Below, in pieces: positions 1 through 64,000 of a stretch of 64,000 nt of DNA. Position 1 is the first letter of the stretch. Every line of letters starts with the position of its first letter. This stretch comes from Rheinheimera sp. D18. Its GTDB lineage: Bacteria > Pseudomonadota > Gammaproteobacteria > Enterobacterales > Alteromonadaceae. The stretch spans positions 3,100,001 to 3,164,000 of the forward strand of contig NZ_CP037745.1 of the NCBI RefSeq assembly GCF_004345025.1, in the 5' to 3' direction. A program made the translations under genes and the position numbers. Under the pieces are notes generated by a model that was not told where the DNA came from, ran no database searches, and worked only from the letters and a program-made list of their open reading frames with translations.

Positions 1-103
1 ATATTGGTCATTAAAAAACAGCATTCTGTCTAAAGCGCATTGTTGATTTTTTCTACTGTGTTAACACTGATTAAATCGTTAAACATATAAGGCCATAACC
101 AAA

Positions 104-1387
104 ATGAAAAAAACGCCAATAGCGCTTCTTTTAGCTACTGTCTGTATTTGTGCCCAGCCACATGCAGCAACACTTATTCACGCCGGAAAAGTAATTACTG
201 CCGAAAATAAAACGGTATTAACTGAGCAAACTATAGTCGTTGACCAAGACAAAATTACTGCACTGGAAGCCGGTTATCGTCAGCCAGGCGCTAACGATAC
301 GGTAATTGATTTACGCCAGCACACGGTAATGCCGGGTTTAATGGATATGCACACCCATTTCTACTCGCAGTTTAGCGCTACAGCATACAGCGAGGGCTTT
401 TCAATGAATGAAGCCGACTATGCTTTACGCGGTGCAACTTACGCCGAAAAAACTCTGATGGCCGGTTTTACCACAGTGCGCGAGTTAGGTGATAACCACG
501 GTATTAGTGTGGCACTAAAAAAAGCTATCGCAAAAGGCTACATTAACGGCCCGCGTATTTTTGCTGCGGGTAAATCGCTGGCAACAACCGGCGGGCATGC
601 CGACCCTACCAACGGTTTAGCCTTGGCATTAATGGCCGATCCAGGCCCGAAAGATGGTGTAATAAATGGCGCCGACGAAGCACGAAAAGCGGTACGCCAA
701 CGCTATAAAGAGGGTTCAGATTTAATTAAAATTACCGCTACTGGCGGTGTGCTAAGTGTCGCTAAAAGCGGCAGTAACCCCCAGTTTACTGATGAAGAAC
801 TCGCGGCCATTGTTAGCACAGCGAAAGATTATGGCATGAAGATAGCTGTACATGCCCATGGTAAAGAGGGTATGGAGCGCGCTATTAAAGCCGGAGTCGA
901 CTCAATAGAGCATGGCACTTACATGGATAAAAGCACCATGGCACTAATGCGCAAACAGGGTACTTACTTTGTACCAACCATTATTGCTGGAAAATGGGCT
1001 GAAGAAAAATCACGCATTCCAGGTTTTTTCCCCGATCTGGTGCAACCTAAAGCAGCAACTATTGGTGGCAAAATTCAGCAAACCTTTGCTGAAGCTTATA
1101 AAGCTGGGGTAAAAATAGCCTTTGGTACTGATGCCGGTGTGTATGAACATGGTAATAACTGGCGTGAGTTTGTCTATATGACAGAAGCAGGCATGCCAGC
1201 GATAGAAGCTATTCAAAGTGCAACCATTGAAGGTGCGCGCTTACTGGGTGTTGCCGACGAGCTTGGCAGTATTAAAGTAGGGAAAATAGCCGATATTGTT
1301 GCGGTAGAAGGCGATCCGTTAAAAGATATTAGCCTAATGGGAAAAGTAAACTTTGTAATGAAAGCCGGTCAAATTTACCGGCAATAA
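104..1387 (+). CDS. Secreted metal-dependent amidohydrolase
   Basis: This is an amidohydrolase-superfamily protein of 427 aa with an N-terminal signal peptide ending near the AHAA-like stretch at about residue 22, so it probably acts in the periplasm or outside the cell. The metal-binding pattern is visible in order: an HTH motif in MDMHTHF after the first beta strand, a lysine in LIKITATGG that would be the carboxylated bridge, histidines in VHAHG and SIEHG, and the catalytic Asp in AFGTDAG. The nearest families by eye are imidazolonepropionase-like and Xaa-Pro/Xaa-Arg dipeptidase-type amidohydrolases; the substrate cannot be read from sequence. An AAGG lies about 10 nt before the ATG. It stands alone and converges on the DUF2489 gene. 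Confidence 0.85.
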
Positions 1388-1409
1388 TAATCCTTGGCTT
1401 CCGGTTTGT

Positions 1410-1865
1410 TTAAGCAGGCTGGAAGCGCTTTAATAAGGTATCAGCATCAATTAAAATAAGCGGTTTTAAATCTTGTTCAGCTTTTAACCGCAATACGTCT
1501 TGCTGTTGCGTTAGTGCTTTGTCCTGCGCTTTACGCGCCTTGTGGGTTGGCATGTCTTTAACTACTTGGTACATCTGATACAAACCCGGGTAGCTAGCAA
1601 TAGGATCAAGCTTATGCTCTGGCGCTAAGTGATCTAACAATACCCAAACTCGCAGCGCCCCTTCTGATAACTCGCACTGCTCGGCCAGCATCGCCTTACA
1701 AATTAATATAATACTGTCACGCAAATACTGCCGTTTTTCTGCTAACTCTAGCTGCGCAGCCTTGCTCTGCTGCTGCACGCGCCACAGCAAGCTACCGGCG
1801 TAAAACGCTAAAGCCACAATCAATACTGCCGCAACAACAAATGCTACGAATACGCTACTAGTCAA
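1410..1865 (-). CDS. DUF2489 membrane-anchored protein
   Basis: This 151-aa protein has one N-terminal transmembrane helix (about residues 5-28) followed by a soluble, glutamine- and lysine-rich helical region, the layout of the DUF2489 family. Its function is not known. It starts only 2 bp after the stop of yihI, and the yihI-DUF2489 pairing is common in Vibrio- and Shewanella-like genomes, so the two are almost certainly co-transcribed. The family match is made by eye from the N-terminal segment and the genomic context. Confidence 0.7.
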   Translation of the reverse strand: MTSSVFVAFVVAAVLIVALAFYAGSLLWRVQQQSKAAQLELAEKRQYLRDSIILICKAMLAEQCELSEGALRVWVLLDHLAPEHKLDPIASYPGLYQMYQVVKDMPTHKARKAQDKALTQQQDVLRLKAEQDLKPLILIDADTLLKRFQPA

Positions 1866-1867
1866 AA

Positions 1868-2422
1868 TTAATCCTCGTCGCCGATCAAATCTTTACGCCA
1901 ATCTTTACTTTCAAAAGCGGCTAACGGATCAATCTCTTCTTCATCAGCGTCATCAACTAAGCCTAACTGCTGTAACAGCTGGTCTAGTCTCGCTGTTTTA
2001 GCATTAAAATATTTAGCGTCTTTTCCGGTTAACACTTCGTCTTTCTCAACTCGCTCTAACAACTCATGTAGGAAGCTATCATTTTCAATCAAGGCGAGCT
2101 CTTGTTCAGCGGTTAACTCAACTGGTCTTACTTTGCTTAAACTGGCTTTAGGCTGCAGTATCACTTGCGGCTTTTCCGCTACCGGCGCCTCGGTCAGCAC
2201 TAGCACTATTGGCTTTTTACTGCCAATACGTTTATCTTTTTTTACTGGCTCGCCATTAGCATCCGCTGCAATAGCAGCTACATTGTTGCGATTACCAGCT
2301 TTTAAACCCGCACCTTTTTTCTTGCTCTGCTCTTGAGGCTCGCGAGTTTTGCGGATCTCTATCGTTGATAAATGCCGTTGGCCATTAGGGCCGGTCAAGC
2401 GAGTTTTTTTCTGACGAGTCAT
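1868..2422 (-). CDS. yihI: Der GTPase activator YihI
   Basis: YihI stimulates GTP hydrolysis by Der (EngA), the 50S ribosome-assembly GTPase. The protein has the family's features: a strongly basic N-terminal tail rich in Lys/Arg, a KDKRIGSKKPI segment matching the conserved RIGSKxPI motif, and an acidic C-terminal helical part (DDADEEEIDPL). The start is set at the ATG reading MTRQKK because an AGG lies about 8 nt upstream; a longer frame upstream adds nine residues without a better ribosome site. It sits just upstream of the DUF2489 gene in one operon, and ribosome-assembly engB is nearby. Confidence 0.85.
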   Translation of the reverse strand: MTRQKKTRLTGPNGQRHLSTIEIRKTREPQEQSKKKGAGLKAGNRNNVAAIAADANGEPVKKDKRIGSKKPIVLVLTEAPVAEKPQVILQPKASLSKVRPVELTAEQELALIENDSFLHELLERVEKDEVLTGKDAKYFNAKTARLDQLLQQLGLVDDADEEEIDPLAAFESKDWRKDLIGDED

Positions 2423-2475
2423 GTTTTTTACCTGTAAAAAAGGGCGCACATTTTAACCAGTTTTCATTAGAAACA

Positions 2476-3126
2476 CTAATGCTTTCGCCGCTGTAGCAAA
2501 ACAACATCTTTTGCGACGACATTTAGTACTAAATTGTCTCTAGCAGCGAGGTAAGCAAATGTGTCTTCACAAAAAAAGCTAATGTGAGTCGGATCTAATT
2601 TGTAATACCAATCAGCAAATGCTGCGGCGTTAGTATAGCACTTTGTCATGATAGCTAGGGTAGCATCTGGCTTTAACAGTTTTAACCATAGCGCCCATTC
2701 AATAGCTGGGGTTACAAAATGTTCTATTGCTTCAGTGCAGCTAATAAAATCATAGCTTTGCTGTAAAACAGACGCATCATTAGCAAAATAGGGATCCCAT
2801 ATTGCCATCTGGTGTCCCTGCTCAGTTAGCATCTGTGCCAACAAAGGGCCGGGGCCACAACCAAAGTCTAAACCTAACAAACCTTGTTGCGGCAAATGGT
2901 TAAGCAACGGAGTTGCAATACGCTGTAAAAACTGGCGATAACCTACATCAGTTAACGCATTTTGGTGCTGCTGGTAATGCGCGAGCTCTTGTTGTGGTGA
3001 TAATAGGCTGCAGCGGTCGGCAAATACTAACTTACAACACAAACACTGGTAATAAGCTCGTCGTTTGTCTTGATGAAAAAACTGAATTTGTTCGGCGCAA
3101 CATAGCGGGCATTGATTATTTAACAT
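2476..3126 (-). CDS. Zinc-ribbon class I SAM methyltransferase
   Basis: This 216-aa protein starts with a cysteine-rich zinc-ribbon-like segment (CPLCC near residue 6 and CLCC near residue 29) and continues as a Rossmann-fold methyltransferase with the SAM-binding motif LGLDFGCGPG near residue 100. Such proteins are usually listed as methyltransferases of unknown substrate. The TEAIEHF segment fits motif IV-type positions. It lies 53 bp upstream of yihI on the same strand and directly downstream of the CsrB-like RNA terminator, so it must have its own promoter or rely on readthrough. Confidence 0.75.
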   Translation of the reverse strand: MLNNQCPLCCAEQIQFFHQDKRRAYYQCLCCKLVFADRCSLLSPQQELAHYQQHQNALTDVGYRQFLQRIATPLLNHLPQQGLLGLDFGCGPGPLLAQMLTEQGHQMAIWDPYFANDASVLQQSYDFISCTEAIEHFVTPAIEWALWLKLLKPDATLAIMTKCYTNAAAFADWYYKLDPTHISFFCEDTFAYLAARDNLVLNVVAKDVVLLQRRKH

Positions 3127-3152
3127 TGCACAATAAACCAGGCTGTTTAATA

Positions 3153-3484
3153 GAAAAAGGCGATAAGATTGCTCTTATCGCCTTGTACATATTTGTGTTA
3201 AATCAACACGTCACTCACTTGTTGTTTTTCCTAGTGAATCTTCGACATCTTGTCTGTTCACTTCCGGATTTTATATCGCCTTCCTAGTTAGCTAGCATAA
3301 TTTTATTTTTCGCGATCATCCTGATACTTTAGTATTCATCCTTGTGCGTTAACTCACGCCACACATCTTCCAGATGCGATGAAAACAAGGCTCCAAGTAC
3401 TTGCGTACTGGCACTATCACTTCCCTGCGGACATTCCCTGTTTTCATTCGTTACAAAGTGTAACTGCTAGCTAATTTACCTCAT
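3153..3484 (-). ncRNA. CsrB/CsrC-type sRNA (CsrA sequestering)
   Basis: Read on the minus strand, this gap carries nine GGA motifs, several as CAGGGAA, AAGGATGA and CAGGATGAT, the signature of CsrA-binding RNAs. Some GGA sites sit in small hairpin loops, for example CATCT-GGA-AGATG and ATCA-GGA-TGAT. The 3' end is a 12-bp terminator stem (3157-3184) followed by a U tract. A -10-like TATACC (3491-3496) with a 17-bp spacer to TTTTAC (3514-3519) would start the RNA near 3484, giving about 330 nt, close to E. coli CsrB. CsrB-type RNAs titrate the translational regulator CsrA; this role is inferred from the family. The 5' end is approximate. Confidence 0.8.
3154..3184 (-). terminator. Rho-independent terminator of the CsrB-like RNA
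   Basis: A perfect 12-bp stem (3157-3168 pairing with 3173-3184) with a TTGC loop is followed on the minus strand by a run of Us (3154-3158). No protein gene on this strand ends here, which is what first pointed to an RNA gene upstream. Confidence 0.85.
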
Positions 3485-3633
3485 TTTACCGGTATAACAA
3501 GGCTTCGTTGCTGGTAAAACCATAACTTTAACGCGAGTATTTATCTAACCATTTAAAATCAATACGTTACCAAGAGAAGTAAATATAATATAAGCATAAT
3601 TAAAGTCAAACTACGCTTTTTACTTACAACAGA

Positions 3634-3651
3634 TGTGAGATATATCGCACA
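3634..3651. promoter_or_regulatory. UvrY/GacA-type box upstream of the CsrB-like RNA
   Basis: An 18-bp near-palindrome, TGTGCG-N6-CTCACA read on the minus strand, matches the layout TGTAAG-N6-CTTACA of GacA/UvrY response-regulator sites and agrees at 14 of 18 positions with the site I recall upstream of E. coli csrB. Its centre lies about 155 bp upstream of the predicted RNA start, similar to the long distance seen for csrB and rsmZ. Confidence 0.6.
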
Positions 3652-3670
3652 AAAATACCCATTAAAATTC

Positions 3671-3699
3671 AAAAACCGGCGATGAACGCCGGCTTTTTT
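3671..3699 (-). terminator. Bidirectional-looking terminator after cytochrome c4
   Basis: CCGGCG and CGCCGG form a 6-bp GC stem (3676-3681 / 3687-3692) flanked by A5 on one side and T6 on the other. On the minus strand it ends the cytochrome c4 transcript about 30 bp after its stop codon. Confidence 0.8.
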
Positions 3700-3726
3700 A
3701 AGATTAACGCCACTAAAAATAGCGAA

Positions 3727-4353
3727 TTAGTGTAAGCCACCTAAGTATTGTGACAACACTTCAATATCTTCATCAGTCAGCTTTTTCGCAATGTCACCCA
3801 TCATACCGTTTAAGTCGTTAGCACGGGCACCAGAGCGAAATTCGGTTAATGTCGTTTTAACATAGTTAGCATGTTGAAATGAAATTTTCGGGAAGCCACC
3901 TAAACTTAAGCCAGAACCTCTTGGGCCATGGCAGGCAATACAGGCTGCAATACCGCGACTTTCGTCGCCACCACGATAAAGTTGCTCACCACGTTCGATC
4001 ACATTTTCTGGTGTAGCACCAGCAACCATTTTCTGTGAAGAAAAGTATGCGGCTAAATCTTTCATGTCCTGATCTGACAACGCGGCAACCATACCAAACA
4101 TAATGCCGTTATTGCGGCCTTGTTTACCGCCAGTAGCCATACCGGTTTTATAATCTTGCAGCTGCTTATATATATAAGGTGCGTGCTGGCCAGCTAGCTT
4201 AGGATACATGTCGACTAAGCTATTACCATCGGCATTGTGGCACGCTGCACATACTGCTGATTTCGCTTTACCTGCTTCAGCATCACCGTCAAACGCCTGA
4301 GCTGTTCCGATAAGTCCGAATAACAGCGTCAGTGGAAATAGAATTTTTTTCAT
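3727..4353 (-). CDS. Diheme cytochrome c4
   Basis: Cytochrome c4 is a periplasmic diheme electron carrier feeding terminal oxidases. The 208-aa protein has a signal peptide (cleavage near TAQA, residue 20) and two c-type heme sites, CAACH at residues 35-39 and CIACH in the second half, each followed by a methionine-containing region that would supply the distal ligand. Length and two-domain repeat fit the family. It is divergent from engB, as in Pseudomonas-type genomes where polA, engB and c4 are neighbours. A terminator follows its stop. Confidence 0.9.
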   Translation of the reverse strand: MKKILFPLTLLFGLIGTAQAFDGDAEAGKAKSAVCAACHNADGNSLVDMYPKLAGQHAPYIYKQLQDYKTGMATGGKQGRNNGIMFGMVAALSDQDMKDLAAYFSSQKMVAGATPENVIERGEQLYRGGDESRGIAACIACHGPRGSGLSLGGFPKISFQHANYVKTTLTEFRSGARANDLNGMMGDIAKKLTDEDIEVLSQYLGGLH

Positions 4354-4534
4354 GTTTTATCCGTCTCTGTCCGCATTAAACTGCCAGCATACTGGCAACC
4401 AAGTGTATTAACCGTCACTTTTAAGCCTATTTTACACGAAACTGCTCAAAGTAAAATCCCATAGCGCATGCAAAAGCTTCTGCCGATCTGATTGATCCGT
4501 TACAATGTGCTCAAATTATTCGCCGGAGAAGGCT

Positions 4535-5164
4535 GTGTACAAGTCAAAAATCAATTATCAGCGTGCTACTTTTTTAACTAGCGCACCCGATATCAAAGCA
4601 CTTCCTGCTGATGAAGGCATCGAAGTGGCATTTGCCGGCCGTTCTAACGCCGGTAAGTCTAGCGCATTAAACACATTAACGCGGCAAAATAGTTTAGCCC
4701 GCACCAGTAAAACACCGGGCCGTACTCAGCTGATTAACACATTCAGCTTAGATGCTGAGCGTCGTTTAATAGATTTACCAGGCTATGGCTTTGCCAAAGT
4801 ACCCTTAGCGGTAAAAGAAAAATGGCAAAAGTCGTTGGCTGAGTATCTAATGAAACGCAGCAGTTTGAAAGGGCTGGTGGTATTAATGGATATTCGTCAT
4901 CCATTAAAAGATTTAGACCAAGATCTTATTCACTGGGCGGTGCAAAGTGAGTTAGAGGTACTGATTCTTTTAACTAAATCGGATAAATTAGCCGTTGGTG
5001 CACGAAAAAAAGTGCTGTCAGAAGTACGAGAAGCCGCTATGGCCTTTATGGGTAACGTTACTGTTCACACTTTTAGCTCGCTAAATAAACAAGGCTTAGA
5101 AGAATTAGAACAGGTGCTTGATACATGGTACGGCGCAGAGGATAGCGCGTTCGACATAACCTAA
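4535..5164 (+). CDS. engB: Ribosome biogenesis GTPase EngB/YihA
   Basis: EngB (YihA/YsxC) is an essential TRAFAC GTPase needed for 50S subunit assembly. All G motifs are present: GRSNAGKSS (G1), a threonine in SKTPGRTQ (G2), DLPGYG (G3), TKSD (G4) and a Ser-rich G5 (FSSL). The start is placed at GTG 4535 because GGAG sits 6 nt upstream and the resulting 209 aa match E. coli YihA; an in-frame ATG at 4505 would add ten residues but lacks a good ribosome site. It converges on polA across a gap holding a probable small RNA. Confidence 0.92.
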
Positions 5165-5175
5165 GGTTAAGGCAT

Positions 5176-5204
5176 AAAAAAACCGACACTCGAAGGTGTC
5201 GGTT
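5176..5204 (-). terminator. Terminator of the polA-engB intergenic sRNA
   Basis: A 9-bp stem (5181-5189 / 5196-5204) with a six-base loop is followed on the minus strand by seven Us. It faces against engB, so it ends an RNA coming from the polA side; the polA message itself already has a terminator 200 bp earlier. Confidence 0.85.
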
Positions 5205-5264
5205 ATAGCAAACGGGGGAGAAGCTATAATTTCAAATCAACAGGGTGTCTTATATCTAAGACGC
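5176..5264 (-). ncRNA. Probable three-hairpin sRNA in the spf (Spot 42) position
   Basis: On the minus strand a -10 TATACT (5269-5274), with a weak TTTAAA -35 about 16 nt further upstream, precedes a compact RNA of about 89 nt. It folds as a 5' hairpin GTCTTA-GATA-TAAGAC (5247-5262), a second hairpin TATAGC / GCTATA (5205-5228) whose 13-nt loop exposes TTCTCCCCCGTTT, and a 9-bp terminator with a U7 tail. In E. coli spf lies at this same spot between polA and yihA/engB and also has three hairpins, but no clear Spot 42 primary sequence is seen here. The C-rich loop is complementary to Shine-Dalgarno-like GGGGGAG. Function is inferred only. Confidence 0.65.
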
Positions 5265-5396
5265 GTCTAGTATACAGCATTCTTTTAGCGTTTAAAGTAT
5301 TTACTCTAAATTTAAATGCACTATTAGTTTTCAACTAGTGTATCAACTGACAGTGCTGAGGTTTCTAATCACGAATCGTGTGCGGTAATTTTAAGC

Positions 5397-5425
5397 AAAA
5401 AAAACCCCCATCAAACGACGGGGTT
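5397..5425 (-). terminator. polA terminator
   Basis: AACCCC / GGGGTT (5403-5408 with 5420-5425) forms the stem and an eight-U run follows on the minus strand, about 75 nt after the polA stop. Just before it, a 5-bp stem (5426-5430 / 5451-5455) would present a 20-nt loop containing CTCTCCTGTGTCC. Confidence 0.85.
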
Positions 5426-5498
5426 AAGATGGACACAGGAGAGATAAATAATCTTGCTATAACTTATGACTCGAGCAATATTATTTAGTTCAAAAAAA

Positions 5499-8285
5499 TT
5501 AATGCGCTTGATCCCAATTATCACCATCCCCCGCTTCAGCTAACAACGGCACGTCTAAATGCGCAGCCTTAGCCATCAGCTCAACTAGCTGCGCCTTTAC
5601 CTGCTCAACCTTATCAGCGTCAACTTCAAACACTAATTCATCGTGTACTTGCATAATCATCGTAGCCACTGGCGTGGTTTGTTGCTGCAACCAAGCGTCT
5701 ACTACTATCATGGCTTTTTTTATTATATCTGCGGCAGTGCCCTGCATTGGCGCATTAATTGCGGCTCGCTCTGCGCCTTTCCGCCGCATCGTATTTTGCG
5801 CGTTAATTTCTGGCAAATACAAACGTCGACCAAATAAGGTTTCGACATAACCTTGCTCGTGTGCCTGTTGGCGGGTGCGTTCCATATAACTTAATACGCC
5901 AGGGAAACGTTCAAAATAACGATCTACATATTGCTGAGCTTCGTTACGGCTAACGCCCAATTGTTTTGCCAAACCAAAGGCCGACATACCATAAATAAGG
6001 CCAAAGTTTACCGCTTTGGCGCTGCGCCGCTGATCTGACGTAACCTCACTTAGGCTGACACCAAATACTTCCGCGGCTGTAGCACGGTGAATATCCTGGC
6101 CATGAGCAAACGCATATAACAAGGCTTTATCTTGTGACAAATGCGCCATAATACGCAGCTCTATTTGTGAATAATCGACAGCGACAATTTTTTTACCGGC
6201 AGGCGCGATAAAAGCTTGGCGAATACGCCGCCCTTCTTCGGTACGGATAGGAATATTCTGTAAATTAGGATCTGTTGAGCTTAACCGACCGGTTGCAGCA
6301 ACCGCTTGATGATACGACGTATGCACACGGCCTGTTGCCGCATTTTGCATTTTAGGTAGCTTGTCGGTGTAGGTCGATTTAAGCTTGGTTAAGCCACGAT
6401 GCTCTGTAATTAACTTAGGAAATTCATACTCAAGCGCCAGCTCAGCTAACACCTCTTCAGCGGTAGAGGGCGCACCAGTTGGCGTTTTCTTTAATACTGG
6501 CAACGTCATTTGTTCAAAAAGAATTTCCTGCAGCTGCTTGGGTGACGCTAGGTTAAACTGCTTACCCGCTTGCTCATAGGCTAACTGTTCTAGTTCAGCA
6601 ATACGCACAGCTAACTGCTCACTTTGTTTAAGTAAGAGTTTGCTATCAATGAGTACGCCATAGCGCTCAATACGCGATAAAATATCCACCAAGGGTATTT
6701 CAATATTACGCAATACCGACACCAAACCATCGTGTTGCTGTAACTGCGGCCATAATGCTTGGTGCAGTTGTAAGGTAATATCGGCATCTTCTGCCGCATA
6801 TTGTGCTGCTTTTTCTAGTTCTATTTGATTAAACGTTAGTTGCTTGGCACCTTTACCGGCAATATCAACAAAGCTTACCGTTTTACGGCCTAAATATTTT
6901 AGCGCTAAGCTATCCATATCATGCCGTGCAGCAACCGAGTTAAGTACGTATGATTCAAGCATGGTATCAAAACGAATACCTGCCAGCGTGACCTTATAAC
7001 GCGCCAATATACTTTGATCGTACTTAAGGTTTTGCCCCACTTTCGCCTTGCTGTCATCCTCAAGCCATGGCTTTAACTGCTGTAACACCCAATCTCGATT
7101 TAACTGCTCGGGTGCACCAATATAATCGTGGGCCACTGGCACATACCAAGCGGAACCCGCGGCGATAGACATGGATAAGCCAACCAATTCGGCCTGCATA
7201 TAATCTAAGCTAGTTGTTTCAGTATCAAAAGCGGTGAGTTCACTGTTAGTAATTTGCTCTAACATACTGCTAAATGCTGCTTTATCTAGCACCGTAATAT
7301 AATGGTTATTGTTTAAATCTGGCTGAATTTCAACAGTATCGTCACTGTCTAGCATATCTAATTGCGCTGCTTTTGCTGCAGGCTTAATTACCGTTTCATT
7401 GTCGGCATCTAATACCTCACTGAGCCAACGTCGAAACTCACATTCTTTAAACAGTTCAGCAAGCTGAACACTATCAGGTGCTTTAATCATTAAATCAGCA
7501 AGCTGGCAAGAAAGCTCTACATCGGTTTTTATGGTGGCCAACTGATATGACAGCGTTAGCTGCTCGCGAAACTCTTCTAATTTCGCCGCCATCGTTTTAG
7601 CTCCGCGAAAACTTAAACTGGCAACCTTATCAAGCTGTTGATAAATTTGTTCTATAGAGCCCATGCCTTGCAATAACGCGGCGGCGGTTTTTTCACCCAC
7701 TCCCGGCAAGCCAGGTATATTGTCAGATTTATCGCCCATTAATGCTAAGTAATCGATGATCAATTCAGGGCCAACACCAAATTTGTCGACTACTCCCTGA
7801 GGGTCTAGCAAGGTATTGGTCATCGTATTAATTAACGTAACATGTTCATCTACTAGCTGCGCCATATCTTTATCGCCAGTAGAGATCAGTGTATTACGGC
7901 CTTCGCTACTAGCCTGACGTGCCAGCGTGCCTATGACATCGTCAGCTTCTACGCCGCTGATACATATAAGTGGCAAGCCCATCGCCTCAATAATACGATG
8001 CAGCGGCGCTATTTGGCTACGCAGATCATCCGGCATCGGCGGACGATTGGCTTTATATTCGCTATACATTTCGTTACGAAAGGTTGGTCCCTTCGCATCA
8101 AATACCACCGCCATCTGGCTTGGTTGATATTGACGCAATAGGCTTTTCAGCATATTTACTACGCCATAAATAGCGCCAGTTGCTTCACCACGCGAATTCG
8201 TTAAATGTGGCGGCGAATGATAGGCACGAAACAAATAAGATGAGCCATCAACCAAAATTAGCGGTGCGCTAGAGAGAGAAGCCAT
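5499..8285 (-). CDS. polA: DNA polymerase I
   Basis: PolA fills gaps left by Okazaki fragment processing and repair. The 928-aa protein has all three domains: an N-terminal 5'-3' exonuclease ([43 protein letters not shown]), a 3'-5' proofreading domain with the Exo I FDTETTSL near residue 350, and the polymerase with motif A ([14 protein letters not shown] near 702), the O helix ([20 protein letters not shown]) and motif C VHDE near 880. Proofreading residues look intact. Length equals E. coli PolA. It is followed by its own terminator and then the small-RNA gap, and diverges from the cytochrome c5 gene across a 520-bp gap. Confidence 0.98.
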
Positions 8286-8806
8286 GAGTAATAATGTCCT
8301 GCTTAAATAAAGCTATAGCATGCCACAGCACCCTGCCCACGGCCATAGACACAGATGCAATTATCGGTTCACAAGCTGTGGATAACTTTGTGAAAAACAA
8401 ATAGAAATGATCTGCTACTTCAAATAAAGTGACAGTTAATGATTTTTTAAGTCTTTGTTTTGCATGAAAAAAGAGGGGGTGTACCGCAAAGCCCATCTTA
8501 TTATTATTATATTTTTGTTTTGTGGAAAACGCTTTTAGCTGCCTACCTACGCCAGTGATAATTTATCAGCGCGATAACTAAGCGAGCACGTAGACTATCA
8601 TAACGGGCAGCGATGCAAAGCAAAACCTTTAAATAATTTAGCTTTAAAAAATGCATATAACTAACCATAAAAGCATATAGCAGTATTGGCGCAGCCTTAA
8701 CCGCTTATGCAGCTTAATTTGTACTATTTTAGCACTTTCCCTTGCCACCGCTTGGAGGCTATAATGCTGCGAACTTTGTGCGGATTTTACCACAGGAACT
8801 TATAAC
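8286..8806. other. polA / cytochrome c5 intergenic region
   Basis: This 521-bp divergent gap holds the polA and cytochrome promoters. It contains one perfect DnaA-box 9-mer (8377-8385), an AT-rich stretch (about 8498-8525) with a TGTGGAAAA near-match, and a TATAAT (8760-8765) about 40 bp before the cytochrome start. A 75-codon open frame on the minus strand overlaps polA's start and has no ribosome site or family look, so I regard it as chance. I see no RNA gene here. Confidence 0.5.
8377..8385 (-). promoter_or_regulatory. Perfect DnaA box (TTATCCACA)
   Basis: TGTGGATAA on the plus strand is the exact complement of the consensus R-type DnaA box, about 92 bp upstream of the polA start codon. 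One isolated perfect box is not an origin; it could titrate DnaA or tune polA transcription. Confidence 0.5.
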
Positions 8807-9202
8807 ATGAACAAAATTACCCTTGTGCTTGCCTTGCTGTTAACCACCTTCGGCATTAATGCCAGTACAGATAATGACAACAAAGCATTAGCCAAACGTC
8901 TGGCTCCTGTCGGTCAAGTATATGTAGCTGGCGCAGCAGTAGCTGCAGCTGAGGGTGCATCAGGCCCACGCAGTGGTGAAAAAGTGTATCAAAACGCATG
9001 TTTTGCTTGTCATGGTACGGGCGCTTTAGATGCACCGAAAAAAGGTGATGCTGCTTGGAAACCTCGGTTAGAGCAAGGTTTTGATACCTTGCTAAAGCAC
9101 GCGATAGAAGGCATTCGTAATATGCCTGCACGTGGTGCCTGTGCTGATTGTAGCGATGACGAAATTGCTGCGGCCATTAAGTTTATGACCGAAGGCGTGT
9201 AA
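8807..9202 (+). CDS. Cytochrome c5-family monoheme cytochrome
   Basis: This 131-aa exported protein has a signal peptide (about residues 1-19) and one heme c site, CFACH at residues 65-69. The GACADCSDDEI segment near the C-terminus gives a second Cys pair (CxxC) typical of the cytochrome c5 fold, where it forms a disulfide, and a nearby Met (NMPARG) can be the distal heme ligand. It would carry electrons in the periplasm. A CAGGA lies about 8 nt before the ATG and a TATAAT-type -10 is present 40 bp upstream. A terminator follows, so it is probably transcribed alone. Confidence 0.88.
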   Translation: MNKITLVLALLLTTFGINASTDNDNKALAKRLAPVGQVYVAGAAVAAAEGASGPRSGEKVYQNACFACHGTGALDAPKKGDAAWKPRLEQGFDTLLKHAIEGIRNMPARGACADCSDDEIAAAIKFMTEGV

Positions 9203-9227
9203 CAACGACGTTACCATTAGAAATAAC

Positions 9228-9254
9228 AAAGGCTGCAGAAATGTGGCCTTTTTT
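9228..9254 (+). terminator. Terminator after cytochrome c5
   Basis: AAAGGC (9228-9233) pairs with GCCTTT across a loop of about 12 nt and runs into six Ts, 25 bp after the cytochrome stop codon. Confidence 0.75.
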
Positions 9255-9334
9255 GTTTTGCCGGCAACTAGCCCTAAACGAGCGTATGCAAAAAACAATA
9301 GGCTGGTGAATTTCTCTTCCATGTGGTCAAACAT

Positions 9335-9352
9335 TGTGCATAATGTGCATAA
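9335..9352. repeat. Perfect tandem 9-mer upstream of the diguanylate cyclase
   Basis: TGTGCATAA occurs twice without a gap, ending about 43 bp before the TTG start of the next gene. Each copy is close to half of a palindrome (TGTGCA), so the pair may be an operator for a dimeric regulator or part of the promoter. Confidence 0.45.
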
Positions 9353-9395
9353 CTAAAAAAGTCATTTAGACAATTAATAATAACAAGAGTCAGGG

Positions 9396-11258
9396 TTGAA
9401 CGAATCAACAAAGCTGAACAAAATTCTCAGACAAGCACAAAACAAGCTGCGCCGCCTAACGCTATTAGCGCAGCGCTATAAGCAAGCGTACATTACCCAG
9501 GGTGCGCTGTTACGTTTGTCTGAACTAGCTAGCACTATTAGCGATATGCGGGAGTTTTATCCTGCTATTCATAAAATGGTGTCTGAGCTATTACTCGCTG
9601 AAAACTTCTATGTTGTATTTTACGATCAAGAAAGTCAGCAATTTTCGCCACAGTATTTTTCTGATGAAAAAGATCAGCTAACCATCTCTCAGTTGCCATC
9701 CAGCTCATTTGCTAGCGGCTTAACCGGTTACGTCGCCCGCACGGGTAAACCTTTACTGTGTGGTACCACCGAGTTTAACCAGCTTATTGCCCAAGGACAT
9801 ATTCAAGCACTTGGTTCGCCATGTGCGCACTGGCTGGGTATCCCACTATGTCGCGGCAATCAGGTTATAGGAGTTATGGCAATACAGTCTTATAACGCAG
9901 AGCAACTGTATACCGACTCTGATATCGATTTATTCTTTAGCATTGGCCTACACACCGTTACGGCGCTAGACCGCGTAAAAAGCCGCGAACTATTGGAAGA
10001 CACGGTGCGCCAGCGCACTAAGCAACTGCAGAATATCAACACATCGTTACAAAAAGAGATTAAAGAACGCACCAACGCAGAACAGCTGCAAGCTGCGCTA
10101 TATCGTATATCTGAATTAACGGCGAGCAGCCGTGATATGAGTAGTTTTTATCAGGCTATGCACAAGGTATTATCGGGTTTAATGCCTGCTGAAAACTGCT
10201 ATATTGCGCTACTCAGCGCCGACAATAGTAAACTAACCTTTCCGTTTTATTTAGATCAGTATTCCGTATCAGCACGAGAGCGCGCACTTAGCCGCGGCTT
10301 TACTGAATATGTTATACGCTGCGCCGACGCAAAGTTAATAGACAGCTCCACCGCTAATAAACTAATAGAGAGTGGTGAAATTCATCGCGATTCCAGCCCG
10401 GCAAACCAATCCGGTTATAACTCAAGTAGTTGGCTCGGCGCACCCTTGATTATTGAACAAAAAGTTATCGGTGTTATTGCACTGCAGTCGTATGATACAA
10501 GTTATAGCTATACCGAAAACGAGCTAAATATTCTTAAGTTTGTGTCGCAAAACATTGCCGTTGCCATTCAACGTAAGCTAGCCGCTGAGCAACAAAAACA
10601 CCAGCAAGAAGAGCTTGAACGCAAGGTGTTCGAAAGCACTAGAGAGTTAAGACAAACCAATTTATTTCTGCGACTGCAGGTAGAAGAGCGTAAAAAAGCT
10701 GAACAAAAACTATTTTACGAAGCTAATCACGATGCGCTCACTGGCCTTGCTAACCGACAAATGTTCTTACAGCAGCTAAAGCAGCAATTTGCACTGGGTA
10801 AACGCCAACCCAACCTGCATGCTGCGTTACTATTTATCGATTTAGACCGTTTCAAATTAATTAATGACACACTTGGCCATCATGTTGGCGATGCTTTTTT
10901 AGCCGAAGTTAGCAAACGCCTACTTAGCGCCGTGCGCGAACACGACCTAGTAGCACGTTTAGGCGGTGATGAGTTTGTGGTGCTGTTAACCAGTTTACTG
11001 GTAGATGCCGATGCCGAAGATGTTGCAGAGCGTATTATCGAAAAAGTACGCGAACCCTTCTTGCTGCACGGCCAAGAAGTGCTTTCTGGTGCAAGCATCG
11101 GTATAGCCTACTTTCAGAATGACCACACCAAGGCTGAAGCGCTGCTGCGCGATGCCGATGCCGCCATGTATCAGGCGAAATCGTTAGGCCGTAACCGTTT
11201 CGTTATTTTTACCGAAAGTATGCGCGAACAAATGCTGCAGGCGTTAAAAACCATTTAA
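9396..11258 (+). CDS. GAF-GAF-GGDEF diguanylate cyclase
   Basis: The 620-aa cytoplasmic protein has two GAF sensor domains (about residues 30-195 and 235-390), each followed by a long charged coiled coil, and a C-terminal GGDEF domain (about 445-605). The active-site motif is intact (RLGGDEF), so it should make c-di-GMP from two GTP, and an RxxD inhibitory site (REHD) lies five residues before GGDEF. No membrane segment is seen, so the ligand is probably an intracellular small molecule. The start is a TTG with AAGAG about 6 nt upstream; no better ATG is available without losing the first GAF helix. It converges on rep with only 17 bp between them. Confidence 0.92.
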   Translation: MNESTKLNKILRQAQNKLRRLTLLAQRYKQAYITQGALLRLSELASTISDMREFYPAIHKMVSELLLAENFYVVFYDQESQQFSPQYFSDEKDQLTISQLPSSSFASGLTGYVARTGKPLLCGTTEFNQLIAQGHIQALGSPCAHWLGIPLCRGNQVIGVMAIQSYNAEQLYTDSDIDLFFSIGLHTVTALDRVKSRELLEDTVRQRTKQLQNINTSLQKEIKERTNAEQLQAALYRISELTASSRDMSSFYQAMHKVLSGLMPAENCYIALLSADNSKLTFPFYLDQYSVSARERALSRGFTEYVIRCADAKLIDSSTANKLIESGEIHRDSSPANQSGYNSSSWLGAPLIIEQKVIGVIALQSYDTSYSYTENELNILKFVSQNIAVAIQRKLAAEQQKHQQEELERKVFESTRELRQTNLFLRLQVEERKKAEQKLFYEANHDALTGLANRQMFLQQLKQQFALGKRQPNLHAALLFIDLDRFKLINDTLGHHVGDAFLAEVSKRLLSAVREHDLVARLGGDEFVVLLTSLLVDADAEDVAERIIEKVREPFLLHGQEVLSGASIGIAYFQNDHTKAEALLRDADAAMYQAKSLGRNRFVIFTESMREQMLQALKTI

Positions 11259-11275
11259 ACCAATTAGCCGCTACA

Positions 11276-13294
11276 TTAACTATGGTTTTTCAGCATCTGC
11301 CGTAAGCGTTCAATATGCGCTAAACCCGATTGTTGCTGTTGCTCCGCGGTTTTTACCGGCGCAGCTTTTTGCCACTCTAAATCATCTTGTGGGAGCTCAT
11401 ATAAAAACCGACTTGGCTCTGGGCGTATGGTTTCACCAAATTGACGACGCTCTTTGGCGTAGGTAAAAATAAGCTCGCGCTGCGCTCGAGTTATGCCCAC
11501 GTAGGCTAAACGCCGCTCTTCTTCAACATTATCTTCATCTATGCTGGTTTGGTGCGGCAAAATGCCCTCTTCCATACCCACCATAAATACATAAGGAAAC
11601 TCTAAACCTTTAGACGCATGAAGTGTTAGCAGCTGCACTTGGTCGGCGTTATCTTCTTGCTCTTGCCGCTCCATCATATCGCGCAGCGTTAAACGGGTAA
11701 CGACCTCGGGTAAGGTCATGGGTTCTTCATCGTCTTTGCCTTGCAGCATTTCACTAATCCAGCGATACAGCTCATTAACGTTTTTCAACGCCATTTCTGC
11801 AGCCTTAGGGCTAGTGCTAGTTTCAAACAACCAGGCTTCGTAATGGCTTTGCCGAATAAGGTCACGCACCGCTTCTGCTGGTTCAGCGCGCTGCACGTTA
11901 TCAGCAATATTGGCTATCCACTTAGCAAACTGAGTTACCGCATTATGCGAACGCGCTGAAAGATGCATCGACAATTCACTGTCGCAACACGCGGCAAACA
12001 AACTTATTTGTTTTTCATTGGCTAAATTACCAATATGCTGCAAGGTTGCTGCGCCAATTTCACGCCGAGGCACGTTAATAATGCGCAGCAGTGCATTGTC
12101 GTCATCTTGGTTAACCACCAAGCGCAAATAAGCCATCACATCTTTAATTTCACTGCGAGAGAAAAACGAAGTGCCACCTGAAATTTTATAGGGTATCCGG
12201 TTGGTCATTAAGGCTTTTTCAAATAGCCGCGACTGATGGTTGCCACGATATAACAAGGCGTAATCACGGTATTGGCTGCGATTAATAAAACGATGCGAAA
12301 TAATTTCAGCGACTACTTTTTCGGCTTCATCTTCTTCGTGCTTGCACGGCAATACTTTTAACGGCACACCATAACCGTTTTCACTAAATAACTGCTTTTC
12401 AAATTCGTGCGGGTTATTGGCTATTAAAATATTCGCCGCCTTTAGAATGCGTTCTGCCGAGCGGTAGTTTTGCTCTAGTTTAATTACATTCAAGTTTGGA
12501 AAGTCTGTTTTTAACAGAGCTAAGTTTTGTGGTCGCGCACCGCGCCAAGAGTAAATAGACTGGTCATCATCACCTACCACCGTAAAGCGCTGGCGCTCAC
12601 CCACCAACCATTTCACTAATTGATACTGGCTAGTGTTGGTATCCTGGTATTCGTCGACCAATAGATACTGAATTTTTTTCTGCCATTTAGTGCGCACCTC
12701 TTCATTATGCTGAAACAATAAGGTTGGCATTAAAATAAGATCATCAAAATCAAGTGCGCTATAAGCGCTAAGTTGCTGGGTATATTGCTGATAATAATTA
12801 GCAAAGCTGATGCTTTGTACATCGGTTGCTTCGGCCAGCGCCTTGGTCGGCAGGGTTAATTCATTTTTCCAATTACTTATTTTACTTTGCAGTGCGCGCA
12901 GTAAATCTTTGTCGCCTTGAATATCCTTTTCGCTTAGCTCTTTTAACAGTGCCATACTGTCTTGGTCGTCAAACAGCGTAAAATTGGCTTTATAGCCAAT
13001 ATGCCGATATTCCTTTTTTAAAATCTCTAAGCCTAACGTGTGAAAAGTAGAAATAGTTAGGCCGCGCGTAGCTGATTTTGGTAGCTGTTGGTTGATACGT
13101 GACCGCATTTCACGCGCCGCTTTATTAGTAAAGGTAACTGCAGCTATATATTTAGCGGGCAGCTCGCACTCTTGAATTAAATAGGCAATTTTATTAATAA
13201 TAACCCGTGTTTTACCACTGCCAGCACCAGCTAGCACTAGGCATGGCCCAGAGATAAATTTAACAGCAGCATTTTGTTGCGGATTTAACTTCAT
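11276..13294 (-). CDS. rep: ATP-dependent DNA helicase Rep
   Basis: Rep is a 3'-5' SF1A helicase that clears proteins ahead of the replication fork. The 672-aa protein begins with the typical [12 protein letters not shown] motif and GAGSGKTR Walker A, has the Walker B VDEYQDTN, motif [16 protein letters not shown], and the C-terminal motifs V-VI ([28 protein letters not shown]). The length and N-terminus favour Rep over UvrD, which is longer. It is divergent from ubiK and has its own promoter region in the 140-bp gap. Confidence 0.95.
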
Positions 13295-13434
13295 TGACTC
13301 ACCCTTAACTCAAGGTAGGCATTGTAACGAAAATTGCCGCTAAATATCATTCGCGATTATAGTTCTGGCCTGTAGAATAAGGCTAATAGTTGCAGAAAAC
13401 ATCGCAAGTAACTGATGCGACACAGGAGAGTGAC

Positions 13435-13722
13435 ATGATCGACCCGAAAAAAATTGAAGATATCGCCAAACAAATTGGTAATGCTATTCCACCACAAGTA
13501 CGTCAGTTTGCTGATGATGTTGAAGCTAAGGTAAAACAGGTGCTGCAAAATAAGCTTGCCGATATGGATTTTGTTAGCCGTGAAGAGTTTGACGTGCAGC
13601 GCCAAGTGTTACTACGCACCCGCGAAAAGGTAGAAAACCTAGAACAGCAGCTAACTGCATTACTGGCGGAAAAAACGCAAAAATTTGATGCTAAAGATTT
13701 ACCCACGTCAGATCAGCTATAA
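13435..13722 (+). CDS. ubiK: Ubiquinone biosynthesis accessory factor UbiK
   Basis: UbiK (YqiC, BMFP family) is a small coiled-coil protein that supports aerobic ubiquinone synthesis with UbiJ and binds membranes. The protein of 95 aa starts MIDPKKIEDIAKQIG and is nearly all helical, with a C-terminal trimerising coiled coil (REKVENLEQQLTALLAEK). The start is ATG 13435 because AGGAGAG lies 5-7 nt upstream; the in-frame upstream TTG is not needed. It is flanked by divergent rep and ends with a clear terminator, so it is monocistronic. Confidence 0.9.
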   Translation: MIDPKKIEDIAKQIGNAIPPQVRQFADDVEAKVKQVLQNKLADMDFVSREEFDVQRQVLLRTREKVENLEQQLTALLAEKTQKFDAKDLPTSDQL

Positions 13723-13753
13723 GCTTTTAATAATCAAGCACTGAATAAAAGGC

Positions 13754-13789
13754 ATTACGGCGCACTGAAAAACTACGCCGTAATTTTTT
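13754..13789 (+). terminator. ubiK terminator
   Basis: ATTACGGCG (13754-13762) pairs perfectly with CGCCGTAAT (13776-13784) over 9 bp and is followed by a T run. It lies between convergent ubiK and the SPFH gene and may serve both directions. Confidence 0.85.
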
Positions 13790-13817
13790 AATAAGCCAAG
13801 TACGTGTTAATGCTGGC

Positions 13818-14759
13818 TTATTTTGCTCGTGGCTGCGCCACTCTTAATATTTCGGTTAAGCCCGCCACCGCACCGCCGATATTAGCTAATTCTGCTGGCA
13901 CTATCATGGTGTTGTTGGTTTTAGCTAAGTTACCAAACTCTTTTACATATTGCTCGGCAACGCGCAAGCTAACGGCTTCCGAACCGCCTGGCTGATTAAT
14001 AGCCTCAGCAATTTTGCGCAGGCCCTCAGCGGTAGCTATAGCAATTAACTCAATTTCACGGGCTCGGCCTTCCGCTTCGTTAATTTGCCGCATTTTGTCA
14101 CCTTCAGACAAATTGATGACTTCTTGCTTCTGGCCTTCAGATACGTTAATCATCGCTTGTCGCTCACCTTCTGATCTAGCAATAGCGGCACGGCGTTCTC
14201 GCTCAGCACGCATTTGCTGCTCAAGCGCATCTTTAATGCTCAGTGGCAGTTCAATATCGGCAATTTCATAACGTAGTACTTTTACTCCCCAAGGCGCAGC
14301 AGCTTCATCTAATGCTTTAACTACTTCTTCGTTAATTTTTGCCCGTTCTTCGAAAGTTTTATCTAGGTCGGTTTGGCCAATAACAGAACGCATGGTGGTT
14401 TGCGCAAGTTGCGCCGACGCATAACGGTAATTATTAATACCGTAACTCGCTTTATGTGGGTCAATAACCTGTAAATATAAAATACCGTCAATGCCTACCT
14501 GAATATTGTCGCGCGTAACACAGGTTTGGCGCTGCACATCGATCACTTCTTCTTTTAGGCTGTGTATGTAGGCGACTTTGTCGATAAATGGAATAAGAAT
14601 ATGAAAGCCTGAATCTAGCGTGCGCGAATATTTACCTAAACGTTCAATAACAAAGTTACTTTTTTGCGGCACTACGCGCGCGGTTTTTACGATCATAATA
14701 ATAACGGCTAGGGCAAAACCCGCCATTAAAATAGTATTAATATCAATTTGAGCCATCAA
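13818..14759 (-). CDS. qmcA: SPFH/Band 7 stomatin-like protein (QmcA type)
   Basis: This 313-aa protein has one N-terminal membrane helix (about residues 8-24) followed by a band 7/SPFH domain (VVPQKSNFVIERLGKYSRTL) and a C-terminal helical region rich in Ala/Glu (RSEGERQAMINVSEGQKQEV), the stomatin/paraslipin layout. E. coli QmcA forms a membrane cage. The downstream partner of the operon order is reversed but the NfeD-family gene starts just upstream (40 bp), and SPFH-NfeD pairs work together in membrane microdomain organisation. SD (AAGGAGTA) precedes the ATG. Confidence 0.9.
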   Translation of the reverse strand: MMAQIDINTILMAGFALAVIIMIVKTARVVPQKSNFVIERLGKYSRTLDSGFHILIPFIDKVAYIHSLKEEVIDVQRQTCVTRDNIQVGIDGILYLQVIDPHKASYGINNYRYASAQLAQTTMRSVIGQTDLDKTFEERAKINEEVVKALDEAAAPWGVKVLRYEIADIELPLSIKDALEQQMRAERERRAAIARSEGERQAMINVSEGQKQEVINLSEGDKMRQINEAEGRAREIELIAIATAEGLRKIAEAINQPGGSEAVSLRVAEQYVKEFGNLAKTNNTMIVPAELANIGGAVAGLTEILRVAQPRAK

Positions 14760-14799
14760 GTTTACTCCTTAAAATAGATGGTTAGTTTTATAACTGTGG

Positions 14800-15246
14800 T
14801 TATTCCGGTTTAGTGGCCGATACCACTAATTTAATGCCCTGATTAGCCACTACCCAGGCCACATCACCGGCCTTTAGTAGATCAGTTGATTGTGCATCCC
14901 ATTGCACACCATTTAGTACTACTCGGCCCGCGCCTTGGCTGAAATCCGCATGCACAGTAACACGGCTACCTATATCGTTTGCTAAACGTGACGGGTGTTC
15001 ACCACTATCTGCGGTATAACCGACAAACCAGCGCTTAAACCGCCCTCGGGCGCTAAATAGTAACAGTAGCGATAATATGCCAAACAATAAAAACTGCAGG
15101 CTGAAGCTTTCTATCAGGCCAAAATTAAGTAACAAACCAACGATAATAGCGGCAATGCCAAAAAATACCGCCACTATACTGGTAGCCAATAATTCAGACA
15201 AAATAAGTACTATGCCAGCAACTATCCACAGCGTAGCAATATTCAC
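14800..15246 (-). CDS. NfeD family membrane protein (YbbJ type)
   Basis: The 148-aa protein has several N-terminal membrane helices (about residues 5-65) and a C-terminal soluble beta-rich OB-fold domain (SRVTVHADFSQGAGRVVLNG), the short NfeD (YbbJ) form without the serine-protease domain. It lies immediately upstream of the SPFH gene in one operon, the standard partnership. SD AAGGAG is about 7 nt before the start. Confidence 0.85.
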   Translation of the reverse strand: MNIATLWIVAGIVLILSELLATSIVAVFFGIAAIIVGLLLNFGLIESFSLQFLLFGILSLLLLFSARGRFKRWFVGYTADSGEHPSRLANDIGSRVTVHADFSQGAGRVVLNGVQWDAQSTDLLKAGDVAWVVANQGIKLVVSATKPE

Positions 15247-15320
15247 GTAATTTGCTCCTTAACAATTATTAGCCTGCACATTAACTTATCGTAGACAACG
15301 CGGTCAATCAGCTTGGCATG

Positions 15321-16205
15321 TTATAACGCGGTCGCAGTATAGGCTTGTAATAGCCGGTTCAGTTGCGGATGGGTTAATTCACGTTGCGTGGTAATAATAT
15401 AAAAATTCTCGTATACCTGAGGTAAGGTGAGGTATTTGTGCAAACGGCCACTGCTTAGCTCATCTTTTACCACAACATCGGGAATAACCGTGAGGGCACC
15501 GCTATCACGGGCCAGTAAGCGCAGCATTGCCATATCGTCGGCTTCAGCTATAACGTCGGGTTGCAACTGATACTGAGCAGCTAAGGCATCAAACGCCATG
15601 CGGATGGAGCTTTGTACCGGCGGTAATACCCAGCGCTGTTGCCGATAGCTAGCCAGATTGTCACTAAGCGCTTTACCAGGAGCGCCAATTACGGCGACGG
15701 GCTGACGCGCTAACAAACGACATTGCCACAGTTGGTTATCGTTAGCTTGTACCGCAACATTGCTGAGCGCTAAGTCCAGTTGATGCTGTGCCAGCGCATT
15801 AAGCAGCGTAGTTTGATTCATCGATAATAAACTAAAGCGGCTGTCTGCTGTGGCCAATAGCGGTGCGATAAAGCTTTCGATAAAATTACGCGACATCGTT
15901 GCCAAGGTACCAATGCGGATTGGGCTATGTTGTGGTTGCGCGCCGTTTATCAGCAGCTGTTCTAGCTCGGCGCCACGACTAAAAATATCTTCTGCATATT
16001 TCAGCGTGTGATAACCGCTATCGGTCAGCACCAGTTTACGCCCCTGTCGCAAGAACAGCTGTACCCGCATGCTTTGTTCTAACTGTTTAATTTGCGCCGA
16101 CAAAGCAGACTGCGAAATATGCAGCCGCTGCGCGGTTTCGGTTAGGTTACCGCCTTTAGCAACCTGCCAAAAATAATACAGGTGATGGTAGTTTAGTCGG
16201 CTCAT
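15321..16205 (-). CDS. LysR-family regulator divergent from dabBA
   Basis: A 294-aa LysR-type transcriptional regulator with an N-terminal winged helix-turn-helix (GGNLTETAQRLHISQSALSA) and a C-terminal effector-binding domain. The start is set at the ATG reading MSRLNYHH, with AGAGAA just upstream; a longer frame would run into the divergent promoter. The N-terminus resembles NhaR/CbbR-like members that begin LNYHHLYYFW. It is transcribed away from dabB-dabA across about 100 bp, so it most likely controls that operon, possibly in response to carbon supply; this is inference from position. Confidence 0.88.
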   Translation of the reverse strand: MSRLNYHHLYYFWQVAKGGNLTETAQRLHISQSALSAQIKQLEQSMRVQLFLRQGRKLVLTDSGYHTLKYAEDIFSRGAELEQLLINGAQPQHSPIRIGTLATMSRNFIESFIAPLLATADSRFSLLSMNQTTLLNALAQHQLDLALSNVAVQANDNQLWQCRLLARQPVAVIGAPGKALSDNLASYRQQRWVLPPVQSSIRMAFDALAAQYQLQPDVIAEADDMAMLRLLARDSGALTVIPDVVVKDELSSGRLHKYLTLPQVYENFYIITTQRELTHPQLNRLLQAYTATAL

Positions 16206-16304
16206 AGTTCTCTTTATGTGAACGATTAGTCTTTTATTATGTATTTTACTTATGATAGTGCGCTGCACACAATAGAGCCAGTTTATTCCAGCTCAGGGTG
16301 CACT

Positions 16305-17666
16305 ATGCAAACATTGTTTTCTGTAAACTCTTTTAAGTTGGTATTACTGGCGTTGATTGCGTTACTCGCGCTGGTGATCTGGCGTTACAGCTCAGTAGCA
16401 CTGACGGGAGAGCCCGATAAGCCAAGGTTTATGCGCTCGCTAGCGTTTACACTAAGCGCAGTCGTTTTTACCCTAATTAGCAATCATTTGTTGCTATTCT
16501 GGCTAGGTTGGCTGGCCATCAGCCTGGCGCTGCATCAGCTGTTATTATTCTACCCAGAGCGGCCGCGGGCTCAGTTAGCAGCCCAAAAAAAAGCACTTAG
16601 CGCTCGGCTCAGTGAAGTGCTACTAGCGATTGCGTTTACCCTACTTTATTTACATTTCGGTACTGCCAATATCTCGACTATCAACACTATGCTAGCTAGT
16701 GCGCCAAGTAGTTTAATACTACACAGCGCTGCAATATTAATGGTGCTAGTAGCACTGCTAAAATGCGCGCAATTACCGCTGCATGGCTGGTTAATACAGG
16801 TGGTGGAAGCGCCTACACCCGTATCGGCACTATTGCATGCGGGTATTATTAATCTGGGCGGCATTTTGTTATTACTGTTTTTACCCCTGCTGCGCTGCAG
16901 TCCCATAGCCAGCTTTATACTGCTGGTTACTGCGCTGGGTAGCACGATTGTCGCGGCGCTGGTGGTAAGCACACGTATCAGTATAAAGGTGCGTCTAGCC
17001 TGGTCTACAGTGGCACAAATGGGCTTAATGCTGGTAGAGATTGCCCTTGGTCTTTATACGCTGGCGCTGCTGCACCTGTTAGCGCACTCCTGCTACAAAG
17101 CCTATGCTTTTTTACACAGTGGCAATGCCGTGAACCACTATTTGGCTGCTCAACTTGCCGAACAAGCTCATCCTCGTGCGCGGCACTGGCTCGTGTCACT
17201 GCTACTGGCGGTGGCACTGGTAAGCCTTACACAGCAAGTGTTGCCATTATCAAGCCTAAGCAGCGCAGTATTATTGATACTAGCCATAACGGTGCTGTTA
17301 GTACCGACACTGCAGCTTGCCGATAACAGACGCCCAGCGCGTGTACTATTAGCGCTGGTATACGCTATTGGCTTACTCATTTTATACTTTAGTTCGAAAA
17401 CGCTATTACAACCGGTTATGCCAACGCCCCATAGCGTAACGCTGGCAGCCGATATGCTGAGCAGTGTCGCTTTTGTCGGTTTGTTTATGCTAACGCTGTT
17501 GTTACGGTATCAAAGCCATCGAAAATCGATAAATAAAGTTTTTATCTGGCTTAATGCCGGCGGCTATCTAGATGAATGGACAACGCGTATTACACTAAAA
17601 ATCTGGCCGTATACGGCTCACACCAAGGCTTGCCACAAAGTGCCTGCATTACAGGAGGCAAAATGA
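16305..17666 (+). CDS. dabB: DabB: NuoL-like proton channel subunit of the DAB inorganic-carbon system
   Basis: This membrane protein of about 453 aa belongs to the NADH dehydrogenase subunit 5 / MrpA family (about 13 membrane helices). It has the family core WLIQVVEAPTPVSALLHAG with the proton-path residues, and lysine and histidine residues inside later helices. Paired with DabA it is the cation-coupled part of the DAB uptake complex, thought to use the proton gradient to drive CO2 to bicarbonate conversion inside the cell. The start is ATG 16305 (AGGGTG upstream), not the 22-residue longer frame that overlaps the LysR promoter. Its stop overlaps the dabA start (ATGA). Confidence 0.85.
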   Translation: MQTLFSVNSFKLVLLALIALLALVIWRYSSVALTGEPDKPRFMRSLAFTLSAVVFTLISNHLLLFWLGWLAISLALHQLLLFYPERPRAQLAAQKKALSARLSEVLLAIAFTLLYLHFGTANISTINTMLASAPSSLILHSAAILMVLVALLKCAQLPLHGWLIQVVEAPTPVSALLHAGIINLGGILLLLFLPLLRCSPIASFILLVTALGSTIVAALVVSTRISIKVRLAWSTVAQMGLMLVEIALGLYTLALLHLLAHSCYKAYAFLHSGNAVNHYLAAQLAEQAHPRARHWLVSLLLAVALVSLTQQVLPLSSLSSAVLLILAITVLLVPTLQLADNRRPARVLLALVYAIGLLILYFSSKTLLQPVMPTPHSVTLAADMLSSVAFVGLFMLTLLLRYQSHRKSINKVFIWLNAGGYLDEWTTRITLKIWPYTAHTKACHKVPALQEAK

Positions 17667-20092
17667 GTGCGATAACCCACAGCGTAGCAAGATCTGACAA
17701 CAAGCTTAGCAACCTAATTATTAACGCCGCCAGCCAAATTGCACCGCAATGGCCGCTTGATCAGATGATTGCCGTTAACCCTTGGTGGCAAAAGCGCCAG
17801 CGCCCCTTTGCGGTAATATGTGCAGAGCAAAAACTGCTGGCCGGCACCGACTGCTTGATGAACGCCGATTGGTATTTAGCACAGTTAAACCGACAAATAA
17901 TGCCCACACATTTACGCCAAGCGTTAGATGAAGCCCAACTGACAATCAGCGTGGCTGAGGCGAGCAGCGCATTATCAAGGCCCTCGGAAACAAACCAATG
18001 GCAGCGTTTAAGTGAGTTGTTATCCAGCCAGATACAACAGCCGGATAAATTGCCGTGGCAGCCGCTTATTGTGCAACAACTCAGCCAGTTTTTGGCGTTA
18101 TACCATCAATACCCTGAACGCTTTAGTGTTAAAGCCGATAGTAAAAACCATGCTTATCAAAGCTGGCTTAGCGTAGTGCGTCAGGATAAGGGGCTACAGG
18201 TACTCACTGGCACTAATCTTAATGACTTATTTGCCGCGCTACCTGATGACCCCTTGTTGTTACTTGAGCAAATACACCCTTGGCTGAGTAGCTGGGGGGC
18301 AGATGAACAAAGTCAGCAAGCCTATGTTGAAACACTACTACAGGGCATGTCAGGCTGGGCCGGCTGGCAAGCTTTTCTCGACTGGCAGCAACAACTACAA
18401 GGCAATACAGGTCATGCAGCCGTGTGTCAGCTGTTATTTATGTTACTGGGCTGGGACCGGGTGCTATGGCTACACAGTGTGCAACATAACAGCAAACACG
18501 ACGAGGTGTTACCTGCACTGCAGCGACAAGGAAAACAGTATGCAAGCCTGTTACAACATACTCAAGCAGTGCAGTGTTTGCGCCAAGTGTGGCAACGCGC
18601 CTTAGAAATCAGTGTACAACAGCCGCTGTTGTTGCAGTTACAGCAACAACAGCAAAACCTTAGTACTGCCCCAGCAACGCGTCCTGTAATGCAGGCCGCG
18701 TTTTGCATCGATGTGCGTTCAGAACCGGTGCGACGAGCACTTGAGCAACAAGATCCAGCTATTCAGACACTAGGCTTTGCTGGCTTTTTTGGTTTACCCA
18801 TTGCGTATAAGGCAACTGATAATCAACAACCACGGCCGCAGTTACCAGGGTTGATTGCACCAAGGCTAACTGTAATACAAATTAAGCCAGATAACGCGCC
18901 CTTATCACGCCAAGCCACACTTGGCTGGAAACAAAGCTTTGATCTCGCCTCGTCCAGTTTAGGGATGGTAGAAGCTGCCGGCCCTACTAAACTCGTTAGC
19001 CTAGTTAAACGGGCATTCTTTCGCACGCCAGCACCACATGCACTAAATCAGCTGATTGATAATAACCGGTGGCAGCTACTCAACGCGCAACACCCCGTTT
19101 CAATCGCCGAGCAAGCTCAGTTAGCGGCAAGCATACTCAACGCCATGGGCTTAACTACAGATCTCGCTCCGTCTGTCATGTTGTTTGGCCATAGCAGCAG
19201 TAGCTGTAATAACGCACATGCCGCCGCATTAGATTGTGGCGCCTGCGGCGGTCAGAGTGGCGAAGTTAATGCTAAAGTGCTGGCGCAAATGCTCAACGAC
19301 AGCGCCATCAGGCAGCAGCTTGGTGCTAGTCACGGTATAGCAATTCCAGCAGATACGCAGTTTTATGCTGCTCTGCACCACACCACCACTGATGAGCTGC
19401 AAGTATACCAAGCGCCAGAACAAGCACCGTGGCGCCACTGGCTAGCGACAGCAAGCGCGCAGGCTCGACGACAGCGAGGTGCACAATTTAATCAGGCACC
19501 ACAAACCGACCGCGCCCTATCGCGTTTTTTTAAACAACGCAGCAGCGATTGGTCTCAACTGCGCCCAGAATGGGGTTTGGCCAACAATGCCGCTTTTATT
19601 GTCGCACCGCGCCAACTTACCAAACAACTAGATTTAAAAGGCCGCGTATTTTTACATGACTATGATAGCGATAAAGATCATGATTTTAGCCTGTTATATA
19701 CCATTATGACTGCACCCATGGTGGTAACAAACTGGATTAACCTGCAGTACTACGCCTCGGTGGTTGCGCCAGACAAATATGGTAGCGGTAATAAATTACT
19801 GCATAATGTAGTGGCAGGGCATATAGGCGTGTTCGAAGGTAACGGCGGTGATTTACGCACCGGGCTTGCGTGGCAGTCGGTACATGATGGCAGTAAGTTA
19901 ATGCATCAGCCAGTAAGGCTAAGCGTGGTTATTGCCGCGCCAGCTGATGCGATAACCCGCGTAATTAATAGCTCAACCGATGTTGCCGCACTGGTAGATA
20001 ATCAGTGGTTGTTCCTGTATCAACTGAGCCATGACGGCAGAGTGCAACAATGGCGGCAGCAAAGCTGGCAGCCAGTTACGCAACCACTTTAG
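17663..20092 (+). CDS. dabA: DabA: zinc-dependent inorganic-carbon capture subunit (DUF2309/UPF0753)
   Basis: This 809-aa protein is a DUF2309 member. The four zinc/active-site residues known from Halothiobacillus DabA are all in register: Cys348 and Asp350 in FCIDVRSEPVRRA, and His510 and Cys525 in LFGHSSSSCNN...LDCGACGG, with the same 15-residue spacing as the reference His-Cys pair. It resembles beta-carbonic anhydrase chemistry and hydrates CO2 vectorially when bound to DabB. The start is ATG 17663 with a perfect AGGAGG 5 nt upstream, overlapping the dabB stop by 4 bp. Found here in what looks like a heterotroph. Confidence 0.9.
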   Translation: MSAITHSVARSDNKLSNLIINAASQIAPQWPLDQMIAVNPWWQKRQRPFAVICAEQKLLAGTDCLMNADWYLAQLNRQIMPTHLRQALDEAQLTISVAEASSALSRPSETNQWQRLSELLSSQIQQPDKLPWQPLIVQQLSQFLALYHQYPERFSVKADSKNHAYQSWLSVVRQDKGLQVLTGTNLNDLFAALPDDPLLLLEQIHPWLSSWGADEQSQQAYVETLLQGMSGWAGWQAFLDWQQQLQGNTGHAAVCQLLFMLLGWDRVLWLHSVQHNSKHDEVLPALQRQGKQYASLLQHTQAVQCLRQVWQRALEISVQQPLLLQLQQQQQNLSTAPATRPVMQAAFCIDVRSEPVRRALEQQDPAIQTLGFAGFFGLPIAYKATDNQQPRPQLPGLIAPRLTVIQIKPDNAPLSRQATLGWKQSFDLASSSLGMVEAAGPTKLVSLVKRAFFRTPAPHALNQLIDNNRWQLLNAQHPVSIAEQAQLAASILNAMGLTTDLAPSVMLFGHSSSSCNNAHAAALDCGACGGQSGEVNAKVLAQMLNDSAIRQQLGASHGIAIPADTQFYAALHHTTTDELQVYQAPEQAPWRHWLATASAQARRQRGAQFNQAPQTDRALSRFFKQRSSDWSQLRPEWGLANNAAFIVAPRQLTKQLDLKGRVFLHDYDSDKDHDFSLLYTIMTAPMVVTNWINLQYYASVVAPDKYGSGNKLLHNVVAGHIGVFEGNGGDLRTGLAWQSVHDGSKLMHQPVRLSVVIAAPADAITRVINSSTDVAALVDNQWLFLYQLSHDGRVQQWRQQSWQPVTQPL

Positions 20093-20190
20093 CAAGGTGG
20101 TGCGGTGAGCAAATTAGCCAGTAAAAAAGACGCGCTGTCGGGATAGAGCAGCGCGCCAAGGTTGTGGCTGGAGAACACATTACATAAAAG

Positions 20191-21003
20191 TTAATTAAAT
20201 AAATACGCGGTATTTTTATCACTAGTTACATCAATGACGTCATATTGCTGCATTTGTGGAATAGCGCGCTGAACTTGGGTTTCAATAGCATCTAGCTGCT
20301 GTAAGTTAGCGCAGATACTATTACCCCGTTGCTCTAACAGATTACTCCTAATATCTAGGCGAGCTTCTAAATCCTCACCAAAGCGTTCCATACGTTCGCC
20401 GAAGGCTTCCATGCGTTGCTCAAAGTTACCCTCACCGCTCACCATGGCTTTACCCACCATCATAAAAATGCTGCCCATCGAATTTGTCACTGCTTCTTCA
20501 ATCGCTTGTTCAAATTCTTTGCCAAAAGCATCGTCTATATGGCTAAAACGACTGCCATAAATATTGATGGTTTCACCACTGCGTACCACGATATTTGCCG
20601 TGCTAGTTTTAACCTTCTCTAACGCAGTTTGCAGTGCAGGGTTGCTATTAATCGTATTCCCAGTTAACTCAGAAAAAACACTACTAACGGCATCGGCTGC
20701 CAGTATTAGTGCATCTTCAACCAGCTCAACGGTTTCTAGCGTTTGGCTACGAATACCAGCTTGATAATCAAACAACAATTGCTGGGTTGAAGCATCGGTA
20801 TTTACCGCATGATCTTTTATCCACAACTGACCTTGCGTGTTAATACGCCACAGCTCAGTGCCGGCCTCATTTACACTAACCAGCTCATTGCTCATGGTAA
20901 TGTCTTTATCAAAATTGATATTACAGCTGTTGTCTTCGCCTGCTATTACTGCATTGCTAATACTTGTTAATGCAAAACCCATCGCGATTAGTAAAGTTTT
21001 CAT
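20191..21003 (-). CDS. YggN/DUF2884 family periplasmic protein
   Basis: A 270-aa exported protein with a signal peptide (about residues 1-21) and the DUF2884 (YggN) layout: a short beta-rich start beginning NSCNINFDKDITMS, then helices ending in a C-terminal coiled part (QRMEAFGERMERFGEDLEARL). E. coli YggN has no firm function. It is divergent from cysJ across about 300 bp. No partner gene is evident. Confidence 0.8.
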   Translation of the reverse strand: MKTLLIAMGFALTSISNAVIAGEDNSCNINFDKDITMSNELVSVNEAGTELWRINTQGQLWIKDHAVNTDASTQQLLFDYQAGIRSQTLETVELVEDALILAADAVSSVFSELTGNTINSNPALQTALEKVKTSTANIVVRSGETINIYGSRFSHIDDAFGKEFEQAIEEAVTNSMGSIFMMVGKAMVSGEGNFEQRMEAFGERMERFGEDLEARLDIRSNLLEQRGNSICANLQQLDAIETQVQRAIPQMQQYDVIDVTSDKNTAYLFN

Positions 21004-21252
21004 TTGGCTGCCCTTTAAGCTATTAATTATAGTTAACTACAACCTTAGTATTACAAGCTTAATGCCAAAACTTAACTTGCTGATATATATAAACTAAAGT
21101 AACAAGTCGTTAATAAGCACTGCTCTACCATGGGCTTTTTGACCACTTTTTAGTTGATTTATTACAAGCCACTGCCATTTTCGAAACTAGATTAAAGCAC
21201 TTTTTAATTACTTTTTGGAATATAGAAGAGTTATCCATTCTTGTACATTTAA

Positions 21253-21273
21253 ACGTATAGACGGCTAAAGTGA
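21253..21273 (+). promoter_or_regulatory. Conserved cys promoter motif, copy 1 (cysJIH)
   Basis: The sequence ACGTATAGACGGCTAAAGTG plus one further A, ending 27 bp before the cysJ start, differs at only 2 of 21 positions from a copy upstream of cysG (32323-32343). TATAGA inside it is a plausible -10. An ATTC-containing AT-rich stretch upstream fits an activator (CysB-like) site. The rest of the 297-bp yggN-cysJ gap shows no other element. Confidence 0.55.
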
Positions 21274-21300
21274 TAAAAGAATAACAACACAGGGTGTTTT

Positions 21301-23106
21301 ATGCTTTTATCGTCATTGGTTGCACAAGCCAGCCCGCTGTCTGAACAACAGATCAGCCAACTGCAAAATGTAGTAAGCCAGTTAAACCCGATACAACAAG
21401 CTTGGGTTAGTGGCTACCTAGCTGCGGGTGCCCAACTTGCAGGGCAACGTGTCATTTCGCCCGCGGCAGTTACCGCTAGCGCCAGCCTAACCATTTTATT
21501 TGGTTCACAAACGGGTAATGCTCGCCATCTTGCCGGGGCCCTAGCCGTAAAGGCAAAAGCCAAGGGTATTAACGCTAAAGTACTGGATATGGCAGATTAC
21601 AAAACTAGCCAATTAAAACATGAACAGTATTTAATCATTGTTACCTCAACCTATGGTGAGGGCGAGCCGCCAGAAAGTGCGCAGGGCTTCTATAACTTTT
21701 TATTTAGCAAAAAAGTGCCTCAGCTGGCGGGATTAAAATATGCAGTATTAGGCTTAGGCGATACTAGCTATGAGTTTTTTTGTAAAACTGCCCAAGACTT
21801 TGATCAGCGGCTCGCTGAGCTTGGTGCTACTTCAGTGCAAAGCCGTGCCGATTTAGACGTTGATTATCAAACCCAAGCCGATAGCTGGAGCCAAGAGGTT
21901 ATTACTCTATTAGAGCCAGAACTCACCGCTGACGCTACGCCGTCGGCGCAAGTTATTGCTTGGCCTGGTAAGGATGCCGCAAGCGCAGCTAGTCAATACA
22001 GTAAGCAAAACCCGTTTGCGGCTGAAGTGTATGCAGTGCAAAAAATTACCGGGCGCAACTCTACTAAAGATGTGCGTCATATAGAGCTATCTTTGGTCGG
22101 CTCAGGCTTAAGTTATCAGCCGGGTGATGCGTTAGGTTTATACTTTTTCAACGACGCTGAATTAGTGCGTGAACTCTTGTTATTAACCGCGATTTCGCCC
22201 GATACACCAGTGAATTTAGGCAGTGTCAGTTTAACTGTGCAACAAGCGTTAACTGAGCAATTAGAGCTTACGCAGTCTTATCCCGCCTTTGTCGAAAAGT
22301 ATGCTAGCGCCAGCAATAATCTAGCATTAAGCGCATTGGCTAGCGATAAAGCCGCGCTACGCGCCTACATTAACGAGCGACAAATCCTTGATATTGTACG
22401 CGAGCACCCGGCACTGATCAGTGCTCAACAGCTAGTCAACTCATTACGTAAGCAACAACCCCGCCTCTATTCTATTGCTTCATCACAGGCTGAAGTAGCT
22501 GATGAAGTGCATTTAACTGTGGGTGTGGTGCGTTATAACGCTTTTGGTAACACGCATTTAGGCGGTGCTTCTGGTTTTCTAGCAGAGCGTTTAGCCGAGG
22601 GCGACAAAGTAAAAATTTTTATTGAACAGAATAATAATTTTCGCCTACCTGAGAATGACGATACCGCCATTATTATGATTGGCCCCGGTACGGGTATTGC
22701 GCCATTTCGTGCATTTTTACAAGAACGGGAAGCTCGCGCTGCCAGCGGCAAAAATTGGCTGTTCTTTGGTAACCCACATTTTACCCAAGATTTTTTATAC
22801 CAACTAGAACTACAAAATTACTTAAAAAGTGGCCTATTAACCAAGCTAGACCTGGCATTTAGCCGTGATCAGGCAGAAAAAATCTATGTGCAAGATAAGC
22901 TATACCAGAACAGCCGCGAGATTTGGCAATGGCTAGAGCAAGGTGCGCATTTGTATATTTGCGGCGACGCCAACCGGATGGCAAAAGATGTGCAACAAAC
23001 GCTGCTAACCATAATTCAGCAGTATGGTAGTAAAACAGCAGAACAAGCAGAGCAGTATTTAGAGCAGCTGCGTGTAGCAAAACGTTATCAAAAGGACATT
23101 TACTAA
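21301..23106 (+). CDS. cysJ: Sulfite reductase flavoprotein subunit CysJ
   Basis: CysJ passes electrons from NADPH through FAD and FMN to the CysI hemoprotein, reducing sulfite to sulfide. The 601-aa protein has a flavodoxin domain (about residues 60-205, starting [14 protein letters not shown]), a FAD-binding domain ([20 protein letters not shown]) and an NADPH domain ([31 protein letters not shown], ending RYQKDIY). Length and the terminal Tyr match the family. A CAGGGTG lies about 5 nt before the ATG. The stop and the cysI start overlap (TAATG), giving translational coupling. Confidence 0.96.
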
Positions 23107-24827
23107 TGAGCCAATATCCCATTAATCCTGATTTAGTGGCACCGGGTGCATTGTCGGGTAACGAGCAATTAAAAGCTAACAGCCAACATTTACGAGGCAC
23201 CATTAGCGATGACTTAACCAACCCCGTTACCGGCGGTTTTGTTGGCGACAACTTTATGCTGATCCGCTTTCACGGTATGTATCAGCAAGACGATCGTGAT
23301 ATTCGTGTGGAGCGCACCGCGCAAAAGCTGGAGCCACTGCATAACGTAATGCTGCGTGCTCGTTTACCCGGCGGCATTATTACCACTAAGCAGTGGCTGG
23401 CACTGGAAAAATTTGCTACAGCCAATACGTTATATGGCAGCGTGCGCTTAACTACGCGGCAAACCTTTCAACTGCATGGCGTACTAAAACCTAACATTAA
23501 ACCCACGCACCAGTTTTTACACAGTATCGGCATTGATAGCATTGCTACCGCGGGTGATGTTAACCGCAACGTGCTTTGTACGCCCAATCCTGTAGAGTCA
23601 GAATTGCACCAGCAGGCGTATGAGTGGGCAGCAAAAATTAGTGAGCATTTACTGCCCAAAACACGTGCCTACGCCGAAATTTGGCTAGATGAAGAAGAAA
23701 TAGAAACTACCGACATAGAACCTGTTTTAGGTGATACCTATTTACCGCGTAAGTTTAAAACCGCGGTGGTAATACCGCCGAATAACGACATTGATCTACA
23801 CGCTAATGATTTAAGCTTTGTTGCGGTGGCCGAGCATGGCCAATTAATTGGCTTTAATGTACTCGTTGGCGGAGGTTTAGCCATGACTTGGGGCGATAAC
23901 GCTACCTACCCACGTCTAGCCGACGAGTTAGGTTATATACCGCTAGAGCACACCTTAAAAGTGGCAGAACATGTAGTTACTGTGCAGCGTGACTACGGTA
24001 ATCGCTCAAACCGTAAAAATGCAAAAACTAAGTACACTATAGATCGCATTGGTCTTGACGTATTTCGTGCTGAAGTAGAAGCGCGCACTAACCTTAGCTT
24101 TGCGCCAATTAAGCCTTATCGCTTTACCAGCCGAGGTGATCGCATTGGTTGGGTAGACGGCATTGATGGCAAACAACATTTAACCTTGTTTATTGAAAAT
24201 GGCCGAGTGTTAGACTTCCCTGACAAACCGTTAAAAACTGGCTTAGCAAAAATTGCTGCAATTCATCAAGGTGACTTTCGCATAACCGCAAACCAAAACC
24301 TGATTATTGCCGGAGTAGTACCAAGCCAAAAAGCAGAAATTGACACCATTGCCCGTGCCCACGGTTTAATTGACGATAGCCATAGTAAACTGCGTAAAAA
24401 CTCAATGGCATGTGTTGCTTTGCCCACCTGCCCATTGGCAATGGCGGAAGCCGAGCGTTATTTACCGGATTTAGTAACTAAAGTTGAAGCCTTGCTCATT
24501 AAGCATAATATTGCTGATGAGCATATTATATTGCGCGTTACCGGCTGCCCCAATAGCTGTGGCCGAACTATGCTGGCCGAAGTGGCGTTAGTGGGCCGCG
24601 CGCCAGGCAAATATAATCTTTATTTAGGCGGCAACCGCGAGGGCACTCGTATTCCACGTTTATTCTTGGATAACGTGGCTGAAACCGATATTCTGAGTAC
24701 GCTAGACCGCCTTATCGGCCACTGGGCCACTGAGCGCAGCAACAGTAACGAAGGCTTTGGTGACTTTGTGATAAGGGCTGGCGTAGTTACGCCGGTAGTG
24801 GTGCCCAAAGATGACTTTCACAGCTAA
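23106..24827 (+). CDS. cysI: Sulfite reductase hemoprotein subunit CysI
   Basis: CysI carries the siroheme-[4Fe-4S] centre that reduces sulfite by six electrons. The 573-aa protein has the two Cys motifs, Cys436 and Cys442 in [11 protein letters not shown] and Cys481 and Cys485 in [10 protein letters not shown], positions within two residues of those in E. coli CysI. Arg and Lys residues that bind sulfite ([15 protein letters not shown]) are present. It follows cysJ with a 1-bp overlap and overlaps cysH by 17 bp. Confidence 0.97.
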
Positions 24828-25587
24828 ACAGGCCATAAATCTGGTGAATAACAGTAAATTTCGTACTATCTTGGCGCAAGACGCCGACATACAACAGCAA
24901 TGGTTAGAACAAGCTAACCAGCTGCTTGCGCCACTAACGGCAGCTCAGCGGGTACGTTGGGCGTTAGATAACTTGCCGCAAAAGCCAATGCTTAGTTCAA
25001 GTTTTGGTATCCAGGCTGCGGTAATGCTGCATTTAGTTACCCAACAGCAGCCTAATATTCCAGTAGTACTAGCCGATACCGGCTATCTTTTTGCGGAAAC
25101 CTATCAGTTTATTGAGCAATTAACCGCACAATTAAAGCTAAATTTAAAGGTATACCGCGCCAAGCTAACGCCGGCATGGCAAGAGGCGCATTATGGCCGG
25201 TTATGGCAAACCCCTGAAGGTCTTAAACGTTATAACCAGATTAACAAAGTAGAACCCATGCAGCGTGCGTTAGACGAATTGCAGGTTGGCTGTTGGTATA
25301 CCGGCTTGCGTCGCAGCCAAAGTGGTAGCCGTAGCGATAAAATGATCATTGAAATAAGCCGTGGCGTAGTAAAAGTTCAGCCAATTATTGACTGGAGCAA
25401 CAAGGATATATTTTATTACCTAAAACAGCATGGCTTAAGTTATCATCCGCTATGGGAACAAGGCTATGTTTCAGTGGGTGATACCCATTCCACGCGAAAA
25501 TTAGAGTTGGGCATGAGTGAAGAAGATACACGCTTTAATGGTTTTGGTCGCGAGTGCGGCTTACATATAGACGGTGATGGCATTTGA
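24811..25587 (+). CDS. cysH: PAPS reductase CysH
   Basis: CysH reduces 3'-phosphoadenylyl sulfate to sulfite with thioredoxin. The 258-aa protein has the PP-loop-derived start [14 protein letters not shown], the RRSQSGSR arginine motif, and the C-terminal catalytic Cys249 in the conserved ECGLHID. The extra Cys-Cys pair that binds the iron-sulfur cluster in APS reductases is absent, so the substrate is PAPS, consistent with cysC being present in this window. The start overlaps the end of cysI by 17 bp. Confidence 0.95.
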
Positions 25588-25631
25588 AGTAAAGCCATAT
25601 TAACTTGGCAAAAACGATCACGAAGGGTGCA

Positions 25632-26393
25632 ATGAAAACTATTCTAGCGGCATTATCAATGTTAGTCATTGCATCACCCTTTGCTACTCTAGCAGACGAA
25701 CCCCTTACTTTTTATACCGAACATTTTCCGCCCTATAATTATGCCGACAATACCGGTGTAACAGGCCTAAACACAGAACTGTTGAGCTTAGCGTGTAAAA
25801 AGGCCGAGCTAGTGTGTAACTTCGAGCTTTACCCTTGGCTACGCGCCTATGAAAATGCCAGCAAAAACTCACAGGGTGGGTTATTTTCCACCTCGCGAAA
25901 TATACACCGCGAGCGTTCATTTAAATGGGTTGGGCCATTAGCTCACTCAACGGCCAATATGTATCGCTTAAAAAGCCGGCCCGAAGTTAATCCACACACT
26001 TTAGAAGAGGCAAAACAATTCGTCGTAGGCGTTGCAAGTGGTGATATATACGAACAATACTTGCTGGACCAGGGTTTTTCTTATAGCGAGAATTTATTAA
26101 GACTTGCGGCTAAAGCCAGCGCAGTAAAGCTGTTTTTGCAAAGTAAAGTAGACCTACTTATTGCCTCTGAATTAATTTTGCCCATTTGGTTTGCCGGCCA
26201 CGGTGTTAACGTTAACGCGGTCGAACCCGTGCTAGATCTATCCGGAATAGATGCAAACTATTTAGCGCTAAACCCCGCCGTACCAGATGCTGTAGTAAAA
26301 AAGCTGCAACTGGCGCTTGAAGAGATAAAAGCCGGCGAGCAATATAAACGGCTAAAAGAAAAATACATGCACCCGCCGGCCATAACAGAATAA
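25632..26393 (+). CDS. Periplasmic amino-acid-type substrate-binding protein
   Basis: A 253-aa protein with a signal peptide (about residues 1-20, ending near TLADE) and the type II periplasmic-binding fold of the SBP_bac_3 family (LTFYTEHFPPYNYADN...TGLNTELL). No ABC permease or ATPase follows, so it may be a solute-binding sensor or orphan binding protein; single-gene versions are common in Alteromonadales. The start is ATG 25632 with AAGGG 6 nt upstream, rather than the upstream TTG. It lies 44 bp after cysH on the same strand; a functional link is unproven. Confidence 0.78.
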   Translation: MKTILAALSMLVIASPFATLADEPLTFYTEHFPPYNYADNTGVTGLNTELLSLACKKAELVCNFELYPWLRAYENASKNSQGGLFSTSRNIHRERSFKWVGPLAHSTANMYRLKSRPEVNPHTLEEAKQFVVGVASGDIYEQYLLDQGFSYSENLLRLAAKASAVKLFLQSKVDLLIASELILPIWFAGHGVNVNAVEPVLDLSGIDANYLALNPAVPDAVVKKLQLALEEIKAGEQYKRLKEKYMHPPAITE

Positions 26394-26410
26394 GCTGCTG
26401 CCTAACTAAA

Positions 26411-26782
26411 TTAACGTACGCTAAACTGATACACCGTATCATCTTTGCTTAAGGTCAGTATTTTGCCATCTATGGTTACTTTAGGCCGATTTTGTAAAAA
26501 CTGGCTAAACTGTTGTTCACGCTGCATTGCTGCTGGCTCACAAGCCATCATGGTGCTAGCCAGTTGAGAAACCACTAACTCGCCCTTATCAATAGTGTAA
26601 TCACCCATAGCATTGTTACAGCCAGTAAAGCCAGATAACCGACTTTCTTCTAGCTGCAGAGTAAAAGGTTTTTCGTTGTTTTCGGCAGTTAATTGCTGAT
26701 ACTGCCCTTGTGGCACTTCGGCCTGCTGACAAGCAGTAAGTACAGTTAATAAGCAAAGCGGTACAAGATATTTTACTGACAT
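26411..26782 (-). CDS. META-domain lipoprotein (HslJ-like)
   Basis: A small lipoprotein with a lipobox (LTAC at residues about 14-17) and a META-type domain: the segment FTLQLEESRLSGFTGCNNAMGDYTID is split here across the conserved SGFTGCN motif, followed by TMMACEPA. These features match HslJ-like proteins seen in novobiocin and heat stress. The start is at the ATG with GGAG 6 nt upstream (26782). It converges on the binding-protein gene. Confidence 0.78.
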   Translation of the reverse strand: MSVKYLVPLCLLTVLTACQQAEVPQGQYQQLTAENNEKPFTLQLEESRLSGFTGCNNAMGDYTIDKGELVVSQLASTMMACEPAAMQREQQFSQFLQNRPKVTIDGKILTLSKDDTVYQFSVR

Positions 26783-26905
26783 ATTAAGCTCCAAAAGGCT
26801 AAAAACGGTAGATAGTGTGGCACACGCCTACCAAATGCCAGCTGAACAATGTTAAGACTTGTTTGTTATCAATTAAAACGATTAAACCAATTTGTTTTAT
26901 TCGTT

Positions 26906-26933
26906 TTGACAATTTAGATAGGCGCGGTAACAT
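26906..26933 (+). promoter_or_regulatory. ahpC promoter
   Basis: A perfect -35 TTGACA (26906-26911), 16-bp spacer and -10 TAACAT (26928-26933) precede ahpC by about 50 bp. ATAG repeats around 26918 and 26932 are reminiscent of OxyR half sites, but the spacing is not a clear match. Confidence 0.6.
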
Positions 26934-26981
26934 AGCTCCTGTCGAAACATGATGTGTGAACTAACCTAAAGGAGTAAGACT

Positions 26982-27548
26982 ATGTCTTCTATTATTAATA
27001 CTAAAATTAAGCCGTTTAAAGCTACTGCATTTCACGAAGGTAAATTCGTACCCGTTTCTGAGCAGGATTTAGCCGGTAAATGGTCTGTTGTGGTATTTTA
27101 CCCAGCTGACTTTACGTTTGTATGCCCTACAGAATTAGGCGACTTAGCTGATTTCTACCCTAAGTTCCAAGAAATTGGTGTTGAAGTGTACTCAGTATCT
27201 ACTGATACTCACTTTACTCACAAAGCGTGGCATGACGCGTCTGACACTATCAAAAAAATCAATTACCCAATGATTGGCGACCCAACTGGCGCTATCACAC
27301 GTAACTTCGGTGTAATGATTGAAGAAGAAGGTTTAGCTCTGCGTGGTACTTTCGTAATTAACCCGCAAGGCGAAATTAAAGTTGCTGAAATTCATGACCT
27401 AGGCATTGGCCGCAGCGCAGCTGAACTGTTCCGTAAAGTTCAAGCCGCTCAGTATGTTGCTAATCACGACGGTGAAGTGTGCCCAGCTAAATGGACTCCA
27501 GGTGAAGCAACATTAGCACCATCTCTGGACCTAGTTGGTAAGATCTAA
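26982..27548 (+). CDS. ahpC: Alkyl hydroperoxide reductase AhpC (peroxiredoxin)
   Basis: AhpC is a typical 2-Cys peroxiredoxin that reduces H2O2 and organic peroxides. The 188-aa protein has the peroxidatic Cys48 in FTFVCPTEL and the resolving Cys167 in GEVCPAKW, the same spacing as E. coli AhpC. A consensus AAGGAG lies 8 nt before the ATG. Its reductase ahpF follows 215 bp downstream across several hairpins. Confidence 0.97.
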
Positions 27549-27558
27549 GCTACACCCT

Positions 27559-27645
27559 GCCCTGCAGTTTACTGTAGGGCAACTTAACTACCGTGCTTGT
27601 TAACGGCCAGTAGTTAAGTTTCGCTCTACCAACCCCTAAGGTTGG
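27559..27645 (+). repeat. Three tandem hairpins in the ahpC-ahpF spacer
   Basis: In order: a 9-bp stem (27559-27567 / 27572-27580, one G-U pair), an 11-bp perfect stem AACTTAACTAC / GTAGTTAAGTT (27581-27591 / 27610-27620), and a 6-bp CCAACC / GGTTGG stem (27629-27645). None has a U tail, so they look like mRNA processing or stability elements rather than terminators, which could keep ahpC mRNA above ahpF. Confidence 0.6.
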
Positions 27646-27763
27646 CTACACGGCAGGTATTTCGCTGCCAATATAACCCAATAGTTATTAAACAGTCTGC
27701 TATTGCTGGCTGCGGCTTTGTCACGCTTAAATTTATGTCGTCCTTAATTTTTCCGGAGTTTTT

Positions 27764-29308
27764 ATGTTAGATACTAACCTGAAGCAAACACTTAAAACCT
27801 ATCTACAAAACTTGAAAACACAGGTTGAACTGGTGGTATCTTTAGACGATAGCGCCAAAGCAACTGAAGTACACACCTTAGCAACTGAAATTGCTGAGTT
27901 ATCAGATTTAGTGTCATTGCGTCGCGATGATACTGCTATGGCACGCAAGCCAGCTATGTTGGTGCGTTCGGTAGCAAACAACACCCACATCACCTTTGCC
28001 GGTGTACCACTGGGGCATGAATTTACCTCATTAGTGTTAGCACTGCTGCACTCTGGCGGCCACCCAATTAAAGTAGAAGCCGATGTTATTGAGCAAATTC
28101 GCCAGCTGCCAGGCAACTTCGCGTTTGAGACCTATGTATCACTAAGTTGCCAAACCTGCCCTGAAGTAGTGCAAGCACTAAACATCATGTCGGCCATTAA
28201 CCCTAACATTACTAACGTAATGATCGACGGTGCAATGTTCCAGCAAGAAGTAGCTGATAAAAACATTATGGCCGTACCTTCGGTTTACCTAAATGGTGAG
28301 CTATTTTCGCAAGGTGCCATTACGCTAGAAAAAATTATTCAAAAACTTGATGTTAATGCAGAAAAACGTCAAGCCGAAGCGCTGAAAAACAAAGCAGACT
28401 TTGATGTATTAGTGGTTGGTGGCGGCCCAGCAGGTGCAGCAGCCTCTATTTACGCTGCACGTAAAGGCTTAAACACCGGCATTGTGGCTGAGCGTTTTGG
28501 CGGCCAAGTCGCAGATACCGTAGGTATCGAAAACTTTATTTCGGTAAAATATACCGAAGGTCCAAAGTTAGTTAATAGCTTAGAAGCGCACGTACGTGAG
28601 TACAACGTAGATATTATGAACAATCAACGCGCAGTAAAACTAAGCAAAGATGGCAAGGTACAGCTAGAGCTGCAAAATGGCGCGGTACTTAAAAGTAAAA
28701 CCATTATTTTAAGCCCAGGTGCACGCTGGAGAGAAATGAACGTACCCGGCGAGCAAGAGTATCGTGGCAAGGGCGTGGCTTACTGCCCGCATTGTGACGG
28801 CCCGCTGTTTAAAGGCAAAAAAGTCGCGGTAATTGGCGGTGGTAACTCAGGTATTGAAGCCGCAATTGACCTAGCCGGCATTGTTGAACACGTTACCGTA
28901 TTAGAATTTGCTGCCGAACTGCGTGCCGATGCGGTACTAGTTAAAAAAGCCAATTCAATGGGCAACATTACCATTATTACCGAAGCGCAAAGTACCGAAG
29001 TAACCGGTGATGGCAGCCGCGTAACCGGCATTAACTATACCGACCGTAAAACGGGTAATGCACACCATGTAGAATTAGCCGGTATTTTTGTACAAATTGG
29101 TTTAGTGCCAAATACCGAATGGTTACGTGGCGCAATAGAGCTGTCATCTCGTGGTGAAATTATTATTGACGAGCGCGGCCAAACCTCAATGCCAGGCGTA
29201 TTTGCCGCTGGTGATGCTACTACCGCACCATTTAAGCAAATTATTATTGCTATGGGTTCAGGCGCCACCGCCGCATTAGGTGCCTTTGACTATATGATCC
29301 GTAACTAA
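27764..29308 (+). CDS. ahpF: Alkyl hydroperoxide reductase subunit F
   Basis: AhpF is the NADH-dependent flavoprotein that re-reduces AhpC. The 514-aa protein has the tandem thioredoxin-like N-terminal domain with Cys129/Cys132 (SCQTCPEV), a FAD-binding GGGPAG, the active CxxC Cys341/Cys344 (YCPHCDG) and an NAD-binding GGGNSG. These cysteine positions are close to E. coli AhpF. SD CGGAG sits about 6 nt before the ATG. A strong terminator follows. Confidence 0.97.
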
Positions 29309-29366
29309 TTGCTAAACCACTAAGCAATTTGCAAAAACGCTTTCATTCCCCCACTCGTAGAGTGTT

Positions 29367-29393
29367 ACGGCAACTTCGGTTGCCGTTTTTTTT
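29367..29393 (+). terminator. ahpF terminator
   Basis: ACGGCAAC (29367-29374) pairs with GTTGCCGT (29379-29386) around a stable TTCG tetraloop and is followed by eight Ts. The convergent methyltransferase gene ends at its edge. Confidence 0.92.
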
Positions 29394-30213
29394 ATTGCTG
29401 GCGTAGCGCATGCTCAGACGGTACGCCTAATAAATCTAACATCTGAATATTGATCTGTTTCTTCTGTAGCGGGGGAATAACTAAGGTGGTGATCTGGTTT
29501 AGTTTAGCCTGCACCAATTGGGATAATGGCAGCGTCTCAGCACGGTGCTGCCAAATGGGTAAATCAGCGGCTTCATATAATATCACCTGATGCTCAGCCG
29601 GATACCAACGCTGCAAATGCTGTGCAAGCACAGCGATATAGTGGCTGTTAGCGTTAAGATTACATAAACTAAAATCGCCAGCTATAGCGACTTGCCACAA
29701 AATAACATAGCCTGAAACATCGAGCGTACGCTGATAAAACAAAAATTGGCTGGCTTCAAACTGCTGACAACCTTCAGCTATAGGGTCTATACCTAAATCG
29801 GCATATAAACAGGCATCCGCTGCAATACCCGCTTCCATTTTGGCAGAATAACCCAGTATTTTTAACTGACGTATTGTTTCATGTGGTGGCCAGCTTGCTA
29901 CACCGGGGTGGCCATAACAAGCCCACACCACATTTTTACCGGCTTGTACTGCGTTAATTACCGCGTCGATCATGGCCTGATAACTCAGGCTTCGTGGCTG
30001 ACCATCTTGGTAAAACTGTTGCAAATCGACTAAGTTAGCGTTTATTTGCTGCAAAAACTTAGCAAGGTAGTGAGTATTGCTATGAAAAAATACTATATCG
30101 GCAGCTACCAACTGATTACGCGCTAACTCGGTTAACTGACTACCCAAGGTAATACCCAAACCCAGACAAATAAGCCGGCCATATTTTATGTTATTACCAT
30201 TTAATTCAGGCAT
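29392..30213 (-). CDS. Split-borosin alpha-N-methyltransferase (SonM-like)
   Basis: The 273-aa enzyme has a tetrapyrrole-methylase (class III SAM) fold: GRLICLGLGITLG at the start and a SAM-binding YGHPGV near residue 100. Residues Tyr68, Arg74 and Tyr78 (FYQDGQPRSLSY) reproduce the Tyr-x5-Arg-x3-Tyr spacing of the catalytic residues of the borosin enzyme OphMA (Tyr66, Arg72, Tyr76). Borosin enzymes methylate backbone amides of a peptide; in the split form the substrate is a separate precursor, and one is encoded two genes upstream. The start is the ATG at 30213, overlapping the GGDEF stop by 8 bp; a longer frame lies inside the GGDEF gene. A porphyrin-type methylase is the alternative. Confidence 0.8.
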   Translation of the reverse strand: MPELNGNNIKYGRLICLGLGITLGSQLTELARNQLVAADIVFFHSNTHYLAKFLQQINANLVDLQQFYQDGQPRSLSYQAMIDAVINAVQAGKNVVWACYGHPGVASWPPHETIRQLKILGYSAKMEAGIAADACLYADLGIDPIAEGCQQFEASQFLFYQRTLDVSGYVILWQVAIAGDFSLCNLNANSHYIAVLAQHLQRWYPAEHQVILYEAADLPIWQHRAETLPLSQLVQAKLNQITTLVIPPLQKKQINIQMLDLLGVPSEHALRQQ

Positions 30214-31918
30214 TGGCCGTTGCACTATGACTGCAATTACGCCCAGCGGCTTTAGCTTGGTATAGCGCGGCATCAGCCTGTTGCAGTAAGGTATCAAAAT
30301 TTGCGCTATCGCCACTAGCAATACCAAAACTGGCCGTCACGCTAATATTTTGCCCATTAACGACTATTGGACTATCAGCAATACTCTGACGGCACTGCTC
30401 AGCTAATTTAATCGCATCAGCCAAACGACAACCGGGTAAGAACATGGCAAATTCTTCGCCACCAATTCGTGCCAAAATATCCTGCTTACGTATATGCACA
30501 GAGCAGCGCGCAGCTATTTCGGTTAGCACAATATCGCCAGTACTGTGGCCATACTGATCATTAATCTGTTTAAACAAATCGATATCAAACACGATAAGGC
30601 TATATTCTTCCTGCTGTCGCCGGTTATTTAACTGTCGGCTAACGGCTTCGCTAAAATAACGCCTATTGTACAGTTTGGTGAGAAAATCCGTGGTGGCCAA
30701 CCGACTTAATAAAGCACGTTTGTTGTTTAATACATAAATAACGAATAACAACAGCAATGTAACGGCAATCGTTATCAGCAGAGCGTTAAATTTTTGGTCT
30801 TTTTGCAGTTGGCTTTCTAGCTTTAATAAATTATTTTGGCTTTTTAGCAGTGCCAGTTTATTTTCGCTTTCCATAAAGTCAGCCTGCGCCATATGGTAAG
30901 CCACACTGCGCTGCTTAAAATCGCCGATAAAAGCATTTAATGCGGCTATATGCTGCTTATAAGCAATAACCGCAGCGTGCATATCACCTTTTTTCTCATA
31001 TAACCGCGCTAACAATAACATCGATTTATTCGCCGTTTGGTTATCATTTAATTGTTTAGACTGTTGGTAGACCTGCTCTAAATTCACCTCAGCCGCACTA
31101 AGCTGATTGAGGTTAAGCTCAGCATATCCTAAATAATATCTCGTCAGAATTATGGTGTATAAATAACCAATTTCGTTTAACTTTGGTAAGGATGCTTGCA
31201 TGTTTTTTTTAACACGCTCAGGTGCACTGTTTACATCAACATCTGCGGTGAAAATGTCTACCGTATATTTCATCAAAGGTTCTTGTGCCTGTTCGCATGC
31301 AAGAGACGCTTTGTTTGCTAATTCTTGCGGATACGCGCCGACCAACTGCGTTAATGCTTGTAATTTTTGTGTGTAACTTATACAAAATCCTCTAGGAGAA
31401 TCAGCATACTCAGCAATCATATCAGCAAACTCAATGGCTTTTTCATAGGCATTGACGCTGCTATGAAGCTGCGCTGCTACAGTATAGACATTAACAAGTA
31501 GCATTCTATCGGTTACTATACGAGCATGTTTCAGTGCCTCATTTAATGATAAATAAGCCTCTTTATAGTTTTTCTTATGCTCAAACACTGTTGCAAGCAG
31601 TAAATAAGCCTTCACTCTAATGACTGCAGACTGGCTTTTAATTATTGTCTGAGCTAACGCAATGGCGTCATCTTGCTGGCCTTTGAATCCAAGCATATAC
31701 GCTTTGATAAAAATAAAATGATCACGTTGCTCAGAAGGCAGCTGTTTCAATATTGGCTCAAGCTGTTCAAGTATATGAAGCGTGGTTTCTGGGGACTTTG
31801 TTCTTAATGTTTCAGCCTCAGTTAACTGAGATTGAATAGATTCTAGGTCAAAAGCAAAAGCTGGAGCATTGCAAAACAATACTCCTAGTAGATAAAAAAT
31901 ATAGAACAATCTAGACAC
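30206..31918 (-). CDS. Exported TPR-membrane-GGDEF diguanylate cyclase
   Basis: The 570-aa protein has a signal peptide (about residues 1-22), a periplasmic array of TPR-like helical repeats (about 25-345), a coiled coil, one membrane helix (about 380-396, LLITIAVTLLLLFVIYVL) and a cytoplasmic GGDEF domain with an active-type GGEEF motif (ARIGGEEF) preceded by an RxxD I-site (RKQD). It should make c-di-GMP in response to something outside the inner membrane. The GTG start overlaps the stop of the borosin precursor gene by 1 bp (TAGTG) and its stop overlaps the methyltransferase start, so all three are translationally coupled. Confidence 0.92.
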   Translation of the reverse strand: MSRLFYIFYLLGVLFCNAPAFAFDLESIQSQLTEAETLRTKSPETTLHILEQLEPILKQLPSEQRDHFIFIKAYMLGFKGQQDDAIALAQTIIKSQSAVIRVKAYLLLATVFEHKKNYKEAYLSLNEALKHARIVTDRMLLVNVYTVAAQLHSSVNAYEKAIEFADMIAEYADSPRGFCISYTQKLQALTQLVGAYPQELANKASLACEQAQEPLMKYTVDIFTADVDVNSAPERVKKNMQASLPKLNEIGYLYTIILTRYYLGYAELNLNQLSAAEVNLEQVYQQSKQLNDNQTANKSMLLLARLYEKKGDMHAAVIAYKQHIAALNAFIGDFKQRSVAYHMAQADFMESENKLALLKSQNNLLKLESQLQKDQKFNALLITIAVTLLLLFVIYVLNNKRALLSRLATTDFLTKLYNRRYFSEAVSRQLNNRRQQEEYSLIVFDIDLFKQINDQYGHSTGDIVLTEIAARCSVHIRKQDILARIGGEEFAMFLPGCRLADAIKLAEQCRQSIADSPIVVNGQNISVTASFGIASGDSANFDTLLQQADAALYQAKAAGRNCSHSATANA

Positions 31919-32124
31919 TATTTAACAGGAAACATATAAGGTACAACATTTACTGCATTACCCGTTAGTTTCTCGACTTGTGCTTTATCACCCGATAACA
32001 CCGCTTCAATTTCATGGCTTTGTAAGCCGTAGTTTTTTAGTGTATTGGCAGGTGAAGCAGAATACTCTTGCAGTAACTTAGGGTTAGTTGCTAATTCAGC
32101 AATAAATTTACTTAAATCTGACAT
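31918..32124 (-). CDS. Split-borosin precursor peptide (SonA-like)
   Basis: A 68-aa peptide whose first about 54 residues form a compact helical domain (SDLSKFIAELATNPKLL, then TLKNYGLQSHEIEAVLSGD) resembling by eye the borosin-binding domain of Shewanella SonA, followed by a hydrophobic C-terminal tail NVVPYMFPVK that would be the methylated core. AAGGGA sits 6 nt before the ATG. No cysteines or leader cleavage motif are seen. The last codons overlap the next gene by 1 bp. Resemblance rests on memory of SonA and on the adjacent methyltransferase; an unrelated small regulatory protein is the alternative. Confidence 0.75.
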   Translation of the reverse strand: MSDLSKFIAELATNPKLLQEYSASPANTLKNYGLQSHEIEAVLSGDKAQVEKLTGNAVNVVPYMFPVK

Positions 32125-32192
32125 GAAAATCCCTTATTAATGAGGCGGGTTTATCCATTATTTCGCCACCAGCACAGTGGCTGTAGCCGGTT

Positions 32193-32221
32193 AATCTAAA
32201 GCAAATACAGCATGCTGACAA
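32193..32221 (-). promoter_or_regulatory. Promoter of the borosin operon
   Basis: On the minus strand TTGTCA (32216-32221) and TAGATT (32193-32198) are 17 bp apart, giving a start near 32186 and a 5' leader of about 60 nt. The leader contains a 5-bp hairpin GCCAC/GTGGC. It is back to back with the cysG promoter. Confidence 0.55.
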
Positions 32222-32322
32222 CCTTTCGTTTTAACCCTCGCTTTAGCGCAAATTTTCGCATATCAATAGCGCCTTTAATTCCATTTAGCTATATATGAGC
32301 ATAATTCGCTATTTCATAAAAG

Positions 32323-32343
32323 ACGTTTAGATGGCTAAAGTGA
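32323..32343 (+). promoter_or_regulatory. Conserved cys promoter motif, copy 2 (cysG operon)
   Basis: ACGTTTAGATGGCTAAAGTG plus one further A, 36 bp before the cysG GTG start, matches 19 of 21 positions with the copy before cysJ (21253-21273). Both are followed by a ribosome site within 40 bp, so the motif probably spans the -10 and start of the transcript. Confidence 0.55.
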
Positions 32344-32379
32344 CTTGGTACTATAAGTCATCTGTAGGCAGGAGCCAAC

Positions 32380-33801
32380 GTGCAGTATTTACCTATTTTT
32401 GTTAAGTTAACCGGCCAACCAGTGCTGATTGTTGGTGGCGGTTCGGTAGCGCTGCGTAAAGCTAACACGCTGTTAAGTGCTGGCGCTAAGCTTAGCGTAG
32501 TCGCACCAGAATTTGCGGCCGAATTTATTACTTGGCAACAACAAGGCAAAGCAGAGCTAATTAATAGCTATTTTGTGCCTAGCTTATTAGATAACAAACT
32601 ATTAGTTATTGCTGCAACCAATAGCGACACCGTTAATGCTGCGGTATTTAAAGCCGCAACCGCGCGTAATATGTTGGTTAATACCGTAGATGACCAAGCC
32701 AAGTGTGGTTTTATTTTTCCGGCTATTATTGACCGCAGCCCAATACTGATCGCTATTTCTAGTTTTGGTACGGCACCCGTGTTAGCACGGCGTTTGCGTG
32801 AAAAACTTGAGGCTTTACTGCCGCAGCACTTAGGGCCGTTAGCAACCTTGGTCGGCAGTTTTCGCAACAAAGTAAAAGCTAAAATTAGTAGCTTTGCGGG
32901 TCGCCGCCAATTTTGGGAAGGGGTATTTAACTCTGACGTAGTACGCAAGGTGCAAGCTAATCAACTCGATGCGGCGAAACAACATTTAGAACAATTATTA
33001 ACCGCACCGCAAAAACACAGTGGTGAAGTCTATATTGTTGGCGCAGGCCCAGGCGACCCTGAGTTACTAACCCTTAAAGCGCTGCAATTGATGCAGCAAG
33101 CCGACGTGGTGGTGTATGACAACTTAGTATCTGCTGAAGTGTTGACTTTAGTGCGCCGCGATGCCGAGCAAATTTGCGTAGGTAAAAAAGCCGGAGCGCA
33201 TTCAGTAACGCAACAAGATACTAATCAACTGCTAATAGATTTAGCGTTAGCGGGTAAAAAGGTATGCCGCTTAAAAGGTGGCGACCCGTTTATATTTGGC
33301 CGCGGCGGCGAAGAAATTCAAGCATTAGTGCCGCACAATATTGCCTTTCAAGTAGTGCCGGGTATTACCGCGGCAGCTGGCTGTGCCGCTTATGCCGGTA
33401 TACCGTTAACCCATCGCGACCACGCGCAAAGTGTGCAGTTTGTTACCGGGCATTGCCAACATGATGGTAGCGAACCAAATTGGTTTAGTATGAGCAGTAC
33501 TAACCAGACTCTGGTAATTTATATGGGTTTAATGAAGGCCGCTTATATTCAACAACAACTAATTAAAGCAGGTCGTAGTGCTGAAACACCCGTGGCTATT
33601 ATTGAAAACGGCACGCGTCGTGAGCAACGCATTGTAACGGGCAAGTTGTATAATTTAGCTGAGCTAGTAATGCAGCATCAAATAAGCTCACCGGCGCTAT
33701 TGGTTATTGGTGATGTGGTTAGTTTGCAACAAGATTTACATTGGTTTGGCCTGCGCCCGCAAGCTGCGGTATTTAGTCAAAACCTTACACAGATGGCCTA
33801 A
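32380..33801 (+). CDS. cysG: Siroheme synthase CysG
   Basis: CysG makes siroheme, the CysI cofactor, from uroporphyrinogen III. The 473-aa protein is trifunctional: an N-terminal NAD-dependent dehydrogenase/ferrochelatase domain (LIVGGGSVALRKA, Ser128 in ISSFGTAPVLARRLREK, the same position as the regulatory serine in E. coli) and a C-terminal uroporphyrinogen methylase (VGAGPGDPELLTLKA, GDPFIFGRGGEE). The start is GTG with AGGAG 7 nt upstream. It leads the cysGDN operon. Confidence 0.96.
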   Translation: MQYLPIFVKLTGQPVLIVGGGSVALRKANTLLSAGAKLSVVAPEFAAEFITWQQQGKAELINSYFVPSLLDNKLLVIAATNSDTVNAAVFKAATARNMLVNTVDDQAKCGFIFPAIIDRSPILIAISSFGTAPVLARRLREKLEALLPQHLGPLATLVGSFRNKVKAKISSFAGRRQFWEGVFNSDVVRKVQANQLDAAKQHLEQLLTAPQKHSGEVYIVGAGPGDPELLTLKALQLMQQADVVVYDNLVSAEVLTLVRRDAEQICVGKKAGAHSVTQQDTNQLLIDLALAGKKVCRLKGGDPFIFGRGGEEIQALVPHNIAFQVVPGITAAAGCAAYAGIPLTHRDHAQSVQFVTGHCQHDGSEPNWFSMSSTNQTLVIYMGLMKAAYIQQQLIKAGRSAETPVAIIENGTRREQRIVTGKLYNLAELVMQHQISSPALLVIGDVVSLQQDLHWFGLRPQAAVFSQNLTQMA

Positions 33802-33811
33802 GGATTAACAG

Positions 33812-34723
33812 ATGTCGGAACTTACCAGCGCTCTAACCCACTTGCAGCAGCTTGAAGCAGAGAGTATTTATATTTTTCGTGAGGTGGCGGCCGAATTTAA
33901 AAAGCCAGTAATGTTGTATTCAATAGGTAAAGACTCATCGGTATTACTGCACTTAGCACGAAAGGCGTTTGCGCCGGGTAAAATACCCTTTCCACTGCTG
34001 CATGTTGATACCACCTGGAAATTTCGCGAAATGATCGAGTTTCGTGATCGCTTAGCAAAAGCCTATAACTTTGAACTGCTAGTACATAAAAACCCAGAAG
34101 GCTTAGCCATGAATATTAACCCGTTTATTCATGGCAGCGCTAAGCATACCGACATTATGAAAACCGAAGGCTTAAAGCAGGCGCTAAACCAATACGGTTT
34201 TGATGCTGCTTTTGGTGGTGCTAGGCGTGATGAAGAAAAATCGCGAGCAAAAGAGCGGGTGTATTCATTTCGCGATAAACACCACCGCTGGGATCCAAAA
34301 AACCAACGCCCAGAGTTATGGAACCTGTATAACGGCGCGATTAATGACCACGAAAGTATTCGCGTATTTCCGTTATCAAACTGGACCGAACTGGATATTT
34401 GGCTCTATATCCTGCAAGAAAATATCGACATAGTGCCGCTGTATTTAGCCAAACAGCGGCCGGTGGTAGAGCGTAACGGCAGCCTTATTATGGTTGACGA
34501 CGAGCGCATGCCGCTAGAACCGGGTGAAACGCCGCAACTTAAATCGGTACGTTTTCGCACACTGGGTTGTTATCCCCTGACTGGGGCTATTGAATCAACT
34601 GCTAACACGCTAGAAGCGATAGTAGAAGAAATGCTGCGTGCCCGCACGTCGGAACGACAAGGCCGGGTTATTGATCAAGATCAGTCGGGTATGGAATTAA
34701 AGAAACGCGAGGGGTATTTCTAA
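33812..34723 (+). CDS. cysD: Sulfate adenylyltransferase subunit CysD
   Basis: CysD, with CysN, activates sulfate to APS. The 303-aa protein has the PP-loop [17 protein letters not shown] and the [12 protein letters not shown] and LDIWLYI segments of the family. It lies 10 bp after cysG and overlaps cysN by 1 bp (TAATG). Confidence 0.97.
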
Positions 34724-36162
34724 TGTCATCGGTAACCGTTACCTCATTAAATGAGCAGTTAAATACACTAGGTATTCGCGATTATTTGCAACAGCATCAA
34801 AGCAAAGGCTTACTGCGAGTACTTACCTGCGGCAGTGTCGATGATGGCAAAAGCACGCTTATCGGCCGATTATTGCATGACAGCCAACAGCTATATGACG
34901 ACCAATTAGACGCCTTAAAGCGCGACCATAAAGGCCGTAACGGTGAAGGCGAGTTAGAGCTAGCCATGTTAGTCGACGGCCTTCAGGCTGAACGCGAACA
35001 AGGCATTACTATCGACGTGGCTTATCGGTATTTCTCAACCACCAAGCGTAAATTTATTTTGGCCGACACACCAGGCCACGAACAATACACGCGCAATATG
35101 GCCACCGGCGCGTCCACCTCTGATGTGGCAATATTACTGATTGATGCGCGCTATGGTGTGCAAACCCAAACTCGGCGCCATAGTTTTATTTGTGCGCTAT
35201 TAGGTATTAAACACCTCGTTGTTGCCGTAAATAAAATGGATATCATTGGTTATAGCGAACCAGCTTATCAGGCTATTAAGTTGGAAATACAGGCACTAAT
35301 GGCGCAGTTACAAGTGCCAACGGTAGACATAGTGCCAATTAGCGCCTTAAAGGGTGAAAATATTTTAACGCTTTCAGCCAATATGCCTTGGTATACCGGC
35401 ACAGCATTATTACCACTGCTAGAAACCCTGTCTATACCGAAGTATGGTGGCAGCGCTACTCGCTTTCCGGTGCAGTATGTTAACCGCCCCGATCTTAACT
35501 TTCGTGGCTTTGCTGGCAGCTTAGTCAGTGGCCGTTTAGCCGTAGGCCAAGCCATTACCGCTTACCCATCTGGGAAAAAAACCACTATTAAGCAAATAGT
35601 AACCTTTGCCGGCGAGCAAGCTTCAGCCAGCGCGGGGCAAGCCGTTACTATAACGCTAAATGATGAAATTGACGTTAGCCGCGGTGACTGGTTAGTGCCC
35701 TCTGAAGAGACCGTAACCCTAACCAATCGTGCACTGGCTTATTTAGCCTGGTTTAATGAACAGTCACTACAAACTGGTCGCTTATATGATATAAAACTGT
35801 CAACCCGAAAAACCAGCGCCAGCATTAACAGGTTGAATTATAAAGTTAATATTAACACTTTAGCACAAGAAGCAGCCGAACAAGTAAGCATTAACGATAT
35901 TGCGCTAGTGGAACTAGAGTTAACCGAAACACTGCCGCTAGATACCTTTAAAAACCAACCTAGCACGGGCAATTTTATCTTAATTGACCGCTTAACCAAT
36001 GCCACAGTAGCGGCAGGCTTAATTCAGAATATTTTAGCCGAAGAAAAAGCCAGCGGGACAGATATCAGTGCCTTTGAGTTAGAGCTGAATGCACTTGTTC
36101 GCAAACATTTTCCGCATTGGGAAGCGCGAGATGTGCGTGAATTAGTTAAGGCTGATAAATAA
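34723..36162 (+). CDS. cysN: Sulfate adenylyltransferase GTPase subunit CysN
   Basis: CysN is the EF-Tu-like GTPase that drives APS formation by CysD. The 479-aa protein has G1 GSVDDGKSTLIG, the switch residue in EQGITIDVAYRY, G3 DTPGHEQYTRN and G4 NKMD, plus two beta-barrel domains. It stands alone rather than fused to CysC, which is encoded separately downstream. Confidence 0.97.
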   Translation: MSSVTVTSLNEQLNTLGIRDYLQQHQSKGLLRVLTCGSVDDGKSTLIGRLLHDSQQLYDDQLDALKRDHKGRNGEGELELAMLVDGLQAEREQGITIDVAYRYFSTTKRKFILADTPGHEQYTRNMATGASTSDVAILLIDARYGVQTQTRRHSFICALLGIKHLVVAVNKMDIIGYSEPAYQAIKLEIQALMAQLQVPTVDIVPISALKGENILTLSANMPWYTGTALLPLLETLSIPKYGGSATRFPVQYVNRPDLNFRGFAGSLVSGRLAVGQAITAYPSGKKTTIKQIVTFAGEQASASAGQAVTITLNDEIDVSRGDWLVPSEETVTLTNRALAYLAWFNEQSLQTGRLYDIKLSTRKTSASINRLNYKVNINTLAQEAAEQVSINDIALVELELTETLPLDTFKNQPSTGNFILIDRLTNATVAAGLIQNILAEEKASGTDISAFELELNALVRKHFPHWEARDVRELVKADK

Positions 36163-37883
36163 TGCTGTATCAGCAGTATGGTGTTATCACGCTATTATTG
36201 GTGTTAGTAGCTGCGCTAATCTTCAGTAAACGCTCGCCAGCGCTGTGGTTTGGTGGCGCCTTGCTATTAAGTTATTTAGCCGGCTGGCTAACATTAGATG
36301 CGGCGCTGCAAAACTTTGCTAACCCGTCGCTAATTACTTTGCTATTACTGCTATCAGTGTCAATTGCGATTGAAAAATCGCAATTGGTTAGCTGGCTAAG
36401 TCGTGGCTTTCAAGGCCAGCGTTTAACTAGCGTTATCGCCCGCTTAAGTTTATCTAGCGCACTAATGTCGGCTTTTATTAATAATACTGCGGTAGTAGCA
36501 ACACTAATGTCGTCACTACGGCATCATAACCACTTTGCCGCCTCTAAGTTGCTATTACCGCTATCATACAGTGCCATCTTAGGCGGTATGCTAACACTAA
36601 TCGGCACCTCTACTAACCTTATTGTTAACGGCTTTGTTGAACAAGCGGGCGAGCCTGTATTAGGCTTTTTTGACTTTACTCTGCTGGGTATTTTGGTACT
36701 AGTAGCTGGCGTTATTGTATTAATGATAGGCAGCCATTGGCTGCCGGATAACCGCGAACAAACCAACGATAGCACACCTTATTACCTTACTGCGCATGTG
36801 CGCAGTGACAGCCAACTTATTGGTAAAAGTGTCGAACAAAATCAGCTGCGTGAGCTGCAATCGTTATTTTTAGCCGAAATTCAACGTGGTGCAGAACGTA
36901 TCTGCCCAGTAACACCAGAAACGGTTATCCAAGCTGCTGACGAATTACGTTTTGTTGGCGATATTGCCGCAGTATCACGCTTACAGCAGTTTCCCGGTTT
37001 AGAGCTGTTACGCCAAAATCAACAACAAGGTGAGTTATTAGAAGCCGTACTAAGTTACAGTTCACGTTTAGTGGGTAAAAGTTTAAAACAAATTCGCTTT
37101 CGTCATCAATACGATGCGGTGGTAATTGCTGTGCGCCGTGGCCATGAACGCTTACAAGGTGGCTTAGGTGATTTAGTGCTGCACGCAGGCGATGTGCTTA
37201 TTTTATCTGTTGGCGATCATTTCCCAGGGCAGCATCAATTAAACCAAGAGTTTATTTACGTTAATGGCTTATCTATTAGCACGCCATTACCTAAAACGCG
37301 CAGCAACTGGGTACTGCTTAGTTTTCTAGCTGCACTCACTTTATCTATTATTGGCGTTGTACCACTGATTAAAAGTTTACCCGTGTTATTACTTGCCTAC
37401 GTTGCTGGGCGAGCAATAAGCATAAAAGAGCTAAAAAACCGTTTTCCATTAGAGCTATGGATTATTGTTGGCTCGGCTATTGGCTTAGCACAGTTAATGA
37501 TTAAAACCGGTGTCGCCAGCGCTACCGCAAATATACTAATCCAATGGGTTGATGGCAGCGGAGCCTATGGTGCGCTAATCGCAGTATTTGTTGTCACCTG
37601 GCTATTTACCGAATTAGTAACTAATAATGCCGCTGCAGCATTAACGTTTCCGATTGCCTATGCCATTGCCCAAAACTTAGGAGTTGATCCGGTGCCATTT
37701 TTTATGGCGGTTGCTTTTGGGGCTTCTGCCAGCTTTATTTCACCCTTTGGTTATCAAACCAATTTAATGGTGTACTCGGCAGGTAATTATCAGTTACGCG
37801 ACTATATTCGTCTTGGCGTACCCATGGTACTGGCGTACAGTGCCGTAGTGCTGTTATTTCTACCGTTAATTTATCCCTTTTAA
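36162..37883 (+). CDS. SLC13-family (TrkA-C containing) sulfate permease
   Basis: The 573-aa protein has about 10-11 membrane helices in two halves around two cytoplasmic RCK_C (TrkA-C) domains (about residues 205-370). The SNNTAV-like AFINNTAVVATLM and TNNAAAALTFP motifs are the paired substrate-binding loops of the DASS/SLC13 transporters. Its place between cysN and cysC strongly suggests sulfate uptake, and no cysTWA system is seen in this window. It overlaps the cysN stop by 1 bp. Confidence 0.85.
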   Translation: MLYQQYGVITLLLVLVAALIFSKRSPALWFGGALLLSYLAGWLTLDAALQNFANPSLITLLLLLSVSIAIEKSQLVSWLSRGFQGQRLTSVIARLSLSSALMSAFINNTAVVATLMSSLRHHNHFAASKLLLPLSYSAILGGMLTLIGTSTNLIVNGFVEQAGEPVLGFFDFTLLGILVLVAGVIVLMIGSHWLPDNREQTNDSTPYYLTAHVRSDSQLIGKSVEQNQLRELQSLFLAEIQRGAERICPVTPETVIQAADELRFVGDIAAVSRLQQFPGLELLRQNQQQGELLEAVLSYSSRLVGKSLKQIRFRHQYDAVVIAVRRGHERLQGGLGDLVLHAGDVLILSVGDHFPGQHQLNQEFIYVNGLSISTPLPKTRSNWVLLSFLAALTLSIIGVVPLIKSLPVLLLAYVAGRAISIKELKNRFPLELWIIVGSAIGLAQLMIKTGVASATANILIQWVDGSGAYGALIAVFVVTWLFTELVTNNAAAALTFPIAYAIAQNLGVDPVPFFMAVAFGASASFISPFGYQTNLMVYSAGNYQLRDYIRLGVPMVLAYSAVVLLFLPLIYPF

Positions 37884-37895
37884 CCGGCTAAAAGC

Positions 37896-38495
37896 ATGAC
37901 TAATAACAATATAAAATGGCAACAACACGACATTAATGCGCAAAGCCGCGAGGCGTTATTTGGCCATAAAAGCGCGGTGATCTGGTTTACCGGCTTATCC
38001 GGCTCGGGCAAATCGACTGTCGCCAATGCGTTAGAGCAAGCATTAGCGGCCCAGGGTAAACACACCTATTTGCTCGATGGCGACAATGTGCGCCACGGCC
38101 TGTGTGCTGACCTGGGTTTTAGCGCACAGGACAGAACCGAGAACCTGCGCCGCGTCGGCGCCGTCGCCGGCTTAATGGTCGATGCAGGTTTGCTGGTATT
38201 GAGCGCTTTTATTTCGCCGTACCGCAATCAGCGTGAACTGGTAAAAAGCTTTATCCCGGCCGGTAAATTTATTGAAGTGCATATCGCCACTCCGCTGCAA
38301 GTATGCGAGCAGCGCGACGTAAAAGGCCTGTATAGAAAAGCCCGCGCCGGTGAAATCAGCCACTTTACCGGCATTTCCGACCCATACGAAGCGCCCGAAG
38401 CAGCCGATTTGGTGCTGGACACCTCAGTGACCTCGCTGCAAGATAGCGTGCAGCAATTGCTTGCATTGCTCAGAGAAAGACAGATTATCAGCTGA
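37896..38495 (+). CDS. cysC: Adenylylsulfate kinase CysC
   Basis: CysC phosphorylates APS to PAPS, the CysH substrate. The 199-aa protein has the P-loop [11 protein letters not shown], the DGDNVRHGL motif and FISPYRNQR. Base composition changes abruptly: the gene is visibly GC-richer (about 55-60% in samples, against about 45% nearby) and its codon use differs from cysN and the permease upstream, suggesting replacement from a GC-richer relative. It follows the permease by 12 bp. Confidence 0.96.
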
Positions 38496-38505
38496 TGCCA
38501 AGGCG

Positions 38506-38710
38506 CAGCGACAAGGTGTACTTTCGTAGCAGCGGCAAGGAGGCCGCGCAGGCTGAGACAGCACAGGGACGTGCTGTTGAAGGCGGCGAAGAAAGTATTG
38601 CCTTGTCGCTGAGTTTACACCTGGCTGCAAACTACGACAGCCAACAGCACACGGGGACGTTGTAAATACATCCATGTAAACTCCTCTCCAGCATCCATGC
38701 TGGAGACGCC
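38506..38710. repeat. Palindromic intergenic repeat between cysC and cysQ
   Basis: The gap holds a nested inverted repeat. The outer arms CAGCGACAAGG (38506-38516) and CCTTGTCGCTG (38601-38611) enclose GCGGC/GCCGC (38532-38547) and ACAGCAC/GTGCTGT (38558-38577) hairpins. A second cluster follows: TACAT/ATGTA (38666-38677) and an 8-bp TCCAGCAT/ATGCTGGA hairpin (38687-38704). This looks like a dispersed REP-like element rather than a gene. A 56-codon frame crosses it but has no support. The segment is GC-rich like its two flanking genes. Confidence 0.6.
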
Positions 38711-38779
38711 CCGCTTAGCTGTTAGCTGTCTTCGCTTGGGATACTGGTGTAACATCAAATAAAATAAAAGGACATCTGC

Positions 38780-39541
38780 ATGAATTATTTGCCGGCCATT
38801 ATCGATATCGCCGAACAAGCTGGTCAGGCGATCCTGGCGGTATATCAGCAAGATAACGCCGCCTTTAATATCACTGGTAAAGCCGATGACTCGCCACTGA
38901 CCGCTGCCGATTTAGCTGCGCATCAGCTGATTGTTAAAGCGTTAACGGCTCTTACACCGAAGCTACCGATATTGTCAGAAGAAGCGGCGGATATCAGCTG
39001 GGATATCCGAAAGACCTGGCAGCGCTACTGGCTGGTAGACCCATTAGATGGCACTAAAGAGTTTATTAAACGCAACGGTGAGTTCACGGTAAATATTGCA
39101 CTGATTGAACACGGCGAGCCGGTGCTGGGTGTTATTCATGCGCCGGTATTGAAAAAAACCTACTACGCCGCTAAAGGCCAGGGCGCCTTTTTAAAACAAG
39201 GCGCAAGCAGCAAGGCCATTGCGGTAGCCACGCCCGGCGATACCGTGCGGGTGGTCGGCAGCCGCAGTCACCCCAGCCCTGATCTGGCCGGTTATCTGCA
39301 GCAATTTGCCAAGCACGATATGGTACCAGTGGGAAGCTCATTAAAGTTTTGTCTGGTGGCCGAAGGCAGCGCCGATGTGTATCCGCGCTTTGGCCCTACT
39401 ATGCAATGGGACACCGGCGCCGGCCATATTATTGCGCTGGAAGCCGGCGCCAGCGTTACCTTTGACGGCATTGCCAGCCAGGTGTATCAGCGGGAAAACC
39501 TGCGCAACCCCAACTTTATTGTCTCGGCGCTACAAGACTAA
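38780..39541 (+). CDS. cysQ: 3'(2'),5'-bisphosphate nucleotidase CysQ
   Basis: CysQ removes the PAP by-product of PAPS reduction. The 253-aa protein has the inositol-phosphatase-fold metal sites ILSEEAA and VDPLDGTKEFI, and the C-terminal WDTGAGHIIALEAGA. It is GC-rich (about 55-60% in samples), like cysC, and sits just after the palindromic repeat. SD AAGGA is about 8 nt before the ATG. Confidence 0.94.
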   Translation: MNYLPAIIDIAEQAGQAILAVYQQDNAAFNITGKADDSPLTAADLAAHQLIVKALTALTPKLPILSEEAADISWDIRKTWQRYWLVDPLDGTKEFIKRNGEFTVNIALIEHGEPVLGVIHAPVLKKTYYAAKGQGAFLKQGASSKAIAVATPGDTVRVVGSRSHPSPDLAGYLQQFAKHDMVPVGSSLKFCLVAEGSADVYPRFGPTMQWDTGAGHIIALEAGASVTFDGIASQVYQRENLRNPNFIVSALQD

Positions 39542-39586
39542 TACCCAACAGTCGGTTACACTAAACGCAATTAATATAGGTGATTT

Positions 39587-40285
39587 ATGCGTTTAGATAA
39601 GTTTATATGTGACAGCATCGGCCTAACTCGCAGCCAAGCGGGTAAAGCTATTCGCCAAGGGTTGGTGACGTTAAATGATAAAAAAGTAAAACAAGCTGCG
39701 TTACAGGTAATAGATAACGATGTGGTATGCCTAGATGGCGCACAGCTGCAACTAATTGGCTTGCGCTACTTTATGCTGCATAAGCCCGACGGCTATGTTT
39801 GCTCTACCGATGATCCTGACCATCCAACCGTATTTATGCTACTAGACGAGCCACTACTAGACCGGTTACACACCGTCGGTAGGCTAGATTTAGATACCAC
39901 AGGTTTAGTATTAATTACCGACGATGGCCAGTGGTCGCATCGCATTAGCAGCCCCAAACACCATGTTGCCAAAACCTACCGTGCCTGGACAGCTGACCCG
40001 ATACCCGCCAGTGCGGTACAACAATTTGCTGACGGCGTAATGCTACGTAATGAGAAAAACCTTACCTTACCGGCTGAACTAAAAATAATTGGTGAATGTG
40101 AAGCGCTGCTTACTATTCAAGAAGGCCGTTACCACCAAGTAAAACGCATGTTTGCTGCTATCGGTAATAAAGTAGTGCAATTACATCGTGAAAAAATTGG
40201 TGGCGTACAATTACCAGATGACTTAGCAGTAGGCGAGTATCGTGAGCTAAGTGCCGAGCAGTTACACTTGTTGCAGATAAAATAA
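39587..40285 (+). CDS. rsuA: 16S rRNA pseudouridine(516) synthase RsuA
   Basis: RsuA converts U516 of 16S rRNA to pseudouridine. The 232-aa protein has an N-terminal S4 RNA-binding domain (MRLDKFICDSIGLTRSQ) and the catalytic domain with Asp101 in GRLDLDTTGLVLITDDG, one residue from the E. coli catalytic Asp. The ending GRYHQVKRMFAAIGNKV is characteristic of the RsuA family. It is followed directly by the START-domain gene. Confidence 0.93.
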   Translation: MRLDKFICDSIGLTRSQAGKAIRQGLVTLNDKKVKQAALQVIDNDVVCLDGAQLQLIGLRYFMLHKPDGYVCSTDDPDHPTVFMLLDEPLLDRLHTVGRLDLDTTGLVLITDDGQWSHRISSPKHHVAKTYRAWTADPIPASAVQQFADGVMLRNEKNLTLPAELKIIGECEALLTIQEGRYHQVKRMFAAIGNKVVQLHREKIGGVQLPDDLAVGEYRELSAEQLHLLQIK

Positions 40286-40909
40286 ATGCGTCTCTTTATC
40301 GGCATAAGTATACTGTTACTTGCCTTTAGTAGTCAGGCTGCAGATTGGCTGCATTATAAAACGAAAGACAAGGTTACGGTTGAGTACCGTAGGCTAGACA
40401 CTAGCCTATTAGAAATTCGAGCTGAGGTAAGGCTGAGATCGAATATTGGCGCTTTTTTGCATTTACTTAATGATACAGCAGCCATTAACCGTTGGGTTGA
40501 AAATGCTGAACGCGTTGAAATAATTGGCTCAACCGCAAAGCATAGCAATATAGTGCACACTTATTTTAAGGCGATATGGCCGGTGTCGTCTCGCGATATG
40601 GTGACACAATCGTCGTGGTCGCAAAATGCCGACGGTATAATAACCTTACAGGTTACTGATTTGGGCCAGCAATACCCTGTAGTTAAAGGCTATGTACGAA
40701 TGCAGCAGGTTAAATCGCTTTGGGTTTTAACGCCAGCAGCTAACGGAGAGTTGTTAATTCAGTACCAAGGACAAGCAGATCCTGCAGGTAATTTACCGCA
40801 TTTTATTGTTAACCGCGTGGCGCTGCGTGCTCTGTTAAATACATTTATTAATTTAACCAAGATGTTGCCGCAATATCAGCGGCCATACCCCGGCGTAATC
40901 GACAATTAA
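40286..40909 (+). CDS. START-domain lipid-binding protein
   Basis: A 207-aa exported protein (signal peptide about residues 1-18, SSQAADW) with a START/polyketide-cyclase-like fold: WLHYKTKDKVTVEYRR, RWVENAERVEIIG and YFKAIWPVSSRDMV. Similar proteins are found in Pseudomonas and Alteromonadales as periplasmic proteins of unknown ligand. It begins 1 nt after rsuA's stop and ends at a strong terminator. Confidence 0.8.
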   Translation: MRLFIGISILLLAFSSQAADWLHYKTKDKVTVEYRRLDTSLLEIRAEVRLRSNIGAFLHLLNDTAAINRWVENAERVEIIGSTAKHSNIVHTYFKAIWPVSSRDMVTQSSWSQNADGIITLQVTDLGQQYPVVKGYVRMQQVKSLWVLTPAANGELLIQYQGQADPAGNLPHFIVNRVALRALLNTFINLTKMLPQYQRPYPGVIDN

Positions 40910-40936
40910 AAACGCCGCTAATTTAGCGGCGTTTTT
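40908..40936. terminator. Bidirectional terminator
   Basis: A 13-bp stem (AAAAACGCCGCTA / TAGCGGCGTTTTT) with a three-base loop is symmetrical with A and T tails, ending the START gene on the plus strand and the 144-aa lipoprotein-like gene on the minus strand. Confidence 0.92.
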
Positions 40937-40950
40937 AATTTTGGGTTGGC

Positions 40951-41385
40951 TTAAAACTTAACCAATTCACCTTTTAACGCAACACCAGCCATAATACTAC
41001 CGGCGCCACATTTATACTCAGTAGCACTGCTGAACTCATTGTTTTTATAGTTAGAACGTATATTTACTACTGCATCATAACCGCGTTTAGTTGCGGCTTC
41101 TTGCAAGGCTTTAATCGCCGACAGCAACACCCACTGGCAGGCTTCTTCATCTGATTTACCTACCGCATTAGTCTTTTTATTGGTGCTAATATCACCCCAA
41201 TTGCTAGTTACTTTTGGGTGGCTTTGGCCGGCAAAATAAAACGGCACATCGGTCAAAGCTGATTTAGCTTTATCAGTACCTATTATATCTGCCAAAGGCA
41301 TGGTCGAAATATCGTCACGGGCTGATGCCGTGCCACACAAAAATACAGTGCTTAATGCCGCTGCAATTACTAACTTAGTTTTCAT
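40951..41385 (-). CDS. Small exported protein (excinuclease-like family name)
   Basis: A 144-aa exported protein (signal peptide ending about residue 20, ASARDD). It has conserved Cys residues in EEACQWVL and EYKCGAGS that could pair in a disulfide. Relatives in databases are often mislabelled excinuclease ATPase subunit; no such activity is visible and I do not assign a function. The start at 41385 has AGGAG 6 nt upstream and falls inside the end of the MipA gene, so the two are coupled. Confidence 0.7.
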   Translation of the reverse strand: MKTKLVIAAALSTVFLCGTASARDDISTMPLADIIGTDKAKSALTDVPFYFAGQSHPKVTSNWGDISTNKKTNAVGKSDEEACQWVLLSAIKALQEAATKRGYDAVVNIRSNYKNNEFSSATEYKCGAGSIMAGVALKGELVKF

Positions 41386-42217
41386 AAATAACTCCTTGTT
41401 GATTAAAAATCCAGGCAAAGGCCACACCAAAACTGACATTGTGCCGACGCTGTACTAATGGGCTATCGCGAAAGCTCGCTTGCTGTAAATTATCGTAACG
41501 GGCAAAACTACCCAACCACCAATTTTTATAACGCCAGCTTAAACCACTAGACAAACACCAACCAGAAAAACCATCGGTGGCATGATACTGTTGCCGCTGC
41601 TCGGTTGCGTAATGCTGTTCAACACCATACAAATACTGATGATATTGTGCGGTACTCCAAATTGCGGCTAACTGACTACTCAGTTGTAGCCTATTAGCTA
41701 ACGATTTATGCCAACGAATATGCGGCTCTACACGCCAACCGACACTTTGCCAATGTTGTAAATCAGTTGCAACTGCTTTTCTTAACGGAATGCGCAAAGT
41801 TAGCTGACTCGTCGCTGTTTTGCTAATACTGTAATCTAAGGTAGGCCCTATCTCACCGATCCATAATAGATCAGGCATATCCCGACGGTAAGGGTTGTCA
41901 TCACTATTTACTCGCAGCGCTCCGGCCATACTTACACTTAAAGACCATGCACCGTGCTGAAATAACTCGCCTATCGCTTCTGACTGATTAACTTTAACTT
42001 TATCGCTTTGATAAACGATATAGGGAAAAGGCAGCAAATAATGTTGATTAACGCCCGAACCTACATAATCTGGCAACTGAGCGTAGGTAGCGCCAACACC
42101 AATAGCAAACTTAGGTTTAGTCGCGCTTACTTGCTTTGCGCTAGCCGGCACAGTGCTGAGCAAAATCACGCTAAATATAATGCCAATACAACTGGGCAAA
42201 TAACGCCACAACATCAC
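41375..42217 (-). CDS. MipA/OmpV family outer membrane protein
   Basis: A 280-aa exported protein (signal peptide about residues 1-27) rich in alternating beta strands, with GVGATYAQLPDYVGSG, which is the MipA/OmpV hallmark, and a C-terminal Phe-like ending in GVAFAWIF. It is a predicted barrel. It lies 3 bp from the end of the polyene ketosynthase gene on the same strand, so it could be the last-but-one gene of that operon and might help export the pigment. Placement is inference. Confidence 0.8.
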   Translation of the reverse strand: MMLWRYLPSCIGIIFSVILLSTVPASAKQVSATKPKFAIGVGATYAQLPDYVGSGVNQHYLLPFPYIVYQSDKVKVNQSEAIGELFQHGAWSLSVSMAGALRVNSDDNPYRRDMPDLLWIGEIGPTLDYSISKTATSQLTLRIPLRKAVATDLQHWQSVGWRVEPHIRWHKSLANRLQLSSQLAAIWSTAQYHQYLYGVEQHYATEQRQQYHATDGFSGWCLSSGLSWRYKNWWLGSFARYDNLQQASFRDSPLVQRRHNVSFGVAFAWIFNQQGVIYEN

Positions 42218-42220
42218 AGT

Positions 42221-43450
42221 TTAGCTATCCCAACGTTTAAAAATTAACGATGTATTAATACCACCAAAAGCAAAGTTATTGCTCATAACATAGTTGGTGT
42301 GCAAGCTACGCCCTTGTTCAGTAATGTAATCTAAATCAGCACAATCGGGATCGACTTCGGTTAGGTTTAAAGTGGGCGCAAACCAGCCATCACGCATCAT
42401 CATAATACTGGCCCAGCTTTCAATGGCACCACAAGCACCTAATGTATGGCCAAGATAACTTTTTAGCGAGCTGATTGGCATACCAGTGCCAAAGACGCGA
42501 GCCGTAGCATGGCTTTCTGCTACATCACCGCGGTCGGTAGCCGTGCCATGCGCATTAACATAGCCAATGCAACTAGTAGATAGCGCCGCATCATCTAAGG
42601 CTAAACGCATCGCCTTTTCCATAGTCGTGTCGGTAGGCTGAGTAACATGTACGCCATCAGAATTAGAGCCAAAACCGACTAGTTCAGCATAAATAGTCGC
42701 GCCACGCGCTAAGGCATGTTCTAACTCTTCAAGAATTAAGGTGCCAGAACCTTCACCAATAACTAAACCATCACGTGCTTTATCAAAAGGGCGTGGTGTT
42801 AATTGGGGGCTATCATTACGGGTGCTTGCCGCATATAAGGTATCAAATACCGCGGCTTCTGTTGCACAAAGCTCTTCGGCACCGCCGGCTACCATTAATA
42901 ATTGTTTGCCAAACTTAATCGCTTCGTACGCATAACCAATACCTTGCGAGCCAGAAGTACAAGCCGAACTAGTAGTATATACGCGACCTTTAATGCCAAA
43001 GAATACCCCCACGTTTACCGCGGTAGTATGTGCCATCATCTGAATATAGCTGGTGGCAGTAACACCCGACATATCGCCGGTATCCATCATTCGGCCAAAA
43101 GCTAAAATAGGATCGGTACTGCCTGTAGACGAACCAAAAGCAATGCCGCAGCGACCGTCAGTAAGTGCTGGGTGCTCTAACAAACCGGCATCGCTTAACG
43201 CCAGCTCTGTGCTGCGGGTGGCCATTAATGACACCCGTCCCATTGAGCGTACCATTTTACGGGTATAGTGTGCAGGCTGCTTAAAATGCTGTACTGGCGC
43301 CGCTAATCGGGTACTCATGCTGCTGTATTTGTTCCAGTCCGGCATACTACAAACCGCATTTTCACCTTGCATTATCTGTTGTTTAAATTCAGGCCAGCTA
43401 TCACCAAAGGCCGTAATAACAGACATACCGGTTACAACAACTCGTTTCAT
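42221..43450 (-). CDS. apeR: Aryl polyene beta-ketoacyl-ACP synthase (ApeR)
   Basis: This 409-aa FabF-type ketosynthase has the Cys-His-His triad: SSACTSGSQ, NAHGTATDRGD and SYLGHTLGACGA. In the ape system ApeR is one of two elongating ketosynthases that extend a 4-hydroxybenzoyl starter with malonyl-ACP units. It ends the O-P-Q-R block, with ATG/TAA overlap to the reductase gene. The gene order from apeC to apeR mirrors the described ape clusters. Confidence 0.88.
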   Translation of the reverse strand: MKRVVVTGMSVITAFGDSWPEFKQQIMQGENAVCSMPDWNKYSSMSTRLAAPVQHFKQPAHYTRKMVRSMGRVSLMATRSTELALSDAGLLEHPALTDGRCGIAFGSSTGSTDPILAFGRMMDTGDMSGVTATSYIQMMAHTTAVNVGVFFGIKGRVYTTSSACTSGSQGIGYAYEAIKFGKQLLMVAGGAEELCATEAAVFDTLYAASTRNDSPQLTPRPFDKARDGLVIGEGSGTLILEELEHALARGATIYAELVGFGSNSDGVHVTQPTDTTMEKAMRLALDDAALSTSCIGYVNAHGTATDRGDVAESHATARVFGTGMPISSLKSYLGHTLGACGAIESWASIMMMRDGWFAPTLNLTEVDPDCADLDYITEQGRSLHTNYVMSNNFAFGGINTSLIFKRWDS

Positions 43451-44172
43451 TATACTAACCCACCATTTACCGAGATAACCTGCCGGGTAATATAAGCCGC
43501 CGGCTCTGAAAACAAAAAGCCTACCGTTGCTGCCACTTCATTGGCGGTACCCGCTCGACGTAAAGGAATCATCTTCATTACTTCGTCGGCCGCTACGTCT
43601 TGTACCATATCAGTATCAATTAAACCCGGCGCCACACAGTTTACCGTAATTTTGCGCTTAGCTAACTCTAGCGACAGCGCTTTAGTCGCGCCAATTAAAC
43701 CTGCTTTGGACGCGCTATAATTTACTTGCCCACGATTGCCCGCTATACCAGACACCGAGGCCATAGTAACAATGCGGCCACCATTGCGAAGCTGGATCAT
43801 TGGCATTACCGTTGGGTGTAGCACGTTATAAAAACCGTCTAAATTAGTGTGTATCACCTGATCCCAATCTTGCTCCGTCATCGCGGGAAAAGCGCCGTCG
43901 CGAGTAATACCGGCATTACAGACTACGCCATAATAAGCACCATTGTCGGCAATATCCTGCTCTAAAGCAGCCTTTGTTGCGCCGCGATCGGCCACGTCAA
44001 ACTGTAACACCTGCGCTTGCCGACCTAGCTGGCGAATACTGCTAGCGACGCTTTCAGCGCTATCGCGCCCGGAACGACAGTGCACGGCAATATCAAAGCC
44101 TTGGCTAGCTAAATGCAAAGCAATGGCTTTACCAATGCCGCGGCTTGAGCCGGTAACTAATACTCTTTTCAT
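43450..44172 (-). CDS. apeQ: Aryl polyene ketoreductase (ApeQ, FabG-like)
   Basis: A 240-aa short-chain dehydrogenase: NADPH motif VTGSSRGIGKA, serine in MASVSGIAG, Tyr-x3-Lys in YSASKAGLIG. It reduces each beta-keto group during polyene elongation. The start is ATG 44172 (MKRVLV) with GGAG 6 nt upstream; a frame six residues longer overlaps the dehydratase more. Its stop overlaps the apeR start. Confidence 0.9.
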   Translation of the reverse strand: MKRVLVTGSSRGIGKAIALHLASQGFDIAVHCRSGRDSAESVASSIRQLGRQAQVLQFDVADRGATKAALEQDIADNGAYYGVVCNAGITRDGAFPAMTEQDWDQVIHTNLDGFYNVLHPTVMPMIQLRNGGRIVTMASVSGIAGNRGQVNYSASKAGLIGATKALSLELAKRKITVNCVAPGLIDTDMVQDVAADEVMKMIPLRRAGTANEVAATVGFLFSEPAAYITRQVISVNGGLV

Positions 44173-44174
44173 TA

Positions 44175-44627
44175 CTACTCCGTTAACCATGCTTCATGGT
44201 CATCAGGTTCAAATACGTTAAGCCGTGCATTAACCAACACTTGTTGCTGCTTGCTAATACTACATTCAAATACACTTAAACCGGACGATTCCCGTACCAG
44301 CTGCGTGGCGTGAATTGTTAGTTCTGTGCCAATAGTAAATTCCGTTACTAAGGGTTGATATTTACGGCAACCGAGCAAAAAACCAATTTTCACCTGCCCA
44401 CCAGCTACCAACCTATTTGCACCGGCATAAGCCGCTATGGTTTGCGCCATATATTCAATGCCAACATAGGCTGGAACTGCACCGCGAGCGCTGTCATAAA
44501 ACGGGCTATTTTCAGATATTATTAGGCTACAAATACCATAGTCGGCGCCAGCTTCAATAAAGCGGTCAAGCAAGATCATCGGCGCACGATGCGGTAATAC
44601 TTGTTCAATGCTATAGCCTGTTATCAT
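44175..44627 (-). CDS. apeP: Aryl polyene dehydratase (ApeP, hotdog fold)
   Basis: A 150-aa FabZ/FabA-like hotdog dehydratase starting IEQVLPHRAPMILLDRF, with the conserved GIEYMAQTIAAYAG helix. In characterised ape systems ApeP works as a complex with ApeI to form the trans double bonds. It overlaps apeO by 4 bp (ATGA) and precedes apeQ. Confidence 0.88.
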   Translation of the reverse strand: MITGYSIEQVLPHRAPMILLDRFIEAGADYGICSLIISENSPFYDSARGAVPAYVGIEYMAQTIAAYAGANRLVAGGQVKIGFLLGCRKYQPLVTEFTIGTELTIHATQLVRESSGLSVFECSISKQQQVLVNARLNVFEPDDHEAWLTE

Positions 44628-45808
44628 ATTTTTTTACCAAGTATTAGTGCCATATTGTTACCGCCAAATGCAAAGGAGTTAGATAGGCAGTATTGAACAC
44701 TTCCACGCTGCTGTGGTGCCACCAAGTGTAATGAGGGCAATTCAGGATCGGGCTGTTCGTCCCAGCAGTGGGGGATCAAGTTTTGCGTAGTATTATAGGT
44801 TGATAACGTTAACCAGCAAAGTGCTGCTTCAATAGCGCCGGCTGCACCTAAGGTATGGCCGGTCATGCTTTTAGTTGCACTAGCCGGTACTTCGGCTAAC
44901 CCTAGCTGCGCTAAGGCTTGGCTTTCCATGCTGTCATTCAATGGTGTAGCTGTACCGTGCAAATTTATATAATCTAACTGTATTGGTAAAATACCCGCGT
45001 TGTCACAGGCTTGCTTAATGGCCAATACTGCACCACGCCCCTCTGGGTGCGGCGCTGACATATGATGCGCATCAGACGAGGCGCCAGCACCTAGCAAAGC
45101 AATACCTTGAGCTCCTTTTTGCATGACAAACAATGCCGCACCTTCACCAATATTAATGCCATCACGGTTAACACTAAACGGCTGGCAGAAGCCAGCTGAG
45201 GTTGATTCAAGTGCATGAAAACCATTAATAGTAAGCTGACAAAGTGAATCTACACCACCAACAATTACCGCATCGGCTAGGTCCGCTTGTAATAAATTAC
45301 GTGCACTCATTAGCGCGCGGGCACTGGATGAGCATGCTGTTGAAATAGCATAACAAGGGCCGGTTACTTCGGCTAGTTGAGCAATAAACTCAGCTGGCGC
45401 TAGCATTTCTTGTATCTGGTACTGATAACCCGCAGGATACTGTTGCTGTTGCATATACTGCTGCATTGCGCGCTCGCCTTCGGCAATACCAGAAGTGCTA
45501 GTGCCAATAACCACCGCAATACGCTGTGCGCTATATTGCTGGCGTACAACGGCTACTTCTGCCGCAATTTGCTGAAATGCTAGTGCTGCAAGCTGGTTGT
45601 TTCGGCTTTGGTATAACGGTGGCCAATGCGATAAGTCAGGCAATGGCGCGCTAACTTCTCCTACCACTACCGCTTTGTCAGATTGCAATAAATCTGTACG
45701 CCAGCGCATACCGTCGCGGCTACCTTGTATTGCATTTTGCCATACCTGTTGTTTTGTTTGGCCAAGGGCACAGCATATACCCAGTGCGCTAAGAACCATT
45801 TGGGTCAT
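44624..45808 (-). CDS. apeO: Aryl polyene ketosynthase (ApeO)
   Basis: A 394-aa FabF-type ketosynthase with Cys in STACSSSARAL, His in LHGTATPLND and His in TGHTLGAAGA. ApeO is reported to form a heterodimer with the cysteine-less partner ApeC for the early condensations. It overlaps its neighbours on both sides, so it is part of one long operon. Confidence 0.88.
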   Translation of the reverse strand: MTQMVLSALGICCALGQTKQQVWQNAIQGSRDGMRWRTDLLQSDKAVVVGEVSAPLPDLSHWPPLYQSRNNQLAALAFQQIAAEVAVVRQQYSAQRIAVVIGTSTSGIAEGERAMQQYMQQQQYPAGYQYQIQEMLAPAEFIAQLAEVTGPCYAISTACSSSARALMSARNLLQADLADAVIVGGVDSLCQLTINGFHALESTSAGFCQPFSVNRDGINIGEGAALFVMQKGAQGIALLGAGASSDAHHMSAPHPEGRGAVLAIKQACDNAGILPIQLDYINLHGTATPLNDSMESQALAQLGLAEVPASATKSMTGHTLGAAGAIEAALCWLTLSTYNTTQNLIPHCWDEQPDPELPSLHLVAPQQRGSVQYCLSNSFAFGGNNMALILGKKI

Positions 45809-46368
45809 GGCAAATAATCCTGCTGTAAAGTAATAATTTGCAACCTATAGGTTGGTGCTTTAATGATGATTTTCTCGCCGGCAGCAAGTTGACCAGCATT
45901 GCTTATTTGTAACAATAGCCTGCCGTCATTATCATACAGCGCTCTTTCATTGCCGTCTTGTTGCAACCTTAGGTGCTGTAACCTAGCCTGTAATTGCTGT
46001 TCACTAAGCAGCGCCATTTGCATTTGCGCTAACAACACTTTGGCAAATGCTGGCTGATTAAATGGCGCTATACCCGATACCGTCATTTGATGCTCAGGCT
46101 GATAGCTTAGTCGCCACAATTCTTGCCCTAGTGGCGACACGGCGACCAGCAATATTGCCTCTGGCTGTAAAAGTGCACTAATAATAAACTGTTGTTGCTG
46201 TGCATTATCGAGCCAAATAACCTGCTGCATTAATTGCTGAGCTGGCTCTGGCCAGGCATCAGTTAATTGATAGTAACCTTCACCTAACGCTATCCAGCTG
46301 TCATCTAATGTTGGTTTTAGCTGACAGCCGGTTAATAGCAAAACAAAGATTAAACAGATTCGAGACAT
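45805..46368 (-). CDS. DUF3261 lipoprotein (apeN position)
   Basis: A 187-aa lipoprotein with lipobox LLTGC at residues about 12-16. The body is a beta-rich domain (TYRLQIITLQQD) matching DUF3261, a family nearly restricted to aryl polyene clusters and thought to work with the LolA-like protein and the MMPL exporter in transport of the polyene to the outer membrane. It overlaps both neighbours. Confidence 0.8.
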   Translation of the reverse strand: MSRICLIFVLLLTGCQLKPTLDDSWIALGEGYYQLTDAWPEPAQQLMQQVIWLDNAQQQQFIISALLQPEAILLVAVSPLGQELWRLSYQPEHQMTVSGIAPFNQPAFAKVLLAQMQMALLSEQQLQARLQHLRLQQDGNERALYDNDGRLLLQISNAGQLAAGEKIIIKAPTYRLQIITLQQDYLP

Positions 46369-47591
46369 ATTTCCCTTAGTACATTCATCCTTCGCTCGGT
46401 TTCAGCCACATAAGGATTAGTCTCATCCCAAGCATATCCGGCCAAAATAGCACTTATCATTGCTGTGACACCGTCATTACGTTTTGTGCTAAAAATAACG
46501 TCTTGGAAGCGACAGTCATACCAAGCTTCAACAAAAAAGCGGAATGTTTTAATACCTTTACGCAGCGGTACACTGAACTCCTGCTCCCAATCGGGTTGCT
46601 CGCCATTAAGTTGACGTATTACTAATGGTACCGCGGTGGCAGCAGAGCGCAACGCTATAGTAACGCCTGATGAAAACACCGGGTCAAGAAACTCGCCCGC
46701 GTTACCCAATAAGGCATAGTTTTTACCGTATAGCTGTTTTACACTGGCTGAGTAACCAGTGATATTTCTCGCTTCATTTACCGGCTTAGCATTAATCAAT
46801 AACTCGGCAAGCTTGGGAGTTTGCTGCAACTGCTGCCATAAGTTTTCTTCATGGGAGAGGTTACTATCAAAACGCTCTGTTTTACCCACGACACCAAAGC
46901 TAGCCGTACCGTCACTAAACGGAATTAACCAAAACCAAATATCATCGTGTTGATCATGTACCGTGATCAGTATTTTATTCGAGTCAAACTCTGGGTTAGT
47001 AATGCCATGATTAATGTGACAAAAATTAGCTTCTCGTATTGGAAAGTTTGATGGAAGTTCTAAATCTAGTAAGCGCGGCAACACTCGGCCAAAGCCACTG
47101 GCATCTAACACAAAACTTGCACTAAGTTGGCTGGTATTTTGCTGTTCGTCTTGTACGGTTAATATTGTTAAAGCGTCGGCTGAATTATCAAGACCAATTA
47201 AGCTAATACCATAGCGAATTTGCAGCCCTTGTTTTTCAGCTTCATCTGCCAGCAACTTATCAAAGCCAGCACGTTTTACCTGAAAGGTAGTGCCCGGGCC
47301 TTCACCAAATTTTTTGGTGAAATCAAAATCGGTATACATTCCTTGCTTTAAAAAAGCGGCACCATTTTTATATTGAAAACCCAGTTCAGCTGCTTGTTGC
47401 TGTAAAGCGGGTTCTAAACCGGCTTCTGCTAAAAACTCCATACAATGCGGCAATAAGCTTTCACCAATGCTAAAACGTGGAAAATGCTGTTTTTCAATAC
47501 ACAAAACACTTTTCCCAGCTCGAGCTAACATAGCGCCAGCGCTACTACCAGATGGACCTGCACCTATTATAATGACGTCAAAGTGCTGCAT
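46350..47591 (-). CDS. Flavin-dependent halogenase-like oxidoreductase
   Basis: A FAD enzyme of 413 aa with GxGxxG in IIGAGPSGSSAG. It carries both marks of flavin halogenases: the WxWxIP sequence (WFWLIP, Trp219-Pro224) and a lysine in GFQYKNGAAF (Lys75), at the position of the catalytic lysine (Lys79 in PrnA); the GF..K.GA.F context resembles carrier-protein-dependent halogenases. Halogenated aryl polyenes (xanthomonadins, chlorinated flexirubins) are known, so it may halogenate the aryl head. It lies between apeN and apeM. The start is the second ATG (47591), with GGAG 10 nt upstream; the first is too close to the SD. Oxygenation is the alternative. Confidence 0.8.
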   Translation of the reverse strand: MQHFDVIIIGAGPSGSSAGAMLARAGKSVLCIEKQHFPRFSIGESLLPHCMEFLAEAGLEPALQQQAAELGFQYKNGAAFLKQGMYTDFDFTKKFGEGPGTTFQVKRAGFDKLLADEAEKQGLQIRYGISLIGLDNSADALTILTVQDEQQNTSQLSASFVLDASGFGRVLPRLLDLELPSNFPIREANFCHINHGITNPEFDSNKILITVHDQHDDIWFWLIPFSDGTASFGVVGKTERFDSNLSHEENLWQQLQQTPKLAELLINAKPVNEARNITGYSASVKQLYGKNYALLGNAGEFLDPVFSSGVTIALRSAATAVPLVIRQLNGEQPDWEQEFSVPLRKGIKTFRFFVEAWYDCRFQDVIFSTKRNDGVTAMISAILAGYAWDETNPYVAETERRMNVLREICLESV

Positions 47592-49845
47592 TATTTTCAT
47601 TCTCCTTTATAGCTAAGATACTAAGTAGCGGCGCTAGCATGCATGCCAAAGCTACACCCAGAAATACTGTTAAACCAAAGCTAGCAATGGCTGGTGTTTT
47701 ACTAAAACCTAATAAACCAAATGCTAAGCAACTGGTAGTGGCTGACAACAATACTGCCTGCACTACATCTTCATGTTTTAGACCCGCGGTAAAAAATATA
47801 CCGTAATCTAACGCTAAGGCCAGCACCAATAACGCTGCTATTAAATTAAAAATATTTAACTGTTGCTGGATCTGCAAACTAAGTAGCAAAGCACTACTAA
47901 TCGCTAGCACTAACACTAATACAATACCGGCTGTAATTTTGCCGCCACGGCGCCAAAGTAATACCATTACAGCAAAGGCTAACGCCACAGCAAACCATAG
48001 GCTAAGTTGGTTACGAAGATGCGCCAAGCTGGTGTTAGTGTCGGCAATCGGATCTAGCCAATACGTGCCTTGATACTGCTTAAGCAGCTGGATATCAGAA
48101 GCACTTAAGCTTACATTGCGTAGCAAAATAACACTGGCTAGTTGTTTATTTAGCGGCTGTATTTGCTGCATAAAGCTACTGGGAAAACTATCTGGCGTTA
48201 GCCTATTGCTGATTAGTGCTGGTGCGTTAAGTTGCAATGTCTGCAAGTAGTGTTGTACTGATTCACTTTGATAAGCCTGTTGCAATAGTTGTTGTAATTC
48301 AGTTTGTAGTTGTAATGGCGGCACACGCTGCACAGTTGCTTGCCAGTCGCTTAGTTTGTCTTGCTGCTGCCAGCTATGCAGTAAGTCTTGTAATGCTAAC
48401 TCCTGCTGCAATAGCTGCTCGGTATTATCGCCTAACAATACAATAAAACGGCTATCCCAGTTTTGACCTCCGCTACTTCGCACTAGCTGCTCTTGCTGCA
48501 GCAATGCCGCAGGGCTTTGGTTAAACAAACGCACATCATCACTAAACTGAATTTGCCGCCATAAAGCACTGCTAACTAGTACTAATATAATTATGCCGGT
48601 TATAAGCACTAATTTACGGTTAGCTCGACAATACGCTTGGCTAACAACTGCACAAAAGCCTAATAAATAACGATTAACAACCATACTGCGCTTAGGTAAC
48701 CAAGGTAAAAACACCAGCTGTACCGTTAAAAATGCGGCTATTAAGCCGGCACCCATAAATACCGCCACCTGATTTAATATCGGAAATGGCAAAAACATTA
48801 GTGCTAAATAACCCAGTAAAGTAGTAATTAAACCAAGCAGTAACGACGGCAGCATACGCTGAAAGGCACTGCGTCCCTTATTAGCGGCCAAGATGCCATG
48901 AAACGAGTAATCGATAGCGATACCAATAAGAGTGGTAGCAAATACTAACCCTAGTACATGCGGCTGCTCAAATATCAGCAATACTGCTGCCAAGCCAAAG
49001 GCAGAGGCGAAACTTAATGTAACTAAAGCCAAAACTAACGGGCGCCAGCTAGCAAAGCTAAACCAAATCAGTAATAAAATGGCACTAAGTGAAATACCAC
49101 CATAAAACTGCATTTCAAAACTGGCATTTTCTGCGGCAATAACAGCATGAAACAACACGCCACTGCGCGCGATATTAAGCTCTGGCCACTGCTGCTGCAA
49201 TTGTTGTAATTGTCGCTCTAACGCATCTGCCACTATTGCGCCATTGTTGCGATCAAAAGGGTCAATAGCCAAACTAGCGTATAACAATACGGCAGGCTGA
49301 CCTTCATGGCTTAGCTCAAACCAATTCTGACGAAGTGCTAAGCCGTTACTATTGTTTTGCTGTTCTAAGCGTTGTTGGGTAAGCAACAATGGGTCTTGCA
49401 ATAATGCATTTGCCAGTAAAGGGGCTGGGCTGTATAGCCGCTGCCAAGCGGCATCAACTAAGGCTTGATACTGCCTACTGCGCAGCAGCGCTAATTGTTC
49501 TGGGCTAGCTAACAATGCTTGATGTTGCTGATACAAGTGCTGTAATTGCTGCAATGCGACACCGGGCGAAAGCCAATGCAGTTGTACCGCAGGTTGTTGG
49601 GTTAATTGCGTTGCCGCTTGCTGTAACTCTGACAAGCCAGTGCCACTGAGTAAAATACTGATATGGCGACTACTATTATTTTGTTGCATAAGCTGCTGCT
49701 GCCACGCTATGCCCGAACTCGGTATTGCAGCAGTGATATTACTACTCCAACGCGCGCTAGGAATTGCAGCCACTAAATAGGCCAGCACAGCAATACCGGC
49801 TAGCAACCACAGATATAAGTAACCTTTTTTAAATAAACCACTCAC
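47578..49845 (-). CDS. MMPL/RND-family polyene exporter (apeM position)
   Basis: A 755-aa inner-membrane protein with about 12 helices and two large periplasmic loops (about 40-250 and 430-610), the RND/MMPL layout (GIAIDYSFHG and ALDYGIFFTAGL carry the proton-relay Asp). It would export the polyene lipid. GTG start overlapping the lolA-like stop (GTGA). Its end overlaps the start of the halogenase-like gene. Confidence 0.88.
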   Translation of the reverse strand: MSGLFKKGYLYLWLLAGIAVLAYLVAAIPSARWSSNITAAIPSSGIAWQQQLMQQNNSSRHISILLSGTGLSELQQAATQLTQQPAVQLHWLSPGVALQQLQHLYQQHQALLASPEQLALLRSRQYQALVDAAWQRLYSPAPLLANALLQDPLLLTQQRLEQQNNSNGLALRQNWFELSHEGQPAVLLYASLAIDPFDRNNGAIVADALERQLQQLQQQWPELNIARSGVLFHAVIAAENASFEMQFYGGISLSAILLLIWFSFASWRPLVLALVTLSFASAFGLAAVLLIFEQPHVLGLVFATTLIGIAIDYSFHGILAANKGRSAFQRMLPSLLLGLITTLLGYLALMFLPFPILNQVAVFMGAGLIAAFLTVQLVFLPWLPKRSMVVNRYLLGFCAVVSQAYCRANRKLVLITGIIILVLVSSALWRQIQFSDDVRLFNQSPAALLQQEQLVRSSGGQNWDSRFIVLLGDNTEQLLQQELALQDLLHSWQQQDKLSDWQATVQRVPPLQLQTELQQLLQQAYQSESVQHYLQTLQLNAPALISNRLTPDSFPSSFMQQIQPLNKQLASVILLRNVSLSASDIQLLKQYQGTYWLDPIADTNTSLAHLRNQLSLWFAVALAFAVMVLLWRRGGKITAGIVLVLVLAISSALLLSLQIQQQLNIFNLIAALLVLALALDYGIFFTAGLKHEDVVQAVLLSATTSCLAFGLLGFSKTPAIASFGLTVFLGVALACMLAPLLSILAIKENENNAAL

Positions 49846-50372
49846 TGCGCTGCCGCTTCAACTTGCAAGGTAATAATAGTGCTGTTGCCATTTTGTTCTT
49901 GCAGAGTAACGCTATTAAGTTCGGTTTCGCCACACAATATTATTTGTGTGAACAGTTGATCTAACGGCGCCTGTTTGGGCTGTAACAATGTGCAGCCTGC
50001 ATTATCTAAGGCTAAATTAAACTGTTGTTGAATAAATTCTACATTTTGCTGTAGCACTGCCAGCATTAACTGGCCAACAAATTCACTGCCAGTAATAGCC
50101 ACGTATTCCTGCTGCTGCCACTGGCTTACACCTTGGGTCGTAATAAGCAACTTGCTGTCAACCGGTGTAATGGTGTGCCATAGCATTTGTTGCGCAGCAA
50201 GATCTAAATAACCACTACTACTCAGTGGCACAGGTAAGCCCTGCAAATTCTTAATTTGAGTAAACAGCACCTTGCCTTGCAACGGCTGCCACGGTAGTAA
50301 GTCGGTGCTAGCCTGAGCCAGCACCGAAAATAAACCGCATAACAGTATTACGACAAAGCGCATTGTTCTCAT
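49842..50372 (-). CDS. LolA-like outer-membrane carrier (apeL position)
   Basis: A 176-aa exported protein with a signal peptide (about residues 1-21) and a LolA-type half-barrel (GKVLFTQIKNLQGLPVPLSSSGYL, GVSQWQQQEYVAI). In ape clusters such a protein is thought to ferry the product across the periplasm. The ATG overlaps the apeK stop (ATGA). Confidence 0.85.
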   Translation of the reverse strand: MRTMRFVVILLCGLFSVLAQASTDLLPWQPLQGKVLFTQIKNLQGLPVPLSSSGYLDLAAQQMLWHTITPVDSKLLITTQGVSQWQQQEYVAITGSEFVGQLMLAVLQQNVEFIQQQFNLALDNAGCTLLQPKQAPLDQLFTQIILCGETELNSVTLQEQNGNSTIITLQVEAAAQ

Positions 50373-50794
50373 GGTTTGGCATATCCTAGTTTTTCAAACA
50401 ATATCGCTGGCGACTCAAAGCACATTTGCCGGGTGGCTATATCAATAGCCACTTGAATAGTACTGGCTTTGGTTAACTTTTTACCAGTAGCAAGATCGGT
50501 AATTAAATAATCGATGCGTAAACGGTTTTCCCATTCCTTTAGCGTTGCCACCACTTTAATTTTATGGGCAAATAACGCTGAGCCAACATACTTTAATGAC
50601 ATATCAACAATAGGCCACATATAGCCAGAGTCTGACATGTCGTTGTAATCATAATTAAAACTACGTAATAACTCACAGCGCGCCACTTCGAGATATTTTA
50701 CATAATTACCATGCCAAACTACCTGCATAGCATCAACATCAAAAAATGGTACATCAATAATTATTTCAGCCTGTTTTATTGCAGAATTATGCAT
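50369..50794 (-). CDS. apeK: Acyl-ACP/CoA thioesterase (ApeK)
   Basis: A 141-aa hotdog thioesterase of the 4-hydroxybenzoyl-CoA type: PFFDVDAMQVVWHGNYVKYLEVA carries the catalytic Asp and the WHGNY motif. It likely releases or edits the polyene acyl chain. The start is ATG 50794 with AGGAG 7 nt upstream, inside the end of the lyase gene. Confidence 0.85.
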   Translation of the reverse strand: MHNSAIKQAEIIIDVPFFDVDAMQVVWHGNYVKYLEVARCELLRSFNYDYNDMSDSGYMWPIVDMSLKYVGSALFAHKIKVVATLKEWENRLRIDYLITDLATGKKLTKASTIQVAIDIATRQMCFESPAILFEKLGYAKP

Positions 50795-52376
50795 CTGCAG
50801 TCTCCTGATATAAGGGCCAATGCTGCTGCTGAATTTGACCAATTAACTGCCGCAAGCTGTGCTCTAACGGTCGGTCTTCTTCTAGTAGCGGATAGTCTTG
50901 CTGCAGCTGATTTAACATCTGCTGCATATCAGTGGTTAGGCTAGTATCGTTTAATTCGCCTTGATTAATTCTTAGCTGCACGCCCTGCTTTACTGCTAGT
51001 AATGAAGCGGCAACAACTTGCTCGGTTAATTGCAATACCCGCAAGCAATCACGCGCGGCAATAGTGCCCATGCTAACTTTATCTTGGTTATGACATTCGG
51101 TAGAGCGCGAAAACACACTGGCTGGCATGGTTAACTTCAGCGCTTCAGCGGTCCAGGCACTGCAGCCTATCTGTACAGCTTTAAAGCCATGGTTTATATG
51201 ACGACGCTCTGCCGTTGCACCAGATAAGTTTGACGGTAAGCCATTATTAAATTTGCTATCAACCAATAACGCCATTTGTCTATCGTGTAAATCAGCTAAA
51301 TTAGCCACTGCTGTTTTCATGCTATCCATAACCATAGCAATGTGGCCACCATAAAAATGCCCGCCGTGTAAAACGTGCTCACCAATACCGTCAATAATGG
51401 GGTTGTCATTGGCACTATTAAGTTCATTTTCGATAGTGTGCTTAAACCACGGTAAGGCATCGCGCAATACACCAATAATATGCGGCGCACAACGAATAGA
51501 ATATCGGTCTTGTAAACGGTCTGAATTACGCGGATGCTCATGATGATTTAAATCGTTTCTGATCCAACTCGCCACTTCATTTTGACCAGCGTGAGGTTTT
51601 ACACTAAATAAAATTTCATCAAAATGATTGCTGTTACCTTTTAAAGCCAAGCTGGCCAATGCAGTAATACGGCTAGATAAACGCGTTAGGTATTCTGCGC
51701 GCTGATAAGCCAAACAGGCTAATGCCGTCATCACCGCAGTGCCATTCATAATGGCTAAGCCTTCTTTTGGCCGTAGCTTAATAGGCGTTAAACCCTGCTC
51801 GGGCAACACGTCGGCTATCTGGCGCACTTCGCCTTTAAAATACACCTCGCGCTCGCCAATTAAACTGGCGGCAACATAAGACAGCGGCGTTAAGTCTCCA
51901 CTTGCACCAACACTACCCTCTTGAGGGATCCGCGGTATTATATCTAAGTTTAAATAAGTGGTTAACTGGTGCAATAAAGGCCAACTAACCCCAGAATAAC
52001 CTTGAGTTAGCGAGCATAAGCGCGTGGCCAGAATGGCGCGTCCTTGCTCTGGTGTAAAGTAATCACCCAAGCCACAACCATGAAAGCGGGTTAAATGAAT
52101 TGGTAACTCATGCACTTGCGATAATGGCACTTTTACCGTACAGCTATCGCCGTAGCCTGTGGTTACGCCGTAAATAACACCATCTTCTTCGAGCAATTTA
52201 TCTAGAAATGCGACACCAGCGTCAATTTGGCGCTGAAAAAGTGGGGCGTCACTTAGGGCAACATTGAGGTGTTGCTGCGCTATTGCACTAATTTGTTCAA
52301 TACTAATTCGACCATTACCAAAGATAACAGCAGTGGAAGAAGAATGCTTAGCAGAGTCAGTTACTACTGTTGTCAC
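50787..52376 (-). CDS. Aromatic amino acid ammonia-lyase (MIO enzyme)
   Basis: A 529-aa HAL/PAL/TAL family lyase. The MIO cofactor tripeptide Ala-Ser-Gly is at residues 158-160 (GSVGASGDLTPLSY) and the catalytic tyrosine in GVTTGYGD (Tyr75). Such lyases give cinnamate or coumarate, from which the aryl starter can be made; they recur in flexirubin-type clusters. The residues that set substrate choice read Phe98-His99 (RFHGCG), not the His-Leu of tyrosine lyases, so substrate is left open. The GTG start at 52376 has AAGGA 7 nt upstream; a longer frame overlaps the acyltransferase. Confidence 0.87.
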   Translation of the reverse strand: MTTVVTDSAKHSSSTAVIFGNGRISIEQISAIAQQHLNVALSDAPLFQRQIDAGVAFLDKLLEEDGVIYGVTTGYGDSCTVKVPLSQVHELPIHLTRFHGCGLGDYFTPEQGRAILATRLCSLTQGYSGVSWPLLHQLTTYLNLDIIPRIPQEGSVGASGDLTPLSYVAASLIGEREVYFKGEVRQIADVLPEQGLTPIKLRPKEGLAIMNGTAVMTALACLAYQRAEYLTRLSSRITALASLALKGNSNHFDEILFSVKPHAGQNEVASWIRNDLNHHEHPRNSDRLQDRYSIRCAPHIIGVLRDALPWFKHTIENELNSANDNPIIDGIGEHVLHGGHFYGGHIAMVMDSMKTAVANLADLHDRQMALLVDSKFNNGLPSNLSGATAERRHINHGFKAVQIGCSAWTAEALKLTMPASVFSRSTECHNQDKVSMGTIAARDCLRVLQLTEQVVAASLLAVKQGVQLRINQGELNDTSLTTDMQQMLNQLQQDYPLLEEDRPLEHSLRQLIGQIQQQHWPLYQETADA

Positions 52377-53340
52377 CAGAATGTTCCTTGTGTTGTCCGG
52401 CGCCAGGAAGCTGCCAGAAATCATAAAAATTAAACCACTGTAAAGGATAGCGGCATGCTACTTGTTCTAGCACATTGGCATAGCGTTGTGCTTGCTCGGT
52501 AATAATTAACTGGCGCTGCTTACGCGGTATGCTAATGCACTGTGCAAAGGGTTCAAACATTAGGCTATAGCCATCTTGCTGCTTTAAACAAAACATTAGG
52601 TATACTGGGCACTGCAACACGCTAGCTAGCACCCAAGGGCCAATAGCAAACGGCGCCGGCTTACCAAGAAAATTGGCCCATACTGTGCGCTCTGGGGCTT
52701 GTGCAGAAATACGGTCGCCAACAATAACTACCAACTCGCCGCGCTCGATACAATCGCTAAGCATTACACTAACGGCTGGGGTTAACTCAGTAACTTCAAT
52801 TAATCGCAGGTCAACATCGCTGCTGCTTTCTTTTAAAATTCGGTTAAATGCGGCGGTATGCTGGGTGTGCGCTAACACGTTAATTTTAATTGGGTACTTA
52901 CTGCGAACCAAAGCACGACACACTTCTTGGTTACCTAAGTGGCTGCCAATAATTAGTGCGCCTTTGCCCGAATAGACAATATTCTCAAAGGGTAAACTGC
53001 CGCCATAAGTGACTTTACTTCGTGGAATACGGTCTAACCAACCGTCAATTTTATCGAGTGCAGCTTGGGCAAACTGCCAAAAATGCAGATAGCTTTGCCA
53101 ATAACCGGGTTTGTGTTTAAACGGGCTATCGGCGCCTTTAAATTGATGCACCTGCTGCAAAAAATCGAGCGACGCATTACGAGCACTGCGGTCTTTAAGA
53201 AAAAAATATGCCAGCACCGGCGCTAAGCACAGCACTATTAACCACTTACCGCCAAAGCGGTACAGGGTTAGCAACATGCGAATAGCGATGTAGCTACCGT
53301 TTTCTTGCTTTTTAGCCCAATGTGTTTGCTTAGCCTTCAT
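52357..53340 (-). CDS. LpxL-type lipid acyltransferase (apeJ region)
   Basis: A 327-aa lysophospholipid-acyltransferase-like protein of the lipid A acyltransferase (LpxL/HtrB) family with one N-terminal membrane segment and the HX4E motif in GSHLGNQEVC. It could attach an acyl chain to the glycolipid end of the polyene. It overlaps both the glycosyltransferase upstream and the lyase downstream. Confidence 0.83.
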   Translation of the reverse strand: MKAKQTHWAKKQENGSYIAIRMLLTLYRFGGKWLIVLCLAPVLAYFFLKDRSARNASLDFLQQVHQFKGADSPFKHKPGYWQSYLHFWQFAQAALDKIDGWLDRIPRSKVTYGGSLPFENIVYSGKGALIIGSHLGNQEVCRALVRSKYPIKINVLAHTQHTAAFNRILKESSSDVDLRLIEVTELTPAVSVMLSDCIERGELVVIVGDRISAQAPERTVWANFLGKPAPFAIGPWVLASVLQCPVYLMFCLKQQDGYSLMFEPFAQCISIPRKQRQLIITEQAQRYANVLEQVACRYPLQWFNFYDFWQLPGAGQHKEHSGDNSSN

Positions 53341-54076
53341 GTTTTACTCGTTGGCGACGCGTTAGTAAATGCGGCACACGCCATAACATGCCAAAAAACA
53401 ATCGCGTATGCATTTTACTAATTAGCCAATTGTCTCGCAGCATTTTAAAGTTTGAACGCCCACCTGGCGGATAAATTACCTTAGTGGCAATAAAGTACAC
53501 AGGCACATCATGCCAGAACAATCGCACCATGATGTCGGTGTCGAAATCCATCCGCTGACCAATAGCATACCGCTGCATAATGTCGACACAACTTTGCAGT
53601 GGATAAACGCGAAAGCCGAGCATAGAGTCTTTAATTTGTAACGACAGCGTTTCAATGCGCACCCAAAAATGGGTAATTTCGCGGCCTATTTTACGCCCTA
53701 TTGGCATAGAGCTATCATATACCGGCGCACCACTAATTAGCGCTTGTGGGTACTGCGCCGATTTTTGCCAAAACAAGGGTATGTCGGTAATGTCATGCTG
53801 GCCATCAGCATCAATTTGTAACGCATGGCTAAAGCCACGCTGGTAGGCATGTTGCATGGCAGTACACATAGCCACACCTTTACCAGAATTTTGTTGCAGT
53901 GTTATCACCTCAACTTGCTGATGCTGCGACGCTAGTTCAGCTAGTACCTGCTTAGTTGCTGCATCCGATCCATCATCAGCAATAATAACTGAATAACCAA
54001 ATGGCAGCAGTTGCTGCACCGTGTGCGCTATGGTGTCATGGTGGTTATAGATTGGAATAACAAAACAATTATGCAT
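53330..54076 (-). CDS. Family 2 glycosyltransferase (apeJ region)
   Basis: A 248-aa GT2 enzyme: IADDGSDAATKQVL and the metal-binding IDADGQHD. It resembles dolichyl-phosphate-mannose-synthase-like enzymes and would add the sugar that carries the polyene. In some ape clusters, as I recall, GT and acyltransferase parts are one protein; here they are separate overlapping genes. Confidence 0.82.
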   Translation of the reverse strand: MHNCFVIPIYNHHDTIAHTVQQLLPFGYSVIIADDGSDAATKQVLAELASQHQQVEVITLQQNSGKGVAMCTAMQHAYQRGFSHALQIDADGQHDITDIPLFWQKSAQYPQALISGAPVYDSSMPIGRKIGREITHFWVRIETLSLQIKDSMLGFRVYPLQSCVDIMQRYAIGQRMDFDTDIMVRLFWHDVPVYFIATKVIYPPGGRSNFKMLRDNWLISKMHTRLFFGMLWRVPHLLTRRQRVKHEG

Positions 54077-54425
54077 CGCCTTTTAAGGCCCACTTTAAGC
54101 GGCCTGAGGCGACTTTTTGTTGTTGCTTAAAATAACTAAACTGAGTGGTGCTTTCGCCATTCAGCTCAAGTAATAAGGTTAAACTATCATGTGGGCGAAT
54201 CATTACCTGAAACTTTAATACCTCAACGGACACCACCTCAGCCAGTTGAGAAAAGTGCTGTTTACAATACTCTACAACCCAATGCAGCTGAGTAACCCCT
54301 GCCAGCACTGGTGCTTGTGGAAAATGGCCATCAAAATAGGCAATTTCTGGGTTAATACCTAATTGCAACTCCACTTTGTGGTCGCTATGTTGCAGTACCT
54401 GTACTGTAGGAAATAAGTTAGTCAT
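54069..54425 (-). CDS. apeI: Aryl polyene dehydratase (ApeI)
   Basis: A 118-aa hotdog dehydratase with FDGHFPQAPVLAGVTQ, the FabA/FabZ active-site segment including the catalytic His. ApeI and ApeP form a complex in characterised systems. It overlaps apeH and the glycosyltransferase gene by 8 bp each. Confidence 0.85.
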   Translation of the reverse strand: MTNLFPTVQVLQHSDHKVELQLGINPEIAYFDGHFPQAPVLAGVTQLHWVVEYCKQHFSQLAEVVSVEVLKFQVMIRPHDSLTLLLELNGESTTQFSYFKQQQKVASGRLKWALKGDA

Positions 54426-55770
54426 GATAAAACAGAGCTTCCAGTTGCATCAGCGGCAGTTTACCCTGCTGATTGTAGGGCAAAGCCGACACGTAGCGAA
54501 ATTTTTTCGGTAACATTACACGCTCAAAGCGCTGCAGTAAATGTTGCTTTAAATATTGGTTTACCGCTAATTTACCCTGTTGTTGTAATAAATGCTCACC
54601 GGCTTCGGTTAATACCACAGCCAATGCCAGCTGAGCTTTAGCTTGCTGCAATACTGCGGCAGCAACTTCAGCCACTAATGGGCAGGTAAGGCAGTGATGC
54701 TCAACTTCAGGTAACGACAAGCGTTTTTCTTCAATTTTGACAATTCGGTCCAACCGACCTAGCAAGTGAAAGGTATCTGCAGTGAGTAATTGCACCTGAT
54801 CTGCAGTGGTAAAGGTACCAACACCATCAAGATAAGGCGAGTTAACCTGCAGCGCCAGCTGCTGATTTTGACTGATACTAATGCCTGAAAACGCCTGCCA
54901 AGGTGTATCTGCACTGCTACGTTGCCTAAAAGCGATACCACCGGTTTCTGTGCTGCCAAACACCTCTGTTGGTGCCTGCCCTAAGGCGCCAATATAGCGC
55001 GCTGGAATATCATCAGCTAAGGGGCCACCTGAACTAAAAATACGCAGACATTGCTTAGCAACAGGTGCCAGAATTGCAATATCATCAAATCGAGCTAAAT
55101 GAGCAGGGCTGGCAATAAACACCAGTTGATAACTCTGCAGTAAGTCTTGCCATTGCTCTAAATAACTTAGCTGCTGTCGATATTGCAAATGGCCAAAACA
55201 TAAAGGCCACAACATACGAAACAACAAACCGTAAATATGCTGATAAGACACAGTAGCGGCAAATAAGGTGCTCTGGTTAAAGCCAATCGCAAACTGCGCC
55301 TGCAGTGTTTGTACTTCTAATAACAACTGAGTTAATTGTTTAGTAACAAGCTTAGGTTGCCCAGTAGAGCCAGAGGTAAAAAAACTCACTTTGGTGTTAT
55401 TGCTTAGCAGCAATATGTCCTGAAAGCCTCGGTTAACGTCGTCGTTTATAGTGCACACTTCAAAAAGCGCACTAGGTGCTTGCCAATCACAATGCTCCAT
55501 CGCAAGTGCTAAGGTGTGTGGCTGGTTATCTGGCGCTAGTACTATGTGTTTGCCCAGTTGGCTAAGGGCAACAAACCATAATGAAAACCACAACGCATCA
55601 GATTGATATAGTAAAACAGTATTGCCCGAACAAGCAGAAACGTAGGCTTTAACCTGCAGTAATTGTTGTTGCCATTGCTGTGCAGTAACAACATTAATAC
55701 CGTCAGTAAATAGCGGATCTGTTGCTGATGACCAACCTAAGTGCCAATGGTTATTTTGCTGTTTTAACAA
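54418..55770 (-). CDS. apeH: Aryl-starter adenylation enzyme (ApeH)
   Basis: A 450-aa ANL-family AMP ligase: P-loop FFTSGSTGQPKLV, EVFGSTETGGIAFR and GRLDRIVKIEEKRLSLPEVE. It loads the aryl acid (4-hydroxybenzoate in described systems) onto the carrier protein to start the chain. Its start overlaps the membrane-protein gene upstream by 20 bp. Confidence 0.9.
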   Translation of the reverse strand: MLKQQNNHWHLGWSSATDPLFTDGINVVTAQQWQQQLLQVKAYVSACSGNTVLLYQSDALWFSLWFVALSQLGKHIVLAPDNQPHTLALAMEHCDWQAPSALFEVCTINDDVNRGFQDILLLSNNTKVSFFTSGSTGQPKLVTKQLTQLLLEVQTLQAQFAIGFNQSTLFAATVSYQHIYGLLFRMLWPLCFGHLQYRQQLSYLEQWQDLLQSYQLVFIASPAHLARFDDIAILAPVAKQCLRIFSSGGPLADDIPARYIGALGQAPTEVFGSTETGGIAFRQRSSADTPWQAFSGISISQNQQLALQVNSPYLDGVGTFTTADQVQLLTADTFHLLGRLDRIVKIEEKRLSLPEVEHHCLTCPLVAEVAAAVLQQAKAQLALAVVLTEAGEHLLQQQGKLAVNQYLKQHLLQRFERVMLPKKFRYVSALPYNQQGKLPLMQLEALFYHD

Positions 55771-56305
55771 CGCGTCTTACCTGCCACTCTATAAACATCA
55801 GCAACCCCATTAGTACATAGGCGATAAGGCCGTTGTATAACAGCCACAGATCCCAATTACCCAGCACAGCAGTAACAAACGCTATGCTGCCATTTAATAA
55901 GAAAAACACACACCATACTTGGGTCACTTTACGTGTATAAGCTATAGCTTTTTCATCCAGCTCGCCGTCCATAAGTTTCGCAATACGCTCAACCACCGTA
56001 GGTGGGTAGCGTAAAGAGTAGCCAAACAATGACAACATGCCAGCGTTCATCCATACCGGATAATACAACATGGCGTGTTCAGATTGGCCTAACAGCATAG
56101 CTAGCACCAAGCCGAGGCAGGTTAGTAAAAAAAAACCACGGCTAGCCAAGCCTGCATCACCGGTAAACGATTTAAGCAAGGCAATACTGGCAATTGGCAA
56201 CAGTGCGGTAGCCGGATGCCAGTGGTTTATTGCCCACCAAACGTAAACGGGGTAAAGCAGCAGCGATACTTTTAAAGCCGCACTAAGTAGGCCCTTTACG
56301 CGCAT
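55751..56305 (-). CDS. COG4648-like membrane protein (apeG position)
   Basis: A 184-aa integral membrane protein with about five helices, a recurring member of ape clusters without assigned chemistry. The arginine-rich ending (WQVRRVVKTAK) faces the cytosol if the N-terminus is inside. It overlaps the apeF stop by 1 bp. Confidence 0.75.
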   Translation of the reverse strand: MRVKGLLSAALKVSLLLYPVYVWWAINHWHPATALLPIASIALLKSFTGDAGLASRGFFLLTCLGLVLAMLLGQSEHAMLYYPVWMNAGMLSLFGYSLRYPPTVVERIAKLMDGELDEKAIAYTRKVTQVWCVFFLLNGSIAFVTAVLGNWDLWLLYNGLIAYVLMGLLMFIEWQVRRVVKTAK

Positions 56306-56553
56306 TAAACTTCAATCAAAGCATAAACCGCGTTAACTACGTCACCTACAGTGCGCACAGACTTAAAGGCTTCTGGTTCAATTTTTTTACCAGTAAGCTC
56401 ACGCAGCTTTACAACTAAATCTACTGCATCAATACTGTCTAAATCTAAATCTTCGTATAAGTGCGCATCTAAATTAATTTGCTCAGCATCAAGCTCAAAC
56501 TCTTTTACCATCAACTGCTGCAGCAGATTAAACACATCTTGTTTAGTTTTCAT
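56305..56553 (-). CDS. apeF: Acyl carrier protein (ApeF)
   Basis: An 82-aa acyl carrier protein; the phosphopantetheine serine is in DLDLDSIDAVDLV. One of two adjacent carriers; in ape systems one holds the starter/elongating chain. It lies 12 bp after apeE. Confidence 0.9.
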   Translation of the reverse strand: MKTKQDVFNLLQQLMVKEFELDAEQINLDAHLYEDLDLDSIDAVDLVVKLRELTGKKIEPEAFKSVRTVGDVVNAVYALIEV

Positions 56554-56565
56554 TATTTGCTCCAG

Positions 56566-56820
56566 TTACTGCTGTTGGCTAACATACAATGCCAGCTTAT
56601 TCAGGCTGGCAAAATGCTGTTTATTTTGTTCAGAGTTTGCATCAGGTTTAATGTTATATTGTTTTTTTAATGCTTGGCCTAATTCCAGCGCATCAATTGA
56701 ATCTAGCCCTAAGCCGTCAACAAATAACGGTGCGTCATCATCTATGTCATCTGGAGTAATATCTTCTAACTCCAATGTAGTAATAATCAGCTGCTTAAGT
56801 TCGAGTTTCAAAGAGTTCAT
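56566..56820 (-). CDS. apeE: Acyl carrier protein (ApeE)
   Basis: An 84-aa carrier protein with the attachment serine in GLGLDSIDALELG. Its start overlaps the end of the acyltransferase gene by 26 bp. Confidence 0.9.
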   Translation of the reverse strand: MNSLKLELKQLIITTLELEDITPDDIDDDAPLFVDGLGLDSIDALELGQALKKQYNIKPDANSEQNKQHFASLNKLALYVSQQQ

Positions 56821-57586
56821 GTTGCTTTACTGCCTGTTGATAAAAAATTTGTAAATCCCTAGTAAGCTGACGTGCAGCTAACGAAGGGGACTGAATAGTT
56901 TCTAAATTATCGTCTAGTTGAATATCTTTCAAATACTGAATGCTCAACCTAGGCTTTGTTGCCGGTACCTGGTACCACTTTTCTTGTTTGGTGAGGGTAC
57001 TTGGCTGACAACAAATATACAATGCTAGATATCCACGCCTTGCTCGCAGCCCGATATTGGCTGCCCCGCGTTGAAAAAACAACTCAGCTCCTGGTGTAGT
57101 ACGCGTGCCCTCTGGAAAAATAATTAAATTATTGCCTTTTTGCAAAGATGCAGCGCAATCATCTAATAATTTATCCGGATCGGAGTTACTAATATAGCCA
57201 GTGCTAGTAATCACACCTCGCATAAACGGGTTACGAAATAGCTGCGCTTTAACCACGCAGTCGGCTTGCGGAGTCATCGCAATTAATGCAACCACATCAA
57301 TTAAGCTAGGATGGTTAGCAATAATAATCTGACCACGTGCCTCACGCAGTTTAGTTGCCGCAGTTAAATTAAAATTAAAAATGCCAACAAACCGCATTAA
57401 AGCAATAAAGCCTTTAAAGGTAATATGCACGGTATTGCGGGCTTGAAATTTACGTTGCTCCACATCGCGAATAAACAAACGCTGTAGCGGAAATACCGTG
57501 ATAGATAGCAACACGCCGCCAACACCAAAGGATACAAAGCAAAAGCCCGTAGCTAAAATACGATACCAGTGATTTAATCTTTGCAT
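56795..57586 (-). CDS. PlsC-type 1-acyl-sn-glycerol-3-phosphate acyltransferase (apeD position)
   Basis: A 263-aa membrane-associated acyltransferase with an N-terminal helix, the HX4D motif in ANHPSLIDV and FPEGTRTTPG. It would transfer an acyl chain onto a lipid or glycerol backbone for the polyene anchor. It overlaps apeC by 1 bp. Confidence 0.87.
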   Translation of the reverse strand: MQRLNHWYRILATGFCFVSFGVGGVLLSITVFPLQRLFIRDVEQRKFQARNTVHITFKGFIALMRFVGIFNFNLTAATKLREARGQIIIANHPSLIDVVALIAMTPQADCVVKAQLFRNPFMRGVITSTGYISNSDPDKLLDDCAASLQKGNNLIIFPEGTRTTPGAELFFQRGAANIGLRARRGYLALYICCQPSTLTKQEKWYQVPATKPRLSIQYLKDIQLDDNLETIQSPSLAARQLTRDLQIFYQQAVKQHELFETRT

Positions 57587-58287
57587 TAGCTCACCTTACG
57601 CCACAACCATTGCCGCAGATGCCCAGCCAACTCTAATTGATTTTGTTCACCTTGTAAAAACGGCACTAATTTAAACGCTTGATCAGACTCAGCTTGGCTA
57701 GCTGCATTACTTTGCATAATAAACTGCACTAATTGCCCTTCGCTACGATGCAATAGCAGTGCTAGCGCAATTGGCATTGACGGATCTTGGCAAAATTGCT
57801 GATAAGGTTCTGGCACAGGCTCATCAGCATACACAACTAATAGCTGGGTTAAATCTGGCTCGCTACTAAAGCGCGCTGCTGCTTCTAATACGGCATAATG
57901 CAAAGTATCTGCGCCTGCTGCAATCGCATTACTGTCAGCTTGATTCTGGCTATACATACTAAATTGACCACTAATAGCGTTATGTACCGATAAAGCAAAC
58001 TGTGAGGGCGATAATTCTTCTTGGCGACCAAGCTGCTGCAGTAGCTGCAACGTTTTATGCAAATCGCCATGCCGAGAAGCAAAAACAGTAGGCAACTGAC
58101 CGCTGCTTTGCTCTGCACTGGCTTGTAAGGCAACATCAAACGCGAGCTTAGTTAATTTACTTAAACGTCGGCGTGTCATTGCAGGCACTTGATTTAATTG
58201 CGGTTGCATAGCAGCGCCTGAGTTAGCATTATCTTTATTGCTTGGTGACGGCATCCAAATTGCCCATGATTTTATATATAATTCCAT
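57586..58287 (-). CDS. apeC: Ketosynthase-like chain-length partner (ApeC)
   Basis: A 233-aa ketosynthase-like protein that covers only the N-terminal half of a KS and lacks the active cysteine: the equivalent segment reads SVHNAISGQFSMYSQ. ApeC is described as the partner that dimerises with ApeO. It is the first gene of the minus-strand operon, with a divergent promoter gap of 168 bp to darA. Confidence 0.85.
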   Translation of the reverse strand: MELYIKSWAIWMPSPSNKDNANSGAAMQPQLNQVPAMTRRRLSKLTKLAFDVALQASAEQSSGQLPTVFASRHGDLHKTLQLLQQLGRQEELSPSQFALSVHNAISGQFSMYSQNQADSNAIAAGADTLHYAVLEAAARFSSEPDLTQLLVVYADEPVPEPYQQFCQDPSMPIALALLLHRSEGQLVQFIMQSNAASQAESDQAFKLVPFLQGEQNQLELAGHLRQWLWRKVS

Positions 58288-58455
58288 ATAGCATCACCCA
58301 TTACCTAAAATAACACCGCTAAAAACCGTGTATCATATATAAAGCACAGGTAAAAACAAAATAAAAATGCTCTAATTCAATATTGATTGACCCACAGGGC
58401 CGTTAACGTGCAAAATCACTAGTTCGATACATTTAGTAGGTATAAATAATACAAG

Positions 58456-59373
58456 ATGCGCAGAGTATTAGTGATCCATTATTCGCAAACTGGCCAGCTT
58501 AGCCGGGTGGTTTCCTCTGTGTGTTCGCCGTTGCAACAGGCTGATAGCATTAAGATTGATTTTCTTGCTGTGCAACCCGTTACCGCCTATCCATTTCCTT
58601 GGCCGTTTGTGCGTTTTTTTACCATTTTCCCTGAAACAGTACTACAGGTGCCGCAACCGTTACTGCCACCAACAACTGCACTAGCCGATAAATACGACCT
58701 AATCATTTTGGCCTATCAAGTATGGTTTTTATCACCATCGCTGCCTATCAGTAGTTTTTTGCAAAGTCCATTAGCGCAACAATTATTTCAAAACACCCCC
58801 GTTGTAACCTTAATTGGCTGCCGCAATATGTGGCTGATGGCTCAAGAAAAAGTTAAAGCGCACCTACAACGGCTGCAAGCGAACTTAGTCGATAATATTG
58901 CCCTAGTAGACAAATGTGGCAGTGCGGCTAGCTTTCTTGCCACGCCAATGTGGATGTTTACCGGTAAACAGCAAGCTAAACGCTGGTTGCCTAAAGCCGG
59001 TATCAGTGAACAAGATATTGCCGCGGCCAGCCGCTTTGGTGAGCGTATCGTCCAACGTTTACAAGCTGACGATAGCGTTATTACTTGCAGTATGCTAACT
59101 GGGCTGCAAGCCGTAACTATTGATGAAAAATTAATTGCTAGTGAGCGCGTTGGCAACCATAGCTTTAGTATCTGGGCTAGGTTGTTATATAAACTGGGGC
59201 CAGAGCATAGTGTGCGCCGCAAATTAGGTTTAATGGTTTATGTGTGTTTTTTACTGCTATTAATTGTTACCGTGGTGCCCATTACCGCGCTGGTAAAAAC
59301 ATTGCTGGCGCCGTTAACTAAAAAACGTATCGCCAAGCAAAAACGCTATTTTGCTGCACCGTCTGGTGAATAA
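58456..59373 (+). CDS. darA: Dialkylresorcinol condensing enzyme DarA
   Basis: A 305-aa protein of the family listed as dialkylresorcinol condensing enzyme, with a flavodoxin-like start (VLVIHYSQTGQLSRVV) and two C-terminal membrane helices (about 255-275). DarA condenses two acyl chains to form the 2,5-dialkyl ring. It heads the plus-strand operon with darB. Confidence 0.85.
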   Translation: MRRVLVIHYSQTGQLSRVVSSVCSPLQQADSIKIDFLAVQPVTAYPFPWPFVRFFTIFPETVLQVPQPLLPPTTALADKYDLIILAYQVWFLSPSLPISSFLQSPLAQQLFQNTPVVTLIGCRNMWLMAQEKVKAHLQRLQANLVDNIALVDKCGSAASFLATPMWMFTGKQQAKRWLPKAGISEQDIAAASRFGERIVQRLQADDSVITCSMLTGLQAVTIDEKLIASERVGNHSFSIWARLLYKLGPEHSVRRKLGLMVYVCFLLLLIVTVVPITALVKTLLAPLTKKRIAKQKRYFAAPSGE

Positions 59374-59415
59374 AACAGTACAGATCAGTTTAAGAAGTAA
59401 GTTGAAGGTAATTTG

Positions 59416-60576
59416 ATGTCCATACACCCCGTTTATATTAGTCGCATTGCAGCAGAATTGCCCTTTGATGCCGTATCAAATGAGCAAATGGAAACCCGGT
59501 TAGGGCTGGTGGGTAATAAACCTTCCCGAGCTAGGCGCCTAATTCTACGCAGCAACGGTATTACGCAACGCCACTATGTTATTGATCCGGCTACCGGCAA
59601 AGCGGGTTTAAATAATGCGCAGTTAGCAGCTGCAGCAATTCGCAAACTTTGCTCTACTCCTGAGCAACTAAATAGCATTGAATGTCTTGCTGCTAGCACT
59701 TCAGCCCCCGATCAGCTAATGCCGAATCACGCAGTTATGGTGCACGGCGAACTGGGTAACCCACCTTGTGAAGTTGTGGCCACGGCTGGCATTTGTTTGT
59801 GTGGTATTACCGCACTGAAGTACGCTTGGATGAGTGTTGCCAGCGGCAACAGCCGTAATGCCGTAGCTTGCGGCTCTGAAGTTGCTTCTAATATGATGCA
59901 CGCGCGTAATTTTAATGCTGAGGCTGAAGCAAAATTAGAACTGTTAGGCAAGCAACCAGAATTAGCATTTGAAAAAGATTTTTTACGCTGGATGCTGTCA
60001 GATGGCGCAGGTGCAGTGTGGCTACAAAATGAGCCTGCTGCAGATGGGTTAAGCTTACGTGTACATTGGATTGATATTATCTCGTTCGCTAACCAGCTAC
60101 CTACTTGCATGTATGCTGGGGCGGAACATACCGAAACGGGCTTACAAGGCTGGACTCATTTTGACGCCGCAGGCCGTGCTGAGCAATCGGTAATGTCGGT
60201 TAAGCAAGATGTTAAACTACTTAATGAAAATATCGTTACTGTTACCGTAGAGCAGGCGCTATTGCGTGTGTTAGAAAAACATCCCATGTTGCCCGAGCAA
60301 ATAGATTATTTTTTACCACATTATTCATCAGAATACTTTCGCGACCGGCTGCTAACCGGCTTAGAGAATATTAATTTTGTGATCCCGCAGCATAAATGGT
60401 TTACTAATCTTACCACTAAAGGTAACACCGGCTCCGCCTCTATTTTTATTATGCTAGAAGAGTTGTTTCATAGCGGAAAGCTACTGGCTGGCGAAACTAT
60501 TCTTTGCTACATCCCAGAAAGTGGCCGTTTTTCTAGTGCCTTTATGCTATTAGAAGTGGTTGGCAATGAAGCTTGA
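59416..60576 (+). CDS. darB: FabH-like ketosynthase DarB
   Basis: A 386-aa ketosynthase III-type protein with the active Cys in TAGICLCGITALKYA and late-domain His and Asn in FLPHYSSEYF and TKGNTGSASIF. With DarA it forms the dialkylresorcinol ring. The ATG start (59416) has GAAGG about 7 nt upstream; the TTG before it is not needed. It overlaps the next gene by 11 bp. Confidence 0.87.
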   Translation: MSIHPVYISRIAAELPFDAVSNEQMETRLGLVGNKPSRARRLILRSNGITQRHYVIDPATGKAGLNNAQLAAAAIRKLCSTPEQLNSIECLAASTSAPDQLMPNHAVMVHGELGNPPCEVVATAGICLCGITALKYAWMSVASGNSRNAVACGSEVASNMMHARNFNAEAEAKLELLGKQPELAFEKDFLRWMLSDGAGAVWLQNEPAADGLSLRVHWIDIISFANQLPTCMYAGAEHTETGLQGWTHFDAAGRAEQSVMSVKQDVKLLNENIVTVTVEQALLRVLEKHPMLPEQIDYFLPHYSSEYFRDRLLTGLENINFVIPQHKWFTNLTTKGNTGSASIFIMLEELFHSGKLLAGETILCYIPESGRFSSAFMLLEVVGNEA

Positions 60577-60982
60577 TGATGTACCTCAGCATGATAGCAG
60601 TAGCTATGGCGGCCACAAAAAGCTGCTGTACGTTACCAACAGCAACGGCCGCTATACTGGCAGCCAAAGCAGTGGCTGGGACACAGAAGCCTTTGCTACC
60701 GCTTTAGCGGTTGAAGCGCTAGAACAGCAAGCAGCAGCCGCCTACAACCAATGGCAGCAGGGGCATTTGTCACCTCTGCCTTACCTAATGTATCAAGCTA
60801 GACTAGATGAAACAGGCCTAAGCCAGATTAGCGGTTTTTGGCGTTGGCGTATTCGCCGCCATTTTAAACCCACACACTACCGCCGCTTATCGTTACGTAT
60901 CCTACAGCGTTACAGCGACGCGTTAGCTGTGCCTTTAGCCCAGCTGCAGGCTTATCAGTTACCAGTATCTTCGCAGGAATAA
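60566..60982 (+). CDS. Unknown 138-aa protein of the dar operon
   Basis: A soluble protein of 138 aa with no signal peptide or membrane helix: an acidic start (MKLDDVPQHDSSSYGGHKK), an Ala/Gln-rich helical middle and a basic Trp/Arg stretch (FWRWRIRRHFKP). I do not recognise a family. It overlaps the darB stop by 11 bp and ends 1 bp before the BtrH-like gene, so it is very likely part of the resorcinol/ester pathway. No function is given. Confidence 0.75.
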   Translation: MKLDDVPQHDSSSYGGHKKLLYVTNSNGRYTGSQSSGWDTEAFATALAVEALEQQAAAAYNQWQQGHLSPLPYLMYQARLDETGLSQISGFWRWRIRRHFKPTHYRRLSLRILQRYSDALAVPLAQLQAYQLPVSSQE

Positions 60983-60983
60983 C

Positions 60984-61988
60984 ATGACCTTTATTCATCA
61001 ACAAAGTGCACACTGCGAAAGCGGCGTTATGTCTAGTTTACTAACCAATGCAGGTTTTCCTATTAGTGAGCCTATGGTTTTTGGCCTATCGTCGGCGTTA
61101 GCGTTTGCTTATTTGCCCATTGTTAAGCTCAACGGCATGCCGCTGATAGCATATCGTATGCCACCAAAACATATTATTAATACGTTAAATAAACGCTTAG
61201 GGCTTAATATTCAAAGCCAGCGTTTTAGCCAAGTTAAAGCAGGCCAGCAGGCGCTTGATCAGGCTTTAGCTAAACAACAAGCTGTTGGCTTACAAACTAG
61301 TGTGTTTTGGTTACCGTATTTTCCCGCGGAAATGCGTTTTCATTTTAATGCCCATAACCTATTGGTATACGGCAAAGAACATAACAATTACCTGATCAGT
61401 GATCCGGTATTTGAAGACGTAGTGCAATGTGACGTTGTGGCATTAAATAAAGCCCGTTTTGCTAAAGGTGCGCTGGCGCCAAAAGGCTTAATGTACACTT
61501 TAGGTAATACGCCAGCAGAGCCAAATTGGCCAGTGCTAATTCGCCAAAGCATTAAAGCAACCAGCCGCATTCTAGATGGCTTGCCCTTGCCGTGGATTGG
61601 TGTGCGCGGTATTTTTCATTTAGCGAAAAAAATTGAACAGCTTGATCCAAGCGCCATAAAATATAATCGCTTATATCTCACTCATATAGTACGAATGCAA
61701 GAAGAAATAGGCACAGGTGGGGCTGGGTTTCGTTTTATGTATGCGTCTTTTTTACAAGAAGCGGCCGATAAGCTAAATGAAGCCATGTTGCACGATGCTG
61801 CGAATAAAATGACATTAATTGGTGATGGTTGGCGCGGCTTTGCGTCATTACTGGTGCAGTACTGTAAAGCCAAACAAGCTACACCTGACTTTGCTCAACT
61901 CGCTGCAGCTTTACGTCAGTTAGCGCAACAAGAGCGTGAATTAATGCAGCAATTGGCCGCATGGAGTAAAACACCAGTTAAAGCCTAA
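60984..61988 (+). CDS. BtrH-type acyltransferase of the polyene/resorcinol cluster
   Basis: A 334-aa protein with an N-terminal BtrH-like domain (C39-peptidase-type fold) and a C-terminal helical DUF4872-like part. A possible catalytic triad is visible: Cys11 in SAHCESGVMSSLL, His in FNAHNLLVYG and Asp in LISDPVFED. BtrH transfers an acyl group from a carrier protein to an antibiotic aglycone. Here the natural reading is transfer of the polyene acyl chain from an ACP to the resorcinol hydroxyl, giving a flexirubin-type ester; this is inference. Confidence 0.82.
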   Translation: MTFIHQQSAHCESGVMSSLLTNAGFPISEPMVFGLSSALAFAYLPIVKLNGMPLIAYRMPPKHIINTLNKRLGLNIQSQRFSQVKAGQQALDQALAKQQAVGLQTSVFWLPYFPAEMRFHFNAHNLLVYGKEHNNYLISDPVFEDVVQCDVVALNKARFAKGALAPKGLMYTLGNTPAEPNWPVLIRQSIKATSRILDGLPLPWIGVRGIFHLAKKIEQLDPSAIKYNRLYLTHIVRMQEEIGTGGAGFRFMYASFLQEAADKLNEAMLHDAANKMTLIGDGWRGFASLLVQYCKAKQATPDFAQLAAALRQLAQQERELMQQLAAWSKTPVKA

Positions 61989-61994
61989 CTTTGC

Positions 61995-62540
61995 TTAACG
62001 CGGTGCGGTAGCAAAATCGCTAAACTGCCAGTGTGTGGGTTGCCAATGCCCGCTTCGTAAATGCACGGCTTGGCCGCATAACTGGTTTTTACCTTGTAAG
62101 CAGCGAATTAACAATACTTCAGGCACTATATGGCACTGTAAGTCGGCAAAGGCTAACTCGGTTAGCGGTTGCCACGGCTCTTTGCCGGCGCCAATAAATA
62201 CATTAGGGCCGTCTAACGCCAGCATTTGTGCAGCATAAAAACTGGCCGCATTACTTACACTATTAATAAACTCGAACGGTTTGGGTAGTTGCTGCTGCAC
62301 TATTACTGTATCTAATAAAGAATGCATATTACCCAAAGAAGGATAATCTGCGGCCAAATAAATACCGCTATTACTGGCTAGCTGACCACGAAAAGGCACT
62401 GCCAATAACAGGGTTAATAAGGCTAAACGATCCATCCGACGCGGCATTTTTGCTAGCTGCTGGCCCAACATCTGCTTTAATGCTTTATCACTAATATTGG
62501 CGTCTAATTCCAACTCATAATGCTGTATTACGCTAAACAT
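61995..62540 (-). CDS. Small ketosynthase-like partner (ApeC-like, second set)
   Basis: A 181-aa half-ketosynthase that lacks an active cysteine (the segment reads NSVSNAASFYAAQML). It resembles ApeC in length and in being paired with a full KS directly upstream, so it may form a second chain-length-factor heterodimer. It ends beside the convergent BtrH-like gene. Confidence 0.75.
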   Translation of the reverse strand: MFSVIQHYELELDANISDKALKQMLGQQLAKMPRRMDRLALLTLLLAVPFRGQLASNSGIYLAADYPSLGNMHSLLDTVIVQQQLPKPFEFINSVSNAASFYAAQMLALDGPNVFIGAGKEPWQPLTELAFADLQCHIVPEVLLIRCLQGKNQLCGQAVHLRSGHWQPTHWQFSDFATAPR

Positions 62541-63631
62541 CAGTATTTTCTCAACAATAAGCTGGCATTATTGCCACCAAAACCAAAGAAATTAGCCATA
62601 ACAATAGCTTTAGGTTCAACACTCAATTCGGTATCGCTAAAAGGAAGACTAGCGTCTTTAGCATAAGATAGCGGCGGAAGGGTATGTTGTTGTAGGGTAG
62701 CAAATAGCAGTGCTAGCTCGCTTAAACCGCAAGCTCCTAAGGTATGGCCTAAATAGGGTTTTAACACCACTAATGGCGGAATATTAGTGCCAAATAACCG
62801 TAAAACCCCGTTTTGCTCAGCCGTATCATTGGCCAAGGTTGCTGTACCATGTAGCTTTAGCAAAGCAATGTCTTCAATGCTAACTGCAGCTTGCTGCAAC
62901 GCCAGCTGCATTACTTTTGCAATATGGCTACCATCTTCTGCTGTAGTAGTAATATTGTAGGTATCGCAGGCACTGTAACCGCCAATTAATTCTGCTATTG
63001 GTGCTTTATCTGCTTTCGCACTTAGTATGGCTGCGGCATAAACTTCGCCTAATAACAGGCCATCGCGCTGCGGATGAAACGGCCGATACTGGCCGCTGCG
63101 GCTGGCAAGTTCCAACGCATTAAAGCCAGATAGCGTAATTTGGCCTGGCGGCTCAAAAGCTAAAACCAACACATGACGATATAAACCCGCTTGCAGCATA
63201 CGCTGGCCATAAAGCAAAGCATTAGCTGCGCTAGTGCAAGCCGTATTAAGCAGCCGAATAGCAGCAAAATTAAATCGGCCGTCAAACTGCTCGCTAAAGC
63301 TATCAAACGACGGCAATAATGCCATGTCTAGTGGTGCGCCTTGCTGCAGTTTTTGCTCGATTAAACACACATCTAACCCAGTAGAGGCAACAAGTAATAA
63401 GCACTCTGCTGCGGTTAAATTAGCCGAGTTAAGAGTGTCATCTATTAAGTTATGTAATCGTGTTCGTAGTGGCAGCTTGTCTGCTGGCGCCGCCAAATAG
63501 GGTAATTGTAATCGATCTAAGCTCGGCGCAGGTAACGGCAGTTCACCCTTAGCATAGCGGCCTACCGCTTGCGCTAAGTTTGCACCTAATGCTGAACAAA
63601 GATGAAACTGACTAAGATAAACTGGGATCAT
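62540..63631 (-). CDS. Beta-ketoacyl-ACP synthase (second set)
   Basis: A 363-aa ketosynthase with Cys in NTACTSAANALL, His in LHGTATLAND and His in YLGHTLGACGL. It is shorter than FabF at the N-terminus, similar to other aryl polyene KSs. Its stop overlaps the small partner's start by 1 bp, and its start overlaps the carrier protein gene. Confidence 0.87.
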   Translation of the reverse strand: MIPVYLSQFHLCSALGANLAQAVGRYAKGELPLPAPSLDRLQLPYLAAPADKLPLRTRLHNLIDDTLNSANLTAAECLLLVASTGLDVCLIEQKLQQGAPLDMALLPSFDSFSEQFDGRFNFAAIRLLNTACTSAANALLYGQRMLQAGLYRHVLVLAFEPPGQITLSGFNALELASRSGQYRPFHPQRDGLLLGEVYAAAILSAKADKAPIAELIGGYSACDTYNITTTAEDGSHIAKVMQLALQQAAVSIEDIALLKLHGTATLANDTAEQNGVLRLFGTNIPPLVVLKPYLGHTLGACGLSELALLFATLQQHTLPPLSYAKDASLPFSDTELSVEPKAIVMANFFGFGGNNASLLLRKY

Positions 63632-63894
63632 GCGTTCGCCAAAATATGATCGGCTAGGCTATCAATACTGTGCAGCACCTTACGCCCTTGGCTGGCGCCT
63701 TCAATGCGTACGCCATACTTTTTTTGCACAGCTAAACTTAACTGCAACGCATCAAGACTATCTAAATCTAGCCTACTACTACTGCCAAATAGGACTTCAT
63801 TATTAAGAATATCCTGCCAATTTAAATCATCTTCCTTGTCACACTCAATCACAAGCAGTTGTTTTAATTGTTTATTTAATAAATTGCGGTCCAT
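63628..63894 (-). CDS. Acyl carrier protein (second set)
   Basis: An 88-aa acyl carrier protein with the attachment serine in DLDSLDALQLS. It starts a KS-carrier set that continues the operon from beyond the window edge and could serve the dialkylresorcinol chain (DarC-like role) or a second polyene. Confidence 0.87.
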   Translation of the reverse strand: MDRNLLNKQLKQLLVIECDKEDDLNWQDILNNEVLFGSSSRLDLDSLDALQLSLAVQKKYGVRIEGASQGRKVLHSIDSLADHILANA

Positions 63895-64000
63895 TTTATC
63901 CGGCTCATTTTATATTTATAAATAAAGTACGCTAAAGCAAAACTGCTTAGCGCAAACAGTACTAGTTTTAATGCTGACGGCATAATATCAACAATGTCAC
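63876..64000 (-). CDS. C-terminal end of an upstream membrane protein (partial)
   Basis: The last 40 codons of a gene entering from the right edge are open on the minus strand and end at TAA 63878-63876, overlapping the carrier protein start by 19 bp. They encode one membrane helix (ALKLVLFALSSFALAYFIYK) followed by a basic tail. Family cannot be told from this fragment; its tight overlap puts it in the same operon as the second KS set. Confidence 0.6.
   Translation of the reverse strand, partial: DIVDIMPSALKLVLFALSSFALAYFIYKYKMSRIKWTAIY

What the first reader, a model, noticed from the sequence alone, without database searches (positions are those of the whole stretch)
29392..32124. Probable split-borosin RiPP operon: SonA-like peptide, diguanylate cyclase, SonM-like methyltransferase
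Seen: a 68-aa helical peptide with a hydrophobic C-tail (NVVPYMFPVK), then a TPR-GGDEF gene, then a tetrapyrrole-methylase-fold enzyme with Tyr68-x5-Arg-x3-Tyr, all overlapping at stop/start (1 and 8 bp). Known: OphMA uses Tyr66, Arg72, Tyr76; split borosins (Shewanella SonA/SonM) have separate precursor and enzyme. Inference: the enzyme N-methylates backbone amides of the peptide tail.
Basis: partly seen in the sequence, partly recalled or inferred. Interest (0 to 1): 0.9.

Follow-up and report, generated by a model that had tools for sequence, protein, structure and literature searches.

The report
Split-borosin operon with dedicated c-di-GMP sensor
A three-gene bacterial operon encodes a small peptide, an enzyme that very probably methylates its backbone, and a membrane sensor that makes the messenger c-di-GMP; the peptide and sensor genes usually stay side by side in related bacteria, which suggests, but does not show, that such peptides act as signals.

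Summary
In detail: a 68-aa peptide, a TPR-GGDEF protein and a SonM-like enzyme lie on the minus strand at 32124-29392, overlapping by 1 and 8 bp. The enzyme's best solved relatives are SonM (E 2e-70) and OphMA, with all three catalytic residues; the peptide matches SonA over residues 1-57 and its model matches SonA's five-helix domain. It is a type IV split borosin.

The middle gene is the interesting part. It belongs to a TPR-GGDEF subfamily (periplasmic TPR sensor, one membrane helix) tied to borosin loci: 97 of 108 members found in 394 genomes lie within 10 kb of a borosin methyltransferase, and 132 of 132 linked members share two sensor cysteines absent from 9 control TPR-GGDEFs. The precursor gene usually sits directly before the cyclase, wherever the methyltransferase is; in 8 loci (about three lineages) one methyltransferase serves two or three precursor-cyclase pairs. 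The same gene follows sonM-sonA in a Shewanella.

Best reading: the enzyme N-methylates the tail (predicted Tyr63, Phe65) and the peptide acts on its paired periplasmic sensor to set c-di-GMP. The chemistry is nearly certain by homology; the signalling step is inferred. A GGDEF component appears in a published borosin figure key, so co-occurrence may be known.

The parts
31918..32124 (-). SonA-like precursor peptide, 68 aa: borosin-binding domain (residues 1-55, 31960-32124) plus tail/core (residues 56-68, 31921-31959)
   Evidence: phmmer to SonA chains E 1.3e-6; AlphaFold2 model of five helices, pLDDT 82.6; PDB matches ranked 1-29 are SonA in SonM complexes, best E 8e-4, TM 0.75; ribosome-binding-like AAGGGA 5 nt before the ATG (by eye)
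31921..31944 (-). conserved C-terminal residues 61-68 (VPYMFPVK); predicted N-methylation at Tyr63 and Phe65
   Evidence: gapless alignment to SonA-type precursors to column 68; SonA is methylated at L63 and I65 (PMC8429565 section 16); in 8 precursors position 61 is V/I, 63 F/Y, 65 F, 67 V/A, while 62 and 64 vary. Site assignment is inference
30206..31918 (-). TPR-GGDEF diguanylate cyclase, 570 aa: signal peptide (about 1-22, by eye), periplasmic TPR sensor (25-310), long helix 313-409 with membrane part 379-397 (30728-30784), GGEEF 486-490 (30449-30463), I-site RKQD 477-480
   Evidence: Pfam GGDEF E 1.2e-46 and TPR matches; AlphaFold2 pLDDT 91.7; hydropathy; active-site residues invariant in 58 of 58
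31295..31384 (-). stretch holding the sensor cysteine pair Cys179 (31382-31384) and Cys208 (31295-31297), signature of the borosin-linked TPR-GGDEF subfamily
   Evidence: both Cys in 132 of 132 linked and 13 of 13 unlinked subfamily members, 0 of 9 next-best TPR-GGDEFs
29392..30213 (-). SonM-like backbone alpha-N-methyltransferase, 273 aa from ATG 30213; Tyr68, Arg74, Tyr78
   Evidence: PDB match SonM E 1.8e-70; TP_methylase Pfam E 1.3e-13; catalytic residues invariant in 23 of 23

Best explanation
A type IV split-borosin locus tied to c-di-GMP signalling. (1) The methyltransferase binds the precursor's helical leader and N-methylates backbone amides of its tail, most likely at Tyr63 and Phe65 (by homology; about 0.95 that it is a borosin N-methyltransferase, about 0.6 for these sites). 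(2) The TPR-GGDEF protein has a periplasmic TPR sensor, one membrane helix and an intact diguanylate cyclase motif (sequence and model). (3) Precursor and cyclase form the conserved unit: the N-methylated tail, once released into the periplasm, or the precursor itself, is the cognate ligand of the TPR sensor and sets c-di-GMP output (inferred; about 0.5). How the tail is cut and exported is unknown; I saw no peptidase or transporter gene in the operon or directly beside it.
For: Enzyme and precursor homology, fold and catalytic residues. Two-way linkage: 97 of 108 subfamily cyclases within 10 kb of a borosin methyltransferase in 394 genomes; 75 genomes hold both, 20 the enzyme only, 2 the cyclase only. 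In the tree of 169 methyltransferases the 132 cyclase-linked ones lie on one side of a branch with support 97 and none of the 24 on the other side is linked. A precursor-like ORF sits directly 5' of 129 of 149 distinct cyclases; for 51 of these it was outside the training set and has E < 1e-5. Eight of 16 loci with more than one cyclase have one precursor before each cyclase and a single methyltransferase in the stretch fetched: two pairs in L031, L032, L033, L036, L039, L126, L128, three in L141; the ORFs concerned are outside the training set, E 1e-12 to 1e-26, in L141 1e-4 to 5e-6. L219 keeps precursor plus cyclase without a nearby methyltransferase. Signal-like N-terminus in 122 of 132, membrane helix in 132 of 132. 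The sensor evolves faster than its partners: means over 21 pairs, enzyme 81.8%, GGDEF domain 75.3%, sensor 53.2%.
Against: No binding, export or c-di-GMP data for any member in what I could read. No signal peptide is evident in the precursor and the operon has no peptidase or transporter, so how a peptide reaches a periplasmic sensor is open. Pairing is not strict: L034, L089, L092 and L120 have an extra precursor-like ORF that is not directly before a cyclase, and 20 of 149 cyclases have none detected directly before them. Five of the eight multi-pair loci are from the window's genus and probably one event. Of the 132 linked cyclases, 4 lack a GG[DE]EF motif (L069, L101, L189, L200). Of 13 orphan cyclases 12 keep the motif without an adjacent methyltransferase. 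Only 29 of 47 systematically sampled enzyme places are linked and 5 of 16 further hand-picked, mostly low-scoring ones. Core-sensor covariation is weak: partial r 0.26, permutation p 0.015, 19 of 28 loci kept, not corrected for relatedness.
Confidence: 0.55

Rival explanations
1. The cyclase controls the borosin, not the reverse: it senses some other periplasmic cue and its c-di-GMP switches on synthesis or release of the peptide, which acts elsewhere (for example as an exported metabolite).
For: Adjacency and dedicated pairing fit this as well; loci with more precursors than cyclases (L034, L089, L092, L120) fit it at least as well. No Rfam family reached its threshold in 11 loci, so there is no sign of a known c-di-GMP riboswitch either way.
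Against: One methyltransferase serving two or three precursor-cyclase pairs is harder to explain if the cyclase only regulates synthesis.
Confidence: 0.28
2. The precursor acts as an unmodified or modified small protein partner in the cytoplasm (leader domain included), touching the membrane or GGDEF part of the cyclase, and the periplasmic TPR domain senses something else.
For: No export route is encoded next to it; small protein activators of cyclases exist (a SiaD-SiaC complex was the top PDB match of the model, chain SiaD, so through the cyclase only).
Against: The conserved part of the precursor besides the leader is the short tail that the enzyme acts on; the fast-evolving part of the cyclase is the periplasmic sensor.
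Confidence: 0.12
3. The enzyme is a porphyrin or precorrin methylase and the peptide gene is unrelated.
For: It matches Pfam TP_methylase, which also covers CobA/CysG, its only NCBIfam match is YabN, far below cut-off (56.6 against 525 bits), and it lies beside cysG.
Against: The 25 PDB matches at E <= 0.01 are borosin enzymes; the peptide has SonA sequence and fold; CysG is a separate gene.
Confidence: 0.02

Closest known systems
Type IV split borosin SonA/SonM of Shewanella oneidensis (PMC8429565)
   Same: Separate precursor with five-helix borosin-binding domain; SonM-like enzyme with Tyr/Arg/Tyr; about 70-aa precursor. In Shewanella sp. ANA-3 (L140) a near-identical SonM, a SonA-like precursor and a 594-aa GGDEF gene lie in a row.
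   Different: Gene order is precursor-cyclase-enzyme, not enzyme-precursor-cyclase; genes overlap; the tail ends FPVK; enzyme 45% identical to that of L140.
Fused borosins (OphMA, dbOphMA, MroMA)
   Different: Precursor is a separate gene here; bacterial.
Borosin types figure with a GGDEF domain in its key (PMC11395268, figure 1 legend)
   Same: Shows that a GGDEF component had been drawn in at least one borosin type before this work.
   Different: The text gives it no function (two occurrences, both in one sentence of that legend); the figure itself is not held.
RcbAB of Vibrio vulnificus (PMC12282931, abstract and passages)
   Same: A TPR-GGDEF cyclase whose activity is set through its TPR domain by a partner from the same operon; the discussion also mentions two V. 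parahaemolyticus cyclases with predicted periplasmic TPR domains.
   Different: RcbB is predicted cytoplasmic and its partner is a TPR protein, not a modified peptide.

Membership tests
Type IV split borosin | Methyltransferase homologous to SonM/OphMA with the three catalytic residues | tested here: met
   SonM E 1.8e-70; Tyr/Arg/Tyr invariant in 23 of 23
Type IV split borosin | Separately encoded precursor of about 75 residues near the enzyme | tested here: met
   68-aa gene in the same gene row, one gene away; the paper describes adjacent genes
Type IV split borosin | Precursor leader is a five-helix borosin-binding domain | tested here: met
   SonA 1-57 E 1.3e-6; five helices, PDB matches to SonA TM up to 0.75
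Type IV split borosin | Backbone alpha-N-methylation of the tail | not testable with these tools
   needs co-expression and MS/MS
Borosin-linked TPR-GGDEF subfamily (defined here) | High profile score, Cys179/Cys208 pair, GGEEF | tested here: met
   546.7 bits for the window member; in 12 genomes 22 hits at 395 bits or more and the next at 269, though in 394 genomes hits run down to 302 bits at the cut used; Cys pair; GGEEF
CobA/CysG porphyrin methylase | Closest relatives among tetrapyrrole methylases; CysG domains | tested here: not met
   no such PDB match at E <= 0.01; no CysG domains
Peptide-receptor (ligand-sensor) signalling pair | Peptide binds the sensor and changes c-di-GMP | not testable with these tools
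   only genetic pairing shown

The most novel reading that the evidence does not exclude
Gammaproteobacterial split borosins of this clade are signalling peptides: each backbone-N-methylated tail is the dedicated ligand of the periplasmic TPR sensor of the diguanylate cyclase encoded directly after it, a ribosomal-peptide to c-di-GMP circuit with exchangeable peptide-receptor pairs sharing one modifying enzyme.
Probability: 0.33. Interest if true: 0.88.

Novelty: new variant of a known kind. Interest (0 to 1): 0.64.

Why it matters
The 2021 split-borosin paper stated that none of the type IV pathways was tied to a final natural product. A dedicated membrane cyclase beside the precursor turns the question of what these peptides do into a direct experiment (does the peptide change c-di-GMP through its own sensor?) and would, if true, join backbone-N-methylated peptides to c-di-GMP control in Shewanella, Rheinheimera, Colwellia, Rhodanobacter, Lysobacter and other genera whose loci carry the pair.

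Tried and rejected
Porphyrin methylase reading: rejected. A c-di-GMP riboswitch in the gaps of about 500-650 nt seen between enzyme and precursor in many loci of the window's genus: no Rfam match at gathering threshold in 11 loci; in the window only a sub-threshold PhrS match on the other strand, E 0.12, 18.8 bits against a cut-off of 37. Promoter/terminator scan was no better than shuffles for promoters (6 found, mean 8.4) and within about one sd for terminators (5 found, mean 3.4, sd 1.9). Idea that cyclases decay when the borosin genes are lost: the own-genome orphan (L208) has GDEEF instead of GGEEF, but the other 12 of 13 orphans keep GG[DE]EF, so not supported. Core-sensor covariation: weak, kept only as suggestive; in the same test the core-GGDEF partial correlation was -0.36. 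Structural search with the whole TPR-GGDEF model: the 50 rows shown of 1,542 are, by their titles, cyclases, GGDEF proteins or their fusions, so nothing was learned about the TPR part; the second aligner was not available. Literature: no held paper has both 'borosin' and 'diguanylate cyclase'; one has 'borosin' and 'GGDEF'; 14 have RiPP, diguanylate cyclase and biosynthetic gene cluster, of which I saw 12 titles and abstract starts, none naming borosins; 32 have 'borosin', 30 listed. Papers that could settle prior mention: Imani 2022 (not held), Crone 2023 (not held; title and its claim of a bacterial borosin product are recalled), Cho 2022 (not looked up).

Full report
OBSERVATION. On the minus strand: precursor 32124-31918, TPR-GGDEF 31918-30206, enzyme 30213-29392. 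The 1-bp and 8-bp overlaps are real. Flanks: AhpC at 26982 and an AhpF-like reductase at 27764; on the other side, divergently, CysG at 32380 and a PAPS-reductase-family gene at 33812. In the ORF list I saw no peptidase or transporter directly beside the operon; a frame that looks like an SLC13-type transporter by eye starts at 36162, beyond the cys genes.

ENZYME. phmmer against solved structures gives SonM at E 1.8e-70, then dbOphMA/OphMA and MroMA; 25 of 25 matches at E <= 0.01 are borosin enzymes. An alignment with 22 relatives keeps Tyr72, Arg78 and Tyr82 (numbering from the GTG; 68, 74, 78 from the ATG) in 23 of 23 rows. In SonM the corresponding residues are Y58, R67 and Y71 (passages and section 16 of PMC8429565).

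PRECURSOR. SonA chains match residues 1-57 without gaps at E 1.3e-6. The AlphaFold2 model, from an alignment of 10 sequences, has five helices and its PDB matches ranked 1-29 are SonA in SonM complexes; only the first is below E 0.001. In the alignment with SonA-type precursors of Shewanella there is no gap before column 68, so SonA's methylated L63 and I65 fall on Tyr63 and Phe65. In 8 precursors of the window's own group, position 61 is V/I, 63 F/Y, 65 always F, 66 always P, 67 V/A, while 62 and 64 vary. Conserved alternate positions fit an enzyme that methylates every second residue. The site assignment is inference.

CYCLASE. Pfam GGDEF E 1.2e-46 and several TPR models, most below their own cut-offs. 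The model (pLDDT 91.7, pTM 0.64) is a helical solenoid to residue 310, a long helix 313-409 and a GGDEF domain; hydropathy shows an N-terminal signal-like stretch and one membrane helix at 379-397. Of 132 linked cyclases, 122 have the N-terminal stretch and 132 the helix; 4 show a further hydrophobic stretch in the sensor. GG[DE]EF is found in 127 of 132 by a positional pattern, plus L124, whose shorter frame holds it; L069, L101, L189 and L200 lack it. The I-site pattern is in 110 of 132.

HOW TIGHT IS THE LINK. (a) 38 of 60 relatives have the enzyme; 95 of 394 genomes of the order; 15 of 398 drawn from the phylum. (b) The 80 best named loci, counting the best-scoring enzyme of each: 77 have a GGDEF gene on the same strand within 1.3 kb (70 downstream, 7 upstream); L093 has a shortened one at 1,557 nt, and 2 end at contig ends. 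These are the nearest relatives and so a biased set. (c) Systematic sample, every third of 143 enzyme places in the 394 genomes: 29 of 47 linked (23 downstream, 6 upstream), 14 not, 4 on short contigs; one of the 14, L158, has a subfamily cyclase about 0.5 kb away on the other strand. (d) Sixteen further places, chosen by hand mainly from the low-scoring end and from other orders: 5 linked (L192, L193, L194, L198, L200), 11 not, three of these on short contigs. (e) The other way round: of 108 subfamily cyclases at E <= 1e-85 in the same 394 genomes (at most three scored per genome), 97 lie within 10 kb of an enzyme place and 96 within 3 kb, either strand; by genome, 75 have both, 20 the enzyme only, 2 the cyclase only, the rest neither (the script's Fisher test used 395 genomes and ignores relatedness, so I do not rely on its p value). 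(f) In 12 genomes searched with the cyclase profile, 22 hits score 395 bits or more and the next 269; from the coordinates I read 21 of the 22 as lying within 3.2 kb of an enzyme. In the larger set the scores run down to 302 bits at the cut used, so the gap is not clean everywhere. The window genome has 35 GGDEF domains.

TREE. For 169 distinct enzymes (12 on truncated contigs; short-search tree), the 132 linked ones lie on one side of a branch with support 97, together with 7 unlinked and 6 truncated; the other side has 24 enzymes, 18 unlinked and 6 truncated. The rooting is arbitrary and several long branches are unsure. The window's group of 8 rows is fully supported and has the cyclase upstream of the enzyme throughout.

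SIGNATURE. Two sensor cysteines (179, 208) occur in 132 of 132 linked and 13 of 13 unlinked subfamily members and in 0 of 9 next-best TPR-GGDEFs from the same genomes. A periplasmic disulfide is likely but not shown.

THE PRECURSOR USUALLY FOLLOWS THE CYCLASE. A precursor-like ORF lies directly 5' of 129 of 149 distinct subfamily cyclases. The profiles were trained on ORFs picked by position, so 70 of these are circular; 51 more are outside the training set with E < 1e-5 and 8 are weaker. Of 16 loci with more than one such cyclase, 8 have a precursor before each and one enzyme in the stretch: two pairs in L031, L032, L033, L036, L039, L126, L128 and three in L141, none of these ORFs checked being in the training set. 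L031-L039 are from the window's genus, L126 and L128 from Rhodanobacter and Dyella, L141 from Marinicella, so about three independent cases. Against strict pairing: L034, L089, L092 and L120 have a surplus precursor not directly before a cyclase. L219 has precursor and cyclase but no enzyme nearby, while that genome has one enzyme of the other type elsewhere. In the window the precursor touches the cyclase gene and not the enzyme gene. This is the main argument for a functional peptide-cyclase pair.

FAST SENSOR. Over 21 pairs of the window's locus type, mean identity is 81.8% for the enzyme, 75.3% for the GGDEF domain and 53.2% for the sensor. For G000-G021 the sensor is 46.4% and the GGDEF domain 77.4%, against 63.5% and 71.6% for a control TPR-GGDEF; only two of six control comparisons look orthologous, so the control is thin. 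In seven genomes with both locus types, the two enzymes are 45-49% and the two cyclases 27-30% identical, while between genomes each type averages 81-82% and 54-61%: the pair has been inherited as a unit.

FOUNDING LOCUS. In Shewanella sp. ANA-3 (L140) the enzyme is almost identical to SonM (E 3.3e-178) and is followed by a SonA-like precursor and, 6 bases after its stop codon, a 594-aa GGDEF gene with a signal-like N-terminus. So the link belongs to close kin of the best-studied split borosin too; S. oneidensis MR-1 itself was not examined.

PRIOR KNOWLEDGE. PMC8429565: abstract, sections 6 and 16 and passages seen; GGDEF and diguanylate occur 0 times in its main text. PMC11395268: passages seen; GGDEF occurs only in the legend key of figure 1. 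PMC11285071: passages seen. PMC12282931: abstract and passages seen. The two bioinformatic surveys of split borosins are not held or not looked up. I therefore do not claim that the co-occurrence is unpublished; the two-way linkage, the cysteine signature and the precursor-cyclase pairing were not seen in anything I could read.

ORGANISM. The window lies in one 3.31-Mb contig; the closest named loci are Arsukibacterium, an unnamed gammaproteobacterial MAG and Rheinheimera. The genome itself is unnamed.

Noticed in passing
L208 6924-8672 (own genome, G000:C1:1507923-1509671): A second subfamily cyclase in the window's genome without enzyme or precursor; flanking DNA aligns on both sides with loci of relatives that carry enzyme-precursor-cyclase, so these two genes seem lost. 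Its motif reads GDEEF, unlike the other 12 orphans.
   Followed up: partly
L031-L058 (same genus, second locus type): Precursors with a Cys-containing core (such as NKIVCMIFPAEEP) and a long acidic tail, many separated from the enzyme gene by about 500-650 nt without a conserved ORF that I could see.
   Followed up: partly
L034, L089, L092, L120: Loci with a surplus precursor-like ORF not directly before a cyclase, for example 5' of the enzyme in L089 and L092.
   Followed up: no
L189, L200, L069, L101: Borosin-linked TPR-GGDEF proteins that keep the cysteine pair but lack a GG[DE]EF motif, so the cyclase may be inactive.
   Followed up: no
L195 2454-5978 and L203 600-2516: Borosin-like enzymes inside long frames of 1174 and 638 aa with no other Pfam domain at E <= 0.001.
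   Followed up: no
L071 5992-7633; L160, L169, L170: Two borosin-type methyltransferase genes close together; in L071 they overlap by 8 bp and no cyclase is nearby.
   Followed up: no
L034 8124-8543 (near G012:C45:130977-131357): A short partial enzyme-like frame about 2.4 kb from the intact one, with an internal stop: probably a gene remnant.
   Followed up: no
plasmid records: 13 plasmid records hold distant matches to the enzyme (24-37% identity in the ten rows shown), including Bradyrhizobium, Sinorhizobium, Azospirillum and Haloarcula; at least one (Bacillus subtilis, mazG) is not a borosin enzyme. Neighbours not examined.
   Followed up: no
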